This document shows, piece by piece, positions 1 to 64,000 of a DNA stretch of 64,000 bases. Each line of letters begins with the position of its first letter. The stretch's first letter is position 1. Below the pieces are notes generated by a model. The model did no database searches, was not told the origin of the DNA, and worked only from the letters and a program-made list of their open reading frames with translations. This DNA comes from Synergistaceae bacterium (GTDB lineage Bacteria > Synergistota > Synergistia > Synergistales > Aminobacteriaceae), in the NCBI GenBank assembly GCA_018436595.1, contig JAHDLC010000007.1:1-64000 (forward strand). Reading direction: 5' to 3'. The translations under genes were made by a program, and so were the position numbers.

Positions 1-9
1 AAAATGGGA

Positions 10-89
10 GTCACGGGAAGGCCTCCTTTTTGTAGTTTTGTTATCTCGCGACTACAATTTTACAAAACAGGGGCCTTCCTGTCATTTTT
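10..89. terminator. Imperfect long hairpin, probable terminator of an upstream gene
   Basis: The arms GGAAGGCC (16-23) and GGCCTTCC (72-79) pair perfectly, and the inner sequence continues as an imperfect stem in which TTGTAG pairs with CTACAA near the loop. TTTTT follows at 85-89, so on the plus strand it resembles a Rho-independent terminator of a gene that lies before the window. It could instead be the end of a small repeat element; no second copy was seen here. Confidence 0.45.
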
Positions 90-97
90 ATCCAGTC

Positions 98-327
98 ATT
101 TCAACGGTTTTTAGGCTGTCAAGGTCCTGCGAAAGTTGAGTTGTTATTTTAGGTCCATTCCTCGAAGGTGTCAAAAAATAAGGATCTCTCCTCTCTCCGG
201 TTGGGGTGAATCCGAAGTGAACGTTGGCAAGTGGTCAATTTTCGGCTGTCGTTTGCTGGAAATGGCGTTTCCGGTGGAAACACATCCGGGGGGCTATCCA
301 ATATATCGTCAGGGAAAAAAGAACGTA
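98..327. other. Non-coding stretch before hicA
   Basis: I see no gene here. Short open frames exist on both strands but lack ribosome binding sites and family resemblance. The stretch is more AT-rich than the surrounding genes and leads into the hicA promoter. Confidence 0.5.
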
Positions 328-356
328 TCGACACGTGTTGATTTATTCGCTATAAT
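328..356 (+). promoter_or_regulatory. hicAB promoter with ACACGTGT palindrome
   Basis: A -35 box TCGACA (328-333) and a perfect -10 box TATAAT (351-356) are separated by 17 bases. The perfect palindrome ACACGTGT (331-338) overlaps the -35 box and lies in a weaker 16-base palindrome. The same octamer sits in the promoter of the second hicAB pair near 24.59 kb, so it is a candidate HicB operator. Confidence 0.7.
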
Positions 357-379
357 ATGGCCGCACGGGAGGTGAGGGG

Positions 380-571
380 TTGGGAAGGCAATATAGCCAG
401 AAAGAACTTATCAAAATAGCGAAAGAAAGAGGTTGGGAGATTGATGAAACAAGAGGAAAGGGAAGTCACGTTCTGGCAATGAAAGCAGGAGAACGCCCCT
501 TCCCGATCCCGAGAAAAATAAAGCCCGGCCTTCTCGCTTCTCTCAAAAAAATACTCCAGATCGATGATTGA
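380..571 (+). CDS. hicA: HicA-type mRNA interferase toxin
   Basis: This 63-residue protein matches the HicA (YcfA) family of small double-stranded-RNA-binding-fold ribonucleases, which cleave translated mRNA in the cytoplasm. The diagnostic segment is GKGSHV at about residues 26-31, which carries the family's catalytic His, followed by a proline-rich strand (PFPIPRKIKPG). The start is a TTG, chosen because GGAGGTGAGG stands directly upstream and no ATG fits. It is followed by its antitoxin after 48 bases and driven by the promoter at 328-356. The toxin-first order is typical. Activity is inferred from the family. Confidence 0.85.
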   Translation: MGRQYSQKELIKIAKERGWEIDETRGKGSHVLAMKAGERPFPIPRKIKPGLLASLKKILQIDD

Positions 572-619
572 GTGAAAGAGAAACTGTCTTCCCCGATCAC
601 ATAAAGGCAGGTGAGCACA

Positions 620-1042
620 ATGAATCGCCCAAACTACTACAAATATCCGGCGGTCTTTTCTCCGGACGGTGACGGGTGGACCGTCAGGTTTCCGGACCTG
701 GACAACTGCTTCACTTCAGCCGATGCCGTGGAAGAAGCCATCGTTGAAGCCCAGGCTGTTCTCCAGGACTGTATGTACTTCCGGGAGGAGCAGAAAGATG
801 AGATTCCCCGGCCGACGTCAATGGAGGACGTTGCCCTGGAGGAAGGAAGCTTTGTTCAGGCGGTCGTTGCGGTGATGCCCCCGGTCCGCCGCGCATGGAG
901 CCGGAAGGCCGTCAAGAAGACGCTGACCATCCCTGCGTGGATGGAAGAGGAACTAAGGAAGCGGGAGGACGTCAACGTTTCCCTTATCCTGCAGGAGGCA
1001 CTGAAAAAGGAACTGAAGATCAAGGAACCGGTGTCTTTTTGA
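620..1042 (+). CDS. hicB: HicB-type antitoxin
   Basis: This 140-residue HicB-family antitoxin has the usual two parts. The N-terminal half (about residues 1-60) is a partially degraded RNase-H-like domain with YPAVFSPDGDGWTVRFPDL, which binds HicA. The C-terminal half (about 90-135) resembles a ribbon-helix-helix DNA-binding segment (KKTLTIPAWMEEELRK). The ATG at 620 is preferred over an in-frame GTG at 611 because AGGTGA is correctly spaced for the ATG. It neutralises the toxin and probably represses the shared promoter through the ACACGTGT site; that last point is inference. Confidence 0.85.
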   Translation: MNRPNYYKYPAVFSPDGDGWTVRFPDLDNCFTSADAVEEAIVEAQAVLQDCMYFREEQKDEIPRPTSMEDVALEEGSFVQAVVAVMPPVRRAWSRKAVKKTLTIPAWMEEELRKREDVNVSLILQEALKKELKIKEPVSF

Positions 1043-1043
1043 A

Positions 1044-1079
1044 GACAAGGCCCGAATCGGCGGCGATTCGGGCCTTGTC
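1044..1079. terminator. Strong 16-bp hairpin between convergent genes
   Basis: A perfect 16-bp stem (1044-1059 with 1064-1079) carries a GCGG loop and starts two bases after the hicB stop. No clean U-run follows on either strand, but the position between convergent hicB and the DUF533 gene makes a bidirectional terminator likely. Confidence 0.7.
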
Positions 1080-1115
1080 ACAATGCGGTTTTGGTTTTGC
1101 GGGGGGGCGGCTCTG

Positions 1116-1919
1116 TTACACCGTCTGCATGCCCACCATGTGCTCGATGTTGTTCACCACGTCCCGGGAGAGGCCCATGCCGGAGGACAGTTCCCGAAGG
1201 TAGGATTTTTCCGCCTGGGTGTCCACTTCGATGGTCATGAGGGTGGCGGCGAAGATCTGGGCGGCGAGTTCGGGATTCCCTTTCCCGGCCCGGATGATCC
1301 AGTCGGTGTTCATGGGCTTCTGGAGTTCCTCGATGATGTAGTACATGTCCTCCTGGGAGACGCCCGCTTCCTGCAGCTTGCCGGTGATGAGGCGGTACTC
1401 GTCCTTGTCGATGCGGCCGTCGGACTTGGCGGCGTTGATCATGGCGGCGACCACCACTTCCGCCCCGCTTTCGAGGTCACGCTGTTCTTCCTCGGTCTCG
1501 GGGGCCAGAAGGCCTACGGGAACTTTCCCGGTGCTCTTGCCGCTGTTCTGCAGGGCGTTCATGGCCATGGCCGCGAGCAGGGCCATGAGTCCGCCCCCAA
1601 GGGCCCCGGTGGCCGCTTTTTTGCCGCCGCCGAGAAGGGATCCCAGAAGGGCGCTGAGCCCGCCGACGGCGAGGGTTTTGTTGCCGCCTACGGCTCCTCC
1701 CACCTGGTTCAGTATCTGGCCGAACACGCCGCCTCCCGCGGAACTGCTTCCGCTTCCGCCCAGGAGGCCCCCCAGCAGGTCCTCGATGCCGAATCCCTGG
1801 TTCGCTCCGGATGACGGCTTGCTGCTTTCATCGGCCCCGAAGACGTTCTTCATCCTCCGGCTAGCCGACGGAGCCGTTTTGGCCTGCATGAGGCCGCCCA
1901 GTATATCCATTATGTTCAT
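1116..1919 (-). CDS. DUF533 / YebE-like protein with TerB-type domain
   Basis: This 267-residue protein belongs to the DUF533 (YebE-like) family. The first third is very rich in Gly, Ala and Leu, with a hydrophobic stretch around residues 85-125 (GALGGGLMALLAAMAMNAL) that could associate with a membrane. The last 120 residues form a helical acidic TerB-like domain (AAKSDGRIDKDEYRLI, then FAATLMTIEVDTQAE). The biochemical role of the family is not known. The ATG at 1919 has GAGGAGG well spaced upstream. It stands alone, facing hicB. I would not assign tellurite resistance from this domain alone. Confidence 0.8.
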   Translation of the reverse strand: MNIMDILGGLMQAKTAPSASRRMKNVFGADESSKPSSGANQGFGIEDLLGGLLGGSGSSSAGGGVFGQILNQVGGAVGGNKTLAVGGLSALLGSLLGGGKKAATGALGGGLMALLAAMAMNALQNSGKSTGKVPVGLLAPETEEEQRDLESGAEVVVAAMINAAKSDGRIDKDEYRLITGKLQEAGVSQEDMYYIIEELQKPMNTDWIIRAGKGNPELAAQIFAATLMTIEVDTQAEKSYLRELSSGMGLSRDVVNNIEHMVGMQTV

Positions 1920-2266
1920 GATCCATCCTCCTCGTTCTGGTGTTATATCGGTGAAGAATCCATTGTTTCCGAAAGGGCACGGAGCCTTTCTGCATTATCC
2001 CAGCAAAGACGTTTTTTTCATAGGCCATACGAAAAGGAATAAATGAAACCGCCGGGGTTTCCGGGCATGAACACTGTCCTTCAAAAAGAAAAACACAGGT
2101 CTGCAGAACGGTTTTCTGCCATTTCCATACCGGAAAGGCTGTCTTCAATACGACATCATGTCTTCCGATCGAAAAATTGAAAAATTCGGTTTGTAAAAGG
2201 GTGATCTCATCCGGGCGCAAGGCCTTCTTAGGTGTCGGGTGAAACTTCAATAAACGGAAAAAATAT
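1920..2266. other. Non-coding, AT-richer divergent intergenic region
   Basis: This stretch separates the DUF533 gene from the rightward catabolic region. It has a small hairpin (GAAACC/GGTTTC, 2045-2061) and no open frame with a ribosome site. The promoter for the downstream gene lies at its right edge. Confidence 0.5.
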
Positions 2267-2295
2267 TTGCAGAAATAAATGGTTTATGATATATC
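2267..2295 (+). promoter_or_regulatory. Promoter matching the rpiR promoter
   Basis: TTGCAG (2267-2272), a 17-base spacer and TATATC (2290-2295) form a promoter. The region is about two-thirds identical over 34 bases to the promoter at 4408-4436, including TGGTTT and TGATAT in the same places. This suggests common control, probably by the RpiR protein. The leader to the next start codon is about 130 bases. Confidence 0.6.
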
Positions 2296-2434
2296 TCTTT
2301 CAGTATTTGGGGAGAGAGTGTTTCTTCTGCGCCTTTTTGGAAAAAGAAGGGCTGTCATTTTTCGGCATAACCTCTTTCGATCCCGTTCAATTATTTATTT
2401 TCCGGATTTTCATTTTTCCCCAGGAGGTATATCT

Positions 2435-3325
2435 ATGAAGCGCCTTGGTTTTGTCGGTTTCGGAGAAGCTGCATTCCACATGGCGAAGGGGCTTGGAGGG
2501 GAGGGGGTTTCAGGCATTGTCGCCTACGATGCGGCACTGGATGCCGATCTCCCCTACAAAGAAACGCTCCTGAAAAGAGCAGGGGAAGCCTGCGTGGAGC
2601 TTGCCTCGTCTCTTGAGGAGCTTGTCGGACAGTCCGACGTGGTCGTGGTGGCGGTTCCTGCGAAGTATACCGAGGAGACGCTCGGGCAGATTCTTTGTTT
2701 CATCAGGAAGGATATGCTGGTGGTGGACGTGACAACGGCTCTTCCGGATATAAAAGAGCGGCTGGAGCAGGCCTTTTCTGCCGAGGGCGCTTTCTATGCG
2801 GATTCCGCCATGCTCGGTCCTCTTCCTGTGTATGCCCACAGGGTTCCCATGCTTGCTTCGGGAAGCGGCGCAGCACAATGGCACGATTTGATGACTCCCT
2901 TCCACATGTCGGTCACCGTGGTGGAAGGCAATGCTGGTAACGCCTCCCGGATCAAGCTTGTAAGAAGCGTCTTCATGAAAGGTCTCGAGGCTTTGTTGGC
3001 CGAGACCTTTGTTTTTGCTCACCGGTGCGGAATTGAATCTGTAATACTGGATTCGATTTCGGAAACGATGAATAAAACCTCCTTCCAGAATACAGCCCGG
3101 CGTTTACTCTGTGCCGACGTAATCCATTCCGAACGCCGTTCCTTCGAAGTCGGCGAAGCCATTGCCCTGATGAAGGAGATCGGCCTGGAATCACCTGTCA
3201 GCGAGGGAGTGCGGAAGCGGCTTGAACTCACGACGCGGCTCGGAGCAGCCGATAAGCTCGGCGGTATACCGCCGGAATCTCTGGAGGAAGTGTTTGAGAT
3301 CTGGGATGAGCACAATTACAGGTAA
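2435..3325 (+). CDS. NAD(P)-dependent beta-hydroxyacid-type dehydrogenase (DUF1932 C-terminus)
   Basis: The 296-residue protein has an N-terminal Rossmann fold of the 6-phosphogluconate/3-hydroxyisobutyrate dehydrogenase superfamily (GFVGFGEAAFHMAKGL, residues 4-19) and the helical second domain of the DUF1932 type, with ASRIKLVRS near residue 173 supplying the usual catalytic Lys region. It should oxidise or reduce a small hydroxy acid in the cytoplasm; the substrate is unknown. The ATG at 2435 has AGGAGG upstream, and longer in-frame starts have none. It is followed by an RraA-type aldolase, so both may act on the same hydroxy-oxo acid. Confidence 0.75.
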   Translation: MKRLGFVGFGEAAFHMAKGLGGEGVSGIVAYDAALDADLPYKETLLKRAGEACVELASSLEELVGQSDVVVVAVPAKYTEETLGQILCFIRKDMLVVDVTTALPDIKERLEQAFSAEGAFYADSAMLGPLPVYAHRVPMLASGSGAAQWHDLMTPFHMSVTVVEGNAGNASRIKLVRSVFMKGLEALLAETFVFAHRCGIESVILDSISETMNKTSFQNTARRLLCADVIHSERRSFEVGEAIALMKEIGLESPVSEGVRKRLELTTRLGAADKLGGIPPESLEEVFEIWDEHNYR

Positions 3326-3444
3326 TATCGGCTTTTCGCTTTTCCGGTTGTGCGTGTCCCGGGGAGACGACAGTTCTGCTCTTTTTTTCCGGGTCATGAA
3401 AAGGAACTGATTTCCGATTTTTTCCCAAAGGAGGACATTTCACC

Positions 3445-4140
3445 ATGTCTGTAGGTTTTCGAGTGTACCTGAAGAGGAATCTCCCCCCCAAAGAGCTTGT
3501 GGAAGCTTTCCGGTTTATCCCTGCCTCCAACATTTCCGATTGTATGGGGCGATTGAGCGGAATGGGTTCGGAAATTCGTTTGATGACCAGGCCGACCGAG
3601 GGCAACATGGTAGGAGCTGCCCTGACGGTAAAGGCACGGCCCGGTGATAACCTGCTCCTTCATAAAGCCCTGAACATGGTCATGCCCGGAGACATTGTTG
3701 TTCTTTCCAACGAGGGAGACCGTTCACAATCCCTTATGGGAGCGATAATGGCCACCTTTGCAAAGTCCCGCGGTGTTGCCGGATTCGTACTGGATGGTCC
3801 CATTCGGGATATCGGCTACATTTATGATCTGGGCGTCCCGGTTTATGCTGCTGGAACAACCCCCGCAGGGCCCTGGAAAGAAGGGCCGGGAGAAATCAAT
3901 GTTCCGGTATCTTGCGGAGGAAATGTAATTAACCCGGGAGACATCATTGTCGGTGACCTGGACGGAGTGATAGTGATACCCCGGGAAGATGCGCCGTCAC
4001 TTCTGGAATCGGTCCGCCTGTTCAAAGAGAACGATGAGAAAAAACTGGAGGCCGCGGAGAAAGGAACAGCCCAAAGGGATTGGGTGGATAAATCCCTCCT
4101 GGCGAAGGGCTGTGAAATTATTGATGACATTTGCAGGTAG
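3445..4140 (+). CDS. RraA-family aldolase/decarboxylase (HMG/CHA aldolase-like)
   Basis: This 231-residue protein is of the RraA / 4-hydroxy-4-methyl-2-oxoglutarate aldolase family. The family's active-site segment is visible as GVAGFVLDGPIRD (about residues 111-123), where Arg and Asp bind the divalent metal and substrate carboxylate, followed by GDLDGVIVIP near 170. Members retro-aldolise or decarboxylate short 2-oxo acids; some are RNase E inhibitors, but catabolic context favours an enzyme. AAAGGAGG precedes the ATG. It is probably cotranscribed with the dehydrogenase 119 bases upstream. A second, distant RraA paralogue lies at 40.5 kb. Confidence 0.8.
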   Translation: MSVGFRVYLKRNLPPKELVEAFRFIPASNISDCMGRLSGMGSEIRLMTRPTEGNMVGAALTVKARPGDNLLLHKALNMVMPGDIVVLSNEGDRSQSLMGAIMATFAKSRGVAGFVLDGPIRDIGYIYDLGVPVYAAGTTPAGPWKEGPGEINVPVSCGGNVINPGDIIVGDLDGVIVIPREDAPSLLESVRLFKENDEKKLEAAEKGTAQRDWVDKSLLAKGCEIIDDICR

Positions 4141-4168
4141 CAGGTGATTGGACCAGATTCTGCCTGAC

Positions 4169-4211
4169 CCTCTGCTCATGATTTCGAGATTCCGAAAATC
4201 GTGAGCAGAGG
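4169..4211 (+). terminator. Hairpin after the RraA gene
   Basis: A 16-pair stem (4169-4184 with 4196-4211, one T-G pair) begins 29 bases after the stop codon. It has an 11-base loop and no U-run, so it may be a terminator or an mRNA-stabilising 3' structure. The rest of 4212-4407 shows nothing else. Confidence 0.55.
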
Positions 4212-4407
4212 CGTAATTTAACTCTCTCGAAGAGGTCCGCAGAGGAACTTCTTATTTGCGAAGCGGAAAGCTGCCTGGGTTTGTTCGCATATCCTTTTTT
4301 TCCGTTAATGCATGCCGCGTTATTTCCCCGCACTTGAAGGGGAGAACCCGGTGCAGTACAGGGAATATGGGAATAAACTAAATTTGTCGTTCAAATGAAA
4401 GGGAAAT

Positions 4408-4436
4408 TGCAAAGATATTTGGTTTGTGATATTCTG
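4408..4436 (+). promoter_or_regulatory. rpiR promoter, twin of 2267-2295
   Basis: TTGCAA (4408-4413), a 17-base spacer and TATTCT (4431-4436) form the promoter. The spacer shares TGGTTT and the TGATAT junction with the promoter at 2267. An autoregulatory RpiR site within it is likely but not proven. Confidence 0.6.
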
Positions 4437-4468
4437 TTTTCATTCGTGCCGGTTGGGGGAGAACTGCC

Positions 4469-5350
4469 ATGCAGGAATTTAAAGAGAAAATCCGTTTTTT
4501 TTTAAGAAGAAGCAAGACTTCCAAGGCCAAAAGAACGGTCGCCAACTTTTTTGTCAGTTCTCCCGAGGAAGCCGCTTTCCTGAACCTGGGGGAACTTGCG
4601 GAACGTATCGGTGTCAGCCCGGCGACGATAAGCAGGACTTCCGTCGAGATGGGGTTCAGCGGGTATCCGGATCTTCAGGAGCAGATACGCTCAAAGTTGA
4701 AAATAGGCATAACCCCTGTTGAACGGCTTAAAGAAACTCCGGCCGACGAAAGCACCCCGATCTGGACACGTTCCATTATGAGGGACCAGGAATCTCTCAA
4801 CGCCCTGCTGTCCATGAATTCCGGGGAAAAATTCCAGAAGGCCGTTGAATTGTTTGCGTCTGCCCCCAATGTGTATTCCCTGGCTCTCCGCAGTTCCTAT
4901 CCCCTCACTTTTTTCTTCAACCTGCTGCTGTTCCAGATCCGGCCAAATGTGCACCATATTTCCATCGATGACGGGCAGCTGACGGAAAGCGTTTTTGACA
5001 TCGGGCGGAACGATGTTCTGTTTGTTGTTTCCCTTCCGAGATACACGAAGTTTGTCCTTGAAGTGACGGAGAAGATCCGGAGAACCGGCTGCCGGGTGGT
5101 TTCAATCACGGACAGCGAATTGTCCCCCCTGGCGATCGCCTCCGATATCGCTTTTTTCTGCCGGTATGAATCGGCGAGCTTCTTTAACTCCAATATCGCA
5201 GCGGAGGCGGTCATCAACGCGCTTCTGTCGGGAGTTCTTCAGCACCTGGGACGGGATGGGGTACAACGCCTCGAAAAGCACAGCAACGCAATGAAGGAAT
5301 GGTCGTCACGGTTTTCTCTGGGAGTGCAGGGGTATCTTCACGACCAGTGA
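4469..5350 (+). CDS. RpiR-family transcriptional regulator (HTH + SIS)
   Basis: The 293-residue protein has the RpiR architecture. An N-terminal helix-turn-helix (LGELAERIGVSPATISRT, about residues 40-57) is followed by a SIS sugar-isomerase-like domain (about 125-265) that usually senses a phosphorylated sugar or related acid. The family acts as dimeric repressor or activator. It sits between the dehydrogenase/RraA pair and the TctCBA transporter, so it is the likely controller of both. Its own promoter and that of the 2435 gene share sequence, which fits autoregulation. The effector is unknown. Confidence 0.85.
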   Translation: MQEFKEKIRFFLRRSKTSKAKRTVANFFVSSPEEAAFLNLGELAERIGVSPATISRTSVEMGFSGYPDLQEQIRSKLKIGITPVERLKETPADESTPIWTRSIMRDQESLNALLSMNSGEKFQKAVELFASAPNVYSLALRSSYPLTFFFNLLLFQIRPNVHHISIDDGQLTESVFDIGRNDVLFVVSLPRYTKFVLEVTEKIRRTGCRVVSITDSELSPLAIASDIAFFCRYESASFFNSNIAAEAVINALLSGVLQHLGRDGVQRLEKHSNAMKEWSSRFSLGVQGYLHDQ

Positions 5351-5355
5351 ACTTT

Positions 5356-5379
5356 ACTCGCTATTAAACGAGTTTTTTT
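5356..5379 (+). terminator. Rho-independent terminator of rpiR
   Basis: Stem ACTCG/CGAGT (5356-5360 with 5369-5373) is followed directly by a T-run. The 160 bases between here and tctC show no further gene and no convincing promoter. Confidence 0.6.
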
Positions 5380-5539
5380 CGGTTCATTGATTTTTGGGCA
5401 TAGCCGTCGTGAAAGGGGTGATCGGCAGAATAGAAAGCGGAGGCAGTTGAAGGGGATGAAACAGAAATCCGGAAGGCCGTTTTTTCTCGAAAGCAATGCA
5501 GGACCTTTGAAGAATCACACTTTTTGGGGGAGGTAAGGC

Positions 5540-6511
5540 ATGATGAAAAAAATGACCGGTTTGATGATGCTCCTGTGCGCTTCTTTTCTGATCTTCTCTT
5601 CGGTGCCGGCTGACGCCGAGTGGCCGGCGGACCAGCAGATAACCATGATCGTCGCCTATTCACCGGGCGGGTCGACGGATATTATGGCACGGCTCGTGGC
5701 AAACTATATCGAGCCCTATATCGGGCAGAAGGTTGTCGTACTGAACAAGCCGGGTGCAGGGGCGGAAATAGGCTATACCCTCGTCAGCGAAGCGAAGCCC
5801 GACGGGTACACTGTGGGTTTCCTGAACACGCCGAGCATTGTCGCCCTTCCCATACGGAAGAAGACTAAATTTACCCTTGATTCATTTGTTCCGGTGGCCT
5901 GCCTGATGGACGATCCGGGCACGGTGCTGGTCCGGCCCGACAGTCCTTTCAAGACCATGGCCGACGTTATTCAGTACGCAAAGGACAACCCGGGGAAGCT
6001 GACGTACGGCGTGAGCGGCATCGGCTCGGATGACCACATGGCCATGCTGTTCCTCGAAAAGGCAGCGGGCTTCAAGGCGAAGGTTGTTCCCTTCACAGGC
6101 GCCGGCCCGAACAGGACGGCCCTTCTTGGCGGGCATATCGACATCGCTCTTTTCAACGTGAGCGAGGCGAAGGAATACACGGAGACCGGACAGATCAGGA
6201 TGCTGGCCCAGATGGGCGAGGAAAGGGATCCCCTGTTCCCCGAAATTGAGACGCTGAAGGAAATGGGATACGACGTGGTTATGGGAAGCTCGAGGGGAAT
6301 TGCCATGCCCGCGGGAGTGCCGTCAGAAATCGTTGAAAAGTTTGCGGAAGGCATGAGGAAGGTCGTTGAGAATCCTGAATTCAGGAAGAAATGCGAAGAT
6401 GCCTATCTGCCCCTGGTGTATATGAATCCTGCGGGCTATAAGAAACACCTTTCTGATCTGAGCAACAGGCTGACCAAGCTGTGGGAAGAAGATCCCTGGA
6501 TCAAAGAATAG
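5540..6511 (+). CDS. tctC: TctC-family substrate-binding protein of a tripartite tricarboxylate transporter
   Basis: This 323-residue Bug/TctC-type extracytoplasmic receptor begins with a signal peptide (hydrophobic LMMLLCASFLIFSSV, cleavage after about residue 28 near ADAEWP). The mature part has the family's first ligand loop YSPGGSTDIMARL (about residues 40-52), followed by NKPGAGAEIGY. It captures a carboxylate in the periplasm and hands it to the TctAB membrane unit encoded next. Start is ATG 5540 or ATG 5543, both with GGGGGAGG upstream. The neighbouring dehydrogenases and aldolase suggest a hydroxy- or tricarboxylic acid as ligand. Confidence 0.9.
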   Translation: MMKKMTGLMMLLCASFLIFSSVPADAEWPADQQITMIVAYSPGGSTDIMARLVANYIEPYIGQKVVVLNKPGAGAEIGYTLVSEAKPDGYTVGFLNTPSIVALPIRKKTKFTLDSFVPVACLMDDPGTVLVRPDSPFKTMADVIQYAKDNPGKLTYGVSGIGSDDHMAMLFLEKAAGFKAKVVPFTGAGPNRTALLGGHIDIALFNVSEAKEYTETGQIRMLAQMGEERDPLFPEIETLKEMGYDVVMGSSRGIAMPAGVPSEIVEKFAEGMRKVVENPEFRKKCEDAYLPLVYMNPAGYKKHLSDLSNRLTKLWEEDPWIKE

Positions 6512-6588
6512 CGTTTTCTGAGCTCAGGACGAATATGGGGAGAGCCTTGCAGGCATCTCCCCATTTCCTTTTCCGGGAGGGAATGTGT

Positions 6589-7032
6589 ATGACACATAGA
6601 AAACAGGACTTTTTATTCGGTGCAATCGGAATGGCTGCCTCGTTGGCTGCCATATGGCTGTCGGTTCAATATCCGTCGGATTCAGCCCTTTTTCCGCTTC
6701 TTTCAGCGTCCGGCATTTTTATCTGCAGCCTGGCTGTCCTGATAATGGTCATAAAAAGCAAAGAGGGGAGCGAAAAGGTCGAAGGTATCAATCTGCGTTC
6801 AGCCGCAATGTTTGCGGCGGTGCTTCTTCTGTACGTTTTTTTCATAGAAAAAGCGGGGTTCTTCACATCGTCCTTCTTTTTTGTGATGGTGGTTTCCATG
6901 GTGTGGGGCAGATTCGGAAAAGGGGTTTCCCTTCGTTTTTCCCTGCTCTTTGCCGCCCTGTTTACCGTTTTTCTTTATATTACCTTCGTAAAAATTTTCA
7001 CGGTTCCTCTCCCGAAAGGTCTTCTATTTTGA
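6589..7032 (+). CDS. tctB: TctB-family small membrane subunit of TTT transporter
   Basis: The 147-residue protein has four predicted membrane segments (about residues 10-27, 36-57, 75-90 and 115-137) and matches the TctB family in size and order. It is the small integral partner of TctA. The start at ATG 6589 is preferred to ATG 6583 because GGGAGG is only three bases from the latter. It lies between tctC and tctA, 12 bases before tctA, and is surely cotranscribed with them. Confidence 0.85.
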   Translation: MTHRKQDFLFGAIGMAASLAAIWLSVQYPSDSALFPLLSASGIFICSLAVLIMVIKSKEGSEKVEGINLRSAAMFAAVLLLYVFFIEKAGFFTSSFFFVMVVSMVWGRFGKGVSLRFSLLFAALFTVFLYITFVKIFTVPLPKGLLF

Positions 7033-7044
7033 ACTAGGAGGGTA

Positions 7045-8562
7045 ATGATGTTCGAACATTTGGTGTCCTCTCTTTCAGGAACCCTGGTTTTTTCCAATAT
7101 AGTGGCCATGGTTGTCAGCACCGCGGCAGGAATCACAGTAGGGGCCCTTCCGGGTCTCTCGGCTTCCATGGGCGTCGCGCTCCTCATTCCTTTCACGTTC
7201 ACCATGGATCCTCTGACGGGACTATTGTGCATGGCAGGCATGTACAACGGGGCCATTTACGGCGGCTCGATCGCCGCGATTCTCATCAACATACCGGGAA
7301 CTCCCGGAGCCGTGGTCACGACCTTCGACGGAAACGCCATGGCAAAGAAGGGAGAAGGGCGGTACGCCCTGGAAACGGCGGTTATCTGTTCCACCGTCGG
7401 GGGGGCCGCGAGTGCCCTGGCCCTCATGTTCATCGCCCCTTACCTGGCGGCGCTGGCTCTGAAGTTCGGACCGGCGGAATATTTCTGGATCTCCGTCCTC
7501 GGGCTGTCAACCATAGCGAGCTTTCTCTCCGGTTCGACCGTCAAAGGGCTTTTCTGCGCCTTTGCGGGGCTGTTTGTCAGCACCGTGGGTATCGACCAGA
7601 TCAGCGGCGTTTTCCGTTTTACCTTCGACAATATGTACCTTATGGAAGGGTTTCCCGAAATCGTGGTTCTCATCGGCCTGTATTCCATCCCGGAAGTCTT
7701 TACCATGCTGGAGGATGTTGCTGGGGGAAAAACCGCTGCGGCAAATAATGCCATGCTCGATCAGACACGGTACAAAGAGGAGAAGCGGTGGACCTTCCGT
7801 CAGGATTTCAAGTCTTCACTCCCCACCTGGACCCGTTCTTCCATCATCGGGATCGTGATAGGGATGATTCCCGGCGCGGGGTCGAGCATTGCCGCTTTCA
7901 TCAGCTACAAGGAGGCGAAGCGGAAATCGAAGAATCCCGATAACTTCGGCAAAGGCGAGGTGGAGGGCATCCGGGCCTCGGAAACGGCAAACAACGCAGT
8001 CACTGCCAGCGCCATGATCCCCATGCTGACCTTCGGAATTCCCGGCAACGTGGTGACGGCCATCATGGTCGGAGGCCTTCTCATCCACGGGCTTCACCCG
8101 GGCCCCAATCTTTTCATCAAGGAACCGAGGATCGTGTACGGACTCATGTGGGGAATGCTCCTCACGAATTTCATCATGCTCGGCCTGGGGTATTTCGGCT
8201 CCCGGTATTTTGCGAAATGCCTGAAGATGCCTACGGTGATTCTTGCCGCTGCCATCGGCGTTTTGAGCACCGTCGGAACCTACAGCCTGAACAACTCCAT
8301 GTTCGACGTGTATTCAATGCTGTGTTTCGGCGTGGTCGGGCTTGTCATGCGGAAAATGAAGCTGCCCATCGCGCCGGCGGTTCTTGGGATAATCCTGGGG
8401 CCCCTTGCGGAGACCGAATTGAGGAGAGCACTGATGATTGCGGACTCTCCCATCGAAATTTTTACGCGCCCCCTTTCGTTTTTCCTGTTCCTTCTGACGC
8501 TGCTCAGCCTGTTCTACCCTGTATTCAAAGCGCGTCTTGCCGCCCGCGGGACCAAGGCGTGA
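7045..8562 (+). CDS. tctA: TctA-family large permease of TTT transporter
   Basis: This 505-residue, strongly hydrophobic protein has about twelve membrane segments and the two TctA signatures. AGITVGALPGLSASMGVALL lies near residue 25 and the symmetric IGMIPGAGSSIAAFISY near residue 272, each a Pro-Gly hairpin of the transport site. It forms the ion-driven channel for the substrate delivered by TctC. AGGAGGG precedes the tandem ATG codons at 7045/7048. It ends 40 bases before the next dehydrogenase gene and is likely in the same operon. Confidence 0.92.
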   Translation: MMFEHLVSSLSGTLVFSNIVAMVVSTAAGITVGALPGLSASMGVALLIPFTFTMDPLTGLLCMAGMYNGAIYGGSIAAILINIPGTPGAVVTTFDGNAMAKKGEGRYALETAVICSTVGGAASALALMFIAPYLAALALKFGPAEYFWISVLGLSTIASFLSGSTVKGLFCAFAGLFVSTVGIDQISGVFRFTFDNMYLMEGFPEIVVLIGLYSIPEVFTMLEDVAGGKTAAANNAMLDQTRYKEEKRWTFRQDFKSSLPTWTRSSIIGIVIGMIPGAGSSIAAFISYKEAKRKSKNPDNFGKGEVEGIRASETANNAVTASAMIPMLTFGIPGNVVTAIMVGGLLIHGLHPGPNLFIKEPRIVYGLMWGMLLTNFIMLGLGYFGSRYFAKCLKMPTVILAAAIGVLSTVGTYSLNNSMFDVYSMLCFGVVGLVMRKMKLPIAPAVLGIILGPLAETELRRALMIADSPIEIFTRPLSFFLFLLTLLSLFYPVFKARLAARGTKA

Positions 8563-8602
8563 GGGAAGGATTCCGGCAAGGTCCGGCGAGGAGGACAAAT
8601 CA

Positions 8603-9646
8603 ATGGAACTGTTCAAAAAAGAGAAGCTGGAGTCGTTTTGTTCTGCCGTCTATCAGGCGGCGGGAGTTCTGAAGGAGCGAGCGGATGTCCTGGCCGCCTC
8701 CATGGTCCATGGGAGCCTCAGGGGAGTTGAATCTCACGGGGTCAGCAGAACGGGGATTTACCTGAAAAGAATAACGTCAGGCATGGTCCGGCCGAACGCG
8801 GCCCTGAAAATTGAACGGGGCGGACGGTCAGGGGCCGTGATGGACGCGGGGAATACCATAGGGCAGTTTGCCGCTTCCGAAGCATCGAAGCTGGCGGCTG
8901 AACTGGCGGAAGAGAACGGCATCGGCTGTGTGGGCGTCCGGGGGTCCAACCATTTCGGCGCGGCCAGCTTTTATACCCTGCCGCTGGCACAGAAAGGCTG
9001 CATTGCCCTCGCCATGTCCAACGCCCCCACCACCATGGCTCTCTGGGGCGCCGGCAAGCCCTACACGGGGACGAACCCCCTGTCCTACGCCATTCCTGCC
9101 GGGAAATACGAGCCCCTGGTGCTGGATATGGCCACGAGCATCGTTGCCCGGGGAAAGATCCGCAGGGCATGGAAAAAGGGGGAGAAGATCCCGCCGGACT
9201 GGGCGATAGACAAGGACGGCAATCCGACGGAGGATCCCGAAAAAGCGCTGGAGGGATATGTCCTTCCCTTCGGCGGTCCGAAGGGGTCCGCCATTGCCCT
9301 TTTCATAGAAGCCATGGCGGGGGTTTTGACGGGAGCTGCCTTCGGTCCCTCCCTCGGGAGCATGTACAACGACTTCGACAGGGAACAGAATCTCGGGCAT
9401 TTCTTTATTGCCGCCGCTCCCGGCGTTCTTGCTCCGGGGCTCGATTTCGGGAAGAGAATGGAGGCCATGGTTGCGGAGATAAAAGCCCTGCCGCCGTCAG
9501 GAGGCAACGAGAAGGTCTTCCTCCCGGGCGAAATCGAGGCGATGACGGAAAAAGACCGGAGGGAGAACGGCATCCCCCTCGAGGAGGACGTGGTGAAGGA
9601 ACTGCAGGAACTGGGAGCGGCGTATGGCCTGAGTTTTCCGGGGTGA
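8603..9646 (+). CDS. Ldh2-family malate/lactate/ureidoglycolate-type dehydrogenase
   Basis: The 347-residue protein is of the Ldh2 (type 2 malate/L-lactate dehydrogenase) family, NAD(P)-dependent enzymes with a fold unlike classical Rossmann dehydrogenases. Recognisable blocks are HGVSRTGIYLKRI (about residues 43-55), GSNHFGAASFY (about 115-125) and TNPLSYAIPAG (about 156-166). The His and Arg of the first block take part in catalysis. ATG 8603 has GGAGGA upstream. Oxidation of a 2-hydroxy acid imported by TctABC is the likely role; family members differ in substrate, so I leave it open. Confidence 0.85.
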   Translation: MELFKKEKLESFCSAVYQAAGVLKERADVLAASMVHGSLRGVESHGVSRTGIYLKRITSGMVRPNAALKIERGGRSGAVMDAGNTIGQFAASEASKLAAELAEENGIGCVGVRGSNHFGAASFYTLPLAQKGCIALAMSNAPTTMALWGAGKPYTGTNPLSYAIPAGKYEPLVLDMATSIVARGKIRRAWKKGEKIPPDWAIDKDGNPTEDPEKALEGYVLPFGGPKGSAIALFIEAMAGVLTGAAFGPSLGSMYNDFDREQNLGHFFIAAAPGVLAPGLDFGKRMEAMVAEIKALPPSGGNEKVFLPGEIEAMTEKDRRENGIPLEEDVVKELQELGAAYGLSFPG

Positions 9647-9706
9647 CCCGGGGAATAGGGCGAGTGAAGGCTCTTGGCGCTGATACTGAAAAGGGAGTGA
9701 AATTTA

Positions 9707-10696
9707 GTGAAGCTTTTCGACTGTACGCTGCGTGACGGTGCAAATGTTTTGGGGAAAGGGTTTCCCGCTGATCTGACGGAGATGATGCTGCAGGGCCTGA
9801 TCGAAAACGGGATTACCGCTATTGAATACGGAAATGCGGGCGGCATCGGGGCCTATGAAGTGTCCAACTCCATTGCCCCCCTCACGGACCTGGAGTATCT
9901 TGACCTGGTCCAGCCCTATCTCGGCAAGGCTGAAATAGGAATGTTCCTCAACGCGAAGCGCTACAGGGAGCAGAATGTGGTGCTCGCTGCCGAAAAGGGG
10001 CTGGCCTTCCTCCGGGTGGGGGCCGATGCGGGAGACTCGGCCATTGCCATGGATGCGGTCAGGATTGTGGCACACCACGGCATGAAGGTGTGCTACTCAC
10101 TCATGAAGGCCTACATCGTCTCCCCTGCCGCTCTTGCCGAGGAATCCAAAAAACTCGAAGAAGCGGGAGTTCATGAAATTACCATTATGGACTCGGCGGG
10201 TTTTATGACCCCTGACCAGACATCCCGCTATTCCGAAGCCCTGGTCAATGCGGTGGACATTCCCGTAGGTTTTCACGGGCACAACAACCTGGGGCTCTCC
10301 GTGGCGAATGTGCTGGCCGCCGTCGGGAGCGGAGCGGAGCTGATAGACTGCGGCCTGCTGGGAATGGCCCGCAGTGCTGGAAACACCCCCACCGAGGTTA
10401 TTGCGGCGGTGCTGCAGCGGGACGGCAAACTGCCCGAGGTGAACCTCTTCGGCCTTCTCCGTTTTCTCGAGGACCGGCTGATCCCGGCCATGGAGCGGCA
10501 CGGGTATCACACGGCCATAACCCCCCTCGACCTCATCCTGGGGTATTCGGGCTGTCATTCGGGGTTCCTGAAGCTTTTCCGCGATATAGCCCGGGAAAAA
10601 AACGTTGACCTGCTCCGGCTGATAGCCGTGGTCACCGGCAAAAACCAGAAATCGCCGTCGGAGGATGAGATCCGGGCCGCGGCAGATGCCCTGTAG
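9707..10696 (+). CDS. DRE-TIM aldolase, HMGL / 4-hydroxy-2-oxovalerate aldolase-like
   Basis: This 329-residue TIM-barrel protein carries the DRE-TIM metal motifs DCTLRDG (residues 5-11) and HGHNN (about 190-194), and so belongs with HMG-CoA lyase, 4-hydroxy-2-oxovalerate aldolase and homocitrate synthase-like enzymes. The length fits an HOA aldolase with a short C-terminal region and no regulatory domain. No partner acetaldehyde dehydrogenase is present in this window. The start is GTG 9707 with AAGGGAG upstream. Cleavage of a 4-hydroxy-2-oxo acid made by the preceding dehydrogenase is a reasonable inference. Confidence 0.8.
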   Translation: MKLFDCTLRDGANVLGKGFPADLTEMMLQGLIENGITAIEYGNAGGIGAYEVSNSIAPLTDLEYLDLVQPYLGKAEIGMFLNAKRYREQNVVLAAEKGLAFLRVGADAGDSAIAMDAVRIVAHHGMKVCYSLMKAYIVSPAALAEESKKLEEAGVHEITIMDSAGFMTPDQTSRYSEALVNAVDIPVGFHGHNNLGLSVANVLAAVGSGAELIDCGLLGMARSAGNTPTEVIAAVLQRDGKLPEVNLFGLLRFLEDRLIPAMERHGYHTAITPLDLILGYSGCHSGFLKLFRDIAREKNVDLLRLIAVVTGKNQKSPSEDEIRAAADAL

Positions 10697-10726
10697 ACGG
10701 GGCGTCCGAAAGGAGACGGGCAGGCC

Positions 10727-11704
10727 GTGAAAATCGTGTTTGCAGGGGAGTACCCCGCGGGAACCCTGGAAAAGTTCCGGGAAATACTGCCGGGGAAGGA
10801 ATTTGAACTGGTGCCGGTCACCGGCACGAAAGAATATGAAGAGCTCTCCGATGCCGAAGTCATTGTGCTGCGCATCTTCAAGGCCTACAGGAACACCATC
10901 GAAAACAACGGGAAGCTCAGGCTGATCCACCGGTGGGGGGCAGGGGTCGATTCAGTCGACCTGGAGGCCGCCACGGAACACGGCGTGCTCGTGGCCAATA
11001 CTCCGGGAGCAAACGCCTACGCCGTCTCCGAACTTGCACTGCTTCTCATGCTTGCCCTGGGCAGGAACCTGCAGGCCCACACAAGGAGCATAGCTTCGGG
11101 CGTCTGGAGCAGGACCATGTTTCTGGACCAGACCTTCACCCTCAACAAAAAAATCGTCGGCTTGATCGGCGGAGGCAATATTGGGCGGCAGGTTGCGGCG
11201 AAAGTGCAGGCATTCGGAGCCTCGGTGCAGTATTACGACACGTTCCGCCTTCCGGAGCAGCTCGAAAGGGAGTGCGGTATGAAGTACGTCCCCTTTGAAG
11301 AACTTCTGAGGACGAGCGACATCGTGAGCCTCCACGTTCCCCTGACGGAAGAGACGCGCCACCTGCTTGACGGGGAGAAACTGGCCATGCTCAAGCCCGG
11401 AGCCTTCGTCATCAACACGGCCCGGGGCGGGCTGATCGACGACGATGCCCTTCTTGCGGCAGTACTGGAGAAACGGATTGCGGGCGCCGGCCTGGACTGC
11501 CCGGAGCGGGAACCCCTGGGGCCCGACCATCCCATGCTCCGGCAGCCCAATATTGTCATCACCCCCCACATCGGGGGAGCGACCTCCGACCTGGCGGACG
11601 CCATGATTCCCATGATCGCGGACAATATTCTCCGTCTCGCCCGGGGGGAAGAAGTGCGGTACGTGGTGAACCCCGGGGCAAACAGGGTACATCCGGCTTC
11701 ATGA
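10727..11704 (+). CDS. D-isomer-specific 2-hydroxyacid dehydrogenase
   Basis: The 325-residue protein matches the D-2-hydroxyacid/phosphoglycerate dehydrogenase family. The NAD-binding loop is GLIGGGNIGRQVAAKV (about residues 145-160). The catalytic trio is visible: Arg in NTARGG, Glu in CPEREPLG and His in ITPHIGGAT. It lacks the ACT or ASB regulatory tail of SerA, so a catabolic 2-hydroxy/2-oxo acid step is more likely than serine synthesis. The start is GTG 10727 after GGAGACGG. It is the last gene of the rightward region and meets the etf operon head on. Confidence 0.85.
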   Translation: MKIVFAGEYPAGTLEKFREILPGKEFELVPVTGTKEYEELSDAEVIVLRIFKAYRNTIENNGKLRLIHRWGAGVDSVDLEAATEHGVLVANTPGANAYAVSELALLLMLALGRNLQAHTRSIASGVWSRTMFLDQTFTLNKKIVGLIGGGNIGRQVAAKVQAFGASVQYYDTFRLPEQLERECGMKYVPFEELLRTSDIVSLHVPLTEETRHLLDGEKLAMLKPGAFVINTARGGLIDDDALLAAVLEKRIAGAGLDCPEREPLGPDHPMLRQPNIVITPHIGGATSDLADAMIPMIADNILRLARGEEVRYVVNPGANRVHPAS

Positions 11705-11784
11705 CGGGATGAGGTGAGGGGATTTTCGGCCGGACTGTCTCCAGTCGCGCTCTCGCCAGATTCTCCCCGCGGGGGGGGACAAAG

Positions 11785-11819
11785 GCGCCCCGGATGCCGT
11801 TTCACGGCTTCCGGGGCGC
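11785..11819. terminator. Bidirectional hairpin between convergent operons
   Basis: A 9-bp GC stem (11785-11793 with 11811-11819) carries an inner GCCGT/ACGGC stem. It lies between the end of the dehydrogenase gene and the end of etfA. A short T-rich tail follows on the minus strand. Confidence 0.65.
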
Positions 11820-11844
11820 TGTCTCATCTGCGAAAGCCCCTCTC

Positions 11845-12864
11845 TCAGACTTCCGCCTTTTTGGCCCTGGCGTTCCGGATGCTTTCGGTGAGCTGGGGGA
11901 CAATCTTCAGCGCGTCGCCCACCACGCCGTAGTCGGCGGCCTCGAAGATGGGGGCGGATGGGTCGGTGTTGATGGCCACGATGATCTCCGAGTCCTCCAT
12001 TCCGGCGAGGTGCTGTATGGCTCCGGAGATGCCGCAGGCGATGTAGAGGTCCGGGCGGACGGTCTTCCCGGTTTGGCCGACCTGGCGGTCTTTTCCCACC
12101 CAGCCCGCGTCCACGCCGGCCCGGGAGGAGGCCACGGTGCCCCCGAGGACGTCCGCCAGCTCCTCGAGGACGGCGAAGTTTTCCGGGCCGCCCATGCCCC
12201 GGCCTCCGGCGACGAGGACCCTGGCGTCCTGGATGTCCTTTTTGGAACTTATGGTCTTCACTATTTCAAGGATGTCCACGTTCCGGCTTTCCGCGAGGCC
12301 CTCCACCCTGACGATCTCCACCGGGGGACGGGCCCCTTCCGCTGGATCGGCCCGCCGCATCACGCCGGGGCGCACGGTGGCCATCTGGGGCCGGTGGTCC
12401 GGGCAGGCGATGGTGGCCATGATGTTGCCTCCGAAGGCCGGGCGGGTCATCATGAGGTTCCGGGTTTCCGGGTCGATTTCGAGCCCTGTGCAGTCGGCGG
12501 TGAGGCCGGTGTGGAGCCTGGCGGAGAGCCGGGGGGCGAGGTCCCTTCCCAGGGCGGTGGCTCCACAGAGGAGGATGTCCGGCGTGTACCGCCTGACTAC
12601 TTCCGCCATGGCCCGGGTGTAGGGTTCGGTCATGTAGGTTTCGAGGGCGGGGTCGTCCACCACGACGATCCTGTCGGCCCCGTACCGTGCAAGTGTTCCG
12701 CAGAGGGGCTGTATGCAAGAGCCGAGGAGTGCCGCGGTGACTTCCGTGCCCAGGGCTTCGGCCAGTTCCCGCCCCTTGCCGAGAAGCTCCAGGGAGACGG
12801 GAGCGATCTCCCCGTCGGTCTGCTGGACGAAGATCATGACGCCGTTGCAGTTGTGCTTTTCCAT
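11845..12864 (-). CDS. etfA: Electron transfer flavoprotein alpha subunit
   Basis: The 339-residue protein has the ETF-alpha layout, an N-terminal nucleotide-fold domain and a C-terminal FAD-binding domain (about residues 205-330). The FAD domain shows GGRGMGG, SSRAGVDAGWV, GQTGKTVRPDLYIACGISG and VAINTDP in the usual order. It takes electrons from the acyl-CoA dehydrogenase encoded two genes upstream. ATG 12864 is preferred over an in-frame upstream start because GGAGGT stands at proper distance. It is the last gene of the minus-strand operon. Confidence 0.93.
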   Translation of the reverse strand: MEKHNCNGVMIFVQQTDGEIAPVSLELLGKGRELAEALGTEVTAALLGSCIQPLCGTLARYGADRIVVVDDPALETYMTEPYTRAMAEVVRRYTPDILLCGATALGRDLAPRLSARLHTGLTADCTGLEIDPETRNLMMTRPAFGGNIMATIACPDHRPQMATVRPGVMRRADPAEGARPPVEIVRVEGLAESRNVDILEIVKTISSKKDIQDARVLVAGGRGMGGPENFAVLEELADVLGGTVASSRAGVDAGWVGKDRQVGQTGKTVRPDLYIACGISGAIQHLAGMEDSEIIVAINTDPSAPIFEAADYGVVGDALKIVPQLTESIRNARAKKAEV

Positions 12865-12878
12865 TCCGTACACCTCCG

Positions 12879-13661
12879 TCACAGGACGAACTTTTCCTGG
12901 AGCCGCTCGGTGATCCAGCCCGCCGCGTCCCTGGCGTCCAGCTCGACCACGGTTCCTTTTCCCCTGACCGCTTTGGTGAAGGACTTCATGACCCGGGTGG
13001 GGGAGCCCTTGAGCCCGATGTTGCCGTCGTCTATGGCCAGGTCGGCCCGGGTGAGTATTTTCACCGTCCTGTCCCGGAAGGCTTCGAAGATCCCCCGGGG
13101 GGTCATGTAGCGGGGTTCGTTCAGCTCCGAGAGGGCGGTGACAAGGCAGGGCATCTCCGCCCTGAGGATGTGGCTGCGGTCTTCGTACTGGCGCCTGACC
13201 ACCACGGTATTTCCTTCGATCCGCAGTTCTTCCGCATAACTGATGTTGGGTATGCCGAGGTGCTCCGCGATCTGGGGGCCCACCTGGGCGGTGTCGCCGT
13301 CGATGGCCTGCCGCCCGGTGATGATGAGATCGTACTCCAGGGCGGAGAGGGCGGAGGCGAGGGTGGAGGATGTAGCCCAGGTGTCGGCACCGCCGAAGGC
13401 CCTGTCGGTGAGGAGGATGGCTGCGTCGGCCCCCATGGCCAGGGCTTCCCGCAGGGCGAGGTCCGCCTGGGGCGGGCCCATGGTGAGGACGGTGACATGG
13501 GCTTCGTACCGGTCTTTCAGCCGGAGGGCGGCTTCAAGTCCGGCCTTGTCGTCGGGGTTGATGATGCTGGGGATGCCCTCCCGGAGAAGGGTGCCGGTGA
13601 CCGGGTCGAGGCGGACCTCGGTGGTGTCGGGCACCTGCTTGACGCATACGATGATCTTCAT
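12879..13661 (-). CDS. etfB: Electron transfer flavoprotein beta subunit
   Basis: This 260-residue ETF-beta carries the family pattern KQVPDT at the N-terminus, NPDDKAGLEAALRLKD (about residues 37-52) and the recognition-loop/AMP region GRQAIDGDTAQVGPQIAEHL (about 120-140). It pairs with EtfA to form the soluble electron carrier between acyl-CoA dehydrogenase and ferredoxin, NAD or quinone. No bifurcating partner or membrane ETF dehydrogenase is present nearby, so the electron acceptor is open. The gap to etfA is 14 bases and to the dehydrogenase 12 bases. Confidence 0.93.
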   Translation of the reverse strand: MKIIVCVKQVPDTTEVRLDPVTGTLLREGIPSIINPDDKAGLEAALRLKDRYEAHVTVLTMGPPQADLALREALAMGADAAILLTDRAFGGADTWATSSTLASALSALEYDLIITGRQAIDGDTAQVGPQIAEHLGIPNISYAEELRIEGNTVVVRRQYEDRSHILRAEMPCLVTALSELNEPRYMTPRGIFEAFRDRTVKILTRADLAIDDGNIGLKGSPTRVMKSFTKAVRGKGTVVELDARDAAGWITERLQEKFVL

Positions 13662-13673
13662 GGCCCTTCCTCC

Positions 13674-14813
13674 CTACTTCAGCAGCGCGCCGGCGATGAC
13701 CATGCGCTGCACTTCGCTGGTGCCTTCGTAGATTTCGGTGATCTTGGCGTCCCGCATCATGCGCTCCACGGGGTAGTCCCGCATGTAGCCGTAGCCGCCG
13801 TAGAGCTGGACGCACTCCGTGGTGACCTCCATGGCGGTTTCGGAGGCAAAGAGCTTTGCCATGGCGGCCTCCACGGAGAATCTGCCCCCGGAATCCTTCG
13901 CCAGGGCGGCGCTGTAGACCAGCATCCTGGCGGCTTCCACCCTGGTTTTGAGGTCGGCCATCCGGAACTGGGTGTTCTGGAAGGCTCCGATGGGCTTGCC
14001 GAACTGCTTGCGCTCCTTCACGTAGGTGACCGTTTCGTCGAGGGCCCCCCGGGCGATGCCGAGGGCCTGGGCCGCGATGCCGATCCGGCCGCCGTCGAGG
14101 GTTCCCATGGCGATGGAGAAGCCCTTGCCTTCTTTGCCCAGCAGGTTTTCCTTCGGTACGATGCAGTCTTCGAAGATGAGTTCGCAGGTGGAGGATCCGC
14201 GGATTCCCATCTTGAGCTCCTTTTTTCCCACGGAGAAGCCGGGGAAGTCCTTCTCCACGATGAAGGCGGAGATGCCCCTGGTGCCCTGGCTTTTGTCGGT
14301 CATGGCGAAGACGATATAGATGTCAGCCTGCCCGGCGTTGGTGATGAAGATCTTGCTGCCGTTGAGGCGGTAATTGTCTCCTTCCGGGACGGCCCGGGTC
14401 TGCTGCCCCGAGGCGTCGGTGCCGGCACCCGGTTCGGTGAGGGCGAAGGCCCCAAGCTTTCTGCCTGACAGGAGGTCCGGCAGGTATTTCCGTTTCTGTT
14501 CGGCGGTGCCGTACTTTTCGATGGGGTCGCAGGCCAGGGAGGTGTGGGCGGAGACGATGACCCCCGTGGTGGCACATGCCCGGCTCAGTTCCTCCACGCA
14601 GAGGACGTAGGTCAGGGTGTCGCACCCCTGGCCGCCCCATTCCCTGCTGAAGGGTATTCCCAGGAAGCCGTACAGGGCCATTTTTTCCACGGTTTCCGAC
14701 GGGAACCGTTCGTTCTCGTCCACTTCCTGGGCCAGGGGACGGACTTCCTTTTCGGCGAAGGAGCGAAAGAGCTGCTGCGCCATCCGGTGTTCCTTGCTCA
14801 GTTCAAAGTTCAT
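13674..14813 (-). CDS. Acyl-CoA dehydrogenase
   Basis: The 379-residue flavoprotein has the three-domain acyl-CoA dehydrogenase form. FAD/substrate segments FALTEPGAGTDASG (about residues 120-133) and ITNAG are present, and the catalytic base is Glu363 in IYEGTSE, the position used by short-chain acyl-CoA, butyryl-CoA and similar dehydrogenases. It introduces the alpha-beta double bond and passes electrons to EtfAB. Chain-length preference cannot be read by eye. It is cotranscribed with etfBA and with the downstream beta-oxidation-like genes. Confidence 0.92.
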   Translation of the reverse strand: MNFELSKEHRMAQQLFRSFAEKEVRPLAQEVDENERFPSETVEKMALYGFLGIPFSREWGGQGCDTLTYVLCVEELSRACATTGVIVSAHTSLACDPIEKYGTAEQKRKYLPDLLSGRKLGAFALTEPGAGTDASGQQTRAVPEGDNYRLNGSKIFITNAGQADIYIVFAMTDKSQGTRGISAFIVEKDFPGFSVGKKELKMGIRGSSTCELIFEDCIVPKENLLGKEGKGFSIAMGTLDGGRIGIAAQALGIARGALDETVTYVKERKQFGKPIGAFQNTQFRMADLKTRVEAARMLVYSAALAKDSGGRFSVEAAMAKLFASETAMEVTTECVQLYGGYGYMRDYPVERMMRDAKITEIYEGTSEVQRMVIAGALLK

Positions 14814-14841
14814 CTGGTATTCCTCCGGTGTCGCCGCACTC

Positions 14842-14870
14842 CGCGCCCGGCCTCCCCGAGGCCGGGCGCG
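14842..14870 (-). terminator. Strong intra-operon hairpin
   Basis: A perfect 13-bp GC stem (14842-14854 with 14858-14870) with a 3-base loop lies between the SDR gene and the acyl-CoA dehydrogenase gene. There is no U-run. It is more likely an mRNA-stabilising or processing element than a full stop, since the operon continues. Confidence 0.5.
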
Positions 14871-14895
14871 GGAGGCGGTTCTATTGGGTTGTGTT

Positions 14896-15615
14896 TTACA
14901 GCCGCATGCCGCCGTTGACGCTGAGCACGTGGCCCGTGACGTAGGATGCGTCGTCGCTTGCCAGGAAGAGGGCCGCCTTCGCGATCTCCTCCGGCTTTCC
15001 GAGCCGCCCGAGCATGGTCATGGCGGCGAACTTGTCCAGCAGATCCTGGGGGACGGTGCTGAGGATGTCGGTCATGGTGTATCCGGGGGCGATGACGTTT
15101 ACCCGGACGTTGCCGCCCTTCATGGCGAATTCCTTGGCCCAGGTCTTGGCGAGGCCGATCATGCCGGCCTTGGCGGCGGCGTAGTTTGCCTGGCCGATAT
15201 TGCCGTACTCGCCCACCACGGAGGAGATGCAGATGATGGATCCGCCCCTGTTCTCCTGCATGTGAGGGCCCACGAGGCGGGTGAGGTTGAAGATTCCGCC
15301 GAGGTTGACGTCGATGACCTTCTGCCACATGTCGTCGGTCATCTTCCGGGTGAGGGCGTCGCGGGTGATTCCGGCGTTGTTCACGAGGATGTCGATTTTT
15401 CCGAACCGCTCCACGGCGTAGTCGAAGCATGCCCTGCAGGATTCCGGGTCGGAGACGTCGAGCGTGTACCCTTCCACGGAGGGGTTTTCGTAGGTGAGGG
15501 CCGACATGTCACCCGCGAGAACCCGGGCTCCCTCGGCGGCGAAGAGTTCCGCCATGGCCCTGCCGATGCCCCGTGCTCCGCCGGTGATGATGGCGGTTTT
15601 TCCCTGAAGTCTCAT
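14896..15615 (-). CDS. fabG: SDR 3-oxoacyl-(ACP/CoA) reductase, FabG/PhaB-like
   Basis: This 239-residue short-chain dehydrogenase has the cofactor loop TGGARGIG (residues 11-18), NNAG (79-82) and the catalytic Tyr145-x3-Lys149 (YAAAK). It interconverts 3-hydroxyacyl and 3-oxoacyl thioesters with NAD(P)H. Because the operon has thiolase, acyl-CoA dehydrogenase and CoA ligase, a CoA-thioester substrate is more likely than ACP. The gene is 21 bases downstream of the thiolase. Confidence 0.85.
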   Translation of the reverse strand: MRLQGKTAIITGGARGIGRAMAELFAAEGARVLAGDMSALTYENPSVEGYTLDVSDPESCRACFDYAVERFGKIDILVNNAGITRDALTRKMTDDMWQKVIDVNLGGIFNLTRLVGPHMQENRGGSIICISSVVGEYGNIGQANYAAAKAGMIGLAKTWAKEFAMKGGNVRVNVIAPGYTMTDILSTVPQDLLDKFAAMTMLGRLGKPEEIAKAALFLASDDASYVTGHVLSVNGGMRL

Positions 15616-15636
15616 GGATCGTTCCTCCTTCCGGAG

Positions 15637-16827
15637 CTATCCGTCCCAGCGTTCGAAGGCCGCCGAGACGCCCATGCCGCCGCCCACGCAGAGGGTGGCG
15701 AGTCCTTTGTTTGTGCCCCGCCGTTCCATTTCATGGAGCAGGGTGACGAGGATGCGGCAGCCGGAGGCACCCACGGGGTGACCGAGGGCGATGGCACCGC
15801 CGTTGACATTGACCCGGTCCCAGTCCCATCCGAGCAGTGTGCCCACGGCGAGGGCCTGGGCGGCGAAGGCCTCGTTGGCCTCGATGAGGTCGAAGTCGCC
15901 GATGTTCATGCCGGTCAGGCCGAGAAGTTTTCTGGTGCTGAAGGCGGGGCCGATGCCCATGACGGAGGGGTCCACCCCTGCCGAGGCGCCTCCGGCGAAT
16001 ACGGCCATGGGGGTAACCCCGAGTTCTCTGGCCTTCCGCTCGCTCATCACGACCACGGCGGCGGCCCCGTCGTTGATGCCCGAGGCGTTGCCCGCCGTTA
16101 CCGTTCCGCCGTCCTTTTTAAAGGCGGGCTTCAGGGCGGCCAGGTCCTGCACCGTGACGCCGGGGCGGAAGTGTTCGTCCCGGGAGAAGGGCACCGTCTC
16201 CTTTTTGACCTTCACCGGCACGGGGACGATCTCCCCGTCGAACCGGCCTTCCTTCCATGCCGCCTCGCACTTCCGCTGGCTGGCTGCGGCGAATTCGTCC
16301 TGCATCTCCCGGGTGATTCCGTACTGTTCGGCCACGTTTTCGGCCGTTATGCCCATGTGGTAGTTGTGAAAAACGTCGGTGAGGGCGTCGCAGACCATGG
16401 TGTCCACGCAGGGGCTGTCGCCCATGCGGAAGCCGGTGCGGGCCTTTTCCAGGGCGTAGGGGGCGGCGGACATGTTCTCCATGCCCCCGGCCACCACGAC
16501 CTCGGCGCTTCCGGAGCGGATCATGTCGGCGGCGAGGTTGACGGCCTTCAGGCCGGAGCCGCAGACGTTGTTCAGCGTCAGGGCCGGAACCTCCACGGGA
16601 ATCCCGGCGCTCACGGCGGCCTGGCGGGCCACGTTCTGGCCCCGGCACGCCTGGAGGATGCAGCCCATGAGGACTTCGTCCACCCGGGCCCCTTCCACGC
16701 CCGCCCTATTGAGGGCTTCCCGTATCACAAGCGCCCCGAGCTGTTCCACGGGGGTGTCCGCCAGGCTGCCGCAGAATTTGCCGATGGGGGTGCGCACGGC
16801 GCCCGCCAGCACTATCCGTTCACTCAT
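15637..16827 (-). CDS. Acetyl-CoA acetyltransferase (thiolase)
   Basis: The 396-residue protein is a type II thiolase. The nucleophile is Cys89 in NNVCGSG, the base is His in GHPVGASG (about residue 350), and the second Cys lies in LCVGGGMG (about 380). It cleaves 3-oxoacyl-CoA or condenses two acyl-CoA. ATG 16827 is chosen because GGAGGGAG precedes it; a longer in-frame start lacks a site. The position after the hydratase and before the reductase supports a short-chain acid degradation route. Confidence 0.92.
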   Translation of the reverse strand: MSERIVLAGAVRTPIGKFCGSLADTPVEQLGALVIREALNRAGVEGARVDEVLMGCILQACRGQNVARQAAVSAGIPVEVPALTLNNVCGSGLKAVNLAADMIRSGSAEVVVAGGMENMSAAPYALEKARTGFRMGDSPCVDTMVCDALTDVFHNYHMGITAENVAEQYGITREMQDEFAAASQRKCEAAWKEGRFDGEIVPVPVKVKKETVPFSRDEHFRPGVTVQDLAALKPAFKKDGGTVTAGNASGINDGAAAVVVMSERKARELGVTPMAVFAGGASAGVDPSVMGIGPAFSTRKLLGLTGMNIGDFDLIEANEAFAAQALAVGTLLGWDWDRVNVNGGAIALGHPVGASGCRILVTLLHEMERRGTNKGLATLCVGGGMGVSAAFERWDG

Positions 16828-16847
16828 AGCGGAACTCTCCCTCCTTT

Positions 16848-17264
16848 TCACTTCGGGGGCATCACGGTGGCGGTGCCCTCGAGGAGTACCTTGCCGTCCT
16901 GATTGGTACAGACTGTCTCCAGGGTGACGATATTCTTCCGGGGTTCCAGGGCGGTGACGGTGACCTTTGCCTCCACGGTGTCGCCGATGTGGGCGGGAGC
17001 GGTGAATTTGATCGTCTGCCCCAGGTAGATGGTGCCCGGCCCCGGAAGCCGGGTGCCCAGGGCCGCGGAGATGAGCGAGGCGACGAGCATGCCGTGGGCG
17101 ATGCGGGTCTTGAAGCGGGTCCCCGAGGCGTAGACCTCGTTGATGTGGGCCGGGTTCTGGTCTCCGCTCACCCCGGCGAAGAGGTACACGTCCGACTCGC
17201 TGAGGGTCTTCTGGAACACGGCCGAATCACCCAGGGCGATCTCCGCTATAGTCTTTCCCTTCAT
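16848..17264 (-). CDS. MaoC-like (R)-specific enoyl-CoA hydratase
   Basis: This 138-residue hot-dog-fold protein shows the MaoC/PhaJ hydratase motif. The Asp and His of GDQNPAHIN (about residues 33-41) are the catalytic pair, followed by AHGMLVASLISAALG. It hydrates trans-2-enoyl-CoA to (R)-3-hydroxyacyl-CoA, which pairs logically with the FabG/PhaB-type reductase two genes away. The start at 17264 has GGAGG at good distance. It is shorter than eukaryotic MaoC proteins and of normal length for PhaJ. Confidence 0.88.
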   Translation of the reverse strand: MKGKTIAEIALGDSAVFQKTLSESDVYLFAGVSGDQNPAHINEVYASGTRFKTRIAHGMLVASLISAALGTRLPGPGTIYLGQTIKFTAPAHIGDTVEAKVTVTALEPRKNIVTLETVCTNQDGKVLLEGTATVMPPK

Positions 17265-17323
17265 TTCGTCCTCCTTCCGCACCCCGTCCGGGGCGGCTTG
17301 TTCACTGGATCCGACGTTCGCGG

Positions 17324-18361
17324 TCAGGCGCTCCACGCACCCCACCGGACGGCGGTGGCTGCCCATGTATATCCCGTTCCCGCCGCCACGAGGACGGCGA
17401 TGTCGCCGTCCTTCAGCCTGCCGAGGGCCTGCCCGTTTTTCAGGGCGATGAAGGCGTCGGCGGACTGGCAGTGGCCGTAATCCTCGAGGACGAAGGAGTT
17501 TTCCTCCTTCAGGCCGAAGCTTGCGAGCATGGTCTCCAGGATGGAGCGTTTCATGAAGATTGGCGCGATGAAATCGACGGAGTCCTTGCCGTAGCCGCTC
17601 TTTTCGGCGGCCATTTCGATGACCCGGACGAAGTTGTCCAGGGTCACCGGGTCGAGCCGTTCCTTCATTTTCGCGATGTCCGCCACCCGCAGGAAGCGGT
17701 CGCCGTAGGGCATGGTGCTGAAGTTTGCGAAGTTTTTGCACCCCACGCCCATGACGCCGATATCGTCGGCAAAGCTGCCGTCGGTGATCATGGCGGTTTC
17801 CAGGATGACGTTCTGTTCCAGCCCCTTTTCCAGCAGCACGGCCGCCGCGCCGTCGCCGAAGTTGAACATGAACCGGGAATCGCCGTCGGCGTAGTTGATG
17901 AGGTCCCCCTCCTTGGAGGAGGAGACCAGCAAAACGTGCTTCAAGCTCTCGTCGGCGAGCATCATGCTCTTCAGCACCTTGAGGGAGTAGACTCCCGCCG
18001 AGCAGAGGCTGTGGATCTCAAAGGCGTTGGCGTTGACCGCCCCGATGCCGTGCTGGATCTTGGCGGCGCAGTTGTAGAGGTAGTAGTCCTTGTACTCGCT
18101 GCCGCAGTACACCACCAGGTCGAGCCGGGCGGGGTCGAAACCGTTCAGCGCGCTGCGGGCGGCCTTCACGCCCATCTCCGACACGGATTCCTCCGGAGGG
18201 GCCTTGTGGACCAGGTTGATGCCGAATTTTTCCCGGATGACCTTCTCGGGAATTCCGGAGGCCTCCGCGATGTAGGCGCTGTCCCGAATTCCCTCCGGGG
18301 TGTAGTAGCCGATGCTGCGAATGCCCACGACGTCCGTGGCGTCCAAGTGCCTCACTCCCAT
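17324..18361 (-). CDS. 3-oxoacyl-ACP synthase III-like thiolase-fold protein
   Basis: The 345-residue protein is of the KAS III family. The nucleophile Cys120 is in HSLCSAG. The two later KAS III signatures are altered: where HQAN is expected there is PIFMKRSI (about residue 268), and GNTSAAS is replaced by GHCQSAD (about 293). Hence ordinary FabH-type decarboxylative condensation is doubtful, and it may be an acyl-transferring or non-decarboxylating variant. Its start codon abuts the stop of the CoA ligase exactly, showing tight coupling. It may supply or remove the acyl group on the operon's substrate. Confidence 0.75.
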   Translation of the reverse strand: MGVRHLDATDVVGIRSIGYYTPEGIRDSAYIAEASGIPEKVIREKFGINLVHKAPPEESVSEMGVKAARSALNGFDPARLDLVVYCGSEYKDYYLYNCAAKIQHGIGAVNANAFEIHSLCSAGVYSLKVLKSMMLADESLKHVLLVSSSKEGDLINYADGDSRFMFNFGDGAAAVLLEKGLEQNVILETAMITDGSFADDIGVMGVGCKNFANFSTMPYGDRFLRVADIAKMKERLDPVTLDNFVRVIEMAAEKSGYGKDSVDFIAPIFMKRSILETMLASFGLKEENSFVLEDYGHCQSADAFIALKNGQALGRLKDGDIAVLVAAGTGYTWAATAVRWGAWSA

Positions 18362-19930
18362 CTAGTCCGTGGCCTTGCCGTAGAGTTCCACCACCTTCGA
18401 GACGACGATTTTTCCCACGTTGTTCTTGGGGACTTCGTCCACGAAGGTGACGTATTTGGGGATTTTGTACCGGGCCAGCTTCGAGCCGAGCGCGGTGATG
18501 ATCTGTTCTTTTGTGACCGTTTTTCCGGGCTTCACCGAGACCACGGCCTTGCCCACCTCGCCCCACTTCTCGTCAGGGACGCCGAAAACGCACACTTCGT
18601 GGACCCCCCCGATGTCGTACATGGCCCGTTCGATCTCCGGCGGGAAGACGTTCTCGCCGCCGCTGATGAACATGTTTTTCTTCCGGCCGACGATGTAGTA
18701 GTAGCCGTCCTCGTCCCGGACCGCCATGTCGCCGGAGTGGACCCAGCCGTCCACCAGCGTCTTCGCCGTTTCCTCCGGGTTGTTCCAGTATCCGGAGAAG
18801 GTCTGGGGTCCGCCCCAGAGCAGCTCGCCGGGGGTGTTGGGTTCGGTGATTTCGCTGCCGTCGTCGGCGGCGAGCTTCACCATGGAAAGGTACATGGGCC
18901 TGCCCACGGAGGCGTACTTGGCCCTCATGACCTCCTCGGACATGAGATGGGCGCAGGAGGAAAGGTTGTTCGGCCCGGCCTCGGTCATCCCGTAGCCCAG
19001 GACGAACTTCACGCCCTTGTCCCAGAACTTTTCCATGATGTTGATCGGAGTGGGGGCGGCTCCGGCCATGACCCACTTCACGCTGGAGAAATCCGCGGAG
19101 GCGAAGGCGGGCAGCTCCACCATCATGCGAAAGATGGTGGCCGCGCCGAAGAGGGTGGTAATTTTTTCTTTCTCGATGATTTCGAGGGTCTTCTTCGGGT
19201 CGAACTGCCTGTTGATGATGAGCCGTCCGCCCACGTGGAGCAAGGGCAGGGTCAGCAGGTTCCAGCCGCCGGTGTGGAAGAGGGGAAGCAGCAGCAGGGT
19301 GCTGTCCTCGTGGTTCAGGTTCCAGGTGCAGATCTCGTTGAGGCAGTTGAACAGCTCGCACCGGTGGGAGATCAGGCCTCCCTTGGGAAGGCCGGTGGTT
19401 CCCCCGGTGTGGATGATCATGTGGGTGTCCTCGATGTCCAGGTCGCCGCAGCAGACGAAGGCGTCGTTGCCGTGGTCCAGGGCGGCGGTATAGGGAAGGT
19501 CGTTCTCCGGGTTTTTCTCCGGCGAGAGGACGATGTACTTTTCCACGGAACAGCCGGACTTGAGAGAGGGTATTTTGTCGGAGAAGGCCTCCTCGTAGAA
19601 AAGGACCTTCGGCGTTTCGTTGTTCATGAGCTGCACAAGTTCGCTGACCGAGAGGCGGGCGTTGTAGGGGACGAAGATGGCGCCCAGCTTGCCCGTGGCG
19701 AAGTAGGCGTCGATCATCTCGATGCAGTTCCTGGCGATAAAGGCCACCCGGTCGCCCTTGCGCACGCCGGCCTTCTCGCCGAGAAACCGGGCCAGGAGGT
19801 TCGCCCTGCGCTCCAGGTCGCCGTAGGTGTAATGCGTCTCCGTGTCGAGGTCGTAGACGGCCTCCCGGGTGCTGTCGATCCGAGCCCGGAAGAAAGAGTA
19901 GTTTCCTATCCAGCCTGCAGACATTTTCAT
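18362..19930 (-). CDS. AMP-dependent acyl-CoA synthetase (CoA ligase)
   Basis: The 522-residue ANL-superfamily enzyme shows HTGGTTGLPKG (P-loop, about residues 170-180), GYGMTEAGPNN, HSGDMAVRDEDGYY and the hinge/lysine region GRKKNMFISGGENVFP. It activates a carboxylic acid with ATP and CoA through an acyl-adenylate. This is the entry reaction for the operon and follows the sodium-symporter genes that probably import the acid. Chain length is not readable; FadD-like and medium-chain/aryl ligases share these motifs. Confidence 0.9.
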   Translation of the reverse strand: MKMSAGWIGNYSFFRARIDSTREAVYDLDTETHYTYGDLERRANLLARFLGEKAGVRKGDRVAFIARNCIEMIDAYFATGKLGAIFVPYNARLSVSELVQLMNNETPKVLFYEEAFSDKIPSLKSGCSVEKYIVLSPEKNPENDLPYTAALDHGNDAFVCCGDLDIEDTHMIIHTGGTTGLPKGGLISHRCELFNCLNEICTWNLNHEDSTLLLLPLFHTGGWNLLTLPLLHVGGRLIINRQFDPKKTLEIIEKEKITTLFGAATIFRMMVELPAFASADFSSVKWVMAGAAPTPINIMEKFWDKGVKFVLGYGMTEAGPNNLSSCAHLMSEEVMRAKYASVGRPMYLSMVKLAADDGSEITEPNTPGELLWGGPQTFSGYWNNPEETAKTLVDGWVHSGDMAVRDEDGYYYIVGRKKNMFISGGENVFPPEIERAMYDIGGVHEVCVFGVPDEKWGEVGKAVVSVKPGKTVTKEQIITALGSKLARYKIPKYVTFVDEVPKNNVGKIVVSKVVELYGKATD

Positions 19931-19936
19931 GCCCCC

Positions 19937-20545
19937 CTACAGCCGCTTGAGCAGGGCCACGACCCTGTCGGCAATATTTCTCATGATGCCGGTGCCTTCC
20001 TCATCTTCTTCGGCGTTTTTCGCGCCGCCCTTACCGGCGACGCCCACGTTCCAGTAGGTGTTGCCCACGATGATGCAGTCGTTCGCGGCGGCCCAGAGCA
20101 GCATCTGGGCGAAGGCGAAGTTGTGGCCCGCCCTGCGGGCGGTGCTTACCGGGACGATGACCTTTCCGGAGAGGGCCGTGGTGCCCCAGGTGTAGCTCTC
20201 CCCGCTCTTTTTCATCTCGTTCTTCGCCCAGCGGCCGGAAAAACCGGCCCTGTCGAGAACGGCCTTCAGTTCTGCTGTGATGGAAGAGTGATAGACGGGG
20301 GATCCGAGCAGGATGGCGTCGGCCTCGGCCATTTTCGGGAAGATGGCCTGGAAGTCGTCGTCCAGGGTGCATCGTTTCGCGGTGACGCACTCGTAGCACC
20401 CCCGGCAGCCCCTGAGATTCTTGTCGCAGAGCTGGATCAGCTCCGTTTTCGCACCCTGTTCCCCTGCCCGGTCCAGGATCATGGTCAGGTAGCGGAAGGT
20501 GTTGCCGTCGGCCCGGGGGCTTCCGTTGAGGGCGAGCAGTTTCAT
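19937..20545 (-). CDS. Flavodoxin-fold NADPH-dependent FMN reductase / iron-sulfur flavoprotein-like
   Basis: This 202-residue protein has the FMN-reductase fold with LNGSPRADGNTFRYL at the N-terminus (FMN phosphate loop) and GSPVYHSSIT near residue 90. A Cys-rich loop CDKNLRGCRGCYECVTAKRC (about residues 42-61) has spacing reminiscent of iron-sulfur flavoproteins, although I cannot confirm a cluster. Electron transfer for the operon's oxidation steps is a possible role. It lies 6 bases upstream of the CoA ligase. Confidence 0.75.
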   Translation of the reverse strand: MKLLALNGSPRADGNTFRYLTMILDRAGEQGAKTELIQLCDKNLRGCRGCYECVTAKRCTLDDDFQAIFPKMAEADAILLGSPVYHSSITAELKAVLDRAGFSGRWAKNEMKKSGESYTWGTTALSGKVIVPVSTARRAGHNFAFAQMLLWAAANDCIIVGNTYWNVGVAGKGGAKNAEEDEEGTGIMRNIADRVVALLKRL

Positions 20546-20577
20546 TCTGATCTCCTCCTTAGGCGTTTTGAAAAGTG

Positions 20578-20606
20578 CCGGTCCGCCGCTTGCTGCGGCG
20601 GACCGG
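20578..20606 (-). terminator. Strong hairpin after the symporter gene
   Basis: A perfect 12-bp stem (20578-20589 with 20595-20606) and 5-base loop, followed on the minus strand by CACTTTT, separates the symporter gene from the flavoprotein gene. It probably reduces read-through, giving more transporter mRNA than enzyme mRNA. Confidence 0.6.
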
Positions 20607-20617
20607 AAGTATCCTGC

Positions 20618-22102
20618 CTACAGGTCGATGACGGCCTGCAGTTTCCTGCTCAGCTTTTGTTCCTTCGTCATGAGGGAGACGAAGACGGTGAGTGACACGG
20701 AGATGGCGATGATGTAGAAGTAGCCGGGCATGCCGCCGGGCCATTTGAAGGACGTGAGGGAGAGGAGGTTCAGGCCGAGGGAGGCCGCCATTCCCGTCAT
20801 GACGCCCGCTTCGTTGGCCCGGTCCCAGAGGAGGCCGATGATGAACACGGGGAAGGTGGCGCTCATGAGGGTGCCCCAGCCGAAGGTCCCGAGGATGGCG
20901 ACCATGTCGCCCCGATAGATGGAGAAGAAGATGGAGATGATGCCCAGGGCGAACATGGTGATCCGGGACGCGGTGATCTGCCTGTTCTCGGGGATCTTCA
21001 TCCCGAAGGCGCTGGGAAGGTCCCGGGAGATGATCCCGGCACAGATGGAGAGGAAGAGGCTGGCGGAGGACATGGCCGCTGCCAGCACCGCCGCGTAGAC
21101 GAAGAGCTGGGCGGTGAAGCCCGCCTCGTCGGCGAAGACGAAGATCGCCCGGTCGGCCACCGCGAGGGGGTTCACCTTGCCGGAGGCGACAAGGTAGAGC
21201 ACTCCGTAGGCCACCACCACGGCAAAGAAGCCCACCACGGCATGGGAGAGGGAAGCGTAGAGGCTGAGCCGGGGCATCTCCTTGGGGTTCTTCAGGGCGT
21301 ACATCCTGGTGAGCACCTGGGGCTGGCCGATGGTGCCCAGGATGGGGATGAGCATCCAGACCATGCTGATGGTGCCGGGAAGTCTGCCCCAGGCGTTGAG
21401 GAAGTCGGGGCCGAGGGGCTTGGTGACGCCGGCCGCGGCGGCTTCCTTGGCGGAACCCACGGCCTGCATGACGTTTCCGAAACCGCCGGTCATGGTGTAG
21501 AAGGCGACGATCATGATCACGCCCGCCACGACCATGACAAGTCCCTGGAAAGCCTGGGTCAGGAGTCCGCCCACTTCGCCGCTGATGGCGGTGTAGACGG
21601 TGAGGATGCCGAAGATGACGATGGCGGCCACGATGGGCTCCCAGCCGAGAAGGTGGGCGAAGAGTTCCGATCCGGCCTTGATCTGGGCGGAGAGATAGGC
21701 GATGCAGCCGAGGAAGATGACGATGGAGAGCATGGCCTTGATGAGCCGGTTGTTGTTGAAGCGGAGGTCGGATATGTCGCCGAGGCTGGCCACCTCGCCG
21801 ATCTCGGCCATGGCACGGACTTTCTTGCCCAGGATCAGGTAGGCCATGGTGAAGGCGGCGGAGGAGAGCATCCAGAAGGTCATGGGGTTGCCGGTGGCGT
21901 AGATGATGCCCGGGACGCCCACCAGGGCGAAGGCGCTGGCCACGGCGGCGGTGCTGGAGAGTCCCACTGCGAGGGGACCGAACATGCCGGTGCTGCCGAA
22001 GAAGGCTTTATTGGAGGTTACCTTGCGCTTCGCCCACCAGCCGATGAGGAAGGAAGCGACGATCATTGCCACGGAAAAGCTGATGATGAGTCCTTTTTCC
22101 AT
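20618..22102 (-). CDS. Sodium:solute symporter (SSF family)
   Basis: The 494-residue integral membrane protein has about thirteen transmembrane segments and SSS features such as GLSSTAAVASAFALVGVPG near residue 48 and ALAAAMSSASLFLSICAGI near 340, where Ser/Thr residues bind sodium. It most likely imports a carboxylate, since a CoA ligase follows. The closest classical relatives are pantothenate (PanF) and acetate/pyruvate symporters. A small membrane protein is encoded two bases upstream, as is common for this family. Confidence 0.88.
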   Translation of the reverse strand: MEKGLIISFSVAMIVASFLIGWWAKRKVTSNKAFFGSTGMFGPLAVGLSSTAAVASAFALVGVPGIIYATGNPMTFWMLSSAAFTMAYLILGKKVRAMAEIGEVASLGDISDLRFNNNRLIKAMLSIVIFLGCIAYLSAQIKAGSELFAHLLGWEPIVAAIVIFGILTVYTAISGEVGGLLTQAFQGLVMVVAGVIMIVAFYTMTGGFGNVMQAVGSAKEAAAAGVTKPLGPDFLNAWGRLPGTISMVWMLIPILGTIGQPQVLTRMYALKNPKEMPRLSLYASLSHAVVGFFAVVVAYGVLYLVASGKVNPLAVADRAIFVFADEAGFTAQLFVYAAVLAAAMSSASLFLSICAGIISRDLPSAFGMKIPENRQITASRITMFALGIISIFFSIYRGDMVAILGTFGWGTLMSATFPVFIIGLLWDRANEAGVMTGMAASLGLNLLSLTSFKWPGGMPGYFYIIAISVSLTVFVSLMTKEQKLSRKLQAVIDL

Positions 22103-22104
22103 AA

Positions 22105-22548
22105 TTACGCACCCTCCCCGTCATGAGCGATTTTCGCAAGAAATTCATCCCAGTCGGCATCGGAAAGCCACTGGCTCCTGAAGAACATGAAGCCCAGGGT
22201 GAGCGTCAGCATACCACCGATCCAGTAGGTCAGCACCGTCCACGCAAAGGAAGGGTGAAGGCCCAGGATGGTGAAGGCAGGCATCTGTCCCGCGAAGGCG
22301 TCCGAATAGTGCTTGGAGAGGATGAAGCTCGCCCCCCAGAGTACGGCCCACGACAGCAGCGGGTAGACCAGAAAGGGTATGGAGACTTTGCCCTTCCGGG
22401 CCACGCCGAGGAACATGTGCAGGAACATGAGGACGACGCCGAGGATCATTGCGGGCAGAAACTGCTTCATCATGCCCAGAGCGGTGATGCCGAGCCACAG
22501 TAAAGCGATGAGGACCATGATTGCGGATCTTTTCCGTGATACATCCAT
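22105..22548 (-). CDS. Small membrane protein, putative symporter accessory subunit
   Basis: This 147-residue protein has about four membrane segments (about residues 12-30, 33-50, 60-78 and 105-125). It precedes the SSF symporter with a 2-base gap. Small membrane partners, such as YhdT with PanF and YjcH with ActP, occupy this place in related operons, though this one is longer than those. ATG 22548 is chosen because GGAGGGG lies upstream and the longer frame has no site. It is the first gene of the minus-strand operon. Confidence 0.65.
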   Translation of the reverse strand: MDVSRKRSAIMVLIALLWLGITALGMMKQFLPAMILGVVLMFLHMFLGVARKGKVSIPFLVYPLLSWAVLWGASFILSKHYSDAFAGQMPAFTILGLHPSFAWTVLTYWIGGMLTLTLGFMFFRSQWLSDADWDEFLAKIAHDGEGA

Positions 22549-22614
22549 TCCGTATCCCCTCCTTCGAGTGTGGAGCACTGCCCCGGTTCCGGGAAGTCAG
22601 GTTCCGGAACCGAT

Positions 22615-22641
22615 ATATGAAACATGAATCATGTTCCATAT
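22615..22641. promoter_or_regulatory. 27-bp palindrome, candidate TetR operator
   Basis: A 27-base palindrome centred on 22628 has one mismatched pair (22620/22636). Its core is GAAACATGA-A-TCATGTTCC. It lies just downstream of the minus-strand promoter and upstream of the divergent TetR gene, an ideal place for repression of the transporter/CoA-ligase operon. Confidence 0.7.
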
Positions 22642-22648
22642 TAGGCGG

Positions 22649-22677
22649 AGAATATCATCACGCTAAACAGAAGTCAA
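22649..22677 (-). promoter_or_regulatory. Promoter of the symporter/acyl-CoA operon
   Basis: Read on the minus strand, TTGACT (22677-22672), a 17-base spacer and TATTCT (22654-22649). Transcription would start inside the palindrome at 22615-22641. A second, perfect 12-base palindrome (22600-22611, GGTTCCGGAACC) lies in the leader. Confidence 0.6.
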
Positions 22678-22780
22678 GCAGTGTCCGACATTCCGCTGGT
22701 TGAACCGGCGAAGCGGCAGAGGGGCCTGCCGTGGTATGCTATTATGACAGACATTATGAATGGTTGAATGAGGTGGTACC

Positions 22781-23437
22781 GTGCATCTGGTCAACAAGCC
22801 GAAGACGGCCCGGGGCGAGGAGACGCTGCAGCGGATCTGTTCCGCGGCGGAGGAGCTGTTTGCCGACAGGGGCTACTACAATACGCAGATCGGCGACATC
22901 GCCCGCAAGGCGGGGGTGGCCACCGGGACGTTTTATATCTACTTCCCGGACAAGATCAGCGTGTTCCGCTATCTTCTGAACGAACTGGGGCATCAGCTCC
23001 GGCGGGAGATACGGGCCGCCGCCGCAGGAACCGAAAATCAGCAGGAAGCCGAGTATGTGGGCCTCAGGACCTTCCTGTCCTTCGCCTCGAAGCACATCGG
23101 CCTGTTCAAGATTATCTGGCAGGCCCAGTTCGTGGACATGGAGGCCTTCAAGGAGTACTACGAGACCTTCTCGGCCCGCTACATCAGCCATATCAGCGAC
23201 GCCCAGGACCGGGGCGAATTCGCGGACATCGACCCCGTCTATTTTTCCTATATCCTGATGGGCATTTACAACTTCGTGGCCCTGAAGTGCATCGTCTTCG
23301 ACGAAAAGGAACCTTCCGAGGAGCTTGTCCAGGAGGTCTTCAAATTCATCCGGAACGGGGCCTTCGCAACCTCCGGTGACAGTGCCGGTGCGGAGAACGG
23401 GGGCGCGGAACGGAAAAAGGACAGAAGAAAGAATTGA
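22781..23437 (+). CDS. TetR/AcrR-family transcriptional regulator
   Basis: The 218-residue protein has a TetR N-terminal DNA-binding domain (about residues 10-55: RICSAAEELFADRGYYNTQI, then GVATGTFYIYFPDKISVFR) and a helical ligand-binding domain. The start is GTG 22781 with GAGGTGGT upstream. It is divergent from the transporter/beta-oxidation operon and has a palindrome in between. By analogy to FadR-type TetR proteins it probably binds an acyl-CoA made by the operon. The C-terminal tail is rich in Gly, Ala, Lys and Arg and is likely disordered. Confidence 0.88.
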   Translation: MHLVNKPKTARGEETLQRICSAAEELFADRGYYNTQIGDIARKAGVATGTFYIYFPDKISVFRYLLNELGHQLRREIRAAAAGTENQQEAEYVGLRTFLSFASKHIGLFKIIWQAQFVDMEAFKEYYETFSARYISHISDAQDRGEFADIDPVYFSYILMGIYNFVALKCIVFDEKEPSEELVQEVFKFIRNGAFATSGDSAGAENGGAERKKDRRKN

Positions 23438-23503
23438 TGGCTTCCCGGAACCGGTGTACCGGCCTGTCCGGGATGGCCTGAAAAAAAGTTGGGGGTGCGG
23501 GGA

Positions 23504-24427
23504 ATGAAAATCGCAGTGTTCGGAATCGGAGGTGTCGGGGGTATCGTAGGGGGCGCACTGGCCAAAAGTCATGCCGAAACCTACTTCTTCGCCCGGGGAG
23601 AAAACCTGGAGGCCATCCGCGCGCAGGGGCTGAAGGTCCAATCATCGGTGCTGGGGAATTTTGTGGCCCGGCCGAAAGGCGCCTCCGACAAGGGGGAAGA
23701 GATCGGCATTATGGATGCCGTTATTGTCTGCTGCAAGGGGTACAGCCTGAAATCGGCCTGCGGGGCGATCTCTCCCGTGGTGGGCCCAGAAACGGCGGTG
23801 ATCCCGCTGCTCAACGGAGTCATCGTCTCCGACATCATGGAGCCGATGCTGCCCCCCTGCGTCCTTGCCGACGGGACGATCCGGGTGTTCAGCCGCCTGG
23901 AGAAACCGGGGCACGTCATCCAAAGCATGGAAATGTGCAGCATCGCCTTCGGAATGAAGGACGGGAGCAGACCGGCACGGCTGGATGAACTCGCCTCCGT
24001 GCTCAACACGGCGGGCATCAGGACGGCGGTATCGGAAAATATCATGGTGGACAGCTGGTCCAAGTATGCCCTGATGTGCGGCAACAGCGTAATGTTTTGC
24101 TATTACGGCGGCCCCGCCGGCACGGTGCGGGAAGATCCCCGGCATGAAAGCGTGCTTCGGGCCGTAATGGGCGAACTGGTGGCGGTGGCGGCCGCAAAGG
24201 GAGTAATGCTGCCGGCGGATACGGCGGAAAAAGCGGCGGCTGTTTTTTCAAAGATGGAGCCGGACGCCATGTCCTCCCTCTACCGGGACCTCAGCAGCGG
24301 CAAGCCGGTGAACCAGACCGAACTCGACCATATCATCGGAAGAATGGTGGAGATGGGACGGCAGACAGGCGTTCCCACCCCGTACCACACGATTGCCTAC
24401 GAACGGTTCGCCTCACGGCAGGATTAA
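23504..24427 (+). CDS. Ketopantoate reductase-like (PanE/ApbA family) oxidoreductase
   Basis: This 307-residue NADPH-dependent reductase has the dinucleotide motif FGIGGVGGIVGGAL (residues 5-18), CCKGYSLKSA near residue 80, and the C-terminal catalytic helical domain with KYALMCGNS (about 185) and SLYRDLSSGKPVNQTELDHI (about 258-277), the conserved end of the substrate site. PanE makes pantoate for CoA synthesis, but many paralogues reduce other 2-oxo acids. It lies 66 bases after the TetR gene and may share its transcript. Confidence 0.78.
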   Translation: MKIAVFGIGGVGGIVGGALAKSHAETYFFARGENLEAIRAQGLKVQSSVLGNFVARPKGASDKGEEIGIMDAVIVCCKGYSLKSACGAISPVVGPETAVIPLLNGVIVSDIMEPMLPPCVLADGTIRVFSRLEKPGHVIQSMEMCSIAFGMKDGSRPARLDELASVLNTAGIRTAVSENIMVDSWSKYALMCGNSVMFCYYGGPAGTVREDPRHESVLRAVMGELVAVAAAKGVMLPADTAEKAAAVFSKMEPDAMSSLYRDLSSGKPVNQTELDHIIGRMVEMGRQTGVPTPYHTIAYERFASRQD

Positions 24428-24437
24428 CGCCCGAAAG

Positions 24438-24491
24438 CCGAGAACAAAGAGAAGGGCCCTAAGAAAACAATTTTCTCGGACTCCTTTTTTT
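24438..24491 (+). terminator. Rho-independent terminator after panE-like gene
   Basis: Stem CCGAGAA/TTCTCGG (24438-24444 with 24473-24479) with an AT-rich loop is followed by a T7 run near 24485. It isolates the hicAB pair from upstream transcription. Confidence 0.6.
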
Positions 24492-24571
24492 GGGGAACAG
24501 AGCAGCGCGAAATATTGATCTGCAGGCATTTTTCTGTGAATTTAAAAACTCTCCGGATACTCTTCATTTCC

Positions 24572-24601
24572 GTGACAAATATTATTTACACGTGTTAAAA
24601 T
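24572..24601 (+). promoter_or_regulatory. Second hicAB promoter with ACACGTGT palindrome
   Basis: GTGACA (24572-24577) and TAAAAT (24596-24601) are spaced by 18 bases. The perfect palindrome ACACGTGT (24588-24595) fills the end of the spacer next to the -10 box. The octamer followed by T is identical to the one in the first hicAB promoter. The leader to the ATG is only about 16 bases. Confidence 0.65.
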
Positions 24602-24623
24602 CTTGACGAAAGGAATGCTCCGG

Positions 24624-24869
24624 ATGAAAAAGCCGGAGATCGACCGCAACAAGATCTACTCTTCGTCGGAAATCATCAGGATTCTTGAGGCTGATGGATG
24701 GCAGCTCCACGGAACGGAAGGGAGCCATTGTCAATTCAAGCATCCTGTGAAAAAGGGCAAGGTTACGGTTAAGCATCCGGATAAAAATGTTCCGGGGCCG
24801 ACGGCAAAATCAATTTGGAAACAGGCAGGTCTTTTGCCTCAGCCTTCCCGGAAAGAGGAGGATTCATGA
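24624..24869 (+). CDS. hicA: HicA-type mRNA interferase toxin (second copy)
   Basis: The 81-residue protein has the HicA fold signature with EGSHCQFKHP at about residues 32-41, containing the catalytic His, and a C-terminal GPTAKSIWKQAGL helix typical of the family. It is not closely similar to the HicA at 380, so the two are different lineages and not a recent duplication. ATG 24624 has AGGA nine bases upstream; the earlier in-frame ATG and TTG are poorly placed. Its stop overlaps the antitoxin start (ATGA), showing translational coupling. Confidence 0.87.
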   Translation: MKKPEIDRNKIYSSSEIIRILEADGWQLHGTEGSHCQFKHPVKKGKVTVKHPDKNVPGPTAKSIWKQAGLLPQPSRKEEDS

Positions 24870-25345
24870 ACAAACCTGACAGATACAGGTATCCGGCAGT
24901 AATGGGGTTTGACGATGAAACGAAAATGTTTTATCTTCTCTGGCCCGACCTCCCCGGGTGCACCACAACGGGGAAAACGGAAGACGAAGCTCTGAAGAAT
25001 GCTGCCGAAGCCATGTCGCTGCACCTTTGGGGCATGGAGGATGACGGTGACGAAATTCCGGCCCCTACGCCACTTCAGAGCCTTGACCTTGGTCAATACG
25101 AGGAAGACGGCTGCAGGGTTGTCGCTGTCCTCATAGAAGTCTGGATGCCGTCTTTCAGGGAGCGAATGGAAACGAAGGCTGTCAGCAGAACGGTTACCCT
25201 GCCCGGCTGGCTTGACAGCCAGGCAAAACGGGCCGCCCTGAATTATTCCCAGATCCTTCAGGACGGCATCATGGAACGGCTGAGAATAAGCCGAACGGTC
25301 ACAAAACGAAAAAAGAGCAGGGTTAGGGAATCGATAAAAAACTGA
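24866..25345 (+). CDS. hicB: HicB-type antitoxin (second copy)
   Basis: This 159-residue HicB protein has the N-terminal HicA-binding domain (RYPAVMGFDDETKMFYLLWPDLPGC, with key residues YPAV, WPDLPGC) and a C-terminal DNA-binding segment of the ribbon-helix-helix type (VSRTVTLPGWLDSQAKRAAL). A Lys/Arg-rich tail follows. It overlaps hicA by four bases. Autoregulation through ACACGTGT is suggested by the shared octamer. It converges on the aminotransferase gene with only 10 bases between the stops and no clear terminator. Confidence 0.87.
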   Translation: MNKPDRYRYPAVMGFDDETKMFYLLWPDLPGCTTTGKTEDEALKNAAEAMSLHLWGMEDDGDEIPAPTPLQSLDLGQYEEDGCRVVAVLIEVWMPSFRERMETKAVSRTVTLPGWLDSQAKRAALNYSQILQDGIMERLRISRTVTKRKKSRVRESIKN

Positions 25346-25355
25346 TCACTTCTGT

Positions 25356-26564
25356 TCAGCCGAGCACCTCCCCGAATGCCGCCAGGAAACCCCGTATTTC
25401 GTCCCTTGTGATGACGAAGGGCGGAAAGAGGCGGAAGGTGGACGTCAGCTGGTGGAAGTCCTGGATATAGCCCTTGTCCAGCAGGCGTTTGGACATGTCC
25501 GGCCCCCTTCCGGCAGCTTCCGGGGTGAGCTCCGCGCCCACCATGAGCCCCTTGCCCCGTACCTCCCGGATGCAGGGGAAGCGGGTCTGGAGTTCTTTGA
25601 GCCCCGAGAGCAGCATTTCCCCCATTTCTTCCGACCGTTCCACGAGGCATTCGTCCCGCAGGGTGGCGATGACCTCCGCGGCGATTTTTCCCGAAAGGGG
25701 CGTGTTCTGGTGGGACTGGACGTGCCGTCCCAGAACGGACACCGCCCGCTCTTCCACCTCTTTCGTGGTGACCACCGCCGAGACGGGCAGGCCGCCGCCG
25801 AGAGCCTTGCCGATGACCAGGATGTCCGGCACCAGATTTTCATGGGAGAAGCCGAACCACCGTCCTGTCCGGCCCGTGCCCGTGGTGATTTCTTCGGAGA
25901 TGAAGAGGGCTCCCCGGGCGGCCGCCAGTTCCCGGAGGCGGGCTCCGTAGCCGGGAGGGGGTACGAGGATGCCTCCCCCGAGGACGGGTTCCCAGATCAC
26001 TGCCGCCGCTCCTTCTTCCGGGGGAGTTTCCCCAAGGGCGGCCAGGCAGGGAAAGTTCCCTCCGCCGCAGTCGGATGAGGAGGGGCACCGGACGCAGTGG
26101 GGCGCGGGCAGGCGGAGGACCTGGGCGTATTTCGGAAGAAAGGTTGACGTCCGGCCCGGTTCGGAGATGGAGAGGGCAAAGATCGTGCCCCCGTAGTATC
26201 CCTTTTCAGCGGCGACGATTTTTTGCCGTCCCGTGGCGGCCATTGCCATCTTGAGAGCCAGTTCCACCGCCTCGCTGCCGGAGTTGAGGAAAACGGCCCG
26301 GTCGAGTTCCGGCGGCAGAATATCGGCGAGGCTCTTGAGGGCGTCATCGACCTCGGGGGTCCCGAAGGGTGCCCCCGCCTGCAGCAGTCCCCCTGCCTGG
26401 TCCCGGAGGGCCCGGGCCAGCCGGGGATGGCCGTACCCGAGGACGTTGCACCATGTGCCCGACCACATGTCGGTATAGCTTGTGCCCCTATCGTCGAAGA
26501 CGGTGCTTCCCCTGCCCCCCGTCAGGCGGATGCCGTGCAGGGGGTTCGTGTTCCAGAGCTTCAT
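25356..26564 (-). CDS. Class III PLP-dependent aminotransferase
   Basis: The 402-residue enzyme is of the class III (ornithine/4-aminobutyrate/glutamate-semialdehyde) family. The PLP lysine is in VIGKALGGG (about residue 253), preceded by FLNSGSEAVELALK (about 91-104) and by EEITTGTGRTG in place of the usual D-E-V-x-T-G. A Cys-rich insertion CVRCPSSSDCGG (about 158-169) is unusual and could bind metal. It follows a MocR regulator by four bases, so the regulator probably controls it in response to an amine or amino acid. Confidence 0.88.
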   Translation of the reverse strand: MKLWNTNPLHGIRLTGGRGSTVFDDRGTSYTDMWSGTWCNVLGYGHPRLARALRDQAGGLLQAGAPFGTPEVDDALKSLADILPPELDRAVFLNSGSEAVELALKMAMAATGRQKIVAAEKGYYGGTIFALSISEPGRTSTFLPKYAQVLRLPAPHCVRCPSSSDCGGGNFPCLAALGETPPEEGAAAVIWEPVLGGGILVPPPGYGARLRELAAARGALFISEEITTGTGRTGRWFGFSHENLVPDILVIGKALGGGLPVSAVVTTKEVEERAVSVLGRHVQSHQNTPLSGKIAAEVIATLRDECLVERSEEMGEMLLSGLKELQTRFPCIREVRGKGLMVGAELTPEAAGRGPDMSKRLLDKGYIQDFHQLTSTFRLFPPFVITRDEIRGFLAAFGEVLG

Positions 26565-26568
26565 CTCC

Positions 26569-28053
26569 TCATCCCTTCCTTTCGTAGACCTTCCCGAAGG
26601 CTCTTCCGAGCCTGTAGATGCCCTCTTCGATCTCCTCCTCGTCCAGGGACGAGATGGAGAGGCGGAAATGGAGCCCTGTCGGCTCCGAGGAATAGAAGAG
26701 GTTTCCCGGGGCGGCGCTGACCTTCTCCGAGGCCAGGATTTTCTCCCAGTCCGCCGGCGGGGAGGGAACCATGGAAAGCCAGATGAGGTATCCTCCGTCC
26801 GGCCGGGTCCAGGTTGCCCATTCCGGGGAGACAGCGCGATTCAGCGCAGCCAGGGCGGTCTGCATCCGTTTCCTGTAGATCCGGTGCATCCTTGAGATAT
26901 GCCGTTCGTAATGCCCTTCGGAGCAGAAGCGGGCCAGGGCTGCCTGCAGCAGCGCCGGGGGCGACAGTTCGCCGTACCGGCGGAGCACGGCCAGGCGCCG
27001 GATGCATTCCGGGTGGGCCGCCAGCCACCCCACGCGGGCCCCGGGGAAGAGGACCTTTGAAAAGGTACCGCAGTAGATCACCCGGTGCCCGGTGTCCATG
27101 GACTTGACGGGAAGGACAACCCTGCCGGAGTATTTCATCTCCTCCTCGAAGGCGTCCTCCAGGAGGGGAATTCCGAAGCGTGTGCAGATGTCCAGCAGCC
27201 GTTCCCTGTGAGGCTGGCCCGTGGTGATGCCGGTGGGGTTCTGGAAGTTCGGCATGGTGTAGACCAGGTGGATGGGCCCCTTCCGGCAGGTGTTTTCCAG
27301 GGTGTCCAGGTCCATGCCGTCCTCCTTCAGGGGGATTTCGGCGATGTTCAGGCCGTAGTGGCGGAGAAGGGGGAGGATGTCGCCGTAGGTGGGGGATTCG
27401 ACGGCCACTGTCCTGCCGGGTTCCGCCGTCATGCGGAGCACCAGGTCGAGGGCGTGCTGGGCGCCGTTGGTGATGAGGATCTCCTCCGCCGTCACGGAGA
27501 TGCCGTGGGTTCCCATGCGGGCGGCGATTGCCTCCCGAAGGCCTTCATGGCCCCGGGGATCACCGTACCCCAGCAGGGAGGCCCCCTCTTCCCGGAAGGC
27601 TCTTCCGAGGCAGGTCCGAAAGTGTTCCATCGGGAAAAGGCGGGGATCCATCCGCAAATATTCGAAGGAGATCCAGTCCCGGGCGTGAGAGGAGCTGCGC
27701 TGAACGGTCCGGAGAGGGGCACGGCGGTACAGTTCTGCGGTGGCGGAGGAGGAGACCCGGTCCCAGTCGAGGGCGCTTTCCGGCTCCCGTTCCGAAGCCT
27801 TGGGCAGGGGGGCCCGGCTGCGCACCACGGGAGCTGAGCCCCTCCGCAGGTCCACAAAGCCGAGGGACCAGAGGGTCTGGTAGGCCAGGGCGACGGTGGA
27901 GCGGTGGACCCTGAGCATATCCGCCAGCTTCCTTGTGGAGGGCAGCCGGTCGCCTGGTTTCAGGAGGCCGGTTTTCATCCTGTCCGCCAGGAGGTCCGAG
28001 ATCTGCCTGCTTTTGGGCTTCCCGCCCTTTTCGTCCAGTTCCAAGAGGATCAT
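26569..28053 (-). CDS. MocR-type regulator (GntR HTH + aminotransferase domain)
   Basis: This 494-residue MocR/GabR-like protein begins with a GntR winged helix (about residues 10-75: ISDLLADRMKTGLLKPGDRLPSTRKLADML) followed by a full type I aminotransferase-like domain with the PLP lysine region YCGTFSKVLFPGARVG (about 340-355). Such proteins use PLP adducts as effectors and activate a nearby transporter or aminotransferase gene. Here the partner is the class III aminotransferase four bases downstream. Three TGCCAC-type repeats upstream are candidate binding sites. Confidence 0.9.
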   Translation of the reverse strand: MILLELDEKGGKPKSRQISDLLADRMKTGLLKPGDRLPSTRKLADMLRVHRSTVALAYQTLWSLGFVDLRRGSAPVVRSRAPLPKASEREPESALDWDRVSSSATAELYRRAPLRTVQRSSSHARDWISFEYLRMDPRLFPMEHFRTCLGRAFREEGASLLGYGDPRGHEGLREAIAARMGTHGISVTAEEILITNGAQHALDLVLRMTAEPGRTVAVESPTYGDILPLLRHYGLNIAEIPLKEDGMDLDTLENTCRKGPIHLVYTMPNFQNPTGITTGQPHRERLLDICTRFGIPLLEDAFEEEMKYSGRVVLPVKSMDTGHRVIYCGTFSKVLFPGARVGWLAAHPECIRRLAVLRRYGELSPPALLQAALARFCSEGHYERHISRMHRIYRKRMQTALAALNRAVSPEWATWTRPDGGYLIWLSMVPSPPADWEKILASEKVSAAPGNLFYSSEPTGLHFRLSISSLDEEEIEEGIYRLGRAFGKVYERKG

Positions 28054-28100
28054 GGCCGTTCTCCTTTCGGGGACATTCCGGCCATTACACTACCTCTCCG

Positions 28101-28150
28101 GTGGCAGGAGTACAACTGCCACTTTTTTTACTTTTCACCATGCCACTTTT
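28101..28150. promoter_or_regulatory. Repeats upstream of mocR, candidate MocR operator
   Basis: GTGGCAG (28101-28107) and CTGCCAC (28116-28122) form an inverted repeat, and TGCCACTTTT occurs as a direct repeat at 28117-28126 and 28141-28150, 24 bases apart. GabR-like MocR proteins bind spaced direct repeats. A minus-strand TTGTAC/TAGTGT promoter overlaps the site. Confidence 0.5.
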
Positions 28151-28244
28151 GTGGGTTATCCGGCGGGAAGCCGTAGGTATTACGATGGGAACGGGGATTT
28201 TCCTGCAGCGCCTTTGCGGAAGAGCGTGAATTTCCGGGCGCTCT

Positions 28245-28667
28245 TTATTTTTCGCAGGAAAAATGGCGGAGCAGGGCGGAATAGAAATCTTCGAGATCTT
28301 TCAGCCGGTACGCCAGGATGGATTTGAGGATGTCCGGGTTCAGGGACTGGTAGTCATGGACGGCGATGTTCCGGAAACCGGTCATCTTTTCCATCCTGGA
28401 GGCAGTCTCCCCGTCGAGAATTCCGGCCGCCTTCAGCAGGGAGAAAGTGTCCCTCGCCCGTTCCGGAAGGCCGAGCCCCTCCGATGCGACCACGTGAGCC
28501 GCAAGGTCAAGGGCGGCCTGGATTCCACGCTGCAGGTTGAGGAGAAAGATGTCCTGGATGTCGATATTTTCGAGGCTCCCCGGATCGAGGGACGTCACTT
28601 CTTTTATCCTGGACAGGCATCTCTGGATGGAGGCGACTTTCGCGAGGATTATGTCTTTGTCATGCAT
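28245..28667 (-). CDS. hepT: HepT-like RNase toxin (DUF86)
   Basis: This 140-residue all-helical HEPN protein of the DUF86/HepT family contains the diagnostic R-x4-H-x-Y motif as Arg99, His104, Tyr106 (RNIAVHDY). Family members are ribonucleases or AMPylation targets in the HepT/MntA toxin-antitoxin system, where the MntA partner AMPylates the Tyr of this motif. The MntA-like nucleotidyltransferase gene overlaps by eight bases upstream, the standard pairing. It is the last gene before the mocR promoter region. Confidence 0.88.
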   Translation of the reverse strand: MHDKDIILAKVASIQRCLSRIKEVTSLDPGSLENIDIQDIFLLNLQRGIQAALDLAAHVVASEGLGLPERARDTFSLLKAAGILDGETASRMEKMTGFRNIAVHDYQSLNPDILKSILAYRLKDLEDFYSALLRHFSCEK

Positions 28668-29055
28668 AGATTTTCTTCCTCAGCACGGCCTCTTCGATAG
28701 GGGCGCGGATCTGCTTCAGGTCGTCATACTCGTTGACTGTGCGGACGAAAAATTTTTCGTAGGCTCCTTGTTCCGCCCGGAGCCGGATGCCGGTCTTCAG
28801 TACCTGCATGCGGATGACGGGGCCGGCATCGTTCAGCACCACCAGGTCGGCCTCCCGCTCCATGAGGACGGACAGCCTGTCCCGGAGGCCGAGAACATCC
28901 ATGTAATCCGGAACGCGGCCGAAGAGGACGGCAACATCCACGTCGCTGTCGGGACGGGCCGTTCCCGCAGCGAAGGAGCCTATAAGGAACGCGAGCCGGA
29001 CGTTCTCTTCTCCCATGAAGAACGTCTGGAGCTTCTGCACTCTGCTTTCCGGCAT
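28660..29055 (-). CDS. mntA: MntA-like minimal nucleotidyltransferase antitoxin
   Basis: The 131-residue protein has the Pol-beta nucleotidyltransferase signature GSFAAGTARPDSDVDVAV (residues 26-43), with metal-binding Asp38 and Asp40. It is the antitoxin partner of HepT, which it inactivates by adding AMP. The start is at 29055, where GGAGGGGG lies upstream; the frame is open further but without a site. Pairing and overlap with the HEPN gene support the function. No promoter is obvious upstream. Confidence 0.87.
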   Translation of the reverse strand: MPESRVQKLQTFFMGEENVRLAFLIGSFAAGTARPDSDVDVAVLFGRVPDYMDVLGLRDRLSVLMEREADLVVLNDAGPVIRMQVLKTGIRLRAEQGAYEKFFVRTVNEYDDLKQIRAPIEEAVLRKKIYA

Positions 29056-29186
29056 TCCCTTTCCCCCTCCCGGGCGTAGCCGCCTCTTTCGTAAGGATAC
29101 CACATCAGCGGCGGAGCACAAAAAACGGAACGAATACGTCAGAACTGCCTCCGGAACAGCGGTGCAGGACTTCACGAATCAAAACC

Positions 29187-29211
29187 CCGTGCCCGGGACC
29201 CTCCGGCACGG
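29187..29211 (-). terminator. Terminator of the nitroreductase gene
   Basis: A CCGTGCC/GGCACGG stem (29187-29193 with 29205-29211) is followed on the minus strand by GGTTTTGATT, just after the nitroreductase stop. Confidence 0.55.
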
Positions 29212-29216
29212 AGTGG

Positions 29217-29774
29217 TCAGAACCAGGTCACCGTCCCTTCCCGCCTCGAACGGGGCCGTATCGCCTCTGGGCCGGCGGAGTAGCCCAGGGTCATGGCATA
29301 GAGGGGGTCGTATCCCTCCGGCGCCATGCAGCGGTCGGTGGGGAAGAGGTAGCGGATCAGGCCGATCCAGCAGGTGCCCAGTCCCAGCGAAAAAGCCGCG
29401 AGCTGCATGTTCTGTATGGCGGCGCTGCAGTCGGCCAGGGCGGAGAGGTGGGTTCCCGTCTTCCGGAGGACTTTCTCTCCGTAAATCATGATCACCACAG
29501 GGGCGCCGAAGAAGATCCTGTATTTCGGGTTTTCCCCCATTGCCACGATCCGCTCGATGCCCGTCGCCCTCATGGCGGCGCGGGCCTTTTCGTCAAGGGC
29601 ATCGATCATCTCCCTGTCGGTAAGCACGCCGAAATGCCACGGCTCGGCGTCGCCGCCCGTGGGGGCGTACAGCCCGGCCTGCAGGACCGTTTCGATATCC
29701 TCCCGCTTCACGGGACGGCCGCTGTACTTGCGGATGCTCCGCCGCTCCATGATGGCGCCCAGTACGTCGTTCAT
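29217..29774 (-). CDS. Nitroreductase-family FMN oxidoreductase
   Basis: This 185-residue nitroreductase-fold protein begins with MERRSIRKYSGRPV (about residues 8-22), whose Arg and Ser contact FMN, and has the C-terminal GLGTCWIGLIRYLF segment (about 136-149). These homodimeric flavoproteins reduce nitro groups, quinones or flavins with NAD(P)H; the natural substrate is unknown. It stands alone between the TA pair and the divergent acetamidase, sharing a 185-base intergenic region with the latter. Confidence 0.85.
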   Translation of the reverse strand: MNDVLGAIMERRSIRKYSGRPVKREDIETVLQAGLYAPTGGDAEPWHFGVLTDREMIDALDEKARAAMRATGIERIVAMGENPKYRIFFGAPVVIMIYGEKVLRKTGTHLSALADCSAAIQNMQLAAFSLGLGTCWIGLIRYLFPTDRCMAPEGYDPLYAMTLGYSAGPEAIRPRSRREGTVTWF

Positions 29775-29839
29775 TCCGGATTCCTCCTTCTCAAAAAACC
29801 CCGGGGACTTTCATGGCGTTTTTCGGATTGTATCACTGA

Positions 29840-29866
29840 TTTCCCCGGTGTCCCATGCCGGGGAAA
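29840..29866. promoter_or_regulatory. Palindrome in nitroreductase/acetamidase divergent region
   Basis: TTTCCCCGG (29840-29848) and CCGGGGAAA (29858-29866) form a perfect 9-bp inverted repeat. It lies just upstream of a TATAAA -10-like box (29880-29885) directed to the acetamidase gene. An operator is more likely than a terminator because no gene ends here. Confidence 0.45.
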
Positions 29867-29959
29867 TATCTGCTACACTTATAAAAAGACTGTTTTTTCG
29901 GAAAGTAAAGGTGAAATGAGAGCGGGCGGCGTTTGAGCCGGGGAAAGGAGTGCTGATCC

Positions 29960-31267
29960 ATGAGTCTGGAAAAATGTTTCGGAACGGTGTTTGTGGACAG
30001 GTTCACCGACGGGGTGCTCGATCCTGCGAAGCCCATGCTCGGGCCGGTGAAGGACGGCGGCTTCATTGTGGCGAACACGGCGCCGGGGTGCTGGGGACCC
30101 ATGATCACGCCGGAGCTGAAGGGAGGCCACGAGGTGACGGTGCCGGTGGCAGTGGAGGGGGCCGAACCCGGAGACGCCATTGCCATAAGGATAAAGGACG
30201 TGCTGGTCACGTCCATCGCCACGGCGTCAGGGAACGACACCGCCCCAGACGCCAGTCGCTTCAAGGGCGACCCCTACGTGGCGAAGCAGTGCCCCTCCTG
30301 CGGAGCCTACCACCCGAAGACGGTACTGGAGGGAATAGGGCAGGGCGCCGTGCGGTGCGCAGCCTGCGGCGCCGAAATTTCGCCCTTCGCCTTCACCAGC
30401 GGGTACACCATCGTCTTCGACCACGAGCGGAAGCTGGCGGTGACCCTGGACAAAAAGGGAGCCGAGAAGGCGGCGAGGAATTCGCAGCATTACTCCGCCA
30501 AGCCGGACCATTCCATCCAGAACCCCATCCTTACCTTTGCCCCGGCTGACCTCGTGGGGGTGGCGACCCGGATGCGTCCCTTCCTGGGACAGCTCGGGAC
30601 CACTCCTTCCCTGCCGTTCCCCGATTCCCACAACGCCGGAGACTTCGGTGCCTTTCTCGTGGGTGCGCCCCATGAGTATGCCAAAACGAAGGAAGAGCTT
30701 TCCTGCCGCACCGACGGCCACATGGACGTGAACACCGTCCGGGCCGGGGCGGTGCTCATCTGCCCCGTGAAGGTGCCCGGCGGGGGCGTCTACGTGGGGG
30801 ACATGCACGCCTTCCAGGGAAACGGCGAGATCGCCGGTCACACAGCCGACGTGGCGGGAGTGGTGACCCTGCAGGTTTTCGTGATCAAGGGACTGACGAT
30901 CGACGGTCCCATCCTGCTGCCCGTGGAGGAGGATCTCCCGCACCTGGCGAAGCCCCTTTCATGCGGTGAGAAGCACACCCTGAAATCGCTGGCGGAGACG
31001 TGGGGCGTGGCGAAGATGGAGGAGGATGCCCCCGTCTGCTTCATCGGCACCGGGGCGTCCATGAACGAGGCCATCGACAACGGCCTTGGAAGAGCGTCTT
31101 CCCTGCTGGACATGCCTCTGCCGGAGGTGAAGAACAGGGCCACCGTGGCCGGGGCCATCGAGATCGGACGGGCGCCGGGCGTGGTGATGGTCACCTTCCG
31201 CTGCCCGGTGGAGAAGCTCGAGCGGATCGGCCTCATGTCTTTCGTGAGGCAGCAGTACACTCTTTGA
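29960..31267 (+). CDS. Acetamidase/formamidase family protein with C4 insertion
   Basis: The 435-residue protein belongs to the FmdA/AmdA acetamidase-formamidase family of zinc amidases, with GHEVTVPVAVEGAEPGDAI near residues 55-73 and GDMHAFQGNGEIAGHTADV (about 281-299), which holds the metal-site residues. It should hydrolyse a small amide to acid and ammonia. An extra segment at residues 111-136 has two CxxC pairs (CPSC and CAAC), resembling a zinc ribbon. ATG 29960 has AAAGGAG upstream. It is monocistronic, closed by a strong terminator. Confidence 0.85.
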   Translation: MSLEKCFGTVFVDRFTDGVLDPAKPMLGPVKDGGFIVANTAPGCWGPMITPELKGGHEVTVPVAVEGAEPGDAIAIRIKDVLVTSIATASGNDTAPDASRFKGDPYVAKQCPSCGAYHPKTVLEGIGQGAVRCAACGAEISPFAFTSGYTIVFDHERKLAVTLDKKGAEKAARNSQHYSAKPDHSIQNPILTFAPADLVGVATRMRPFLGQLGTTPSLPFPDSHNAGDFGAFLVGAPHEYAKTKEELSCRTDGHMDVNTVRAGAVLICPVKVPGGGVYVGDMHAFQGNGEIAGHTADVAGVVTLQVFVIKGLTIDGPILLPVEEDLPHLAKPLSCGEKHTLKSLAETWGVAKMEEDAPVCFIGTGASMNEAIDNGLGRASSLLDMPLPEVKNRATVAGAIEIGRAPGVVMVTFRCPVEKLERIGLMSFVRQQYTL

Positions 31268-31300
31268 GAAGTTCCCCCTTCACGAGGCAAGGAAGCGGAA

Positions 31301-31328
31301 AGCGCCGGGTTTTCCGGCGCTTTTTTTC
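31301..31328 (+). terminator. Rho-independent terminator of the acetamidase gene
   Basis: Stem AGCGCCGG/CCGGCGCT (31301-31308 with 31314-31321) with a 5-base loop is followed by a T7 run. A textbook terminator. Confidence 0.85.
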
Positions 31329-31379
31329 CTGGTGTTGCAGCAGCCGTGGGTTTTCGGCATACGGGTGAACTTTCCTTTC

Positions 31380-31422
31380 TTGCAAAAACGGTTATCATAC
31401 CCGATAATGATGGAAAACGATT
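31380..31422 (+). promoter_or_regulatory. Promoter with two LacI-type core sites
   Basis: TTGCAA (31380-31385) and GATAAT (31403-31408) are spaced by 17 bases. Two AAnCGnTT cores typical of LacI-family operators are present: AAACGGTT (31386-31393) in the spacer and AAACGATT (31415-31422) just after the -10 box. The LacI-family gene at 38301 is the likely binder. Confidence 0.6.
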
Positions 31423-31449
31423 ACCCTCTCCTGTGGAGGCTCGGCCGAC

Positions 31450-31821
31450 ATGAACGGAATTTCGAACCCCATGAACGGAACGGACGAAGAGAGCAATGGA
31501 ATTCCCGCCCTCCTTCTTTCAGAGGAGGACAACGTGGTCACCCTTCTTTCCCCTGCGGAAAGAGGGGACGAAGTCCGTATTCTGTCAGGCGGCGGAACTC
31601 TTGCCGCCGCAGACTCCATCCCCCTTTATCATAAAATGGCCCTGCGTTTCATTTCCCGGGGTGAGACCGTCCTGAAGTACGGCGTGGCCATCGGCCGCGC
31701 CAGGCAGGATATTCCCGCAGGCGCCTGGGTCCATCTGCACAACCTCGAAAGCTTTCTCGATGAAAAATCGTCTTTCCTGGACCTTCATACGGGTGTTGAT
31801 ACCGGGAGGCGGTACGAATGA
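31450..31821 (+). CDS. UxaA-type dehydratase, small N-terminal (SAF) subunit
   Basis: This 123-residue protein is the SAF-domain half of the altronate/galactarate dehydratase (UxaA/GarD) family, with [22 protein letters not shown] (about residues 61-82) as the recognised part. In this split arrangement it joins the large subunit encoded next to dehydrate a sugar acid to a 2-keto-3-deoxy acid. The stop overlaps the next start by four bases. An alternative ATG lies at 31471, but GGAGG upstream favours 31450. Confidence 0.82.
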
Positions 31822-33008
31822 CTTCCTGGACAGGGTATCTGCGGTCCGACGGATCGAAGGGCATACGGGACTGGATTCTCGTTGTCCATACTGTGGAATG
31901 CGCCCGGTTCGTGGCGGAAAAAATCGCCTCCGGGGAGGAGAATGTCTGCTGTATCGGCTACGATCCCTGCAACGACAACGAGTACGCCATCCGCCTTCTG
32001 CTGGCGCTGTCCCGCCACCCGAACGCCGGTGGGGCACTGTTCGTGGGGCTGGGGTGCGAGTACACCCAACCCCGAAGGCTCGCGGAGGTAACGGAGGCCT
32101 CGGGACGGCCCGCTGACTGGTTTTTCATCCAGGACACCGGAGGCACGCTCACGGCGGTCGCCGAGGGGAAACGGCGCCTGGCCGCCCTGAAAGAGCGGGT
32201 GGAGAAGAACAGGAAGCCCGTGTCCATGGGATGGCAGGATCTGTCGGTGGGGTGCGAGTGCGGCGGTTCCGACGCCACGAGCGGCCTTGCGGGCAATCCC
32301 CTGGCGGGGCGTTTTTTCGACAGGCTCGTGGACCGGGGAGGGACGGCGGTGTTCGAGGAAATGGCCGAACTGGTCGGGCTCCTTCCGGAGCTTCTGCGGA
32401 GGGCGGAGACCCCGGAAGCGGCGGAGGAGATCCGGGCGGCCTACGACAACATGGTGCGGTACTGCACGTCCGTCCGCCAGTATTCCATCTCCCCGGGAAA
32501 CTTCGCCGGAGGTCTTTCCACCATAGAGGAGAAGAGCTGCGGGGCTTACGCAAAGTCGGGCTCCCGGCCCATCCGGGGCGTGATACGGGTTTCAGAACGG
32601 CCTTCCGGGAAAGGGCTCTGGCTGATGGACAGCCTGCCCGATCCCTATTTCATGCAGTTCGGCTACAGCAACCCCCATGATACCGAGGGTCTGATGGACC
32701 TCCTTTCGGCAGGGTGTCAGGTGCTTTTCTTCGTGACGGGGCGGGGAAGCCCCGTGGGGGCGCCCCTGGCGCCGGTGGTGAAGATCACCGGGAACAGCGG
32801 TACCTTCCTGAAGATGGAAGAGGACATGGATTTCGATGCGGGGCCCATTCTTTCGGGAGAAACGGGTTTCGATGAAGCAGCCCTTGAACTGGAGAGCCTT
32901 GTGGAAAGAATCTGCCGGGGAGATCGCTCGAAGAGCGAGATCCTCGGCCACAGGGAATATGCCATAGGCTGCAAATTTCAGGATACCGGCCGGCCCCGGC
33001 GCTGCTGA
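31818..33008 (+). CDS. UxaA-type dehydratase, large catalytic subunit
   Basis: The 396-residue protein is the catalytic half of the UxaA/GarD family. Family blocks visible are GLGCEYTQ (about residues 77-84), [21 protein letters not shown] (key residues C, C, SDATSG and NP, about 142-162) and GNSGTF near 328. The Cys residues of the first two blocks hold the catalytic iron. It should dehydrate an aldonic or aldaric acid. Translation is coupled to the small subunit. The two enolase-superfamily dehydratases downstream suggest that several sugar acids feed this route. Confidence 0.85.
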
Positions 33009-33140
33009 GGAATGCCGGAAATTCCGGGGAAGGGATGTGATGAAGGAAAACGGGGATCCACAACCAAGGTTTCAAGGCGCATGCACACTTCCGGGGAACG
33101 AGAGACGCAATGTACATCATTTACTTCAGGAGGGAATGCC

Positions 33141-34124
33141 ATGTTCGGAAAAATGACACGAATCGCTCTGTGCTTCGCCCTGGTTTTCAGCCTTTTCGCG
33201 GGGGCACAGCAGGTTGCGGCGGCTGAGTACGAGGTCAAGATCGCCTATGAGAACAACCCGGGAGAACCCACCGACGTGGGTGTCCAGGAATGGGCCCGGA
33301 TTTTGAAGGAGATCAGCGGCGGCAAGGTCGAGGCCGTTTTGTATCCCAGCTCCCAGCTCGGCGCGAAGAAGGATGTCCTCGAGATGATCCTCATGGGAAG
33401 CAACGTGATCACCATCGCCGACGCCGGGTTCCTCATGGACTACGTGCCCGACATCGGGATCATGTATGCCCCCTACCTCACCGACACCTATGACGAGTAT
33501 TTCACGCTGGTGGATTCGCCCTGGTTCAAGAAGCAGATGGACGCCGTGGCGGGACACGGCTTCGAGATCGTCACCGCCAAGTGGATTTACGGTGACCGGC
33601 ACCTTCTGGCCAACAAGGCCGTAAAGACCCCCAAGGATCTTGCCGGGCTGAAGATCCGCACCCCCAACATGAAGATCCTTTCCAAGACCATCGAATACAT
33701 GGGAGGCATTCCCACTCCCATGCCCCTCGGCGAAGTGTATCCCGCCATCGCCCAGGGAGTGATCGACGGCGCCGAGAACCCCTATCCCGTTCTGTGGGGC
33801 GCCAAGCTGTACGAGAAGGCGAAGTTCCTGACCCCCACGGGGCACGTGAAGAACGTGTCCATGTGGCTGGGCAGCCATAAGTATTTCGCGTCCCTTCCCC
33901 CGGAGATCGCCGGTTTCATCAAGGATGCCGCCGAAAAGGCGTGCCTCTTCGTGAACGAGAACGTGAAGAAGGATGACGTCAAGGCCATCGAGAACTTCCG
34001 GAACGCCGGAGTGGAAATCGTTGAGCCCGACATGGAAGCCTTCAGGAAGGCCGTGTTCCCCATTTACGAAGAGCTGTGGGGCAAGGAGCTGTACGAGGAA
34101 GTCAAAAAGAACATGACGAAGTAG
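33141..34124 (+). CDS. dctP: TRAP transporter solute-binding protein (DctP family)
   Basis: This 327-residue periplasmic receptor has a signal peptide (LCFALVFSLFAGAQQVAAA, cleavage after about residue 27) and the DctP-family features KIAYENNPGEP, YPSSQLGAKKDVLEMILMGS (about 73-92) and the Arg-containing LAGLKIRTPN (about 166-175) that binds the ligand carboxylate. It feeds the DctQM permease. ATG 33141 has GGAGGG upstream. Dehydratase and enolase neighbours point to a sugar acid as ligand. Confidence 0.92.
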   Translation: MFGKMTRIALCFALVFSLFAGAQQVAAAEYEVKIAYENNPGEPTDVGVQEWARILKEISGGKVEAVLYPSSQLGAKKDVLEMILMGSNVITIADAGFLMDYVPDIGIMYAPYLTDTYDEYFTLVDSPWFKKQMDAVAGHGFEIVTAKWIYGDRHLLANKAVKTPKDLAGLKIRTPNMKILSKTIEYMGGIPTPMPLGEVYPAIAQGVIDGAENPYPVLWGAKLYEKAKFLTPTGHVKNVSMWLGSHKYFASLPPEIAGFIKDAAEKACLFVNENVKKDDVKAIENFRNAGVEIVEPDMEAFRKAVFPIYEELWGKELYEEVKKNMTK

Positions 34125-34132
34125 AAAAGGAA

Positions 34133-34178
34133 ATCCGCCGGGCGGGAGGGGATCCTCTCCCCCCGGCGGGATCCTTTT
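34133..34178 (+). terminator. Hairpin between dctP and dctQ
   Basis: A long stem (34133-34142 with 34162-34172, plus inner GGGAG/CTCCC) is followed by TTTTT. Such leaky terminators after the binding-protein gene usually keep receptor mRNA in excess over permease mRNA. Confidence 0.65.
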
Positions 34179-34265
34179 TCGGCCGCTGCGGCGGACCATT
34201 CCCCGGAAGTGTGCTTTCGCGGCCTTTGAAGTTTTTATTTTTATGACCTGGAGGTTCGGGCCAAG

Positions 34266-34757
34266 GTGAAAACCATAAAAAAACTGCTGTATCACGCGGA
34301 TGACATCGTGGCGTCCGCGGCGCTCATCGTCCTGGTGGGCAGCACCATCCTCGGGGTATTTTACCGCTATGCCCTGAGTGACCCCCTGGACTGGGTGGAG
34401 GAGGTCAGCCTCCTCTGCGTGGTCTGGTTCGTGTTCATCGGCGGCAGCTCCGCCACCAAGAGAAACAGCCATGTGGGCATTGACTTTGTCATAGCGCTTT
34501 TCCCCGCTCCGGTGCAGAAGGCGGCCTTCGTCTTCGTGCAGATTCTGTGCTATGCCGTGCTTTCCTTCATGGCCTGGTGGGGATGGATGCTGGGGCTCCA
34601 GGCACAGCTCAAGGTGACCAACATGCTCCGCATTCCCTACACCTATATCGACCTGGCCGTTCCCGTGGGGTGCATTCTCATGATGATCCACCTGGCTGCG
34701 GGAACGGGGCGGAACTGGAAGACCCTTTTCGCCGGTAACAAGGAGGCGGCATCATGA
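34266..34757 (+). CDS. dctQ: TRAP transporter small membrane subunit (DctQ family)
   Basis: The 163-residue protein has the four membrane segments of DctQ proteins and the conserved loop RYALSDPLDWVEEVSLLCVVW (key residues R, W-EE and W, about residues 36-56). It links the receptor to the large permease. Start is GTG 34266 with GGAGG upstream, and the stop overlaps dctM by four bases. No doubt about the family. Confidence 0.9.
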   Translation: MKTIKKLLYHADDIVASAALIVLVGSTILGVFYRYALSDPLDWVEEVSLLCVVWFVFIGGSSATKRNSHVGIDFVIALFPAPVQKAAFVFVQILCYAVLSFMAWWGWMLGLQAQLKVTNMLRIPYTYIDLAVPVGCILMMIHLAAGTGRNWKTLFAGNKEAAS

Positions 34758-36040
34758 TCGTCGGTCTGACCTTCGCGCTCCTGCTGGTACTCCTTTTCAT
34801 CAATGCCCCGGTGTTTGCAGCGATTCTCGGCAGCTCCATCTTCTATTTCGTCGCCAATGACTCCCTCTCGTGGATGATGGTGGTCCAGCGGACCATCAGC
34901 GGCCTTGAGTCCATTCCCCTCCTGGCCGTTCCCTTCTTCGTCATGGCGGGAGTGTTCATGAACTACACCGGCATCACGAGCAGGATGATCCGCTTCGCCG
35001 AGGTACTGACCGGCCACATGCCCGGCGGTTTGGCCCAGACCAACGTGGTGCTGAGCACCCTCATGGGGGGACTTTCCGGTTCTTCCCTGGCGGACGCGGC
35101 CATGCAGTCCAAGATCCTGGTGCCGGAGATGGAGAAGCGGGGCTACGGCAAGGCCTTCTCTTCGGCGGTGACGGGAGCTTCGGCCCTCATTACCCCCATC
35201 ATCCCGCCGGGCATCGCCCTGATCATCTACGGCTTCGTGGGCAACGTGTCCATCGGGCGGCTGTTCCTTGCCGGGGTGGTGCCCGGAGTGATGACCTGCC
35301 TCTTCATGATGGTGGTCGTTCACTTTATTTCGAAGCGGCGGGGCTATCTGCCCATCTACGAAAAGCGGGCGGGAATCCGGGAAGTGTTCCGGGCGTTCCG
35401 GGAGGCGTCGTGGGCCCTCTTCCTCCCAGTGGTGATCGTGGGAGGGATCAGGTTCGGCGTGTTTACCCCCACCGAGGCGGGGTCCATCGCCATTCTTTAT
35501 GCCCTGGTGCTCGGGACCATCGTTTACCGGGAGATGACCCTGAAAGACCTGAAGACCGGCCTCATAGAAACCGTGACGACTACGGCCTCCATCATGCTCA
35601 TCATCGCGGCGGCATCGTCCTTCGCCTGGATCCTCACCTGGGAAAGGGTGCCCCAGATCACGGCGAACTGGGTGCTGACCATGGTATCCAGCCCGGGAGT
35701 TTTTCTTCTCCTGATCAACATCTTTCTGCTGATCGTGGGCATGTTCATCGAAGGAAACGCCGCCATGCTGGTGCTCATCCCCATATTCATGCCCATGGTG
35801 CAGGCCCTGGGGATAAACGATGTCCATTTCGGCATGGTGTTCATTTTCAACATGGCGGTGGGATCCCTCACGCCCCCCATGGGAACGGTGATGTTCACCA
35901 CCTGCTCCATCACGGGAGCGAAGATCGGGGACTACATCAGGGAATCGGTGCCCTTCTACCTGGTGCTCCTTTTCTGCCTGATCCTCATCACCTACGTGCC
36001 CCAGATTTCGCTGTTCCTGCCGAATCTGCTGTTCAACTGA
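34754..36040 (+). CDS. dctM: TRAP transporter large permease (DctM family)
   Basis: This 428-residue permease has about twelve membrane segments and DctM signatures such as LLAVPFFVMAGVFMNYTGIT near residue 57 and GASALITPIIPPGIALIIYG near 139. It catalyses sodium-driven uptake of the substrate presented by DctP. Translation is coupled to dctQ. The gene ends 49 bases before the alcohol dehydrogenase, in an operon that probably runs from the UxaA subunits to the short-chain dehydrogenase at 42 kb. Confidence 0.93.
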   Translation: MIVGLTFALLLVLLFINAPVFAAILGSSIFYFVANDSLSWMMVVQRTISGLESIPLLAVPFFVMAGVFMNYTGITSRMIRFAEVLTGHMPGGLAQTNVVLSTLMGGLSGSSLADAAMQSKILVPEMEKRGYGKAFSSAVTGASALITPIIPPGIALIIYGFVGNVSIGRLFLAGVVPGVMTCLFMMVVVHFISKRRGYLPIYEKRAGIREVFRAFREASWALFLPVVIVGGIRFGVFTPTEAGSIAILYALVLGTIVYREMTLKDLKTGLIETVTTTASIMLIIAAASSFAWILTWERVPQITANWVLTMVSSPGVFLLLINIFLLIVGMFIEGNAAMLVLIPIFMPMVQALGINDVHFGMVFIFNMAVGSLTPPMGTVMFTTCSITGAKIGDYIRESVPFYLVLLFCLILITYVPQISLFLPNLLFN

Positions 36041-36089
36041 TTTCCGGACCTCCGTTCCGGGTGTAACAACCATCGAGGAGATGAAGACT

Positions 36090-37109
36090 ATGAAAGCGTT
36101 CTGCATCGACGAACCGGGCAAGTATTCCTTCAGAGACATTCCCGTCCCCGTGCCCAGGGACGGAGAAGTGCTTCTCCGCATAAAGAAAGTGGGATACTGC
36201 GGCAGTGACCTGAACACCTGGCGGGGCCTGAACCCCCTGGTGAAGTATCCCCGCATTCCGGGCCACGAGATCAGCGCCGTGGTGGAGCAGGTGACACCGG
36301 GCGTTCCCGCAGATGTGAAGGTGGGTGACATCGTCACCGCCATGCCCTACACGAGCTGTGGGAAATGCTGGTCGTGCCTCTGCGGGCGCCCTAACGCATG
36401 CAAAAACAACGAGACCCTCGGGGTGCAGAGGGAGGGATCCCTGACGGAGTTCATCGTCCTGCCATGGGAAAAGATCGTGAAGGGCGGGACGCTCGGCCTC
36501 CGGGAACTGGCCATCGTGGAGCCCCTTGCCATCGGCATCCATGCAGGCAAGCGGTGCGACCCGAAGGAAGGGGTCTGTATGCTCGTCTTCGGCTGCGGCA
36601 TGATCGGCATCGGTGCCGTCGCAGAGGGAATCCGGGCCGGGGCGAAGGTTATCGCCGTGGACGTGGACGATTCCAAGCTCGAGATGATGCGCTCCATCGG
36701 CGCGGCCTTCACGGTGAACTCGAAGAAGGAGGACCTGCGGGAGCGGGTACTGGAGATCACCGGCGGACACGGACCGGCGGTGGTGCTGGAGGCCATCGGC
36801 CTGCCGGAGACCTTCGTCCAGGCGGTGGATCTCGCCGCTTACTCGGGACGGGTGGTTTTCGTGGGATACGCGAAAGCTCCCGTGACCTTCGACACCAAGT
36901 ATTTCATCCTGAAAGAGATCTCCATCCGGGGTTCCAGGGGGTCGGGCCGTCCCGATTTCGAGCAGGCCGTGGCGCTGCTCGAGTCCGGCGCCTTCCCCGT
37001 GGACAGGCTCATTTCGGGCGAATTCCCCTTCGAAAAGGCCGGCGAGGCCATGGAACAGTGGAATGCCAATCCGGGAGCTGTATCCCGGATGATGATCTCC
37101 CTCGACTAA
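36090..37109 (+). CDS. Zinc-dependent medium-chain alcohol dehydrogenase
   Basis: The 339-residue MDR enzyme has catalytic-zinc residues in GYCGSD (about 34-39) and GHE (about 60-62), the four-Cys structural zinc loop CGKCWSCLCGRPNAC (about 91-105) and a Rossmann loop FGCGMIGIGA (about 169-178). L-idonate, galactonate and sorbitol dehydrogenases have this form. It probably oxidises a sugar-acid hydroxyl before aldol cleavage. GAGGAG favours ATG 36090 over ATG 36081. Confidence 0.87.
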   Translation: MKAFCIDEPGKYSFRDIPVPVPRDGEVLLRIKKVGYCGSDLNTWRGLNPLVKYPRIPGHEISAVVEQVTPGVPADVKVGDIVTAMPYTSCGKCWSCLCGRPNACKNNETLGVQREGSLTEFIVLPWEKIVKGGTLGLRELAIVEPLAIGIHAGKRCDPKEGVCMLVFGCGMIGIGAVAEGIRAGAKVIAVDVDDSKLEMMRSIGAAFTVNSKKEDLRERVLEITGGHGPAVVLEAIGLPETFVQAVDLAAYSGRVVFVGYAKAPVTFDTKYFILKEISIRGSRGSGRPDFEQAVALLESGAFPVDRLISGEFPFEKAGEAMEQWNANPGAVSRMMISLD

Positions 37110-37183
37110 CGGAGTTTCGAAACAGCCTGCGGGGAGGAGAAGAAACGGCCCCTTCCCGCAGAAAGAAGGAAAGGAAGAAGAGA

Positions 37184-38257
37184 ATGCCGGCCATTTCTGA
37201 TGTGCGCATATTCCGGGCGGTATCCCCGCTGAGCCGCCCCATTGCCGACGCCACCCACTCGCTGACGGAAATATCGTTTTACGTGGTGGAAGTGGAGACG
37301 GAGAGCGGCGTAACGGGGCAGGGGTACCTGCTGTCCTTCCATTATTCTCCCCATGCCATCTCCGGGGCCCTGAAGGACATCCGTCCCCTGGTGCTCGGTC
37401 TGGAGCCCCACGAAACAGGCGTGCTCGCCAAACGGGCCGCGGCGGAGCATGAATATTTCGGCTGCGAAGGACTCCAGAAGTGGGCCCTCGCGGCGGCGAA
37501 CGTTGCCATGTGGGACTGCCGGGGGAAGATGCTCGGGGCGCCGGTGTGGAAGCTGCTGGGGAGCACCGTGTCCCGGGTTCCCGTCTACGGCAGCGGAGGG
37601 TGGCTTTCCTACACGATCGAAGAACTCCTTGGCGAGGTCACGGAGTACATGCGCCGGGGGTTCAACGCTGTGAAGATCAAGGTGGGCGGAGGCATGGAGA
37701 AAGACCTCGAACGGCTCCGGAAGGTCCGGGAGGCCGTCGGGCCGGGACTGAAGATCATGATGGATGCCAACCAGGGGATGAACCTCCAGGACGCCCTCGC
37801 ATTGTCGAGAAAGGCGGAGGAGCTGGACATCTTCTGGTTCGAGGAGCCCATCGACCACCGGGATTTCGAGGGGTATGCCGTCCTCCGGAGCAGAACCTCC
37901 ATCTCGCTGGCCATGGGTGAGCGGGAGTACGATACCCAGGCTCTGAAGGCGCTCATCGAGCGCCGGGGGATCGACCTCTGGCAGCCTGACCTGATCCGCA
38001 TCGGCGGCGTGGAGGAATGGCGGAATTCGGCCGCCCTCGCCGGGGCCTATTCCGTCCCCGTGCTGCCCCATTACTACAAGGATTATGACGTCCCCCTGCT
38101 GTGCACCATCCCCAACGGCGTGGGTGCGGAGTCCTTCGACTGGATCGACGGCATCATCGACAACACCATGAGGATCGAGAACGGGTTCGCCTATCCCCGT
38201 ACCGGCCCGGGCTGGGGTTTTTCCTTCAGGCGTGAGAGCCTGACGCCCGTGGAGTAG
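37184..38257 (+). CDS. Enolase-superfamily sugar-acid dehydratase/racemase (mandelate racemase type)
   Basis: The 357-residue protein shows the mandelate racemase/muconate lactonising enzyme pattern. The base KxK is in VKIKVGG (about residues 162-168), metal ligands are Asp in MMDANQG, Glu in FEEP and Glu in MGERE, and a second acid/base region PHYYKDYD follows at about 288. It should abstract the alpha proton of a carboxylate to epimerise or dehydrate it. The start at 37184 is the first ATG with AAGAAG upstream; the site is weak. A second, dissimilar paralogue follows the LacI gene. Confidence 0.85.
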   Translation: MPAISDVRIFRAVSPLSRPIADATHSLTEISFYVVEVETESGVTGQGYLLSFHYSPHAISGALKDIRPLVLGLEPHETGVLAKRAAAEHEYFGCEGLQKWALAAANVAMWDCRGKMLGAPVWKLLGSTVSRVPVYGSGGWLSYTIEELLGEVTEYMRRGFNAVKIKVGGGMEKDLERLRKVREAVGPGLKIMMDANQGMNLQDALALSRKAEELDIFWFEEPIDHRDFEGYAVLRSRTSISLAMGEREYDTQALKALIERRGIDLWQPDLIRIGGVEEWRNSAALAGAYSVPVLPHYYKDYDVPLLCTIPNGVGAESFDWIDGIIDNTMRIENGFAYPRTGPGWGFSFRRESLTPVE

Positions 38258-38300
38258 AGGTCGTCGAACGGACATCTGAAATTCGGAGGAGCGTGGCTGA

Positions 38301-39350
38301 ATGAGCGGCATGAAGGCGCGGACGACCATGAAGGACATCGCCCGGGCGGCGGGAGTTTCTTCCGTGACGGTCCACAAGGCGATTTACTCGAAAAAGGGCG
38401 TGAGCAGCGAGACGAGGGACAAAATCCTGAGGCTCGCCGAGGCCATGGACTATTCGGTGAACGCCGCCGCGTCGTCCCTCAAGCGTGGTGCTCTGCATAT
38501 TGCCGTGGTTCTTCAGAGCGTCTCCAACCCGGTGAATTATTTCTTCCGCAGCATGTGGGCGGGAATAGACAAGGTTGAACGGGCCCTTCTCGACTACCGG
38601 GTGAGACTAACCCGCTTCGAGTGCGGCGACGACTGGGAAAGCCAGGAGAACATCCTTGCGGGCATTGCGGAGCGGAAGGATATCGACGGCGTGGTGATCC
38701 AGTGCTGGGACGAGACCCGGCTGAACGGAACCATCAACCGCCTGTACGACCTTGGCGTCCCGGTGGTGACGGCGAATTCGGACGCCGTGGGATCCAAACG
38801 CATCGCCTGCGTATCGGGCCCCAACGAAAGGATCGGGAGGCTTGCCGCCGAACTGCTGCGAGGGTTTCTTCCCGACGGCGGAAAGATCGTCATGATGGGA
38901 GGCAGGCCCGGAGTGGAGATTCACAACGCCCATCGGCGGGGATTCCGGGCCTTCATGGAAGAGACCGGATATTCTTTTCCCATAGTGGAAGTGGCAGGCG
39001 ACGGCGATCCCGGGCGGGTGAGGAAAGACTTCAGCCGGGCCCTGAACGGGATCGGGAGCGGCGGCGTCTACGCCATCACCTCCCGGGACACCCTCCTCGC
39101 CTGCAGGGAAATACAGGAACGGGGCCTCGCGGACAGGGTGCGCCTTGTGGGCAGCGACGTGTTCCGGGAGCTCGTTCCTTTTTTTGAGCAGGGTGTCCTC
39201 CGGGCGACGGTATGGAAGAACCAGCAGGCCCAGGCGGAACGGGCCGTCCTCGCGCTCTACCGGTATCTCACGGGGCGGCAGGCCGAGTGGGAGCCCATCG
39301 GCATCGGGGTGGTGCTCCGGAACAACCTGGAGGATTTCCTGCAGGGATAG
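38301..39350 (+). CDS. LacI-family transcriptional regulator
   Basis: The 349-residue protein has the LacI helix-turn-helix and hinge (TTMKDIARAAGVSSVTVHKAI, about residues 8-28; the hinge follows near 55) and a periplasmic-binding-protein-like effector domain. Substitution of the usual SR of V-S-R by HK in the recognition helix (VTVHKAI) is unusual and may mean altered site choice. It lies within the sugar-acid cluster between the two enolase genes and likely senses a pathway acid. Two AAnCGnTT cores at 31.39-31.42 kb are candidate targets. Confidence 0.88.
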   Translation: MSGMKARTTMKDIARAAGVSSVTVHKAIYSKKGVSSETRDKILRLAEAMDYSVNAAASSLKRGALHIAVVLQSVSNPVNYFFRSMWAGIDKVERALLDYRVRLTRFECGDDWESQENILAGIAERKDIDGVVIQCWDETRLNGTINRLYDLGVPVVTANSDAVGSKRIACVSGPNERIGRLAAELLRGFLPDGGKIVMMGGRPGVEIHNAHRRGFRAFMEETGYSFPIVEVAGDGDPGRVRKDFSRALNGIGSGGVYAITSRDTLLACREIQERGLADRVRLVGSDVFRELVPFFEQGVLRATVWKNQQAQAERAVLALYRYLTGRQAEWEPIGIGVVLRNNLEDFLQG

Positions 39351-39362
39351 GGAGTGGTGGGA

Positions 39363-40487
39363 ATGAAGGTTGTCAGGGCAGAAACCTGGCTGTGCAGACG
39401 TGATGCCTCGTATTTCGACAGCAAAAGAACGGTGGGGGCCCCCATGCCGTGGGACGTGGTGGTGCTCCGCCTGAGTACGGACGACGGGTTTTCGAGCACC
39501 GTGGGGTGCCTTGCCGCCCGGTCGGGAAAAGTGGTGGAGGACTACCTCCACGAGACCATCCTTCCCGTGGTGCTCGGACGGGACGTCCACGACCGGGAGG
39601 CCGTCTGGCACGAATACTGGACGGTTGACCGGCACCTGACGTTTTTCCCCGTCTATCTGCCGGGCCCGGTGGACGTGGCCCTCTGGGAACTGGCGGCTCT
39701 CCGGGCGGGACTGCCCCTCTACAAGTACCTGGGAGGATACAGGAAGAGCCTGCCTGTGTATGCCAGCGGCCTGTTCCACGATACGGCGGAGGAGTATGTC
39801 CGTGAAGGGACGTATTACCGGGACCGGGGAATCCGGGCCTACAAGGCCCATCCCGGCGGCCCGTGGCAGAAGGACATGGAGATCCACCAGGCTCTTCGGG
39901 ACGCCCTGGGGAAGGACGTGACCCTGTTCTCCGACCCCGTGGCGGAGTATACCCTCGACGAGGCGGTAAGAGTGGGGCGCCACCTGGAAAAGCTGGATTA
40001 CCGCTGGCTGGAGGAGCCCTTCCGGGACTTCGAGCTGGCGAAGTACAGGCGGCTCTGCGAGACCCTGGACATTCCCGTGGCGGCCACGGAGACCACGAGG
40101 GGGGCCCACTGGGGGGTGGCCCAGGCCATCGCCCTCGGCGGCGTGGATATTGTCCGTGCGGATGTCTCCTGGAAGAACGGCGTGACGGGTACCCTGAAGA
40201 TCGCCCACCTGGCGGAGGCCTTCGGGATCAACTGCGAGATCCACACCACCACCATGGCCCTCATGGATGTGGCCAATCTTCATGTTTCCTGCGCCGTCCG
40301 GAACTGCGAGTTCTTCGAGTATTTCGTGCCGGAGGAGAACTTCCGCTTCCCCATGAAGGAACCCCTGACGATTTCGGAGGACGGTTTCATCGAGGTGCCG
40401 GAGGGGCCGGGCCTCGGCGTGGAAGTGGATTGGGACGGAATAGACAGGATGTGTGTCTCCCGCAGGGAGACAGTATTTTCAGGCTGA
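39363..40487 (+). CDS. Enolase-superfamily protein (mandelate racemase/muconate lactonising type)
   Basis: This 374-residue enzyme has an active site unlike its neighbour. The base is in YKAHPGG (KxH in place of KxK, about residues 160-166), metal ligands are Asp in FSDPVAEY, Glu in LEEPF and Glu in ATETTRG, and the C-terminal acid/base His is in EIHTTTM (about 297-303). KxH with a partner His is seen in some acid-sugar dehydratases. It starts 13 bases after lacI and probably handles a different sugar acid than the 37.2 kb enzyme. Confidence 0.85.
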   Translation: MKVVRAETWLCRRDASYFDSKRTVGAPMPWDVVVLRLSTDDGFSSTVGCLAARSGKVVEDYLHETILPVVLGRDVHDREAVWHEYWTVDRHLTFFPVYLPGPVDVALWELAALRAGLPLYKYLGGYRKSLPVYASGLFHDTAEEYVREGTYYRDRGIRAYKAHPGGPWQKDMEIHQALRDALGKDVTLFSDPVAEYTLDEAVRVGRHLEKLDYRWLEEPFRDFELAKYRRLCETLDIPVAATETTRGAHWGVAQAIALGGVDIVRADVSWKNGVTGTLKIAHLAEAFGINCEIHTTTMALMDVANLHVSCAVRNCEFFEYFVPEENFRFPMKEPLTISEDGFIEVPEGPGLGVEVDWDGIDRMCVSRRETVFSG

Positions 40488-40529
40488 GCCCGGGAGCGGG
40501 CCGGAACCACGAAAACGGGAGGTCGTGCC

Positions 40530-41192
40530 ATGCAGTGGAGCAGCGACAGGGAACTTTTCGCCCTGATGAAAGAGAAATTGTACACCCCGGTGGTGGGAGA
40601 CATCCTGGACGCCATGGGATACTATCACCAGTTTCTGCCCCAGGCGATCCGCCCTCTGAGGGATGACATGAAACTGGCCGGCCGGGCCATGACGGTGCTC
40701 ATGATCGATGTTTTCGGCGTGCAGAAAAAGCCCTTCGGCCTGCTCACCGAAGCCCTGGACCAGCTCGAGGAAGGGGAGATCTACCTTGCCTCGGGAGGCA
40801 GCAGGCGATGCGCCTACTGGGGCGAGCTGCTCACGGCGGCATCCAGGACGCGTGGCGCCGTGGGCGCCGTGGTGGACGGCTGGCACAGGGACACGCCCCA
40901 GGTCCTGGAGCAGAACTGGCCGGTGTTCAGCATGGGGTGCTACGCCCAGGATTCTTCGGTGCGGACCCAGGTGGCGGACTACCGGTGCAGGCTCGAGGTG
41001 GGGAACGTGACCGTTCTTCCCGGGGACATCGTCTTCGGCGACGTGGACGGCGTTCTGGTCATTCCCTCGAAGGTCGCCGACGAAGCGGTGGAGAAGGCCC
41101 TGGAGAAGGCGGCGGGAGAAAAGACGGTCCGGAAGGCCATCGAGGCCGGAATGAGCACCACGAAGGCCTTCGAGACCTACGGGATCCTCTGA
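40530..41192 (+). CDS. RraA-family aldolase (second copy)
   Basis: This 220-residue RraA-like protein carries [13 protein letters not shown] (about residues 108-120), holding the Arg-Asp pair of the metal/substrate site, and [10 protein letters not shown] near 170. The insert WH before RD differs from the paralogue at 3445 (PIRD), suggesting a different substrate. It probably performs the aldol cleavage of a keto-deoxy sugar acid generated by the dehydratases. It follows the enolase gene by 42 bases with GGGAGG upstream. Confidence 0.8.
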
Positions 41193-41226
41193 GGATCGAC
41201 GGCAGGGCATTGAGAAGAGAGAAGGG

Positions 41227-42000
41227 ATGACAATGACGGAAAAGTTCAGCCGGTTCTCCCTGGAAGGAGAACGGGCCCTCATCACCGGCGGAGGTACGGG
41301 TATCGGCTTCGGGATAGCTGAGTCCATGGTCAGGGCCGGTGCCCATGTAGTGCTTGCCGGGCGCCGGGAAGAACTGCTTCGGGCTGCTGCTGAAAAGCTG
41401 GGCGGCAGTGCGGGGTATCTTGCGGGGGATGTGACGGATACCCGGGGTGCCGAGGAGTTCGCCCGGACGGTGGAGGAGCGGTTCGGCCCCGTGTCCATAC
41501 TGGTGAACAACGCCGGAATCCACCACAAGCAGCCCTTCCTCGAGACGGCCTTTGAGGACTTCGACAAGGTCCTGCGGACCCATGTGAGCGGAAGCTTCGT
41601 CATGTCCAAAGCCTTCGCGCCGGGGATGGCGGCCAGGAAGCACGGTCATATTCTCTTCATCGCCTCCATGACCACCTTCATCGGCATGCCCCAGGTCATC
41701 GGCTACACGGCGGCGAAGAGCGCCGTGGGAGGCATGGTCCGGGCGCTGACGGCGGAACTGGCCCCTCTGGGGGTGCGGGTGAACGCCATCGCCCCGGGGT
41801 GGATCAACTCGGAGATGATGCACAGGGCTGTGAACAGCGACCCGGAGCGGAAGGCGAAGATCCTCGGGAGGACCCCCATGGGCCGTTTCGGCGACCCGGA
41901 GGACATCGGCGACGCGGCGGTCTACCTCAGCAGCCCCGCGGCCTCCTTCGTCACCGGGGTGATCCTCCCCGTGGACGGCGGCGCAGTGACAGGCTTCTGA
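41227..42000 (+). CDS. Short-chain dehydrogenase, gluconate 5-dehydrogenase-like
   Basis: The 257-residue SDR has the cofactor motif TGGGTGIG (residues 20-27), NNAG (94-97) and catalytic Tyr160/Lys164 (YTAAK). Family position by eye is near gluconate/idonate 5-dehydrogenase and 2-deoxygluconate dehydrogenase. Oxidation or reduction of a sugar acid fits the cluster. ATG 41227 and ATG 41233 are both possible. It is the last gene of the cluster and is followed by a good terminator. Confidence 0.85.
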
Positions 42001-42030
42001 CGGGACCGGTGCCGTCAAAAGGAACAGTGA

Positions 42031-42058
42031 AGGGGAGCCCGAAAGGGCTCCCCTGTTT
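42031..42058 (+). terminator. Rho-independent terminator of the sugar-acid cluster
   Basis: A perfect 10-bp stem (42031-42040 with 42045-42054) capped by a GAAA tetraloop is followed by GTTTTC. Confidence 0.8.
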
Positions 42059-42139
42059 TCTCCGATTTCCGGCCGGCTGCAGAAAGGTCACTGTTTCCCC
42101 GGAGCGCAGACGTTCCGGGGATGAGCGACGGCCATCCGC

Positions 42140-43066
42140 TCACCTGAGCCTGTAGGTTACGAACCCCTTGTATTCCACTCCCTGGACGGCGGGATCCTCG
42201 TTGAGCCTGGAGAGGACCTTTTCAGCTTCTGCGTTTCCACGGGTTTTGAGAAATGTTCCGATCTCGAACTGGTTCATGGGATGGCGGCGGATTATGCCGA
42301 GTACGGCATTGTAGTCGTCCTTTTCGCTGCTGAAGAAGCCGACTGAGACAAGCTGGTCTATGGAAATGCCGCCGAGGATTCTGACGGCCCGGTCCATCGT
42401 CTCCGGCGGAACGGGGCGGACGTTTTCCTCCGCGGGGGGCCGGACGGGGGTGTTGATATAGAGGCGGCTGTACCTGACTTCTTTGAGGAGATCCTTCATC
42501 CTGTGCAGGCTTTCGTCGTCGTCGTTTATTCCATCGATGACCATCGTCTCGATCCACAGCTCCCCGGTATACTCACGGGAGAAACCGGCAAGCCCGCGGA
42601 AGCATTTTTCAAAGGTCAGACCGGTCCAGGGCCTGTTGATTGTCCGGAACGTCCGTTCATCGCAAGCGTCCAGGGAAGGGAGGACGATATCCGCATGGGA
42701 AAGTTCCTCCCGGAGGCTTTTTTCATAGAGGAGCGCCCCGTTGGTTATCACTGCGACCGGTTTTTCCGTGTACTTTTTCATTTCCGTGATGAGGTCCCCG
42801 ATGCGGGAGTAAAGAGTCGGTTCCCCCTCCCCCACGAGGGTTACCGCATCGAAAGAGGCGCCGCAGGTCAGGGCGGTGCGGAATTCGTCCACAATTTCCT
42901 GCAGGGGGAAAAATTCGGACCTCCTGTTGGTCATTCTGTCAGTTCTCCCGAGCTGGCAGTAAATGCACGAGTAATTGCAGGTTTTCTTCGGGATGGGGCT
43001 TATCCCGAGAGATTCCCCGAGCCTTCTCGAAGGGACCGGGCCGTAGACGCATTTGTGGTCGCTCAT
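42140..43066 (-). CDS. Radical SAM protein
   Basis: This 308-residue protein has the radical SAM cluster motif CNYSCIYCQ (CxxxCxxC, about residues 30-38) and GEGEPTL (about 79-85) as the SAM-binding GGE-like strand. After the barrel (to about 230) the C-terminal 70 residues look like a small winged-helix domain. The substrate is unknown. It resembles the Wyb/MoaA-like small radical SAM proteins annotated only by domain. No cognate peptide gene is visible next to it. It is monocistronic on the minus strand. Confidence 0.85.
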   Translation of the reverse strand: MSDHKCVYGPVPSRRLGESLGISPIPKKTCNYSCIYCQLGRTDRMTNRRSEFFPLQEIVDEFRTALTCGASFDAVTLVGEGEPTLYSRIGDLITEMKKYTEKPVAVITNGALLYEKSLREELSHADIVLPSLDACDERTFRTINRPWTGLTFEKCFRGLAGFSREYTGELWIETMVIDGINDDDESLHRMKDLLKEVRYSRLYINTPVRPPAEENVRPVPPETMDRAVRILGGISIDQLVSVGFFSSEKDDYNAVLGIIRRHPMNQFEIGTFLKTRGNAEAEKVLSRLNEDPAVQGVEYKGFVTYRLR

Positions 43067-43133
43067 TTTTTCGCTTCCTTTCGTTTGTACGGCACATTGT
43101 TTCCTTTGAAAGATGCGAAACGTACTGCTGCCG

Positions 43134-43871
43134 TTATGCTATCCACTTCCTCCGTATATTCCAGAGGCTTGCCGCGAAAAGCGCGGTGCAGAAGAGGAGC
43201 AGCAGCCCGAGATCCAGCAGGAGAGGCATGGTGTTGCTGCCCCCTATGGCGCCGTGAAGCAGATCGGCCCCGTATGTCAGGGGAAGGCAGAAGGAGATGG
43301 GCCTGAGGAGCCACGGGAGCCTGCTGATCGGGAAGAAAAGACCGCACAGGAAGATCATGGGAAACCGGAAAAAGTTTGAGAACGTCTGGGCCTCGAAGAC
43401 CTCGCTGACGGAGACGGCGATGAACAGTCCCAGGAAAGTGGACGCCACGGCAATGAAGAAAACGGCGGCGAGAAAAACGGTCCAGAAAATCCCGGAGACA
43501 TCGGCAAAGAAAACAGCCATGATCACCGGGATGAAGGCGTTGATCACCCCGAACACGATGGCACCTCCCGTTTTGGCGAGCATGAGGGCGTTCAGGGAAA
43601 TGGGGGCCAGGAGAAGGCGCTCGAAGGACCGGTTTTTCTTCTCGAACGTGACGGTGACCGAGAGCATGGAGGTGGTCCCGAAAAGGATCGAAATGGCCAC
43701 GAGGCCGGGGAGAAGTGCCGGAATGCTTTCAAGGCCGCTTCCTGACCTGATGAAGAACATCCCGGTCCATGCCAGGGGAAAGATGATTCCCCAGCTCACA
43801 TTGGGCGGCTTCAGGTAATAGGTCCGCATGTCCTTTACGAAGATGTTCCAGAATGCCGTCAGGGTATTCAT
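43134..43871 (-). CDS. ABC-2-type transporter permease
   Basis: The 245-residue membrane protein has six membrane segments and the ABC-2 permease pattern, with TFEKKNRSFERLLLAPIS (about residues 74-91) as the coupling-helix region and FRFPMIFLCGLFFPISRLP near 165. It forms the membrane part of an exporter with the ATPase encoded upstream, overlapping by four bases. The cargo is unknown; drug or lipid export is usual for this class. Confidence 0.85.
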   Translation of the reverse strand: MNTLTAFWNIFVKDMRTYYLKPPNVSWGIIFPLAWTGMFFIRSGSGLESIPALLPGLVAISILFGTTSMLSVTVTFEKKNRSFERLLLAPISLNALMLAKTGGAIVFGVINAFIPVIMAVFFADVSGIFWTVFLAAVFFIAVASTFLGLFIAVSVSEVFEAQTFSNFFRFPMIFLCGLFFPISRLPWLLRPISFCLPLTYGADLLHGAIGGSNTMPLLLDLGLLLLFCTALFAASLWNIRRKWIA

Positions 43872-44839
43872 CTGCCGCCACCGTTCCTTTTCTCTGACTC
43901 CATGGCATGTGCCTCGATTCCTGTGATCTCGACGAACACGTCCTCAAGGGACGGCCGGATCCTCCTCGCCTCGAGGACTACGGCACCAGCTTCCTCGAGA
44001 AACCGGACCACCGGTCCGACCGGTACAGGGGAGTCCGCCTCCGCCCGGAGCATCGCTTTTTCCGGAAGGGTGAATGCGAGGGCCGGGAATAAAGAAACCA
44101 GACCTTCCCGGATGCCGTCGGGCAGGCTTTCGCAGGTGATGTGGACCACGTGCCTGTTCATCACGGGCTGGAGGAGGTTTTCCACCGTGTCGGTCCGGAC
44201 GATGCGTCCGGAGACGATGAAGGCGATGCGGCCGCAGAGGCGTTCGGCTTCCTCGATGTAGTGGGTGGTCAGGAAGATGGTGGTCCCCCCGTCATGGAGG
44301 TCCTGGATGAGAGCCCTGACCTGCCGGGCGCTTGCCACGTCGATTCCTGTGGTGGGCTCGTCGAGGAAAAGGATGCCCGGGCTGTGCATGATGCCGGCTG
44401 CTATGGTGAGCTTCCGCTTCATTCCCTTGGAGTAGCCGCCGAACTTCCTGCCGCCCGCACCGGCGAGGCCGAAGGAATCCAGGAGCCCCCGGGCCCGGGC
44501 CTCCCTGTCCGGTTTTCGCATGCCGTAGAGAGCCCCGCAGAAACAGAGGTTGTCGAAGCCGCTCAGCTCCGGGTACAGATTGCTTTCGTCGGGAACCACT
44601 CCGATAAGATGCTGTGCTCCCCTGGGATTCTCAAGGCAGTCTATGCCGCCTATGCTGAATGTTCCCGAATCGGGCCGGGCAAGCCCGGTGAGCATGTTGA
44701 TGGTGGTCGTTTTCCCCGCACCGTTGGGGCCGAGAAAACCGAAAAGTTCCCCCTGATGCACTGAAAAAGAAATCCCAGCGACCGCTTCCACTTCACCGAA
44801 GCGTTTTTTCAGCCCGCTGACGTTCACTGCGTCCGTCAT
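43868..44839 (-). CDS. ABC transporter ATP-binding protein (exporter type)
   Basis: The 323-residue ATPase shows Walker A GPNGAGKTT (about residues 38-46), the signature region YSKGMKRKL (a variant of the usual LSGGQ), Walker B ILFLDEPTTGID and the H-loop HYIEEAE. A C-terminal 90-residue extension is typical of NatA/DrrA-type exporter ATPases. Genes on both sides overlap it by four bases, so ArsR regulator, ATPase and permease form one tightly coupled operon. Confidence 0.92.
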   Translation of the reverse strand: MTDAVNVSGLKKRFGEVEAVAGISFSVHQGELFGFLGPNGAGKTTTINMLTGLARPDSGTFSIGGIDCLENPRGAQHLIGVVPDESNLYPELSGFDNLCFCGALYGMRKPDREARARGLLDSFGLAGAGGRKFGGYSKGMKRKLTIAAGIMHSPGILFLDEPTTGIDVASARQVRALIQDLHDGGTTIFLTTHYIEEAERLCGRIAFIVSGRIVRTDTVENLLQPVMNRHVVHITCESLPDGIREGLVSLFPALAFTLPEKAMLRAEADSPVPVGPVVRFLEEAGAVVLEARRIRPSLEDVFVEITGIEAHAMESEKRNGGGR

Positions 44840-45120
44840 TCTCCACCTCTCCCGAGAAAAGTCTGTGCTTCACGGACCATCTCTTCCAGCTTTCCGGCAT
44901 TCAGCCGGTAATGGATGAAATAGCCCCTCCTTTCCGGCGTTACCAGTTCCGCCTCCCGCAGGATCCTCAGGTGCTGCGAAACGGCTGCGGCTGTCATTTT
45001 CAGGCTGCATGCAAGGGCGTTGACGCACATGGGACGCTCCCTGAGAAGATTCAGTATCCGGAGCCGCGTATCCACGGAAAGAATCTTGAACATTCCGGCC
45101 AGGCTTTCTGGACTGGTCAT
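44836..45120 (-). CDS. ArsR-family winged-helix regulator
   Basis: This 94-residue protein is an ArsR-type winged-helix repressor (RLRILNLLRERPMCVNALAC, then TAAAVSQHLRILREAELV and the RRGYFIHYRL wing). No CxC or other metal-site Cys pattern of ArsR/SmtB is seen (Cys only in the MCVNALAC region), so a non-metal signal is likely. It heads the ABC operon, and a perfect 8-4-8 palindrome overlaps the promoter 17 bases upstream of its start. Autorepression is the simplest reading. Confidence 0.88.
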   Translation of the reverse strand: MTSPESLAGMFKILSVDTRLRILNLLRERPMCVNALACSLKMTAAAVSQHLRILREAELVTPERRGYFIHYRLNAGKLEEMVREAQTFLGRGGE

Positions 45121-45136
45121 GGCATCTCCTTTGATT

Positions 45137-45156
45137 AAGTATTTGCTAAAATACTT
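45137..45156. promoter_or_regulatory. Perfect 20-bp palindrome, candidate ArsR operator
   Basis: AAGTATTT (45137-45144), GCTA and AAATACTT (45149-45156) form a perfect inverted repeat overlapping the -10 box of the arsR promoter. Confidence 0.75.
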
Positions 45157-45181
45157 TATTCCTTTACCGGTGAAGGGTCAA
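45153..45181 (-). promoter_or_regulatory. arsR-ABC operon promoter
   Basis: On the minus strand TTGACC (45181-45176), a 17-base spacer and TAAAGT (45158-45153). The -10 box lies inside the palindrome, so a bound repressor would block polymerase. Confidence 0.6.
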
Positions 45182-45268
45182 GAGGGCATGAGGTGGAATC
45201 AGGACGAAAATTCCGGGTGTGGTTCAGAAAAACGCCCGAAAAGGGGATATATGAAGGAATGCCTGAAA

Positions 45269-45297
45269 TTGCCGAAATATAAAACTAATACTACAAT
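45269..45297 (+). promoter_or_regulatory. Promoter of the secreted HExxH protein gene
   Basis: TTGCCG (45269-45274) and TACAAT (45292-45297) are spaced by 17 bases, about 40 bases before the start codon. Confidence 0.55.
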
Positions 45298-45340
45298 AAT
45301 GCGTGCAGGAAGACAGCACGAAGAGCTGGGAGGGATGGGG

Positions 45341-47746
45341 ATGCCTGATAAGGCCAAAAGGTCAGCGTTAGTCCTTGTATGGGCGGCACTATTGGTTTTC
45401 TGCCCGGGGGGGCTGTCCGCGAACGGGCAGGAGGTCTCGGTGACGTACACCTTCCCCCTGGAGGGAGATCGGCTTGTGCGGCTGGATTTTCCGGTCATAG
45501 TGGAGTTTACGGGACCTGCAGATCCGGAAGGCTTTTCCTTCGCCCTTTTCCCCGATCCCGGCGGATGGCAGGAGAAGTGGGAAAACGGAAACCGAAGGGT
45601 GAAGCTGATACCCTCGGCGGGTTTCGCCAGGGGAACACGGTACGAAGCGAGGATAAAGTCAGTGAAGGAGGCTAAGGAGCATGTTTTTTCCTTCTTCGTG
45701 TCCGGGCCTGATTCCGTTGCCCTTATCGATGAAGCGGAGGAAAAAAAGATCCTGACCCGCGACGGGGCGTGGATCTATCGGATGGAAGCTCTTTTTGAAC
45801 CTGAGAAACTTCCGGAAGCCTATCAAAGTTCGACGCCCATACGGTGCGGAACTCCTGTTTTCAACAGGTTTTCAAGGGATGCCGGATCATTGGGGAAGGA
45901 TACCCTGGAACGGCTGAGCCCGTATCTTGTCCGGCCCGGTGAACCGGGGAGCGTGTTCGAAGGCGACGGAGAGGATGCAGAAGCCGGCCGGAGTTTTTCA
46001 GCCGGTCCGGCGGAGGCCGCAGACCGTCCCTCCGGATATAGCTATTCGGCCAAATGCACCAGGGCACCTGTCACAGTGTGGTCCGGACCCAAAAATGCGG
46101 TGAAGGCACGAAGGGTAAGGGACCTGGTGGATTCTCACGATATGTACGGTAAGTTTCTGGACCTGATGGGGAAAAGGCCGCCCGATGATAACGGGGAGGC
46201 CGGAAACAGCACGAATCCTGACGGCAGGCTGGACATTTTTCTGGTCCGCATGGATTCGTCGGCCGGCAGCGTCTGCGGGTTCTGCCGGGCCACGACCCCG
46301 GGAAAGAAGGTCTCGCCGTCAGTGATTCTGATCAACAATACGCTGGAAGGGGATCTTCTTGCTTCGACCCTGGCCCATGAGCTTTTCCACGCATTCCAGA
46401 ACGCGCATTCCGTCTTTGAGGAGAAATGGCTGTCAGAGGGAACGGCAGTCTGGGCCGAGGACTTCATCGGAAAGGGATGGAATTTTGAGCAGGAATATTT
46501 GCCCGCCCTTTTTGCCCGGGACAGCAACCGGATGGAAACGCTCACTGGTTCTGACGGGGACGCACTGTACGGGGCGTATCTTTTCCCCTTCTTTCTCACG
46601 AAGCATGCCTTCAGGTCCCGGGGGAGCGGTTCGGACAAAGTAGTGGGGGAAATATGGAAGGCTGCAGGAGCGGACGGCGATTTCCAGTCTCTCGGGTCGG
46701 TGAACCATGCCCTGGAGGGGAAGTTTGACGAGTACTTCCGGAAATTTGCCCTTGTGACCATGGACCTGCCTCCCTTCGACGAGATTTACCCGAAGAGCGA
46801 AAATCTGGAAATCCGTCCCCTTCACCGGGAGGAGTTTTGGCTGCTCTACGAGCCGGGGGAACAGACCGTGGAAATACCCCTTCCGCCCCTGTCGGCGAAA
46901 TACGTGCGAATCGACAACGATCTTTTTGACCCTGCCTTTGTTCGCCTCGACCTCTCCGATTTTCTGAAGAACCCTGAAACTCTCTCGGTGCAGGCCGTGA
47001 TCGACGACGGGGAACAACTGCCTCCTCTTGACCTGACGGGGAAAGAAAAGATGGAGTTCGAGGTGAACCGCGAAGAGAAGAGCCCTCTCGACTTCAAAAA
47101 AATGATCCTGGTCTTTGCCTCGACGGACCGGAAGTCCATCACATTCAACACTCTGAAGATCCAGGTCAGGGGGGCAAAATTTTCCGGAACTGTTTTTTAC
47201 CGGAAAAATCATCCATGGTCCGTTGAGAATTCCAATGCGACCGGAACAGTCACCTCCACCGGCACACTGACGGAGAACGCCGTACTGCACATCACGCTCA
47301 AGTATTCCAATACCTACCAGGGAAGGGATTACTACAAGCCGGAGAACGCGTCCGGGACATACTCCTATTCATACAGGGAACATTGCGAGATCAGGGTCCA
47401 CGATCAGCCGGGAGTCGGGACCATCGACAGGACGGCTCATGATTCCGGGGCGCTGAAGCGGGAAAGAATACATTGCCTGCTGATCCATGATCCCGAAAAG
47501 GGAACGTACTCCTTTGATTTCAGCATCTCCACACCCGTGAAGGAGTCCGGGACTGAAATATGGCAGGGCGGTGTTTTAACGGTGCCTCTCAGCTGGGCGA
47601 TACAGTTGGATGAGCGGAAATTCGAGGGACAAACGGACGGCAGTGTTTTTTCCGGTTCCTGGTCAGTGCCGGGGAAAAACTTTGCACCGGGGGTGCCTGG
47701 CGGCCACTCAGGCGCCACTGCGAGCTGGACTTTCGTGAAACCCTGA
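45341..47746 (+). CDS. Large secreted protein with HExxH metallopeptidase motif
   Basis: The 801-residue protein starts with a signal peptide (ALVLVWAALLVFCPGGLSA, cleavage near residue 26). Residues 27-110 resemble a bacterial Ig-like domain. The middle holds HELFH (346-350) and a downstream Glu366 in WLSEGTAVWAEDF, the zinc-site spacing of gluzincin-type peptidases. The last 350 residues are beta-rich and unassigned. ATG 45341 has GGGAGGG seven bases upstream. It is monocistronic. Peptidase activity is inferred from the motif; I do not recognise the family, and no cell-wall anchor is visible. Confidence 0.75.
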   Translation: MPDKAKRSALVLVWAALLVFCPGGLSANGQEVSVTYTFPLEGDRLVRLDFPVIVEFTGPADPEGFSFALFPDPGGWQEKWENGNRRVKLIPSAGFARGTRYEARIKSVKEAKEHVFSFFVSGPDSVALIDEAEEKKILTRDGAWIYRMEALFEPEKLPEAYQSSTPIRCGTPVFNRFSRDAGSLGKDTLERLSPYLVRPGEPGSVFEGDGEDAEAGRSFSAGPAEAADRPSGYSYSAKCTRAPVTVWSGPKNAVKARRVRDLVDSHDMYGKFLDLMGKRPPDDNGEAGNSTNPDGRLDIFLVRMDSSAGSVCGFCRATTPGKKVSPSVILINNTLEGDLLASTLAHELFHAFQNAHSVFEEKWLSEGTAVWAEDFIGKGWNFEQEYLPALFARDSNRMETLTGSDGDALYGAYLFPFFLTKHAFRSRGSGSDKVVGEIWKAAGADGDFQSLGSVNHALEGKFDEYFRKFALVTMDLPPFDEIYPKSENLEIRPLHREEFWLLYEPGEQTVEIPLPPLSAKYVRIDNDLFDPAFVRLDLSDFLKNPETLSVQAVIDDGEQLPPLDLTGKEKMEFEVNREEKSPLDFKKMILVFASTDRKSITFNTLKIQVRGAKFSGTVFYRKNHPWSVENSNATGTVTSTGTLTENAVLHITLKYSNTYQGRDYYKPENASGTYSYSYREHCEIRVHDQPGVGTIDRTAHDSGALKRERIHCLLIHDPEKGTYSFDFSISTPVKESGTEIWQGGVLTVPLSWAIQLDERKFEGQTDGSVFSGSWSVPGKNFAPGVPGGHSGATASWTFVKP

Positions 47747-47761
47747 GTCCGGAGGCGAAAA

Positions 47762-47794
47762 AAGCCAGGGAGTCTGTTGCAGACTCCCTGGCTT
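47762..47794. terminator. Bidirectional terminator
   Basis: A perfect 15-bp stem (47762-47776 with 47780-47794) with a TTG loop lies between the convergent secreted-protein and AOR genes. On the minus strand it is followed by a T6 run. Confidence 0.85.
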
Positions 47795-47843
47795 GTATCC
47801 CGGCACCTGTTTCCCAAAACGCTCCTTCTGCGGTGTCACTTTT

Positions 47844-49583
47844 TCAGGATTTCAGCCCGGCATACTCCCGGTACAGCCGGAGCCGCTCCTCCAGGGAGTC
47901 CCGGTCCATGAGCCCGGTGGCTGTCTGGACGGAGTACATTTTTTCCGGTATCTTCACCGACCCGTGGTCAAAGCCGCAGAGGGCCTTCCATTCGTATTTC
48001 CGGAGCAGGGCCTTTTCCGACATGGTCTGCAGCTTTTCCGCGTCCCACTCCAGGCCGAGAGCGTCCAGGCCCCGGAGGATCACCTCTTCATCGTAGACGC
48101 CCCTGGCGAAAAGGCAGATCATGAGGGAGTTGAGCACCATGCGCCATTGTGCTTCCTTCACCTGGGCCCGAACCTGGTCTTCGAGAGGCTGGGCGGCGTT
48201 CAGGAGTTTCTGGTCGATGGAGTAGCCCGTATCGTCCAGGTGGGAGTGGCGCACCCCCATCATGCAGGTGACGGCGAAGTTCTCCCCGGTCATGTATCCG
48301 CCGGGCTCCGCGCCGCCGTACTGGACTGCCCATTCCTCCCCGCCGTACTTCCCGGAGCAGAAGGCACACCCCTTCTCCAGGTCCCTGTAGAATTCTCCCT
48401 GTCCTTTGGCCGTGCGTTCGAGCACCTCGAGGTAGGCCGCACCGTCTCCGAAGGAAAGAGAGAGCCCTCCCGTTTCTTCGAGAGAAAGATTTCCCCGGAG
48501 GAAGGATTCCGTGGCCCACGCAAGGGTGCACCCGAGGGAAATGACGTCCCATCCCTGTTTTTCCGTGGCCAGGAGAAGTTTCAGAATGTCCTCCGGGGAC
48601 GAGAGGCTGAGCATGCTTCCCATGGCGTAGATCAGCTCGTAGTCGTAGGAGACCCTGTTCGTGCTGTAATGGTAGGGAGCGAATTCCTCCCGCAGTTCGG
48701 CGAGGTGGATGCAGCCGCACTGGCAGTGGGCGCAGGCCGTGTGCTGCACCAGGAATTTTTCGGCGAACCGTTCCCCGGAGATGGCGTCGGCCCCCTCGAA
48801 GTTGCCCTGGGAGAAGTTCCGGGTGGGGAGGCCCCGTATCATGGAGAGGGGCTTCACGTTGGCCGCGGTGCCCAGGTCGTGGTACTTTTTCATTTCCTTC
48901 GACCGGACGACACGGTCGTAAAGAACGTCATAGACTGCCTTGAATTCCTTCGGATTTGCCAGGGGCAGGGTTTTCGTCCCGCTGACGACGATGGCCTTGA
49001 GGTTTTTGCTCCCCAGGACGGCTCCGAGTCCCAGGCGGCCGAAATGGCGGGAACCGTCCACCGTGGCGCAGGCCATGGGGGAGAGCCGCTCCCCTGCGGG
49101 GCCGATGCGGACCACGGAAATCTTCCGTCCCGTTTTGCTCTCCGCCTCCCGCAGAATCCGGTCGGTGGCCGTGGCCGACTGCCCCCAAAAGGTCGAGGCC
49201 GATTTGACGGCGACGGTGTCGTTTTCGATGGCCAGGTAGGAGGGGCGGTCCGCCCTGCCGGTGATAACGAGGGCGTCGATGCCCGCCTCCCGGAGAGACA
49301 TGGCCAGCCGTCCTCCGGCGTGGGATTCCCCGAGCTCCCCTGTGAGAGGGGATTTGAAGAGAGCCGCTGTTTTCGTCGCGACTGGAAAGAGGGCGCTGAA
49401 GGGGCCAATGGCGAAGATCACAGGGCTTTCCGGGGCCAAGGGATCTCCCTTCGGGTCGCCGTGGCGGAAAAGGAGTTCCGTGGCGGCCGCCGATCCGCCG
49501 AGCCATTCTGAGAACGCCGGTCCGTCATCGAGTATCCGGCCTGTCCCGGAGCCCAGGTCGACGTGCAGGGTTCTTCCCGTCAT
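47844..49583 (-). CDS. Aldehyde ferredoxin oxidoreductase family protein (tungsten type)
   Basis: This 579-residue protein is of the AOR family, which uses a tungsten or molybdenum bis-pterin and one [4Fe-4S] cluster to oxidise aldehydes or reduce acids with ferredoxin. The pterin-binding glycine-rich start, RIGPAGERLSPMA (about residues 160-172) and LGAVLGSKNLKAIVV are clear. The cluster Cys are in CAHCQCGC (about 287-294) and CLFARG (about 494). Its start overlaps the ferredoxin gene's stop by four bases. It is distinct from the AOR at 55.9 kb. Confidence 0.9.
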   Translation of the reverse strand: MTGRTLHVDLGSGTGRILDDGPAFSEWLGGSAAATELLFRHGDPKGDPLAPESPVIFAIGPFSALFPVATKTAALFKSPLTGELGESHAGGRLAMSLREAGIDALVITGRADRPSYLAIENDTVAVKSASTFWGQSATATDRILREAESKTGRKISVVRIGPAGERLSPMACATVDGSRHFGRLGLGAVLGSKNLKAIVVSGTKTLPLANPKEFKAVYDVLYDRVVRSKEMKKYHDLGTAANVKPLSMIRGLPTRNFSQGNFEGADAISGERFAEKFLVQHTACAHCQCGCIHLAELREEFAPYHYSTNRVSYDYELIYAMGSMLSLSSPEDILKLLLATEKQGWDVISLGCTLAWATESFLRGNLSLEETGGLSLSFGDGAAYLEVLERTAKGQGEFYRDLEKGCAFCSGKYGGEEWAVQYGGAEPGGYMTGENFAVTCMMGVRHSHLDDTGYSIDQKLLNAAQPLEDQVRAQVKEAQWRMVLNSLMICLFARGVYDEEVILRGLDALGLEWDAEKLQTMSEKALLRKYEWKALCGFDHGSVKIPEKMYSVQTATGLMDRDSLEERLRLYREYAGLKS

Positions 49584-50008
49584 CTCCTATCCTCTCCTTC
49601 CGGTTTTTCGGTCATGGCGAGGACGTCGTTGGGGCAGTATTTCACACACTGGCCGCAGAAGATGCACGGAATGGGCTGCCTCTCCTCCTCGTCCCACTGG
49701 AGGGCGCTGATGGCACAGGCCTTTACGCAGGCGCCGCAGGAGATGCAGAGGTCTTTTTTGAGCCGTACGCCGCCGTTTGGGGCGGGGGTCAGGGCCCCCG
49801 TCGGGCAGGCCTTTGCACAGTCTGGATCCTCGCAGCGGGCGCAGACCCTGATGGAGAAGGCCCCCTCGACACCGGCGTAGCCCTTGACCCTGAGGGCAGC
49901 CTTGCCGCTGCCTCCGGCATTCCGGACCATCCGGGAGCAGGCGTACATGCAGCTGAAGCAGCCGATGCACTGGTCCCGGTTCACAACGTTCAGATATTGT
50001 ACCGCCAT
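49580..50008 (-). CDS. Ferredoxin-like protein with four [4Fe-4S] clusters
   Basis: The 142-residue electron carrier has sixteen Cys in four CxxCxxC/xxxC sets: CIGCFSCMYAC, CARCEDPDCAKACP, CISCGACVKAC and CIFCGQCVKYCP. It resembles the electron-transfer subunits of HycB/AorA-type complexes and should link the overlapping AOR to ferredoxin or another oxidoreductase. The start at 50008 follows AGAGGTGA; the frame is open upstream without a site. Expression is from a good minus-strand promoter. Confidence 0.9.
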   Translation of the reverse strand: MAVQYLNVVNRDQCIGCFSCMYACSRMVRNAGGSGKAALRVKGYAGVEGAFSIRVCARCEDPDCAKACPTGALTPAPNGGVRLKKDLCISCGACVKACAISALQWDEEERQPIPCIFCGQCVKYCPNDVLAMTEKPEGEDRR

Positions 50009-50042
50009 TCCATTCACCTCTCTGTTTGCGTCTCTCTCCGCC

Positions 50043-50071
50043 ATAATCCCCTGTAGATTTACCCCTGTCAA
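50043..50071 (-). promoter_or_regulatory. Promoter of the ferredoxin-AOR operon
   Basis: On the minus strand TTGACA (50071-50066), a 17-base spacer and GATTAT (50048-50043). Confidence 0.6.
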
Positions 50072-50133
50072 CTGGTACAATAACATCGAGTCGCACGAGA
50101 ACCGGTATAACCGGAAGAGAAGGAGTGAAGGAC

Positions 50134-50460
50134 ATGAAAAGACGGGTGTTTTATACCGCTCTTCTGATGGTGTTCCTCGGGAGCATATCTGCCTGGGGAC
50201 ACCCTGCATGGAAGGGAGACCTGCGAAAAATAACAGAGGCCGGCGGCGTGGTGTATTCTCTCTACGCGGACCGTACAAGGCTGGTGGAAGACTGCGTTCC
50301 CGGGGCGGAGCAGGTGGCGGAGACCTATGTCCACATGGTGATCCCGGGCCAGAACCTGATCGAGATACTGCAATGGAACATTCGGCTCAACGGAAAGGAG
50401 TACCGTGTCCAGGATTCCTTTGACTATGCCCTGGATACCAAGGGACTGGTGGACCAGTGA
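50134..50460 (+). CDS. Small secreted protein ended by an in-frame TGA
   Basis: The 108-residue product has a signal peptide (FYTALLMVFLGSISAWG) and no recognised domain. ATG 50134 has AAGGAG eight bases upstream. The reading frame stops at TGA 50458-50460 but continues for 33 further codons with the composition of real coding sequence (see 50461-50562). It therefore looks like a 142-residue protein cut by a nonsense codon, or one whose TGA is read through. The only Cys in the predicted mature part is in EDCVPG. Function unknown. Confidence 0.65.
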   Translation: MKRRVFYTALLMVFLGSISAWGHPAWKGDLRKITEAGGVVYSLYADRTRLVEDCVPGAEQVAETYVHMVIPGQNLIEILQWNIRLNGKEYRVQDSFDYALDTKGLVDQ

Positions 50461-50562
50461 ACGGTCTTCCCCGAGTGGGCCTCGTGGAGGCCCGTTGAAA
50501 AAGGATCCGTCCAGGAGAAGATCATCGCGGCGGTGTTCGGTATACTGTCTGAAAAGAAATAA
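50461..50562 (+). other. In-frame coding continuation beyond the TGA, with hairpin
   Basis: In the same frame the sequence reads TVFPEWASWRPVEKG and then a helix-like end, closing with TAA at 50560-50562. The third codon positions are mostly G or C, as in genes here. A 7-bp hairpin GGGCCTC-GTG-GAGGCCC (50477-50493) sits 16 bases after the TGA, with no U-run. The distance from TGA to the apical loop is 23 bases, within the range of bacterial selenocysteine elements, though the protein context is not typical for selenocysteine. Confidence 0.55.
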
Positions 50563-50584
50563 TATGCCGAAAGGGGATGATGGT

Positions 50585-51154
50585 GTGGAGAAGGAAAAGC
50601 TGTTTTATCGCATGCTTGATGTGATCGAGGGGGATATTGTGCCCCTCACCGCCCGGGGTGTCGCCATAGGCTGCAAGGTTTTCGGCGCGGCGGTGCTCCG
50701 CAGGGACGATCTTTCCCTTGTGGTGGCGGGGACGAATCATGAAGCCTTCTCGCCCCTGTGGCACGGCGAGGTCTATACCATCAAGCTGTTCTACGAGCTC
50801 CAGGGACATCCTGACCCCTCGGAATGTCTTTTCCTCTCAACCCACGAACCCTGTTCCATGTGCATTTCCGCCCTCGCCTGGGCGGGGTTCCGGGACATCT
50901 ACTACTTTTTCGGCTACGAGCAGACCCAGGACGATTTCAACATTCCCCACGACCTGCGGATGCTCCGGGAGGTCTTCGGCTGTGTTTCACCGACGAAAGA
51001 GAATATGTACTACACGAGCCGCTCCCTTCTTGACATAGCCCAGGGGCTCCCGGAGCCTGAAAAGGCGGAGGGAAGGATTGCGAAAATACGGGAGACCTAT
51101 GCGGGGCTTTCCGCGGTGTACCAGGCCGGCGAGAAAAAAATGGTGCTGAAGTAG
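50585..51154 (+). CDS. Zinc-dependent nucleoside/nucleotide deaminase-like protein
   Basis: This 189-residue protein is of the cytidine/guanine deaminase superfamily. Zinc ligands are His60 (HGE, with Glu62 as proton shuttle), Cys90 and Cys93 (PCSMC). It should deaminate a base or nucleoside; the family also includes tRNA adenosine deaminases, but the length and C-terminal part do not match TadA closely. GTG 50585 with AAGGGGA at eight bases is preferred over ATG 50564, which has no site. It follows the interrupted secreted gene closely. Confidence 0.8.
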   Translation: MEKEKLFYRMLDVIEGDIVPLTARGVAIGCKVFGAAVLRRDDLSLVVAGTNHEAFSPLWHGEVYTIKLFYELQGHPDPSECLFLSTHEPCSMCISALAWAGFRDIYYFFGYEQTQDDFNIPHDLRMLREVFGCVSPTKENMYYTSRSLLDIAQGLPEPEKAEGRIAKIRETYAGLSAVYQAGEKKMVLK

Positions 51155-51169
51155 GATGATGTGTTCCGA

Positions 51170-51196
51170 CGCCGCCCTTCCCAGGGCGGCGTTTTT
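51170..51196 (+). terminator. Rho-independent terminator of the deaminase gene
   Basis: Stem CGCCGCCCT/AGGGCGGCG (51170-51178 with 51183-51191), 4-base loop and a T5 run. Confidence 0.85.
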
Positions 51197-51270
51197 GGTG
51201 GGCTGTGCCGGGGACGGAAGCGAGGGAGAAAAGAGAGAAATGTAAAATTATTGTAAAGGCTATTTCTTTT

Positions 51271-51298
51271 TTGAGTGACAGGCAGTATAGTCTATAAC
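51271..51298 (+). promoter_or_regulatory. Promoter of the 51372 gene
   Basis: TTGAGT (51271-51276) and TATAAC (51293-51298) are spaced by 16 bases in an AT-rich patch. The leader to the start codon is about 65 bases and shows no clear structure. Confidence 0.5.
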
Positions 51299-51371
51299 AT
51301 AATAAAAGAAGCAGGATTACTCGTTCCGGGCTTGAAAAGCCCCCCGCTGTTCCAATCCCTCTACAGAAAGG

Positions 51372-51947
51372 ATGAAACGCGTGAAAAAAATTCTCACGGC
51401 AGCACTCGCGGTACTTCTGGCCTTTTCACTTTCTGCTCCCTCTTTCGCGGATTCCTACGTCCTGGAATCATCGGGGATTTCTTTTTCTCTTCCGGATTCC
51501 TGGGAAGCGAAAGATTCCAAAATGGGAACCATGTTCACCCCTCCGGCCGGAGATGTAATGCTCGTTTTCGGCGAGACGACGGGGGAAGAAGCCTTTGAAC
51601 AGGCCATGGAAATGGTGGGAGACGTGGCCGGAGAGGTCGTGCCCGATCTCGAACTCGATGACGGCACCGAACTTGACCTGAACGGCATCAAGGCGATCGA
51701 ATTCGGCGGTTCGGGGACATCCGACGGGACGGAAGTTTTCGTCAGCGTTGTCCTCATGTCGGGAAAGGGCGAGAGCATCGCCTTCATGTTCTCCATCGGA
51801 GAGGAAAGCGCCATGAACAAGTATGAATCCGACATGATGGACCTGATCAGGTCCTTTGCCATGGAAGGAAGCTCTTCGGGTCCCTCGTCCGGAAAGACGA
51901 CACCCCGTCCGCAGTCCCGGCCGGCGCCCCAGTCGGGCGGCAGCTGA
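51372..51947 (+). CDS. Secreted protein of unknown function
   Basis: The 191-residue protein has a signal peptide (ILTAALAVLLAFSLSAPSFA, cleavage near residue 26). The mature start SSGISFSLPDSWEAKD resembles DUF1795/PsbP-like beta-sandwich proteins that begin with a similar F-x-x-P-x-x-W strand. The body is acidic and Met-rich, and the last 25 residues are Ser/Pro/Gly-rich and likely disordered. Function is unknown. It is monocistronic between terminators. AAAGGATG around the start gives a weak ribosome site. Confidence 0.7.
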   Translation: MKRVKKILTAALAVLLAFSLSAPSFADSYVLESSGISFSLPDSWEAKDSKMGTMFTPPAGDVMLVFGETTGEEAFEQAMEMVGDVAGEVVPDLELDDGTELDLNGIKAIEFGGSGTSDGTEVFVSVVLMSGKGESIAFMFSIGEESAMNKYESDMMDLIRSFAMEGSSSGPSSGKTTPRPQSRPAPQSGGS

Positions 51948-51960
51948 GGGGGCTGATGAA

Positions 51961-51980
51961 AACCCCCGTGGGGGGTTTTT
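51961..51980 (+). terminator. First of two tandem terminators
   Basis: AACCCCC (51961-51967) pairs with GGGGGTT (51971-51977), and the T-run follows. Confidence 0.75.
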
Positions 51981-52013
51981 GAGAGAAACGGGCAGCACGG
52001 TCAATGATTCTTC

Positions 52014-52046
52014 AGGAGCCTCCGGTGAACGGAGGCTCCTTTTTTC
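52014..52046 (+). terminator. Second tandem terminator
   Basis: A perfect 11-bp stem (52014-52024 with 52030-52040) with loop GTGAA and a T6 run. Two strong terminators in series fully insulate the chromate transporter genes. Confidence 0.88.
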
Positions 52047-52237
52047 CGCCGCGATTGCCCCTTCAGCCATAATAGGATACCCTTGTGCCGTGCCTCTGAA
52101 AAGCCGCCTCCGGCGACTTCTCCTGCGATCCTGCCCTGGGAAAAAGCGGGGGCTGCGCTTTCAGGGCGGTGAAATCACAGGGACGTCTCTCTTCCGGGAT
52201 GGACGCTGCCGGGTGTTATCCGGGAAAACCGGCCTGA
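52047..52237. other. Intergenic stretch without a recognisable gene
   Basis: I find no gene, repeat or RNA here. It is GC-rich with short open frames lacking ribosome sites. Confidence 0.45.
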
Positions 52238-52266
52238 TTGAAAAAAAAACGAGGATCATCTACAAT
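52238..52266 (+). promoter_or_regulatory. Promoter of the chromate transporter genes
   Basis: TTGAAA (52238-52243), a 17-base spacer and TACAAT (52261-52266). Transcription would begin near 52273, leaving a leader of about 100 bases. Confidence 0.65.
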
Positions 52267-52302
52267 CGGAAATGCAAGATGCAACAAAAGAATTGAAGCC
52301 GG

Positions 52303-52338
52303 CGTTCCCGCGAGAATCGCCTTCGCGGGAACGTTTTC
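52303..52338 (+). terminator. Leader hairpin, candidate attenuator
   Basis: An 11-bp stem (52303-52313 with 52323-52333) followed by TTTTCC lies within the predicted leader, 36 bases before the start codon. It could attenuate transcription of the transporter. Confidence 0.5.
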
Positions 52339-52373
52339 CGTGCATCAGGAAATGGAATGAAGGAGGAGTTGTT

Positions 52374-52901
52374 GTGGGAAAGGATCTTTTTGCCCTGTTC
52401 GTGTCCTTTGCGAAGACCGGCTCCGTGGCATACGGCGGGGGGCCGTCCATGGTGCCTCTGCTGAAGGCGGAAGTGATCGAGCGCCGGAACTGGATAGGCA
52501 CGGAGGATTTTATGGATGCCCTGGCCATAGGCAATGCCCTTCCGGGACCCATCATCACGAAAATGTCGGCCGCCATCGGCTACAGGAAGGCCGGTTGGCC
52601 CGGTGCCCTTGTGGCCATTGCGGGCATCATTCTCCCGAGTGCCCTTGCCCTGCTGGTCCTGATGGGGTTTGTCTCCCTTGTGAAGGACAATCCGCTGGTG
52701 ACGAGCATGCTGCGGGGACTTCGCCCCGTGGTGGTGGCCATGCTTGCCTACGCGGCCTGGGATATGGCTCCGAACGCTCTGAAGAACCGGACCACCTGGG
52801 TCATCTGCGGGGTGTCCCTGGCGCTGATGGTTTTCTCCCCCATTCACCCGGCCCTGATCATCGTTGCCGGGGCCGTGGCGGGCATTGCCCTTAAACTCTA
52901 G
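52374..52901 (+). CDS. chrA: Chromate transporter-family protein, first half
   Basis: This 175-residue membrane protein is a single-domain CHR (chromate transporter) protein with FAKTGSVAYGGGPSMVPLL (about residues 11-29) and the ALGNALPGP-type motif as AIGNALPGPIITK (about 50-62). Short CHR proteins occur as pairs of antiparallel halves that together equal one ChrA. GTG 52374 has AGGAGG seven bases upstream. The substrate may be chromate or another oxyanion. The second half follows 53 bases downstream. Confidence 0.87.
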   Translation: MGKDLFALFVSFAKTGSVAYGGGPSMVPLLKAEVIERRNWIGTEDFMDALAIGNALPGPIITKMSAAIGYRKAGWPGALVAIAGIILPSALALLVLMGFVSLVKDNPLVTSMLRGLRPVVVAMLAYAAWDMAPNALKNRTTWVICGVSLALMVFSPIHPALIIVAGAVAGIALKL

Positions 52902-52954
52902 GAGGCGGGCGATGATGGGGTGCCGCATACAGGAAGCGAAGAGGAGAGGATGAC

Positions 52955-53479
52955 ATGAGCACGGTCCTGGCATTGTTCTGGTCTTTTCTGAAAATAGGGT
53001 GCGTGGGATACGGCGGCGGGCCGTCCATGGTTCCCCTCATCAAGGAGGAAGTGGTGAACATCCAGCAGTGGATGTCCGTCACCGATTTCGTGGATATGCT
53101 CGCCATCGGGAACGCCCTTCCGGGACCCATAGCGACGAAACTGTCCGTAGTGATCGGGTTCGACGTGGCCGGTCCGCTGGGGTCGATCGCAGCTTTGGCC
53201 GGGACGGTGCTGCCGAGCGTCGTCGTCCTGATCCTGCTCCTGCGGTTTGTTGCCATGATCAGCGGCAACCCGAAGGTCACGAGCATGCTGAAGGGGCTCC
53301 GTCCAGTGGTGGTGGCCCTGCTCGCCTATGCCGCCTATGACATGTCCTTCGGCTCCCTGACAGGACCCCTCACCTGGGCCATAGGGGGTGTGACCCTGCT
53401 CCTGATGATTTTCACGAAGATTCATCCCGCCCTGTTCGTGGTGGCGGGCGCAGTGGCGGGGGCGCTGCTCGGGCTGTAG
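52955..53479 (+). CDS. chrA: Chromate transporter-family protein, second half
   Basis: The 174-residue partner shows the same signatures, FLKIGCVGYGGGPSMVPLI and AIGNALPGPIATK, with similarity over the whole length to the gene upstream, so the pair arose by duplication. The two probably form a heterodimer equal to a long ChrA. ATG 52955 has GGAGAGGATGAC upstream. The gene is followed by a bidirectional terminator. Confidence 0.87.
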   Translation: MSTVLALFWSFLKIGCVGYGGGPSMVPLIKEEVVNIQQWMSVTDFVDMLAIGNALPGPIATKLSVVIGFDVAGPLGSIAALAGTVLPSVVVLILLLRFVAMISGNPKVTSMLKGLRPVVVALLAYAAYDMSFGSLTGPLTWAIGGVTLLLMIFTKIHPALFVVAGAVAGALLGL

Positions 53480-53507
53480 CTGCAGACCGGGCGGAAAGCG
53501 GAATAAA

Positions 53508-53535
53508 AAGGGGCAGGCCCCGCGGCCTGCCCCTT
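53508..53535. terminator. Bidirectional terminator
   Basis: A 12-bp stem (53508-53519 with 53524-53535) and loop CCGC lie between convergent genes, with a T-rich tail on the minus strand for the peptidase gene. Confidence 0.8.
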
Positions 53536-53538
53536 GTG

Positions 53539-55485
53539 CTATTCTTCCCCGGTGGCGAGGAACCTGTCAAACCACTCGGTCATCTTCCGCAGGCGGGTAA
53601 GTCTGGGCCTGGGCCGGCCGCTCCGGCTGAGCTCGTGGTTTTCGCCCCGGAAGACACAGATTTCGGTCTCCACGCCGTGGAGCCTGAGGGCGGTGAACAT
53701 CTGCAGTCCCTGGGTGAGCTCGCACCGGTGGTCCTCCTCGGAATGGATGAAGAGGGTGGGGGTCTTCGCCCGGTCGGCATATTTCAGCGGGGAGTGCCAC
53801 CAGAGCTTCTCATGGTCGCTCCAGATGTCGGCGCCCTGCTGGTCCGGGACGAAGTAGTAGCCTATGTCGGAAATGCCCATCTTGGAGATCCAGTTGCTGA
53901 TGCTCCTCTGGGATGCGGCGGCCCTGAAGCGGTCCGTGTGGCCGATGATCCAGTTGGTCATGTAGCCTCCGTAGGACCCCCCGGTGACGGCCAGCCTCTC
54001 TTTGTCGACGAAGGGAACGTTTTCCGCTATCCAGTCGGTAAATGTCATGAGGTCATCGTAGTCCACGGTGCCGTATTTTCCCCGGATGTCGTCGAACCCG
54101 TTGCCCTTGCCGTCGCTTCCCCTGGGGTTGCAGAAGAAGACGGCATAGCCTTTTGACGTCCAGTACTGCATTTCATGGAAGAAGACGTCGCCGTAGGCGA
54201 ATTTCGGTCCTCCGTGGATATTGAGAATCGATGGGTACTTTTTCCCGTCCTCGAAGTTCACCGGTTTCATGTACCATCCGTCGAGAGGTTCTCCCGTGCC
54301 GTTGTCCACCGTTACATGCTCCGGAACGGAGAGAAGGCATTCCTCAGCCACCCAGTCGTTGAAGCGGGTGAGCTGCCGTTCTTCCCTGCCGTCGGCAAGG
54401 TAAAGCTCCTGGAGCTGCAGTCCCTTCATGCCCACCACGGCGGCCCTGCCTCCGTTGATCCTCCAGTCGTCCACGGAGAAAAGCTCCGAGGTGAACTGTT
54501 CAATTTTTCCTGTTGAATCCACGGTGTGCAGGTGGGACCGGTAGTTGTCCGTGGAGACGAACCAGGCCCTCCCGGCTTCGGGGGAGAAGGCAAGGTTCAA
54601 GTCGGTCGAGCCGTAGCGGCAGTCGGAGCCGACCGAGTTCCTGAGTCCCCTGTCGAGCCCGGGGGTGATGCAGACGGTTTTCCCGTCGCCCACCAGGTGG
54701 AATTTCACATTTTCGTTGATGCCGTATGCGGCGTAGTCGCTTCCGGTAACCAGGATCCGGCCGTCCAGCCATCCGGCCCACTTGCAGGAAAAGTCCGTTC
54801 CGGGGAGGATTTCCCTCACCGTGCCGTCAGGGAGTTCAATTTCGAGGAGGGCGCTGTACTGCCTCCTGACGTCCTTGAAGATGGGGCCCCAGACGAGGAC
54901 CGTTTTTCCGTCCTCCGAGAGCGTGTAGTTCTCGGCATCCAGAAGATCGGGGGTGAGCTGCCTTTCCGTTCCGTCAGGTCCGTAGCTGTAGAGCCGCTTT
55001 CTTTTCCGGCCCGTGAAGCCCTTGCCGTTGGAGCAGAAGGGAACCTGGTCGAAGAGCATCATGTCGGCGTCGTAGGGATTGTCGAAGGCCGGCTCGTCCA
55101 CCCCGAGGGCGAGCAGGGAGCCGTCGGGCAGCGGCGAGAGGGAAGAGAGGACTCTCGGAACAGTGCGGAGATGCCTGGCTTCGCCGCCGGAGATGTCGAT
55201 GATGTAGAGGGCCGTTTCCGTCTTTTTCGCGTCGTTCCGGCCGCTTGAGAAGAGGATGGAACGTCCGCCGGGCATCCAGGCGAAGGCTTTTTCCCTGCCG
55301 GAGGCTGTCAGCTGCCGGAGGGAGTCCGAAACAAGATCGTACAGCCAGAGGTTGGAGAGATAGCCGTTGTTGTCGTAATCGGCCTGGTGGACGAAAAAGC
55401 AGATGGCATTGCCTTCAGGGGAGAATTCGGGCGCTGACAGAAAACGGTACCGCAGAAGGTCTGTGAGTTCAACTGGTCTTTTCAA
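53539..55485 (-). CDS. S9-family serine peptidase (acylaminoacyl-peptidase/prolyl oligopeptidase-like)
   Basis: The 648-residue protein has an N-terminal beta-propeller-like region (about residues 1-390) and a C-terminal alpha/beta-hydrolase domain. Catalytic Ser is in TGGSYGGYM (about 487-495), Asp in HSEEDHRC and His in GENHELSRSGRP near the C-terminus. No signal peptide is seen, so it acts on short peptides in the cytoplasm, consistent with a peptide-fermenting lifestyle. It is 45 bases downstream of the MoaD-like gene and may share its transcript. Confidence 0.9.
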   Translation of the reverse strand: MKRPVELTDLLRYRFLSAPEFSPEGNAICFFVHQADYDNNGYLSNLWLYDLVSDSLRQLTASGREKAFAWMPGGRSILFSSGRNDAKKTETALYIIDISGGEARHLRTVPRVLSSLSPLPDGSLLALGVDEPAFDNPYDADMMLFDQVPFCSNGKGFTGRKRKRLYSYGPDGTERQLTPDLLDAENYTLSEDGKTVLVWGPIFKDVRRQYSALLEIELPDGTVREILPGTDFSCKWAGWLDGRILVTGSDYAAYGINENVKFHLVGDGKTVCITPGLDRGLRNSVGSDCRYGSTDLNLAFSPEAGRAWFVSTDNYRSHLHTVDSTGKIEQFTSELFSVDDWRINGGRAAVVGMKGLQLQELYLADGREERQLTRFNDWVAEECLLSVPEHVTVDNGTGEPLDGWYMKPVNFEDGKKYPSILNIHGGPKFAYGDVFFHEMQYWTSKGYAVFFCNPRGSDGKGNGFDDIRGKYGTVDYDDLMTFTDWIAENVPFVDKERLAVTGGSYGGYMTNWIIGHTDRFRAAASQRSISNWISKMGISDIGYYFVPDQQGADIWSDHEKLWWHSPLKYADRAKTPTLFIHSEEDHRCELTQGLQMFTALRLHGVETEICVFRGENHELSRSGRPRPRLTRLRKMTEWFDRFLATGEE

Positions 55486-55530
55486 CTGTTCTTTCTCCTT
55501 TGGGATAATGTCGTCGGCACGGGGAGGAAA

Positions 55531-55803
55531 TCAGCCCCCTCCTATGATGGGGAAGACGGCAACGGTGTCTCCTTCGGAGAGACGGGTTTCCCCTCCTCCG
55601 GTGTGGGCGATGTGCCGGCCGTTCACGAGCACGATCACCCTGTCGGAGATGGTATCGCCGTCGAAGGCTTCGTCGCGGAACTCCCCGCCGTAGCGGTCGG
55701 AAAGCTCAAGAAGGAGATCTCCCACGGTTCCGGAGCCTTCCGCGACGGTTTCTTTTTCCCGGGTGTAGTCCCGGATGGTGGCGAAAAACAATACTTTTAT
55801 CAT
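55531..55803 (-). CDS. MoaD/ThiS-like sulfur-carrier protein
   Basis: This 90-residue ubiquitin-fold protein begins with IKVLFFATIRDYTREKE and ends in GGG after IVLVNGRHI and GDTVAVFPII, the classic MoaD pattern. The C-terminal Gly is adenylated by a ThiF/MoeB-type E1 and then carries sulfur. An E1-like gene lies at 57989 and an AOR gene between, which suggests it is dedicated to the pterin cofactor of that AOR. The exact end in three Gly is unusual; MoaD ends in two. Confidence 0.85.
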   Translation of the reverse strand: MIKVLFFATIRDYTREKETVAEGSGTVGDLLLELSDRYGGEFRDEAFDGDTISDRVIVLVNGRHIAHTGGGETRLSEGDTVAVFPIIGGG

Positions 55804-55849
55804 GGAAACATGATATCCGAAAAAGGGGCGTTTTTCCAGAGCGGCAAAA

Positions 55850-55879
55850 AGCCCCTTCCCGGAATTCCGGGAAGGGGCT
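55850..55879 (-). terminator. Terminator of the second AOR gene
   Basis: A perfect 30-base palindrome (arms 55850-55864 and 55865-55879) folds as a long stem and is followed by TTTTT on the minus strand. Confidence 0.85.
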
Positions 55880-55895
55880 CCACTGAACGTTTCTT

Positions 55896-57695
55896 TTACT
55901 TCAGGGCAAGCTCCCTGAGTTTCGTGTCGGTGGGAAGGCCTTTGACGTCCCAGCCGCGGGCCTTGTAGTATTCCGGAAGCATCTCGGGAAGCCTGCTGAC
56001 CATCCCCTTGGAGGGGCCGTCGGGAATGGGTTCCTTGAGCAGCCTGTCGGGAAGGGTGTCCGCATTTGTCGGATCGAGGCCTTCCCTGAGGTTGAACATC
56101 CGTTCGATGTTCCAGATGCGGTCTCCTGCCTGGAGCACTGCGGCACCGTCAAAGTCGAGCCCGGTGGCCGCCTTGAGGAAGGCCGCATAATCGTCGGCGC
56201 CGAGGGCAAAGGATGTGAAAAGGCACATGCCGGAGGCGTCGATGGCCGCGGTGAGGTTCTGGAAGATCATGACCCATGTGGGCTTTGTGCTGATGTCCAC
56301 GGGATCGAGCTTCTCCGGCAGGCCGAGGACCTCGGGGGAGATGGTGTAGCCTCTCACGTGGCATCCGCCGCGGTTCGAGGTGGCGTAGTTCAGGCCGATT
56401 CCCTGGATGGCCCGTCCGTCATAGGCGGGCATTTCCTGCTTCTTGACGGTCATGGAGAACTCGGGGTGCCCGTACATCTCGCACAGCCTGTAGGAACCTT
56501 CGGCGAGCTTTCTGCCGAGGCCCTCAACGAGTCCCATCTTTTTCGTCCAGTATGTTATGGCTTCCTCGTTTCCGAAACGGAGTTCGGGGCCGCCCTCAAG
56601 CTCTTCCTTCCTGATGAAGCCCTTTTCGTAGAGTTCCATGGCCGCCGCGATGGTGACACCGGCGCTGATGGTGTCGAGGCCGTATTCGTTGCAGAGGTAG
56701 TTCGCCTCGATGATGGGTTCGAGCCGTTCCACGCCGCAGCAGACTCCGAAGGCGAAGATGGTCTCGTACTCGGGGCCTTCACCCTCCCGGTCACCGACCC
56801 TGGTGACCCGGCCGCAGCCGATGGGGCATCCGAAGCAGGAGTATCTCTTGGTGAGGAAGTCCTTGGCGAGGGTTTCGCCGGACTGGGTATCCGCCTCGGG
56901 GAAGTACGCTCCCTGCCAGTTGTTCTTGGGATACCCGCCGAGCTGGTTGATGATGTTCACCAGGACTGCCGTTCCGTAGGTGGGGAGTCCCTGGCTGGTG
57001 ACGGGATTGGTCTTGAGCTTTTCCATGGCTCCCGCAAGAACGGCCTTCATCTCGTCCTGGTTTTCCACGTAGGGGCGGGCGCTCCCCTTGACCACGACCG
57101 CCTTGAGGTTTTTGGATCCCATGACGGCACCGACGCCGCTGCGGCCTGCTGCACGGTTTTTGTCGTTCATTATGGCCGCGAGTTTTGAAAGTCTTTCACC
57201 GGCGGGACCGATGCAGGTGACCTTCGCCTTGGAATCGCCCACATCATCGAGGAGGGCGTCGGTGGACGCATGGCTGTCCTTGCCCCAGACGGCGTCGGCG
57301 TTCCGGAGCTCCACCTTGTCGTCGTTGATCCAGAGATAGGTCGGTTTAGGGGCCTTGCCTTCCAGGATGACCATGAACCATCCCGCCCTGGCGAGCTCGG
57401 CTCCCCAGAATCCGCCGGAGTTGCTGCTGGCGATGCATCCCGTGAGGGGGCTCTTGGTGACGACCATGTACCGTCCCGCTGAAGGAGCGCCTTTGCCGGT
57501 CAGGGGGCCGTTGGCGAATATGAGCTTGTTCTGCGGGGAGAGGGGGTCAGTGCCGGCAGGCACTTCATCGTAGAGGACCTTCGTGGCGTAGCCGCGGCCG
57601 CCGATGAATTCCTTCATTGTCTTTTCGCAGAGACTCTCGATCCCGATGGTTCCGGTGGTGAGGTTGACGCGCAGTACTTTTCCGAACTTGTCCAT
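55896..57695 (-). CDS. Aldehyde ferredoxin oxidoreductase (tungsten type)
   Basis: The 599-residue AOR has the full family pattern: GKVLRVNLTTG at the N-terminus, IGPAGERLSKLAAIMNDKNR (about residues 177-196), GVGAVMGSKNLKAVVVKG, cluster Cys in CFGCPIGC (about 289-296) and the fourth in GMCLFTSF (about 489). It oxidises aldehydes from amino-acid fermentation with ferredoxin as acceptor. ATG 57695 follows GAGGCGAAGAG. The frame is open and in phase for 68 codons upstream, through a terminator-like hairpin (see 57696-57905). It is not part of the 47.8 kb AOR operon. Confidence 0.93.
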   Translation of the reverse strand: MDKFGKVLRVNLTTGTIGIESLCEKTMKEFIGGRGYATKVLYDEVPAGTDPLSPQNKLIFANGPLTGKGAPSAGRYMVVTKSPLTGCIASSNSGGFWGAELARAGWFMVILEGKAPKPTYLWINDDKVELRNADAVWGKDSHASTDALLDDVGDSKAKVTCIGPAGERLSKLAAIMNDKNRAAGRSGVGAVMGSKNLKAVVVKGSARPYVENQDEMKAVLAGAMEKLKTNPVTSQGLPTYGTAVLVNIINQLGGYPKNNWQGAYFPEADTQSGETLAKDFLTKRYSCFGCPIGCGRVTRVGDREGEGPEYETIFAFGVCCGVERLEPIIEANYLCNEYGLDTISAGVTIAAAMELYEKGFIRKEELEGGPELRFGNEEAITYWTKKMGLVEGLGRKLAEGSYRLCEMYGHPEFSMTVKKQEMPAYDGRAIQGIGLNYATSNRGGCHVRGYTISPEVLGLPEKLDPVDISTKPTWVMIFQNLTAAIDASGMCLFTSFALGADDYAAFLKAATGLDFDGAAVLQAGDRIWNIERMFNLREGLDPTNADTLPDRLLKEPIPDGPSKGMVSRLPEMLPEYYKARGWDVKGLPTDTKLRELALK

Positions 57696-57905
57696 ATCTC
57701 TTCGCCTCCTTGGTTTTTGCATCCTTGGGTTGAACATGATCTGAAATAAAAAAAGGAGGACCACCGGCTTATCGCCGTGCGATCCTCCTTTGCAAACGCG
57801 GCAGGAATGGAAATCGCTTTCCAGACCCAATGCCTGCAGGTTCTCCTTGAGATTCTGCAGGTCGAAGGCATATTCATTTATGGGGAAACTTCTGCTCACC
57901 CATGA
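57696..57905 (-). ncRNA. Structured leader of the AOR gene, candidate riboswitch or attenuator
   Basis: Read on the minus strand there are three structures. First is a CCTGCAG/CTGCAGG stem (57861-57855 with 57839-57833). Second is GGAAA-GCGA-TTTCC (57822-57809), a stem closed by a GNRA tetraloop. Third is a long terminator-like stem AAAGGAGGA/TCCTCCTTT (57791-57783 with 57760-57752), with inner CAC/GTG and GGC/GCC pairs and a run of at least seven T. The AOR ribosome site lies about 50 bases beyond. Function is inference from structure and position. Confidence 0.5.
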
Positions 57906-57910
57906 TACTT

Positions 57911-57937
57911 TTTATACCAATTTGTGAAGTCTGTCAA
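57911..57937 (-). promoter_or_regulatory. Promoter of the AOR leader
   Basis: On the minus strand a perfect TTGACA (57937-57932) is followed by TATAAA (57916-57911) at 15 bases, or TAAAAA at 17. It predicts a start near 57905. Confidence 0.5.
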
Positions 57938-57988
57938 TTCTTTTGGGGAACCTTTCCTGTATAATTCCGGAAACGGAGGTGAATATCG

Positions 57989-58816
57989 GTGAGCTGGTTT
58001 GATTCTGTGGTGTATTCTGCCGAGGCGGTGGGCCCCTGGAAAATGGTTTCCTTCCTCGAACTCAGGAGGGCTGCGGCCATGGAAGGCCTGTCCCCCGCAG
58101 AAGCGGAAATATATTGCCTGGAAAACGGATACGTCCCGTCGAGGTACATCCGGAGCATGGGAACTCTCGGACCCGACGGTCAGCTCCGCCTTCTCTCGTC
58201 CTGCGCGGCCGTTATCGGCTGCGGCGGCCTCGGGGGGCTCGTGGGGGACCTGATGGCCCGTGCCGGGGTCGGCCGGCTTGTGTTTGTGGACGGCGATGTA
58301 TTCGATGAAACGAACCTGAACCGGCAGCTCCTGGCGACGGAGAGACTGCTCGGGAAGTCAAAGGCGAAGACGGCGGCCGCGCGGGCCATGGAGATCAATG
58401 GATCGGTGGATGCCGAAGGGAGGCAGTGCCGGTTCGATTCCTTTACTGCCGACGGGATTCTCGAGGGGGTGGACATCGTGGTGGATTGCCTCGACAGCCT
58501 CTCGTCCCGGAGAACCCTCTTTTCGGAGTGTGCCGTCCGGGGAATTCCCCTGGTGTCCGGAGCCATCGCGGGTTTCTGGGGACAGGTGGGCGTGGTGCTT
58601 CCGGGAGACGAGACCCTCACCGGCTACCTTGCCGGCGAGTCTGATACGGGAGTGGAGGCCGAAACAGGGAACCCGCCGTTTACGCCTGCCCTCGTGGCCG
58701 CCCTGCAATGCGCCCAGGCGGTGAAGCTCCTCACGGGGAAGGGGACGGTGCTCACGGAACAGCTCCTGTGGATCGACCTCGCCGACGACGAATTCACCCG
58801 GCTCAGGCTTCGCTGA
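57989..58816 (+). CDS. ThiF/MoeB-family adenylyltransferase (E1-like)
   Basis: This 275-residue protein has a ThiF core with the ATP-binding loop IGCGGLGG (about residues 75-82), the ATP-contact region VDGDVFDETNLNRQLL (about 99-114) and the downstream DCLDS strand. It lacks the two CxxC zinc pairs of MoeB and ThiF. The 65 N-terminal residues are a helical extension. It is divergent from the AOR and close to a MoaD-like gene, so it probably charges that carrier. GTG 57989 has GGAGGTGA upstream. Confidence 0.85.
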   Translation: MSWFDSVVYSAEAVGPWKMVSFLELRRAAAMEGLSPAEAEIYCLENGYVPSRYIRSMGTLGPDGQLRLLSSCAAVIGCGGLGGLVGDLMARAGVGRLVFVDGDVFDETNLNRQLLATERLLGKSKAKTAAARAMEINGSVDAEGRQCRFDSFTADGILEGVDIVVDCLDSLSSRRTLFSECAVRGIPLVSGAIAGFWGQVGVVLPGDETLTGYLAGESDTGVEAETGNPPFTPALVAALQCAQAVKLLTGKGTVLTEQLLWIDLADDEFTRLRLR

Positions 58817-58849
58817 AAGGAGGACGGCCGGAGGAGAATCCCTTGACCT

Positions 58850-60160
58850 TCAGGCGGGCAGCCATTCTTTCCGCAATTCGGCCATCAGAAGGCTGATCTC
58901 CGAGATGAGGGCATAGAGCAGGGAAGGAAGGCCTTCGAGGGAGCCGCCTTTTGCCGCTTCCTCCATGGCTTGTGCGAGCCCGGCGGCTTTTTTCGCCCCG
59001 AAAAAGACGAGATTGCCCTTTAACCTGTGGGCATGGGATGCCAGAAGAAGCCGGTCACCGTGAGCGACAGCCCGCTTCATTTCTGCCATGAGGGGAGGGG
59101 CCGTCTGCAGGAAAATTCCCGCGGCTTCCGCCGCCGCCTCCCGGTTTCCCCCAGTGGCCGCGAGCAGAGGATTTTCCTCCGCAATATCCCCTGGTACATT
59201 AAATTCTTTGTGGGGCAGAAAGGGGGACAGTATCCCGGCCATCTCTCCGGGGGATGACGATTTCGGCAGAAAACCGTCCATCCCCGCTTCAATGCATCTT
59301 TTCCTGTCCTCCTCTTCCCGGGAGGCTGATACGGCCAGAACGGGAATTCTCCCTGCCGTTCCCTTTTCCCTGCGGCGAAGGGCCCGGGTTGCTTCAAGAC
59401 CATCCATTACAGGCATCTGGATGCCCATGAGGATGAGGTCAAACCTGTGCTTTTCAGCAAGGGCGAGGACCTTCCGCCCGTCGGATGCCTTCATTACGGT
59501 GAAGCCAAGGGCCTCAAGGTTGGACTCGATGATCCGGGCGCTGAGGGGATTGTCCTCCGCCAGGAGAACAGTGAACGGAACTTCTTCCTTCCCGGAGTCC
59601 TCACCGGGGGAGGCATCGGAAAACGTCATGGCAAAGGATGAGGCTTTTTTTCCGGCTTCCGCTGAAAAGAGGATTTCAATGCCTTCCGGAAGGTTCCGCC
59701 TGGCCACGGCGTACAGGGAAATCTTCTCCCCTTCCGCTCCTGCGGCTTTTTTGATGGTTTCTTCCAGCATGTGTTCCAGCCCGGAGAGGTCACCTTCAAC
59801 GAGAGCCGGGACCGACGGGTCGATTTCCACTGTGACGGGGAATGTTTTTTTGTCAGCGGCGGTCTTTCCCGCCGCTGACACGCAGGCCGAAGAAATGGAG
59901 AAGGGAGTTTTCTTTTCCGGTGCCCCTTCAACGGTCCGGGAGCAGGAAAGGTGCCCGAGAAGGGAAAGGGCTTCTTCCGCCAGTTTCTTTATGGAACGGG
60001 GGCGCCAGGCGGTACCTCCTGCAGCCTTTTCATTCCGGGCGTCCTCTCCGGCGAGAGTGTAAATGTTTTCAAGACACCGGCGGATTTCCTGCAAAACCAG
60101 ATCCCGGCCGGGGGGCGCAGCTACGGCGGCCGGCTTTGAAAGACGGGGCCGTCCTGTCAT
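58850..60160 (-). CDS. Receiver/HPt phosphotransfer protein with degenerate parts
   Basis: The 436-residue protein has three parts. The N-terminal 190 residues resemble a histidine-kinase ATPase-like fold without a clear N-box or G-box. Residues about 197-320 form a receiver domain (VLLAEDNPLSARIIESNLEAL), but the phosphoacceptor Asp of DLILMD is Gly246 (LMGIQMPVMDG). An HPt domain (about 345-436) keeps its His378 in HAHRLKGN. It may be a pseudo-receiver scaffold or phosphate sink. The next gene upstream is a response regulator, overlapping by four bases, so the two act together. Confidence 0.75.
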   Translation of the reverse strand: MTGRPRLSKPAAVAAPPGRDLVLQEIRRCLENIYTLAGEDARNEKAAGGTAWRPRSIKKLAEEALSLLGHLSCSRTVEGAPEKKTPFSISSACVSAAGKTAADKKTFPVTVEIDPSVPALVEGDLSGLEHMLEETIKKAAGAEGEKISLYAVARRNLPEGIEILFSAEAGKKASSFAMTFSDASPGEDSGKEEVPFTVLLAEDNPLSARIIESNLEALGFTVMKASDGRKVLALAEKHRFDLILMGIQMPVMDGLEATRALRRREKGTAGRIPVLAVSASREEEDRKRCIEAGMDGFLPKSSSPGEMAGILSPFLPHKEFNVPGDIAEENPLLAATGGNREAAAEAAGIFLQTAPPLMAEMKRAVAHGDRLLLASHAHRLKGNLVFFGAKKAAGLAQAMEEAAKGGSLEGLPSLLYALISEISLLMAELRKEWLPA

Positions 60161-60867
60161 TTTTTGCCCATGGCGGTGTAGCGTTTGAGGGGCCGTCCGC
60201 TGGTCCGGTATTCGAAGCTGATTTCCGCTAGGCGTTTTTCAGCGAGGTATTCCAGATATCGCCGGGCCGTGGACCGGGAGATGGAAAGCTTTTCTCCAAG
60301 TTCCAGCGCCGTCGGGCTGCCGGACTCACCGAGAATTCCCATCACCAGCGCGAGGGTCTCCTTCTGGAATCCCTTGGGGAGGGTCTCGTTGTCCTCAGGC
60401 TGTCCTAAGGGCCTATGCCCGATTTCGAAGAAAGCGTCCACTTCTTCCTGGGTTGTTTCCTCCCTGACGCCCCGGAGGCGCATCCGGTGTTCCAGGTAGT
60501 TTTCGAGGGAAGCCCTGAATCTCTGGAGGGAGTAGGGCTTGATCATGTAATCGAAGGCTCCGAGAGTACGCGCCCGTGACACAAGATCGGTTTTTTTTCC
60601 TGCGGAAACAAGGATCACGTCGGATGTGTTCCCCCTGGACCTGAGTCTCTTGAGAGCTTCAAGGCCGGAGAGGCGGGGCATGAAGATATCCATGACGATC
60701 AGGTCGGCGCTGTTTCGCTGAAAGAATTCAAGAAGCTCGTAGCCGTCACCGACTGTTCCGGCGACGGTGAAACCCGTCAACTGGCGTACCGCCTGAACAT
60801 GAAGACTGCACACCATAGGATCGTCCTCTGCGATGAGTACCCGCACGGGAAGCTGAACATCCACCAC
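60157..60867 (-). CDS. CitB/DcuR-type response regulator
   Basis: The 236-residue protein has an intact N-terminal receiver (LIAEDDPMVCSLHVQAV, acceptor Asp in LIVMDIFMPRLSGLEAL near residue 58, Lys in VSAGKK) and a C-terminal winged/HTH domain (ALELGEKLSISRSTARRYLEYL, about 188-209) like CitB/DcuR regulators of carboxylate uptake. The start is GTG 60867 (or the adjacent GTG 60864) with AGGAGGAGG upstream. The cognate sensor kinase is not in the window; the HPt-containing protein overlaps it downstream. Confidence 0.88.
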   Translation of the reverse strand: MVDVQLPVRVLIAEDDPMVCSLHVQAVRQLTGFTVAGTVGDGYELLEFFQRNSADLIVMDIFMPRLSGLEALKRLRSRGNTSDVILVSAGKKTDLVSRARTLGAFDYMIKPYSLQRFRASLENYLEHRMRLRGVREETTQEEVDAFFEIGHRPLGQPEDNETLPKGFQKETLALVMGILGESGSPTALELGEKLSISRSTARRYLEYLAEKRLAEISFEYRTSGRPLKRYTAMGKK

Positions 60868-60888
60868 GCATCCTCCTCCTTCGATCTC

Positions 60889-60917
60889 ATTATATTCCCT
60901 GAACCGCCGAGCGTAAA
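60889..60917 (-). promoter_or_regulatory. Promoter of the response regulator genes
   Basis: On the minus strand TTTACG (60917-60912), a 17-base spacer and a perfect TATAAT (60894-60889). The ribosome site lies about 12 bases beyond the -10 box, so the leader is very short. Confidence 0.55.
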
Positions 60918-61033
60918 CAATATGAACACAATGACCTGAATGCCCAATAGTCTTGGCTTTTTTTATAGTAGGGCCGAAAATACAACTACAAAACACGATC
61001 ACTTCGTTCGGTTGATGAACTTCCCCACGCACG

Positions 61034-61091
61034 GGTCCCGCAAGGCGAACGGTCCGCCCCAGACCTTCATTTTGCGGGGCCTCCTTTTTTT
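61034..61091 (+). terminator. Terminator without an assigned upstream gene
   Basis: GGTCCCGCAA (61034-61043) pairs with TTGCGGGGCC (61072-61081), one G-T pair, enclosing a GGCG/CGCC stem, and is followed by TCC and a T7 run (61085-61091). On the plus strand no gene ends before it, so it may close a small untranslated transcript starting near 60.95 kb. Confidence 0.5.
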
Positions 61092-61105
61092 CTCCTCCCC
61101 TCCTT

Positions 61106-61278
61106 CCTAAATCCGCAGGCAGCGGGGAGCGTCACCGGTGCTCGCTTGGGCCGCCGGTGCAGATTGTCGTCCTTGACAACTGCACCTGAAACCGACATCC
61201 TTGTCGGTTTCTCGGCCCGGGCGCTGTGCCCGGCGACACTCCCTCTGCCAGGAGAACCTGCGGAATTAGGTCCTTTTT
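61106..61278. ncRNA. Multi-hairpin structured element, candidate non-coding RNA
   Basis: A closing stem of 13 of 14 pairs joins 61106-61119 with 61257-61270. Inside are GTGCAG-A-TTGTC/GACAA-CTGCAC (61157-61185), a perfect 10-bp GAAACCGACA/TGTCGGTTTC hairpin (61188-61211) and CCGGGC/GCCCGG (61217-61233). CACCGG/CCGGTG (61133-61159) competes with the second stem for three bases. On the plus strand ACCT/AGGT pairs and TTTTT (61274-61278) make a terminator-like end. On the minus strand the two hairpin loops read CAAGGA. Which strand is transcribed is unclear. I do not recognise a known family. Confidence 0.5.
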
Positions 61279-61284
61279 CCCGTA

Positions 61285-61313
61285 TTGACAATCCTTCCGG
61301 CCGGAGTCACTAT
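61285..61313 (+). promoter_or_regulatory. Possible promoter of the 55-residue membrane protein gene
   Basis: A perfect TTGACA (61285-61290) is followed at 17 bases by CACTAT (61308-61313), a weak -10 box. The leader would be about 25 bases. Confidence 0.4.
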
Positions 61314-61342
61314 GAAGGCAAAACGAAGGAGGACGATAAAGA

Positions 61343-61510
61343 ATGTTTTTTGCCCACTCCGTGGCTCCCTTCATTTTGTACGGATGCTCCGCCGTCCTGG
61401 TTCTGCTGGGGTTCAGAAGAATCCGCCTGGGAAGTACTCTCAAGGGTGTTATTGATATCGTGGGAGCAGGGGCCATTGCCATTATGGGATGGTCACTGGG
61501 CAACCCCTGA
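61343..61510 (+). CDS. Small membrane protein of 55 residues
   Basis: This short gene has GAAGGAGGA well placed upstream of ATG 61343 and third positions rich in G and C. The product starts MFFAHSVAPFILYG and has two hydrophobic segments (about residues 6-24 and 36-52) joined by a basic loop FRRIRLGSTLKG. It ends at TGA 61508-61510. No family is recognised; it could be a transporter accessory peptide or a small hydrophobic toxin. It lies between the structured element and the PPIase gene. Confidence 0.7.
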   Translation: MFFAHSVAPFILYGCSAVLVLLGFRRIRLGSTLKGVIDIVGAGAIAIMGWSLGNP

Positions 61511-61544
61511 CCCCGCTTTTTCCCTTTTCCCCCGCGTGCGGATT

Positions 61545-61586
61545 GCCCCCGAGGGGGGGCGGTTCAGCATTTCTGCCGTTTTTTTC
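61545..61586 (+). terminator. Possible terminator of the small membrane protein gene
   Basis: GCCCCC/GGGGGC (61545-61550 with 61555-61560) forms a short GC stem, and a T7 run lies about 20 bases later. The distance makes this uncertain. Confidence 0.4.
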
Positions 61587-61657
61587 CCCTCCGTTTGTGG
61601 TACACTTTTCCGGATTTGATGCTGTTTACTATGTTCACCATCCAGGGAGGAATTTCT

Positions 61658-62596
61658 ATGAAAGCGTTTCGTACTCTGAGCTCCGCACTGCTCGTTCTGC
61701 TTCTTCTGGCCTTTGCCGCCGGCGCCGAAACGGCAAAGACCGACGACCCGGCCCCCGAGGTCAAGGCCCCCGCTGCCGAAGCAAAGGCTCCCGTCGATCC
61801 GGAGACCGTTCTGGCCCGGGTGGGGGAGACCGAAATCCGGATGAAGGATGTGAGGGAAATCCTGGGCAAGCTCGATCCCCAGAGAGCCTCCATGTACGAC
61901 AATGAAATGGGACACAGGGCTATCCTTGAGGAAATGGTCAACATGGAGCTTTTCCTTCTCCTCGGAAAAGAACTTGAGGTGGAGAAAGACCCCGGTTTCG
62001 CCGAGATGCTGGAAAGCGTGAAAGAGGATATTATCCGCAGGTTTGCGGTCGACAGGGTGATGAAGGACGTGAAGGTCACTCCTGAAGATATCGCCGGGTA
62101 CTATGAAAAGAACAGGGAGCATTTTGCCGTTCCCGAGAGCGTGAGAGCCTCCCACATTCTGGTGAGCGGCGACCAGGAGATGCAGAAGGTCATGGAAGAC
62201 CTGAAAGCGGGAATGTCCTTCGAGGATGCGGCGAAGAAGCATTCCACCTGCGCGTCGAAGGAGCAGGGAGGCGACCTCGGATATTTCTCCAAAGGGGATA
62301 TGGTGAAGGAATTCAATGATGCCGTATTCGCCATGAAGGTCGGAGAGGTCACGGCAGAACCGGTGAAAACCAAGTTCGGCCTTCACCTGATCAAGCTTGT
62401 CGAGAAGAAGGAAGCCTCGGTCCGGCCTCTGGACGAGGTGAAGGAAGAGCTCAGGGAAGCCCTTGAAAACGACAAAAAGGCAAAGGTCTACCAGGACGAG
62501 CTTTCCAGGCTGAGAGAGAAGTACAAGGTTGAGATCGTCGGAGAGAAAAAGGAAGAAAAGAAAGAGGAAGAAAAAGCGGGAGAAGCCGGAAAGTAG
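61658..62596 (+). CDS. Secreted parvulin-type peptidyl-prolyl isomerase (PrsA/SurA-like)
   Basis: The 312-residue protein has a signal peptide (LSSALLVLLLLAFAAGAE), a low-complexity Ala/Pro/Lys linker (about residues 24-46), an N-terminal helical chaperone domain and a parvulin domain (about 160-255: VRASHILVSG, QGGDLGYFSKGDMVKEF, TKFGLHLIKL). The C-terminus is a Lys/Glu-rich coiled tail. It folds exported proteins at the cell envelope. GGGAGG precedes ATG 61658. It is monocistronic and closed by a strong terminator. Confidence 0.9.
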   Translation: MKAFRTLSSALLVLLLLAFAAGAETAKTDDPAPEVKAPAAEAKAPVDPETVLARVGETEIRMKDVREILGKLDPQRASMYDNEMGHRAILEEMVNMELFLLLGKELEVEKDPGFAEMLESVKEDIIRRFAVDRVMKDVKVTPEDIAGYYEKNREHFAVPESVRASHILVSGDQEMQKVMEDLKAGMSFEDAAKKHSTCASKEQGGDLGYFSKGDMVKEFNDAVFAMKVGEVTAEPVKTKFGLHLIKLVEKKEASVRPLDEVKEELREALENDKKAKVYQDELSRLREKYKVEIVGEKKEEKKEEEKAGEAGK

Positions 62597-62621
62597 GTAT
62601 TGCTCCGGCTGAGGTAAAGAG

Positions 62622-62658
62622 AAAGGGGGAGGGCCCGGTCCCGGGCCTTCCCCCTTTC
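62622..62658. terminator. Bidirectional terminator
   Basis: A 17-pair stem (62622-62638 with 62641-62657, one G-T pair) separates the convergent PPIase and GGDEF genes. Confidence 0.85.
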
Positions 62659-62668
62659 TCTTTCGGTC

Positions 62669-63895
62669 TCAGGGCAGCCTGTCCCGGAAAGCGAACCTGT
62701 TTTTGCCCTGGTCCTTGGCGGTGTACATTGCGACATCAGCGTGTTTCATAAGGTCCTGGACCGTGGTTCCGTCATCGGGGAACAGGCTGATTCCGATGCT
62801 GGCGGTCACGGAAATCTCCTTCCCCTGGAGGAGCGCTTTTTTCGCCACCCTCCGGAGGATCCGTTCCGCGAGGCCGGCCACGGACTCCCGGGAAGGCGGG
62901 GACGGTACGACGATGGTGAATTCATCCCCTCCCATGCGGGCCACCGTATCGCCTTCCCTTACCTCCAGCGTCAGCCTCCGGGCGATTTTCTGCAGCAGCC
63001 GGTCCCCCACGTCGTGGCCGAGGGTGTCATTGACGCCCTTGAATCCGTCCAGGTCCATGAAAAGCACGGCCACGGGCTCATTTCTGTCGAGGGTCTCCTG
63101 GAGGCGGGTGGAGAAGAGATCCCTGTTCGCGAGCCCGGTCAGGGCGTCGTGGTACGCCCTGTACCTCACTTCGGCTTCCATGCGCCGCCGTTCCTCTATC
63201 TCCTTCCGCAGCTCCTCGTTTGCCGTTTCCAGTTCCCTGGTCCGGATCTCGACTTCCCGTTCGAGGTTATCCCGGTAGATGGAGAGTTCCTCTTTCGATA
63301 TTTCGAGATGGTGCACTTTTTCCTGGAGGTTCATGTTCAGTTCGTCGATCCTTGCCCTGAGAAGAAGATTGTCCGCCAGCCCCGCTGCAGTGGTGAGGAC
63401 GATGGATAGAAAGTCCGGGAAGGATGGCTCGTAGTTTGTGTCCTCGGCGTTGTTTCCGAGTACGGCGAGAAACAGCCCGAGGATCTTCGAAGGGGACGAC
63501 AGCGAATGGAGGAAAAGTTTTCCCTGTCCATCGGACCGGGAGACAAGAATGGGTCTTTTTCTTCTGAGAGTCCAGGCCACCGTCCGGTCCTCGATAAGGG
63601 GAACAAGCTCCCGCTCCAGGATTTTCTCTTCCCCCGGAGGATCGGAGAAAGCGGGGTAGAGCGCTCCGTCCTCTTCTCCCGCCAGAAAAAAGGCCAGCGG
63701 ACCGAACCGTTCCATGGACCGCAGTTTTGATGCCGTCTCCCGGAAGATTTCCTGGAGGGAATCGAGTCCCGTGAGCGACGCCGTGAAAGCGTTGAGGTCA
63801 AGGGCCGTTTCAAAGGCGCGGAGTGCCGCCTGCCTTTCCAGTGAAAGAAAGGACACCCGTTCTTCAAGAAGCATAATCGTCCGGTCTTTATCCAT
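62669..63895 (-). CDS. Diguanylate cyclase with GAF-like sensory region
   Basis: The 408-residue protein ends in a GGDEF domain (about residues 240-405) with intact RMGGDEFTIV active site. The inhibitory I-site RxxD is present five residues before it (REGD), so product feedback is expected. The N-terminal 170 residues resemble a GAF-type sensor, joined by a long coiled coil (about 180-240: REVEIRTRELETANEELRKE). It makes cyclic di-GMP. No signal peptide or membrane segment is visible, so the signal is cytoplasmic. No EAL domain is present. Confidence 0.9.
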   Translation of the reverse strand: MDKDRTIMLLEERVSFLSLERQAALRAFETALDLNAFTASLTGLDSLQEIFRETASKLRSMERFGPLAFFLAGEEDGALYPAFSDPPGEEKILERELVPLIEDRTVAWTLRRKRPILVSRSDGQGKLFLHSLSSPSKILGLFLAVLGNNAEDTNYEPSFPDFLSIVLTTAAGLADNLLLRARIDELNMNLQEKVHHLEISKEELSIYRDNLEREVEIRTRELETANEELRKEIEERRRMEAEVRYRAYHDALTGLANRDLFSTRLQETLDRNEPVAVLFMDLDGFKGVNDTLGHDVGDRLLQKIARRLTLEVREGDTVARMGGDEFTIVVPSPPSRESVAGLAERILRRVAKKALLQGKEISVTASIGISLFPDDGTTVQDLMKHADVAMYTAKDQGKNRFAFRDRLP

Positions 63896-63954
63896 TGTGC
63901 ATCATCACACCTCTCGGGGGTGAGTGTCTGTCGCAGGTTGAAAAAAACGGTTCC

Positions 63955-63960
63955 ATTATA
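63955..63960 (-). promoter_or_regulatory. -10 box of the diguanylate cyclase gene
   Basis: A perfect TATAAT on the minus strand (63960-63955) lies 60 bases before the start codon. The -35 region (GTACGG at 17 bases) is weak. Beyond 63984 the window ends with no further feature. Confidence 0.4.
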
Positions 63961-64000
63961 CGATGGCGCAATCCTTTCCGTACCGGAACCCTTTTTCTTT

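Follow-up and report, generated by a model that had tools for sequence, protein, structure and literature searches.

The locus examined here raises the question of whether a TGA codon inside a small gene is a lesion, a true stop, or a codon that is translated. The gene lies in a stretch of DNA of 64,000 nucleotides, referred to below as the window. Its open reading frame starts with ATG at 50134, continues for 108 codons to TGA at 50458-50460, and then for 33 further codons to TAA at 50560-50562; re-reading of the sequence found the TGA, the further codons, and the TAA as the initial annotation had described them. It should be noted that a long frame and a hairpin are, without homologues, little evidence. 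In five of the eight genes examined in the stretch, the present gene included, the stop is succeeded by an open frame of 33-84 codons. The features of the locus are as follows:

50120..50125, plus strand: AAGGAG, 8 nt ahead of ATG 50134, a probable ribosome binding site (read from the sequence)
50134..50562, plus strand: selenoprotein candidate gene; frame, TGA, and C-terminal peptide kept in 12 of the 12 genes covering the site
50458..50460, plus strand: in-frame TGA, probable selenocysteine (Sec) codon; TGA in all 12 homologous genes covering the site
50461..50559, plus strand: the 33 codons after the TGA, conserved C-terminal part, with dN/dS of 0.11-0.45 in six pairs indicating purifying selection
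50477..50493, plus strand: hairpin GGGCCTC-GTG-GAGGCCC, probable bacterial SECIS; compensatory changes in three of seven pairs, fits the bacterial SECIS (bSECIS) model

The predicted product has 142 residues with Sec at position 109, and its N-terminus, judged by eye, resembles a signal peptide. On the comparative evidence given below, we regard it as highly likely that this product is a small selenoprotein that is exported.

When the upstream 108 residues were compared with 40 relatives, five genomes were matched, that of the window among them. Each of the five has TGA as the next codon, after which the same frame reads xxxPEWASWRP. Profile searches of 185 genomes of the phylum, in which stops were read through, identified 12 carriers at E <= 0.001, and a wider profile added one more (G032), giving a total of 13. 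Seven of the 20 genomes matched by the wider profile, with E of 0.1-0.9, were not counted as carriers; one match from this set, L044, inspected along with L046, is a protein of the PF16747 type. Twelve of the 13 carriers cover the site, and all 12 have TGA at the same codon, preceded by VDQ or, in one gene, by VDL; the copy in the 13th carrier, G020, starts at a contig edge immediately beyond the site. Neither Trp, Cys, TAA, nor TAG occurs at the site in any of these 12 genes. They span four families and eight genera: three belong to the genus of the window, five to the same family (G016, G009, G060, G062, and G063), and the remaining four (G047, G039, G030, and G032) to three other families, with 18-87% identity to the window protein. 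Homologues that end naturally at the TGA, which the initial annotation had named as a refutation, were not encountered: in all 12 genes the frame continues for 29-36 codons with the conserved peptide and ends with TAA, TAG, or TGA. Because the TGA and a related continuation are kept throughout, the observation is above chance, and the TGA base is not a sequencing error of the assembly.

Two genomes of the window's genus, G003 and G004, gave no match, and their assemblies are fragmented (490 and 410 contigs, respectively). In the copy in G030 (L031:1471-1950, minus strand), the leader region contains a further in-frame TGA and lacks an in-frame ATG; this copy may be decaying or carry an assembly error, and its broken hairpin agrees with decay. 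Two contig scans outside the phylum, one with near-exact upstream-half peptides and one with the site back-translated as Cys, found no relatives, TGA-containing members being hardly detectable by such scans; the latter scan found no Cys-form relative either. No relatives were found on plasmids, and no pattern match was found in viral contigs.

We calculated dN/dS for the continuation in six close pairs of genes and obtained values of 0.11, 0.17, 0.19, 0.28, 0.36, and 0.45; for the last 90 codons before the TGA, the same pairs gave 0.04-0.15. Seven other genes of the stretch that are shared with relatives served as controls, and their post-stop frames are not kept from one genus to another. Within the genus there is a single similar case, behind the ferredoxin gene, and it overlaps the start of the neighboring gene, as read from the coordinates. 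Judging from these substitution ratios, the continuation after the TGA evolves as protein.

The hairpin has a stem of 7 bp, extendable to 10 bp (50474-50496), and its GTG loop starts 23 nt after the TGA. The bSECIS model, as given in the accessible part of PMC13188914, is defined by a loop of 3-9 nt with a G in the first two positions, an upper stem of 4-16 bp, a distance of 16-37 nt from the UGA to the loop, and a minimum free energy (MFE) <= -7.5 kcal/mol. With its GTG loop, stem of 7-10 bp, distance of 23 nt, and -12.6 kcal/mol, the window hairpin fits this model, and it lies at 50477-50493 as the initial annotation had described. Simple bSECIS-like hairpins follow 122 of the 1834 TGA triplets on both strands of the window (6.7%), and hairpins at -13 kcal/mol or better, compared with -12.6 for the candidate, follow 16 of the 1834 (0.9%).

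In an ungapped alignment of the 12 genes, 76 of the 84 pair cells of the hairpin are standard pairs, three of the seven pairs are changed in both partners, and the covariation score was reached by none of 500 shuffles, figures that sequence relatedness can inflate. Every pairing measure falls when the partners are slid by 1-3 columns. The clearest case is G039 (GGGTTTC-GTG-GAAACCC), in which two amino acids are changed and all seven pairs are kept. Throughout the window's family, represented by eight genomes, Ala, Ser, and Arg in the stem each keep a single codon, while Pro+4, Glu+5, Val-3, and Asp-2 use 2-3 codons; Gln-1 is fixed as well. As far as can be judged from pairing and codon use, the hairpin is under a constraint of its own. 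The strict, contiguous-stem version of the bSECIS model fits nine of the 12 genes and fails for G047, G030, and G032. In G047 and G032 there are mismatches or larger loops, yet the stem folds at the hairpin position (-17.5 and -8.8 kcal/mol, respectively, for 53-nt segments, neither better than shuffles). This strict version is not sensitive, because GrdA of the window genome, a member of a catalogued selenoprotein family, fails it as well. Fold z-scores against shuffles ranged from -3.3 to +0.9 in the nine genes folded, with -2.9 for the window, and an Rfam search with the hairpin gave two chance-level matches only. Since most non-Sec relatives share the invariant Trp of the hairpin, the SECIS was probably fitted around this residue.

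The window genome presumably belongs to the Synergistetes. This group is called selenoprotein-rich in the accessible part of PMC5029168. In the window genome, the Sec genes that the initial annotation had pointed to as a check are all present: selA, an adjacent selB, tRNA-Sec (anticodon TCA), and selD. The selB product beside selA contains SelB-wing_3 and SelB beta-barrel domains, and the SelB winged-helix Pfam model PF09106 has no match in this genome. Two established selenoproteins of the window genome, GrdA and SelD, also have an in-frame TGA. A SelA match was found in 13 of the 13 carriers (two of them fragments at contig edges) versus 123 of the 172 other genomes, an association with a Fisher p of 0.016 when relatedness is ignored. 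Divergent from selA-selB, a gene at L015:8873-9466 encodes a TusA-DsrE fusion protein, according to domain matches, which presumably resembles the YedF-type selenium proteins.

The candidate gene is flanked by the following genes:

50585..51154, plus strand (also opens at ATG 50564): deaminase-fold protein, downstream neighbor (Pfam dCMP_cyt_deam_1, E 3.6e-9)
49580..50008, minus strand: 4Fe-4S ferredoxin-like protein, divergent neighbor (domain match)
47844..49583, minus strand: aldehyde ferredoxin oxidoreductase family protein, divergent (Pfam AFOR_N, E 3e-63; AFOR_C, E 6.6e-53)

Near the selenoprotein gene, the deaminase was found in seven of 12 carriers, the ferredoxin in seven, and a high-identity gene of the aldehyde ferredoxin oxidoreductase family in six, with some of the stretches ending at contig edges. 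No deaminase gene was found nearby in G016, G047, G039, G030, or G032, and in the last four, some stretches again ending at contig edges, none of the three genes was found. Because the distant carriers lack these genes, a functional link to the oxidoreductase/ferredoxin pair or to the deaminase was not adopted. Several other observations were made in these neighborhoods. The oxidoreductase gene overlaps the ferredoxin gene (window 47844-50008, minus strand). A large protein encoded at window 45020-47746 has an HELFH stretch and, by eye, looks like an exported metallopeptidase, and window 52272-53479 holds a tandem pair of paralogous genes for membrane proteins (58% identity), which we take to resemble split chromate-transporter halves. 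In G047, the gene adjoining the family member (L061:2199-5789) is a gyrB that carries an intein; its 1197 codons include both intein-splicing and LAGLIDADG domains.

Several explanations of these data have to be weighed. The reading preferred in the initial annotation was a nonsense mutation (TGG to TGA), and a mutation or a sequencing error would leave a pseudogene with a single in-frame TGA; taken alone, the window copy has such a look, and the G030 copy does look damaged. However, the same TGA is present in all 12 genes, which come from independent assemblies, a Trp codon is found at the site in none of them, and protein-level constraint persists after the TGA. For the window copy, a nonsense mutation or a sequencing error is refuted by these homologues, and the probability left to a pseudogene is close to nil; the TGA at 50458-50460 is, as far as the comparison of genes can tell, real, and the gene is very probably intact. 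It is also very improbable that the protein ends naturally at the TGA and that the conserved DNA beyond is a regulatory hairpin or a leader for the deaminase gene. The deaminase gene is close behind and the hairpin is conserved, but the same frame is kept in all 12 genes and is constrained as protein beyond the hairpin, the stretch is present in the five genomes in which no deaminase was found near it, and it can be aligned to the C-terminal end of non-Sec relatives that are intact. Accordingly, both a natural end at the TGA and a separate downstream element were rejected on gene context, constraint, and C-terminal alignment.

Another explanation is selenium-independent programmed read-through, in which the UGA would mostly be a true stop and a minor share of events would insert Trp or another residue, producing an extended form. 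A conserved stop within a conserved frame is also the expected trace of this process, and a hairpin could stimulate it. We nevertheless consider it improbable: the stop is TGA in all 12 genes and never TAA or TAG, and the next base varies (A, T, G, and C); the genome is fully equipped for Sec insertion, and the hairpin agrees with the bacterial SECIS model; and the extension is not an optional add-on but forms the domain's conserved terminus, matching the C-terminus of the intact non-Sec relatives in alignment. Selenocysteine insertion, which the initial annotation had listed as an alternative, is, in turn, strongly supported by the invariant TGA, the covarying hairpin, the presence of the Sec genes, and the TGA codons of GrdA and SelD.

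Under selenocysteine insertion, SelB with Sec-tRNA(UCA) would decode the UGA at 50458-50460, guided by the hairpin with its loop 23 nt downstream, and the ribosome would then proceed to the TAA at 50560-50562, yielding the 142-residue product with Sec109 in the context ...LVDQ-U-xxxPEWASWRP....

The relationship of this protein to known families is remote. Among 11 members, there was no Pfam match below E 0.15 and no NCBIfam match below E 0.09, and in a direct Pfam scan PF16747 (Adhesin_E) was matched by none of the 11 at E up to 5. The best E among PDB sequences, 0.26, was ignored, and a single-sequence AlphaFold model had a pLDDT of 45.5, too low for use. A search of the phylum with PF16747 gave nine matches in eight genomes. 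Six PF16747 matches and one weak match of the wider profile were combined into an alignment of seven non-Sec proteins, all of which match PF16747 at E up to 0.1; L053 and L059, which are other, longer proteins, and L057, a fragment with stops, were left out. Comparison of the selenoprotein profile with this alignment by hhalign gave a probability of 97.3 and an E of 2.7e-11 over 107 columns with 14% identity. A joint Sec/non-Sec profile recovered both groups in 46 of the 185 genomes at E <= 0.05; its 62 rows, minus the 12 Sec genes and the cut G020, leave 49 non-Sec rows. From these profile comparisons, we infer a remote relationship between the selenoprotein family and the adhesin-E (PF16747) fold. 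Members of PF16747 are like the selenoproteins in length, leader, and the 107 alignable columns, including the (Y...G...)W-P-GS-E end; they differ in having assorted residues or a gap at the Sec column, and the selenoproteins have no direct Pfam match.

The Sec column was examined in 19 distinct non-Sec genes (19 of the 25 with E <= 7.3e-14) and was found to hold His, Tyr, Phe, Arg, Glu, Gln, Asp, or a gap; Cys occurs in this column in none of the 12 family genes and none of the 19 non-Sec relatives. The 19 consist of the seven proteins of the PF16747 alignment and 12 more, L080 and L051 being one gene. The accessible part of PMC13188914 states that nearly all selenoproteins have Cys homologues. 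In the present family, Sec was seemingly gained at a non-Cys position and not via the usual Cys-to-Sec change, because the 19 relatives, aligned at low identity, are without Cys.

The 12-gene family has no invariant Cys, and neither UxxC, CxxU, or a similar motif nor a match to a catalogued family model was found in it. The exported protein would thus use a Sec to which no invariant Cys is paired; this Sec may work by itself or together with an external reductant, or it may bind a metal or a soft ligand. After export, redox chemistry outside the cytoplasm, or metal/soft-ligand binding there, would be most likely. A Sec-Gln-Trp site, presumably of the glutathione-peroxidase type, was considered and is not claimed. 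In G032, an MsrA gene (L064:4729-5436) immediately precedes the family member; this MsrA gene has a leader-like N-terminus and an in-frame TGA that falls at GUFW, which we take to correspond to the GCFW/GUFW site of MsrA, and its product is probably an exported Sec-MsrA. Sec-MsrA is among the selenoprotein families in the accessible parts of the catalogues (PMC9312934; PMC13188914). The apparent leader and the in-frame UGA are shared by this protein and the candidate, whereas fold and motif differ. This adjacency, found in one of 12 carriers, favors an exported redox-repair role. A peroxide- or sulfoxide-related redox role would be a tentative guess, and we are evenly divided on the fuller proposal that Sec arose without a Cys ancestor in an adhesin-E-like domain that is exported and for which Sec has not been reported, possibly with lone-Sec chemistry linked to exported methionine-sulfoxide repair.

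The in-frame UGA, the full Sec machinery, and the hairpin at the model distance are common to the candidate and bSECIS selenoproteins such as GrdA; the candidate differs in lacking a motif of the UxxC/CxxU type and a Cys counterpart and in its absence from the catalogues compared. Those catalogues contain 87 (PMC9312934) and 119 (PMC13188914) selenoprotein families, as given in their accessible parts. No adhesin-E-like or VDQU family was found, by name and motif, in the accessible parts of PMC9312934, PMC13188914, PMC12013277, PMC5029168, and PMC5330540, and title searches that combined adhesins with selenocysteine, or that were directed at families lacking Cys homologues, yielded nothing relevant, most subscription journals being outside the scope of both comparisons. 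Thus, as far as these sources extend, the candidate matches none of the 119 catalogued families by name or motif, nor does it match an NCBIfam or Pfam model, and the earlier remark that its residue context is not a known selenoprotein motif holds against these lists.

Gene finders would truncate the candidate at the TGA, and the most conserved end of the protein would be lost. The family would extend the selenoprotein catalogue as an unusual case without Cys homologues, and a Sec-only family bears on the origin of Sec sites. Published bacterial search methods lean on the pairing of Cys with Sec and might overlook the family; since methods that need Cys counterparts cannot see such a case, further families with Sec only may exist. 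The candidate is a testable Sec protein, predicted to be exported.

Follow-up and report, generated by a model that had tools for sequence, protein, structure and literature searches.

Positions 61106-61270 of the analysed stretch of Synergistaceae DNA (the window, 64,000 nucleotides in full) hold a strongly folding 165-bp sequence, which raises the question of whether it is a regulatory RNA, a mobile DNA element, or an RNA carried by one. The sequence lies in the gap between a response-regulator gene (60157-60867, minus strand) and a small open reading frame (61344-61511, plus strand). The predicted pairing of the terminal arms holds at 13 of 14 positions, and the strong hairpins with their long closing stem are real: the RNA fold of 61106-61270 has an energy of -104.8 kcal/mol against a mean of -62.1 for shuffled sequences (z = -10.3), and the minus strand folded as DNA yields an equal z-score. 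The original prediction took these features for a plus-strand RNA, riboswitch-like or small, with two mutually exclusive stems and a terminator. The closing stem and the strong fold favour such an RNA, as does a promoter-like site, TTGACA-17-CACTAT, just downstream of the element, but its other properties speak against it. The ensemble comprises one stable fold, in which the pairs of the MFE structure have a mean probability of 0.95 and 2 of the 68 fall below 0.5; the exclusive stems are not borne out, and the element displays neither the two competing folds nor the expression platform of a riboswitch. The T-run following 61270 consists of a target-site duplication and host DNA, other copies of the element lack it, and a terminator scan of the region finds none. 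The promoter-like site comes after the element and directly before the downstream reading frame, and the plus strand is therefore not the leader of that frame, which lies within a stretch conserved in the sister species and whose hydrophobic 55-aa product has no Pfam match. The window has no Rfam match at cutoff, while a permissive search returns RF01731 on the minus strand at 40.9 bits, so that the recognisable RNA motif sits on the strand opposite to the one taken as sense. The element is, moreover, a dispersed repeat. The plus-strand RNA is already contradicted by these results, and we reject it as highly improbable. What survives of the proposed unclassified RNA is a structured RNA motif of the TwoAYGGAY type on the minus strand; the unknown plus-strand switch gives way to a mobile element.

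It is close to certain that the window element is a miniature inverted-repeat transposable element (MITE), complete at 165 bp and free of cassettes. Its left terminal inverted repeat, CCTAAATCCGCAGG (61106-61119, plus strand), matches the ends of the IS1380-type insertion sequence found in the same genomes, CCTAAATCCGCA[C/G], and the right repeat, which reads CCTAATTCCGCAGG on the minus strand (61257-61270), has one mismatch to the left arm. The element is flanked by identical 5-bp target-site duplications in the layout TCCTT-element-TCCTT (61101-61105 and 61271-61275), the right one being the start of the T-run first read as a terminator tail. In the sister species (G001) the site is empty, with flanks 85-88% identical and joined without the 165 bp. 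Exact 5-bp duplications border 57 of the 81 extracted copies that have both ends, against 15 of 6480 mismatched pairs (0.2% by chance). Terminal inverted repeats, a length within the 50-500 bp range, target duplications of constant length, dispersed copies with empty sites in relatives, and an autonomous element with matching ends in the same genomes are all found here, as is typical of MITEs. A match to a dispersed repeat family had been named beforehand as evidence against a structured RNA, and such matches occur in the element's own genome and in two congeners.

About 20, 25 and 90 copies of the 165-bp unit, some bare and others extended by one or both of two optional hairpin cassettes, are present in three species of one genus of Synergistaceae. 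The genome of the window (G000, 3.2 Mb) contains some 20 long copies, with identities mostly of 87-98% where the copy is full-length, and an exact count of one conserved hairpin gives 18 copies in G000, 21 in G001 and 91 in the second congener (G002). These two are the only carriers among the four other genomes of the genus. Beyond the genus, a search with the element DNA found it in none of 56 genomes, the hairpin and cassette A are essentially missing, and a covariance model recovers one relic in another genus (G069) and one doubtful match among 183 genomes of the order. The relic adjoins a TPP riboswitch (L115:1330-1439, minus strand). A further long palindromic structure, from a different family of the order (L116:1440-1720, genome G162), contains a GACAUGGAUGUC hairpin; it came up as a relative through the covariance model and was rejected, its hairpin being on the other strand, and it is taken as chance or a different palindrome. 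Viral contigs contain no exact match to the element. The family ranges from 89 to about 280 bp in length, and almost all copies are intergenic by a crude gene call. Orientation along contigs gave one-sided p-values of 0.016 in G000, 0.037 in G002 and 0.79 in G001, and no bias is claimed since the last genome shows none. A 4.4-kb contig of G002 (contig 9, L166) matches a G000 locus (L024) with flanks 99.7-100% identical in species otherwise about 10% apart, and may be either a contaminant in the assembly of G002 or recently transferred DNA. The G002 locus corresponding to window positions 57989-62200 (L178) is rearranged, with a MITE remnant joined to a shortened response-regulator gene, and the G002 gene matching the window reading frame 57989-58816 adjoins another MITE, suggesting recombination or deletion between MITE copies.

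The means of dispersal is indicated by the ends. A longer repeat, at which the assemblies of G001 and G000 break, is bounded by the same terminal repeat CCTAAATCCGCA, and both genomes carry pieces of an insertion sequence at contig ends. An intact copy in G002 spans 1912 bp, is bordered on both sides by the duplication CGGTC and encodes a 533-aa protein. This transposase scores 67.8 bits against PF13701 (cutoff 34.7) and 174.1 bits (E = 3.6e-51) against the IS1380 model NF033539, just below the cutoff of 180. The CCTAAATCCGCA ends and 5-bp duplication of the insertion sequence resemble those of the IS1380 member ISEcp1, which has the left repeat CCTAGATTCTACGT, the right repeat ACGTGGAATTTAGG and 5-bp duplications (PMC7864471); IS1247 likewise produces a 5-bp duplication (PMC3281130). 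The similarity between MITE and insertion sequence is limited to about 14-16 bp at each end, which places the element among the type II MITEs as PMC10969869 defines them. The partner transposase, acting on the same ends in the same genomes, would have moved the MITE in trans. Relatives of the insertion sequence also occur in the two congeners that lack the MITE: the one in G004 is 59% identical and has the same ends, and the one in G003 is decayed. Three times the insertion sequence directly adjoins a MITE, or the end of one, separated from it by no more than the shared 5-bp duplication (L063 and L061, at the ends of G001 contigs 13 and 16, and L068:1393-3321 in G002), as if it had inserted exactly at the target site of the MITE. 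Our literature search found no work on MITEs of Synergistetes or on IS1380 in Synergistota.

The interior of the element is modular. A core made of the closing stem and two hairpins (61118-61249 in the window; alignments A1 and A2, covariance model R1) is present also in copies without terminal repeats. We considered the core as a separate mobile element with ends of its own and discarded this, since the copies without terminal repeats show no evident duplications of their own; at one site shared by two species (L019/L165) the second species retains a recognisable right-end repeat, and eroded old copies fit both observations better. The optional cassettes A and B, hairpins of about 42 and about 47 nt respectively, are found singly or together, and the cassette state often differs at insertion sites common to two species: L023 has cassette A, its orthologue L107 lacks it, and the remainder of the two is nearly identical. 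Gain or loss of cassettes at fixed sites, possibly by gene conversion between copies, is also seen in L019/L165, L014/L135, L018/L124 and L122/L168.

The minus strand of the core carries the motif recognised by Rfam. The window copy aligns at 61154-61211 with positions 49-109 of the TwoAYGGAY model RF01731, at 40.9 bits and E = 1.4e-5 in a permissive search of 221 bases, below the gathering cutoff of 43. Among 20 other loci scanned, one of which (L116) is not a clear copy, three exceed the cutoff: L021 (45.2 bits), L017 (45.0) and L118 (43.4). All three lack terminal repeats, and each aligns on the element's minus strand with the entire model (1-168). The architecture of RF01731, two adjacent hairpins inside an outer stem, is thereby present, as illustrated by the full-length alignment of L021. 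The first minus-strand hairpin of the window (61189-61210) exposes the loop site ACAAGGAUGU at 61204-61195, and the second (61156-61186) exposes UCAAGGACGA at 61176-61167. The loops read AAGGAU and AAGGAC instead of a strict AYGGAY, and the window copy is for this reason called TwoAYGGAY-like and not a strict member. Both sites fit the CsrA/RsmE consensus (A/U)CANGGANG(U/A), as cited in PMC6692469, and are candidate CsrA sites. The clan CL00106 holds both RF01731 and CsrB, as a control on E. coli csrB confirmed. Binding of CsrA by TwoAYGGAY RNAs has been predicted by motif matching, with validation described as pending (PMC4333381). Judged from its sequence, the element combines a MITE with an RNA motif that it bears as cargo.

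The distribution of consensus sites across the family follows the same strand. In 95 copies, the minus strand holds 172 sites where dinucleotide shuffles predict 1.4, the plus strand holds none, and 84 of the copies have exactly two minus-strand sites. Extraction of the copies required resemblance to the motif (within 2-3 mismatches), which biases these counts slightly towards it and leaves about 5 of the 95 copies outside. Variation in both motifs is almost restricted to the N positions of the consensus. In the first hairpin the base preceding GGA is A in 21 copies, U in 13, G in 9 and C in 46, and the A, G, G and A of the motif do not vary in any of the 89 copies. For the second hairpin the counts at the N before GGA are A 69, U 9, G 4 and C 8, those at the N after GGA are C 65, U 23 and A 2, and the other positions are nearly invariant. 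Homologues with compensatory changes, which the original prediction had called for, do exist: two-sided changes occur at 11 pairs, compared with 5.5 after shuffling and 4-6 in the slid controls. These are the weaker evidence, as repair within palindromes could produce some of them.

These patterns bear on whether the RNA motif has any function. The element could be an ordinary MITE, its palindromic interior and GGA hairpins a passive DNA structure inherited from a recent founder without an RNA role, and its similarity to TwoAYGGAY a convergence of two short hairpins. Stable hairpin folds are common among MITEs (reviewed in PMC10969869), and a scan of the element's interior found neither a promoter nor a terminator. 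Copies that lack both motif hairpins have moved as well: L131 and L126 are short mobile copies of this kind, and the exact target duplication of L131 suggests that the hairpins are cargo and not a requirement of transposition. Nor does the core evolve at a uniformly slow rate. In seven pairs of sites shared by two species the core diverges more slowly than the flanks in four, no differently in one and faster in two, and one of the four slower pairs (L086/L149) probably stems from two separate insertions. This mixture does not support uniform selection on the core and weakens the argument that every copy is under selection. The loops, on the other hand, are difficult to reconcile with a passive structure: the N preceding GGA takes all four bases in both loops across the 89-90 readable copies, while the fixed positions are nearly unchanged, and the drift of a founder sequence would not track the CsrA consensus. 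Among the 13 copies whose mobile ends are lost, 11 still have both sites, and three copies of this group align with RF01731 from end to end. It is mainly this pattern at the N positions, and not the fold alone, that leads us to prefer an RNA-protein role, and we regard a purely passive interior as unlikely.

We therefore favour, as the probable account, a type II MITE with 13-14 bp terminal repeats and a 5-bp target duplication, mobilised in trans by an IS1380-type transposase and carrying a TwoAYGGAY-type, CsrA-binding cargo. The cargo would be read on the minus strand, as a long closing stem holding two adjacent hairpins with CsrA/RsmE sites in their loops. Since the element has no internal promoter or terminator detectable by scan, any transcription must come from outside, presumably from the promoters of neighbouring genes. 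In such a transcript the hairpin pair would most likely bind a CsrA dimer, and the outcome would be a local operator on the mRNA, a joint titration of CsrA by many copies, or both. Any regulatory effect is predicted here from sequence and structure.

Within the CsrA reading, the effect could be purely local, each copy acting as a CsrA-controlled leader segment for one neighbour and not as a sponge. The motif strand faces the 5' end of the gene to the left in 46 of 66, 40 of 59 or 20 of 29 copies, about twice as often as not, with p-values of 0.002, 0.009 and 0.06; the figures depend on the gene-call threshold, and the right side is without bias. The lack of a promoter in the element and the Rfam type of RF01731, Cis-reg, also agree with local action. 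About a third of the copies, however, are in the other arrangement, the genes beside the copies are not shown to share a function, and the bias weakens or strengthens with the threshold. The table of Weinberg et al. (2010, PMC2864571), moreover, judges TwoAYGGAY probably not cis-regulatory. In the window copy the motif strand points towards the response-regulator gene at 60867. The only promoter predicted for that gene (60917-60889, minus strand) is situated between gene and element, on the downstream side of the latter, and the response-regulator mRNA may therefore not include this copy. Exclusively local function is on balance doubtful, though some copies of the favoured CsrA-binding cargo might act in this way.

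The distribution of the presumed partner protein is suggestive only. The gene csrA (PF02599) is present in the three element-bearing genomes, G000, G001 and G002, and in G000 it is adjacent to fliW, which it follows. It was not found in the fragmented assemblies (93-95% complete) of the element-free congeners G003 and G004, and the co-occurrence of element and csrA covers five genomes, two of them these fragmented ones. Most relatives in the family have csrA, unlike G003 and G004. A broader interpretation, which we put forward tentatively, is that a MITE adopted a CsrA-binding cargo and was amplified to dozens of copies, forming a mobile multi-locus sponge or a spreader of CsrA control that persists only together with csrA. 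If true, it would be an example of a transposon disseminating the binding sites of a global RNA regulator. TwoAYGGAY is a motif-based proposal of CsrA binding beyond the gamma-Proteobacteria, where such sponges are known (PMC4333381), and dozens of copies per genome with variation at the N positions constitute a natural mutagenesis set that makes the prediction of CsrA binding testable.

The element combines features of several known systems. With the IS1380 family (ISEcp1, IS1247) its partner shares ends beginning with CCTA(A/G)AT, 5-bp duplications and a DDE transposase, whereas the window element itself has no transposase. Like MITEPye1, Correia, ERIC and RUP it is short and intergenic, with terminal repeats, target duplications and a strong fold, according to the descriptions in PMC10969869 and PMC11578231; MITEPye1 is tied to IS1182, unlike the IS1380-type ends seen here, and the accounts of the four families in these sources describe no pair of CsrA-site hairpins as cargo. 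The pneumococcal BOX repeat, likewise composed of modules, offers a parallel to cassettes A and B in its optional inner module, which differs from strain to strain at fixed sites (PMC3049150); the modules and the host are different, and the likeness drawn here is one of architecture. The sponges of the CsrB/RsmZ type (clan CL00106) similarly present GGA sites in loops, following the consensus cited in PMC6692469, but csrB is a single annotated gene in E. coli, while the element has two sites per copy, many dispersed mobile copies, and no promoter or terminator found within it. In structure the element resembles the TwoAYGGAY RNA, with a long imperfect outer stem, two adjacent hairpins in the same order and A-N-GGA-N loops. 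The occurrences listed for that RNA in the table of Weinberg et al. (PMC2864571) are the human gut, gamma-Proteobacteria and Clostridiales; the element described here resides in Synergistaceae, in 20-90 copies, between the ends of a transposon.
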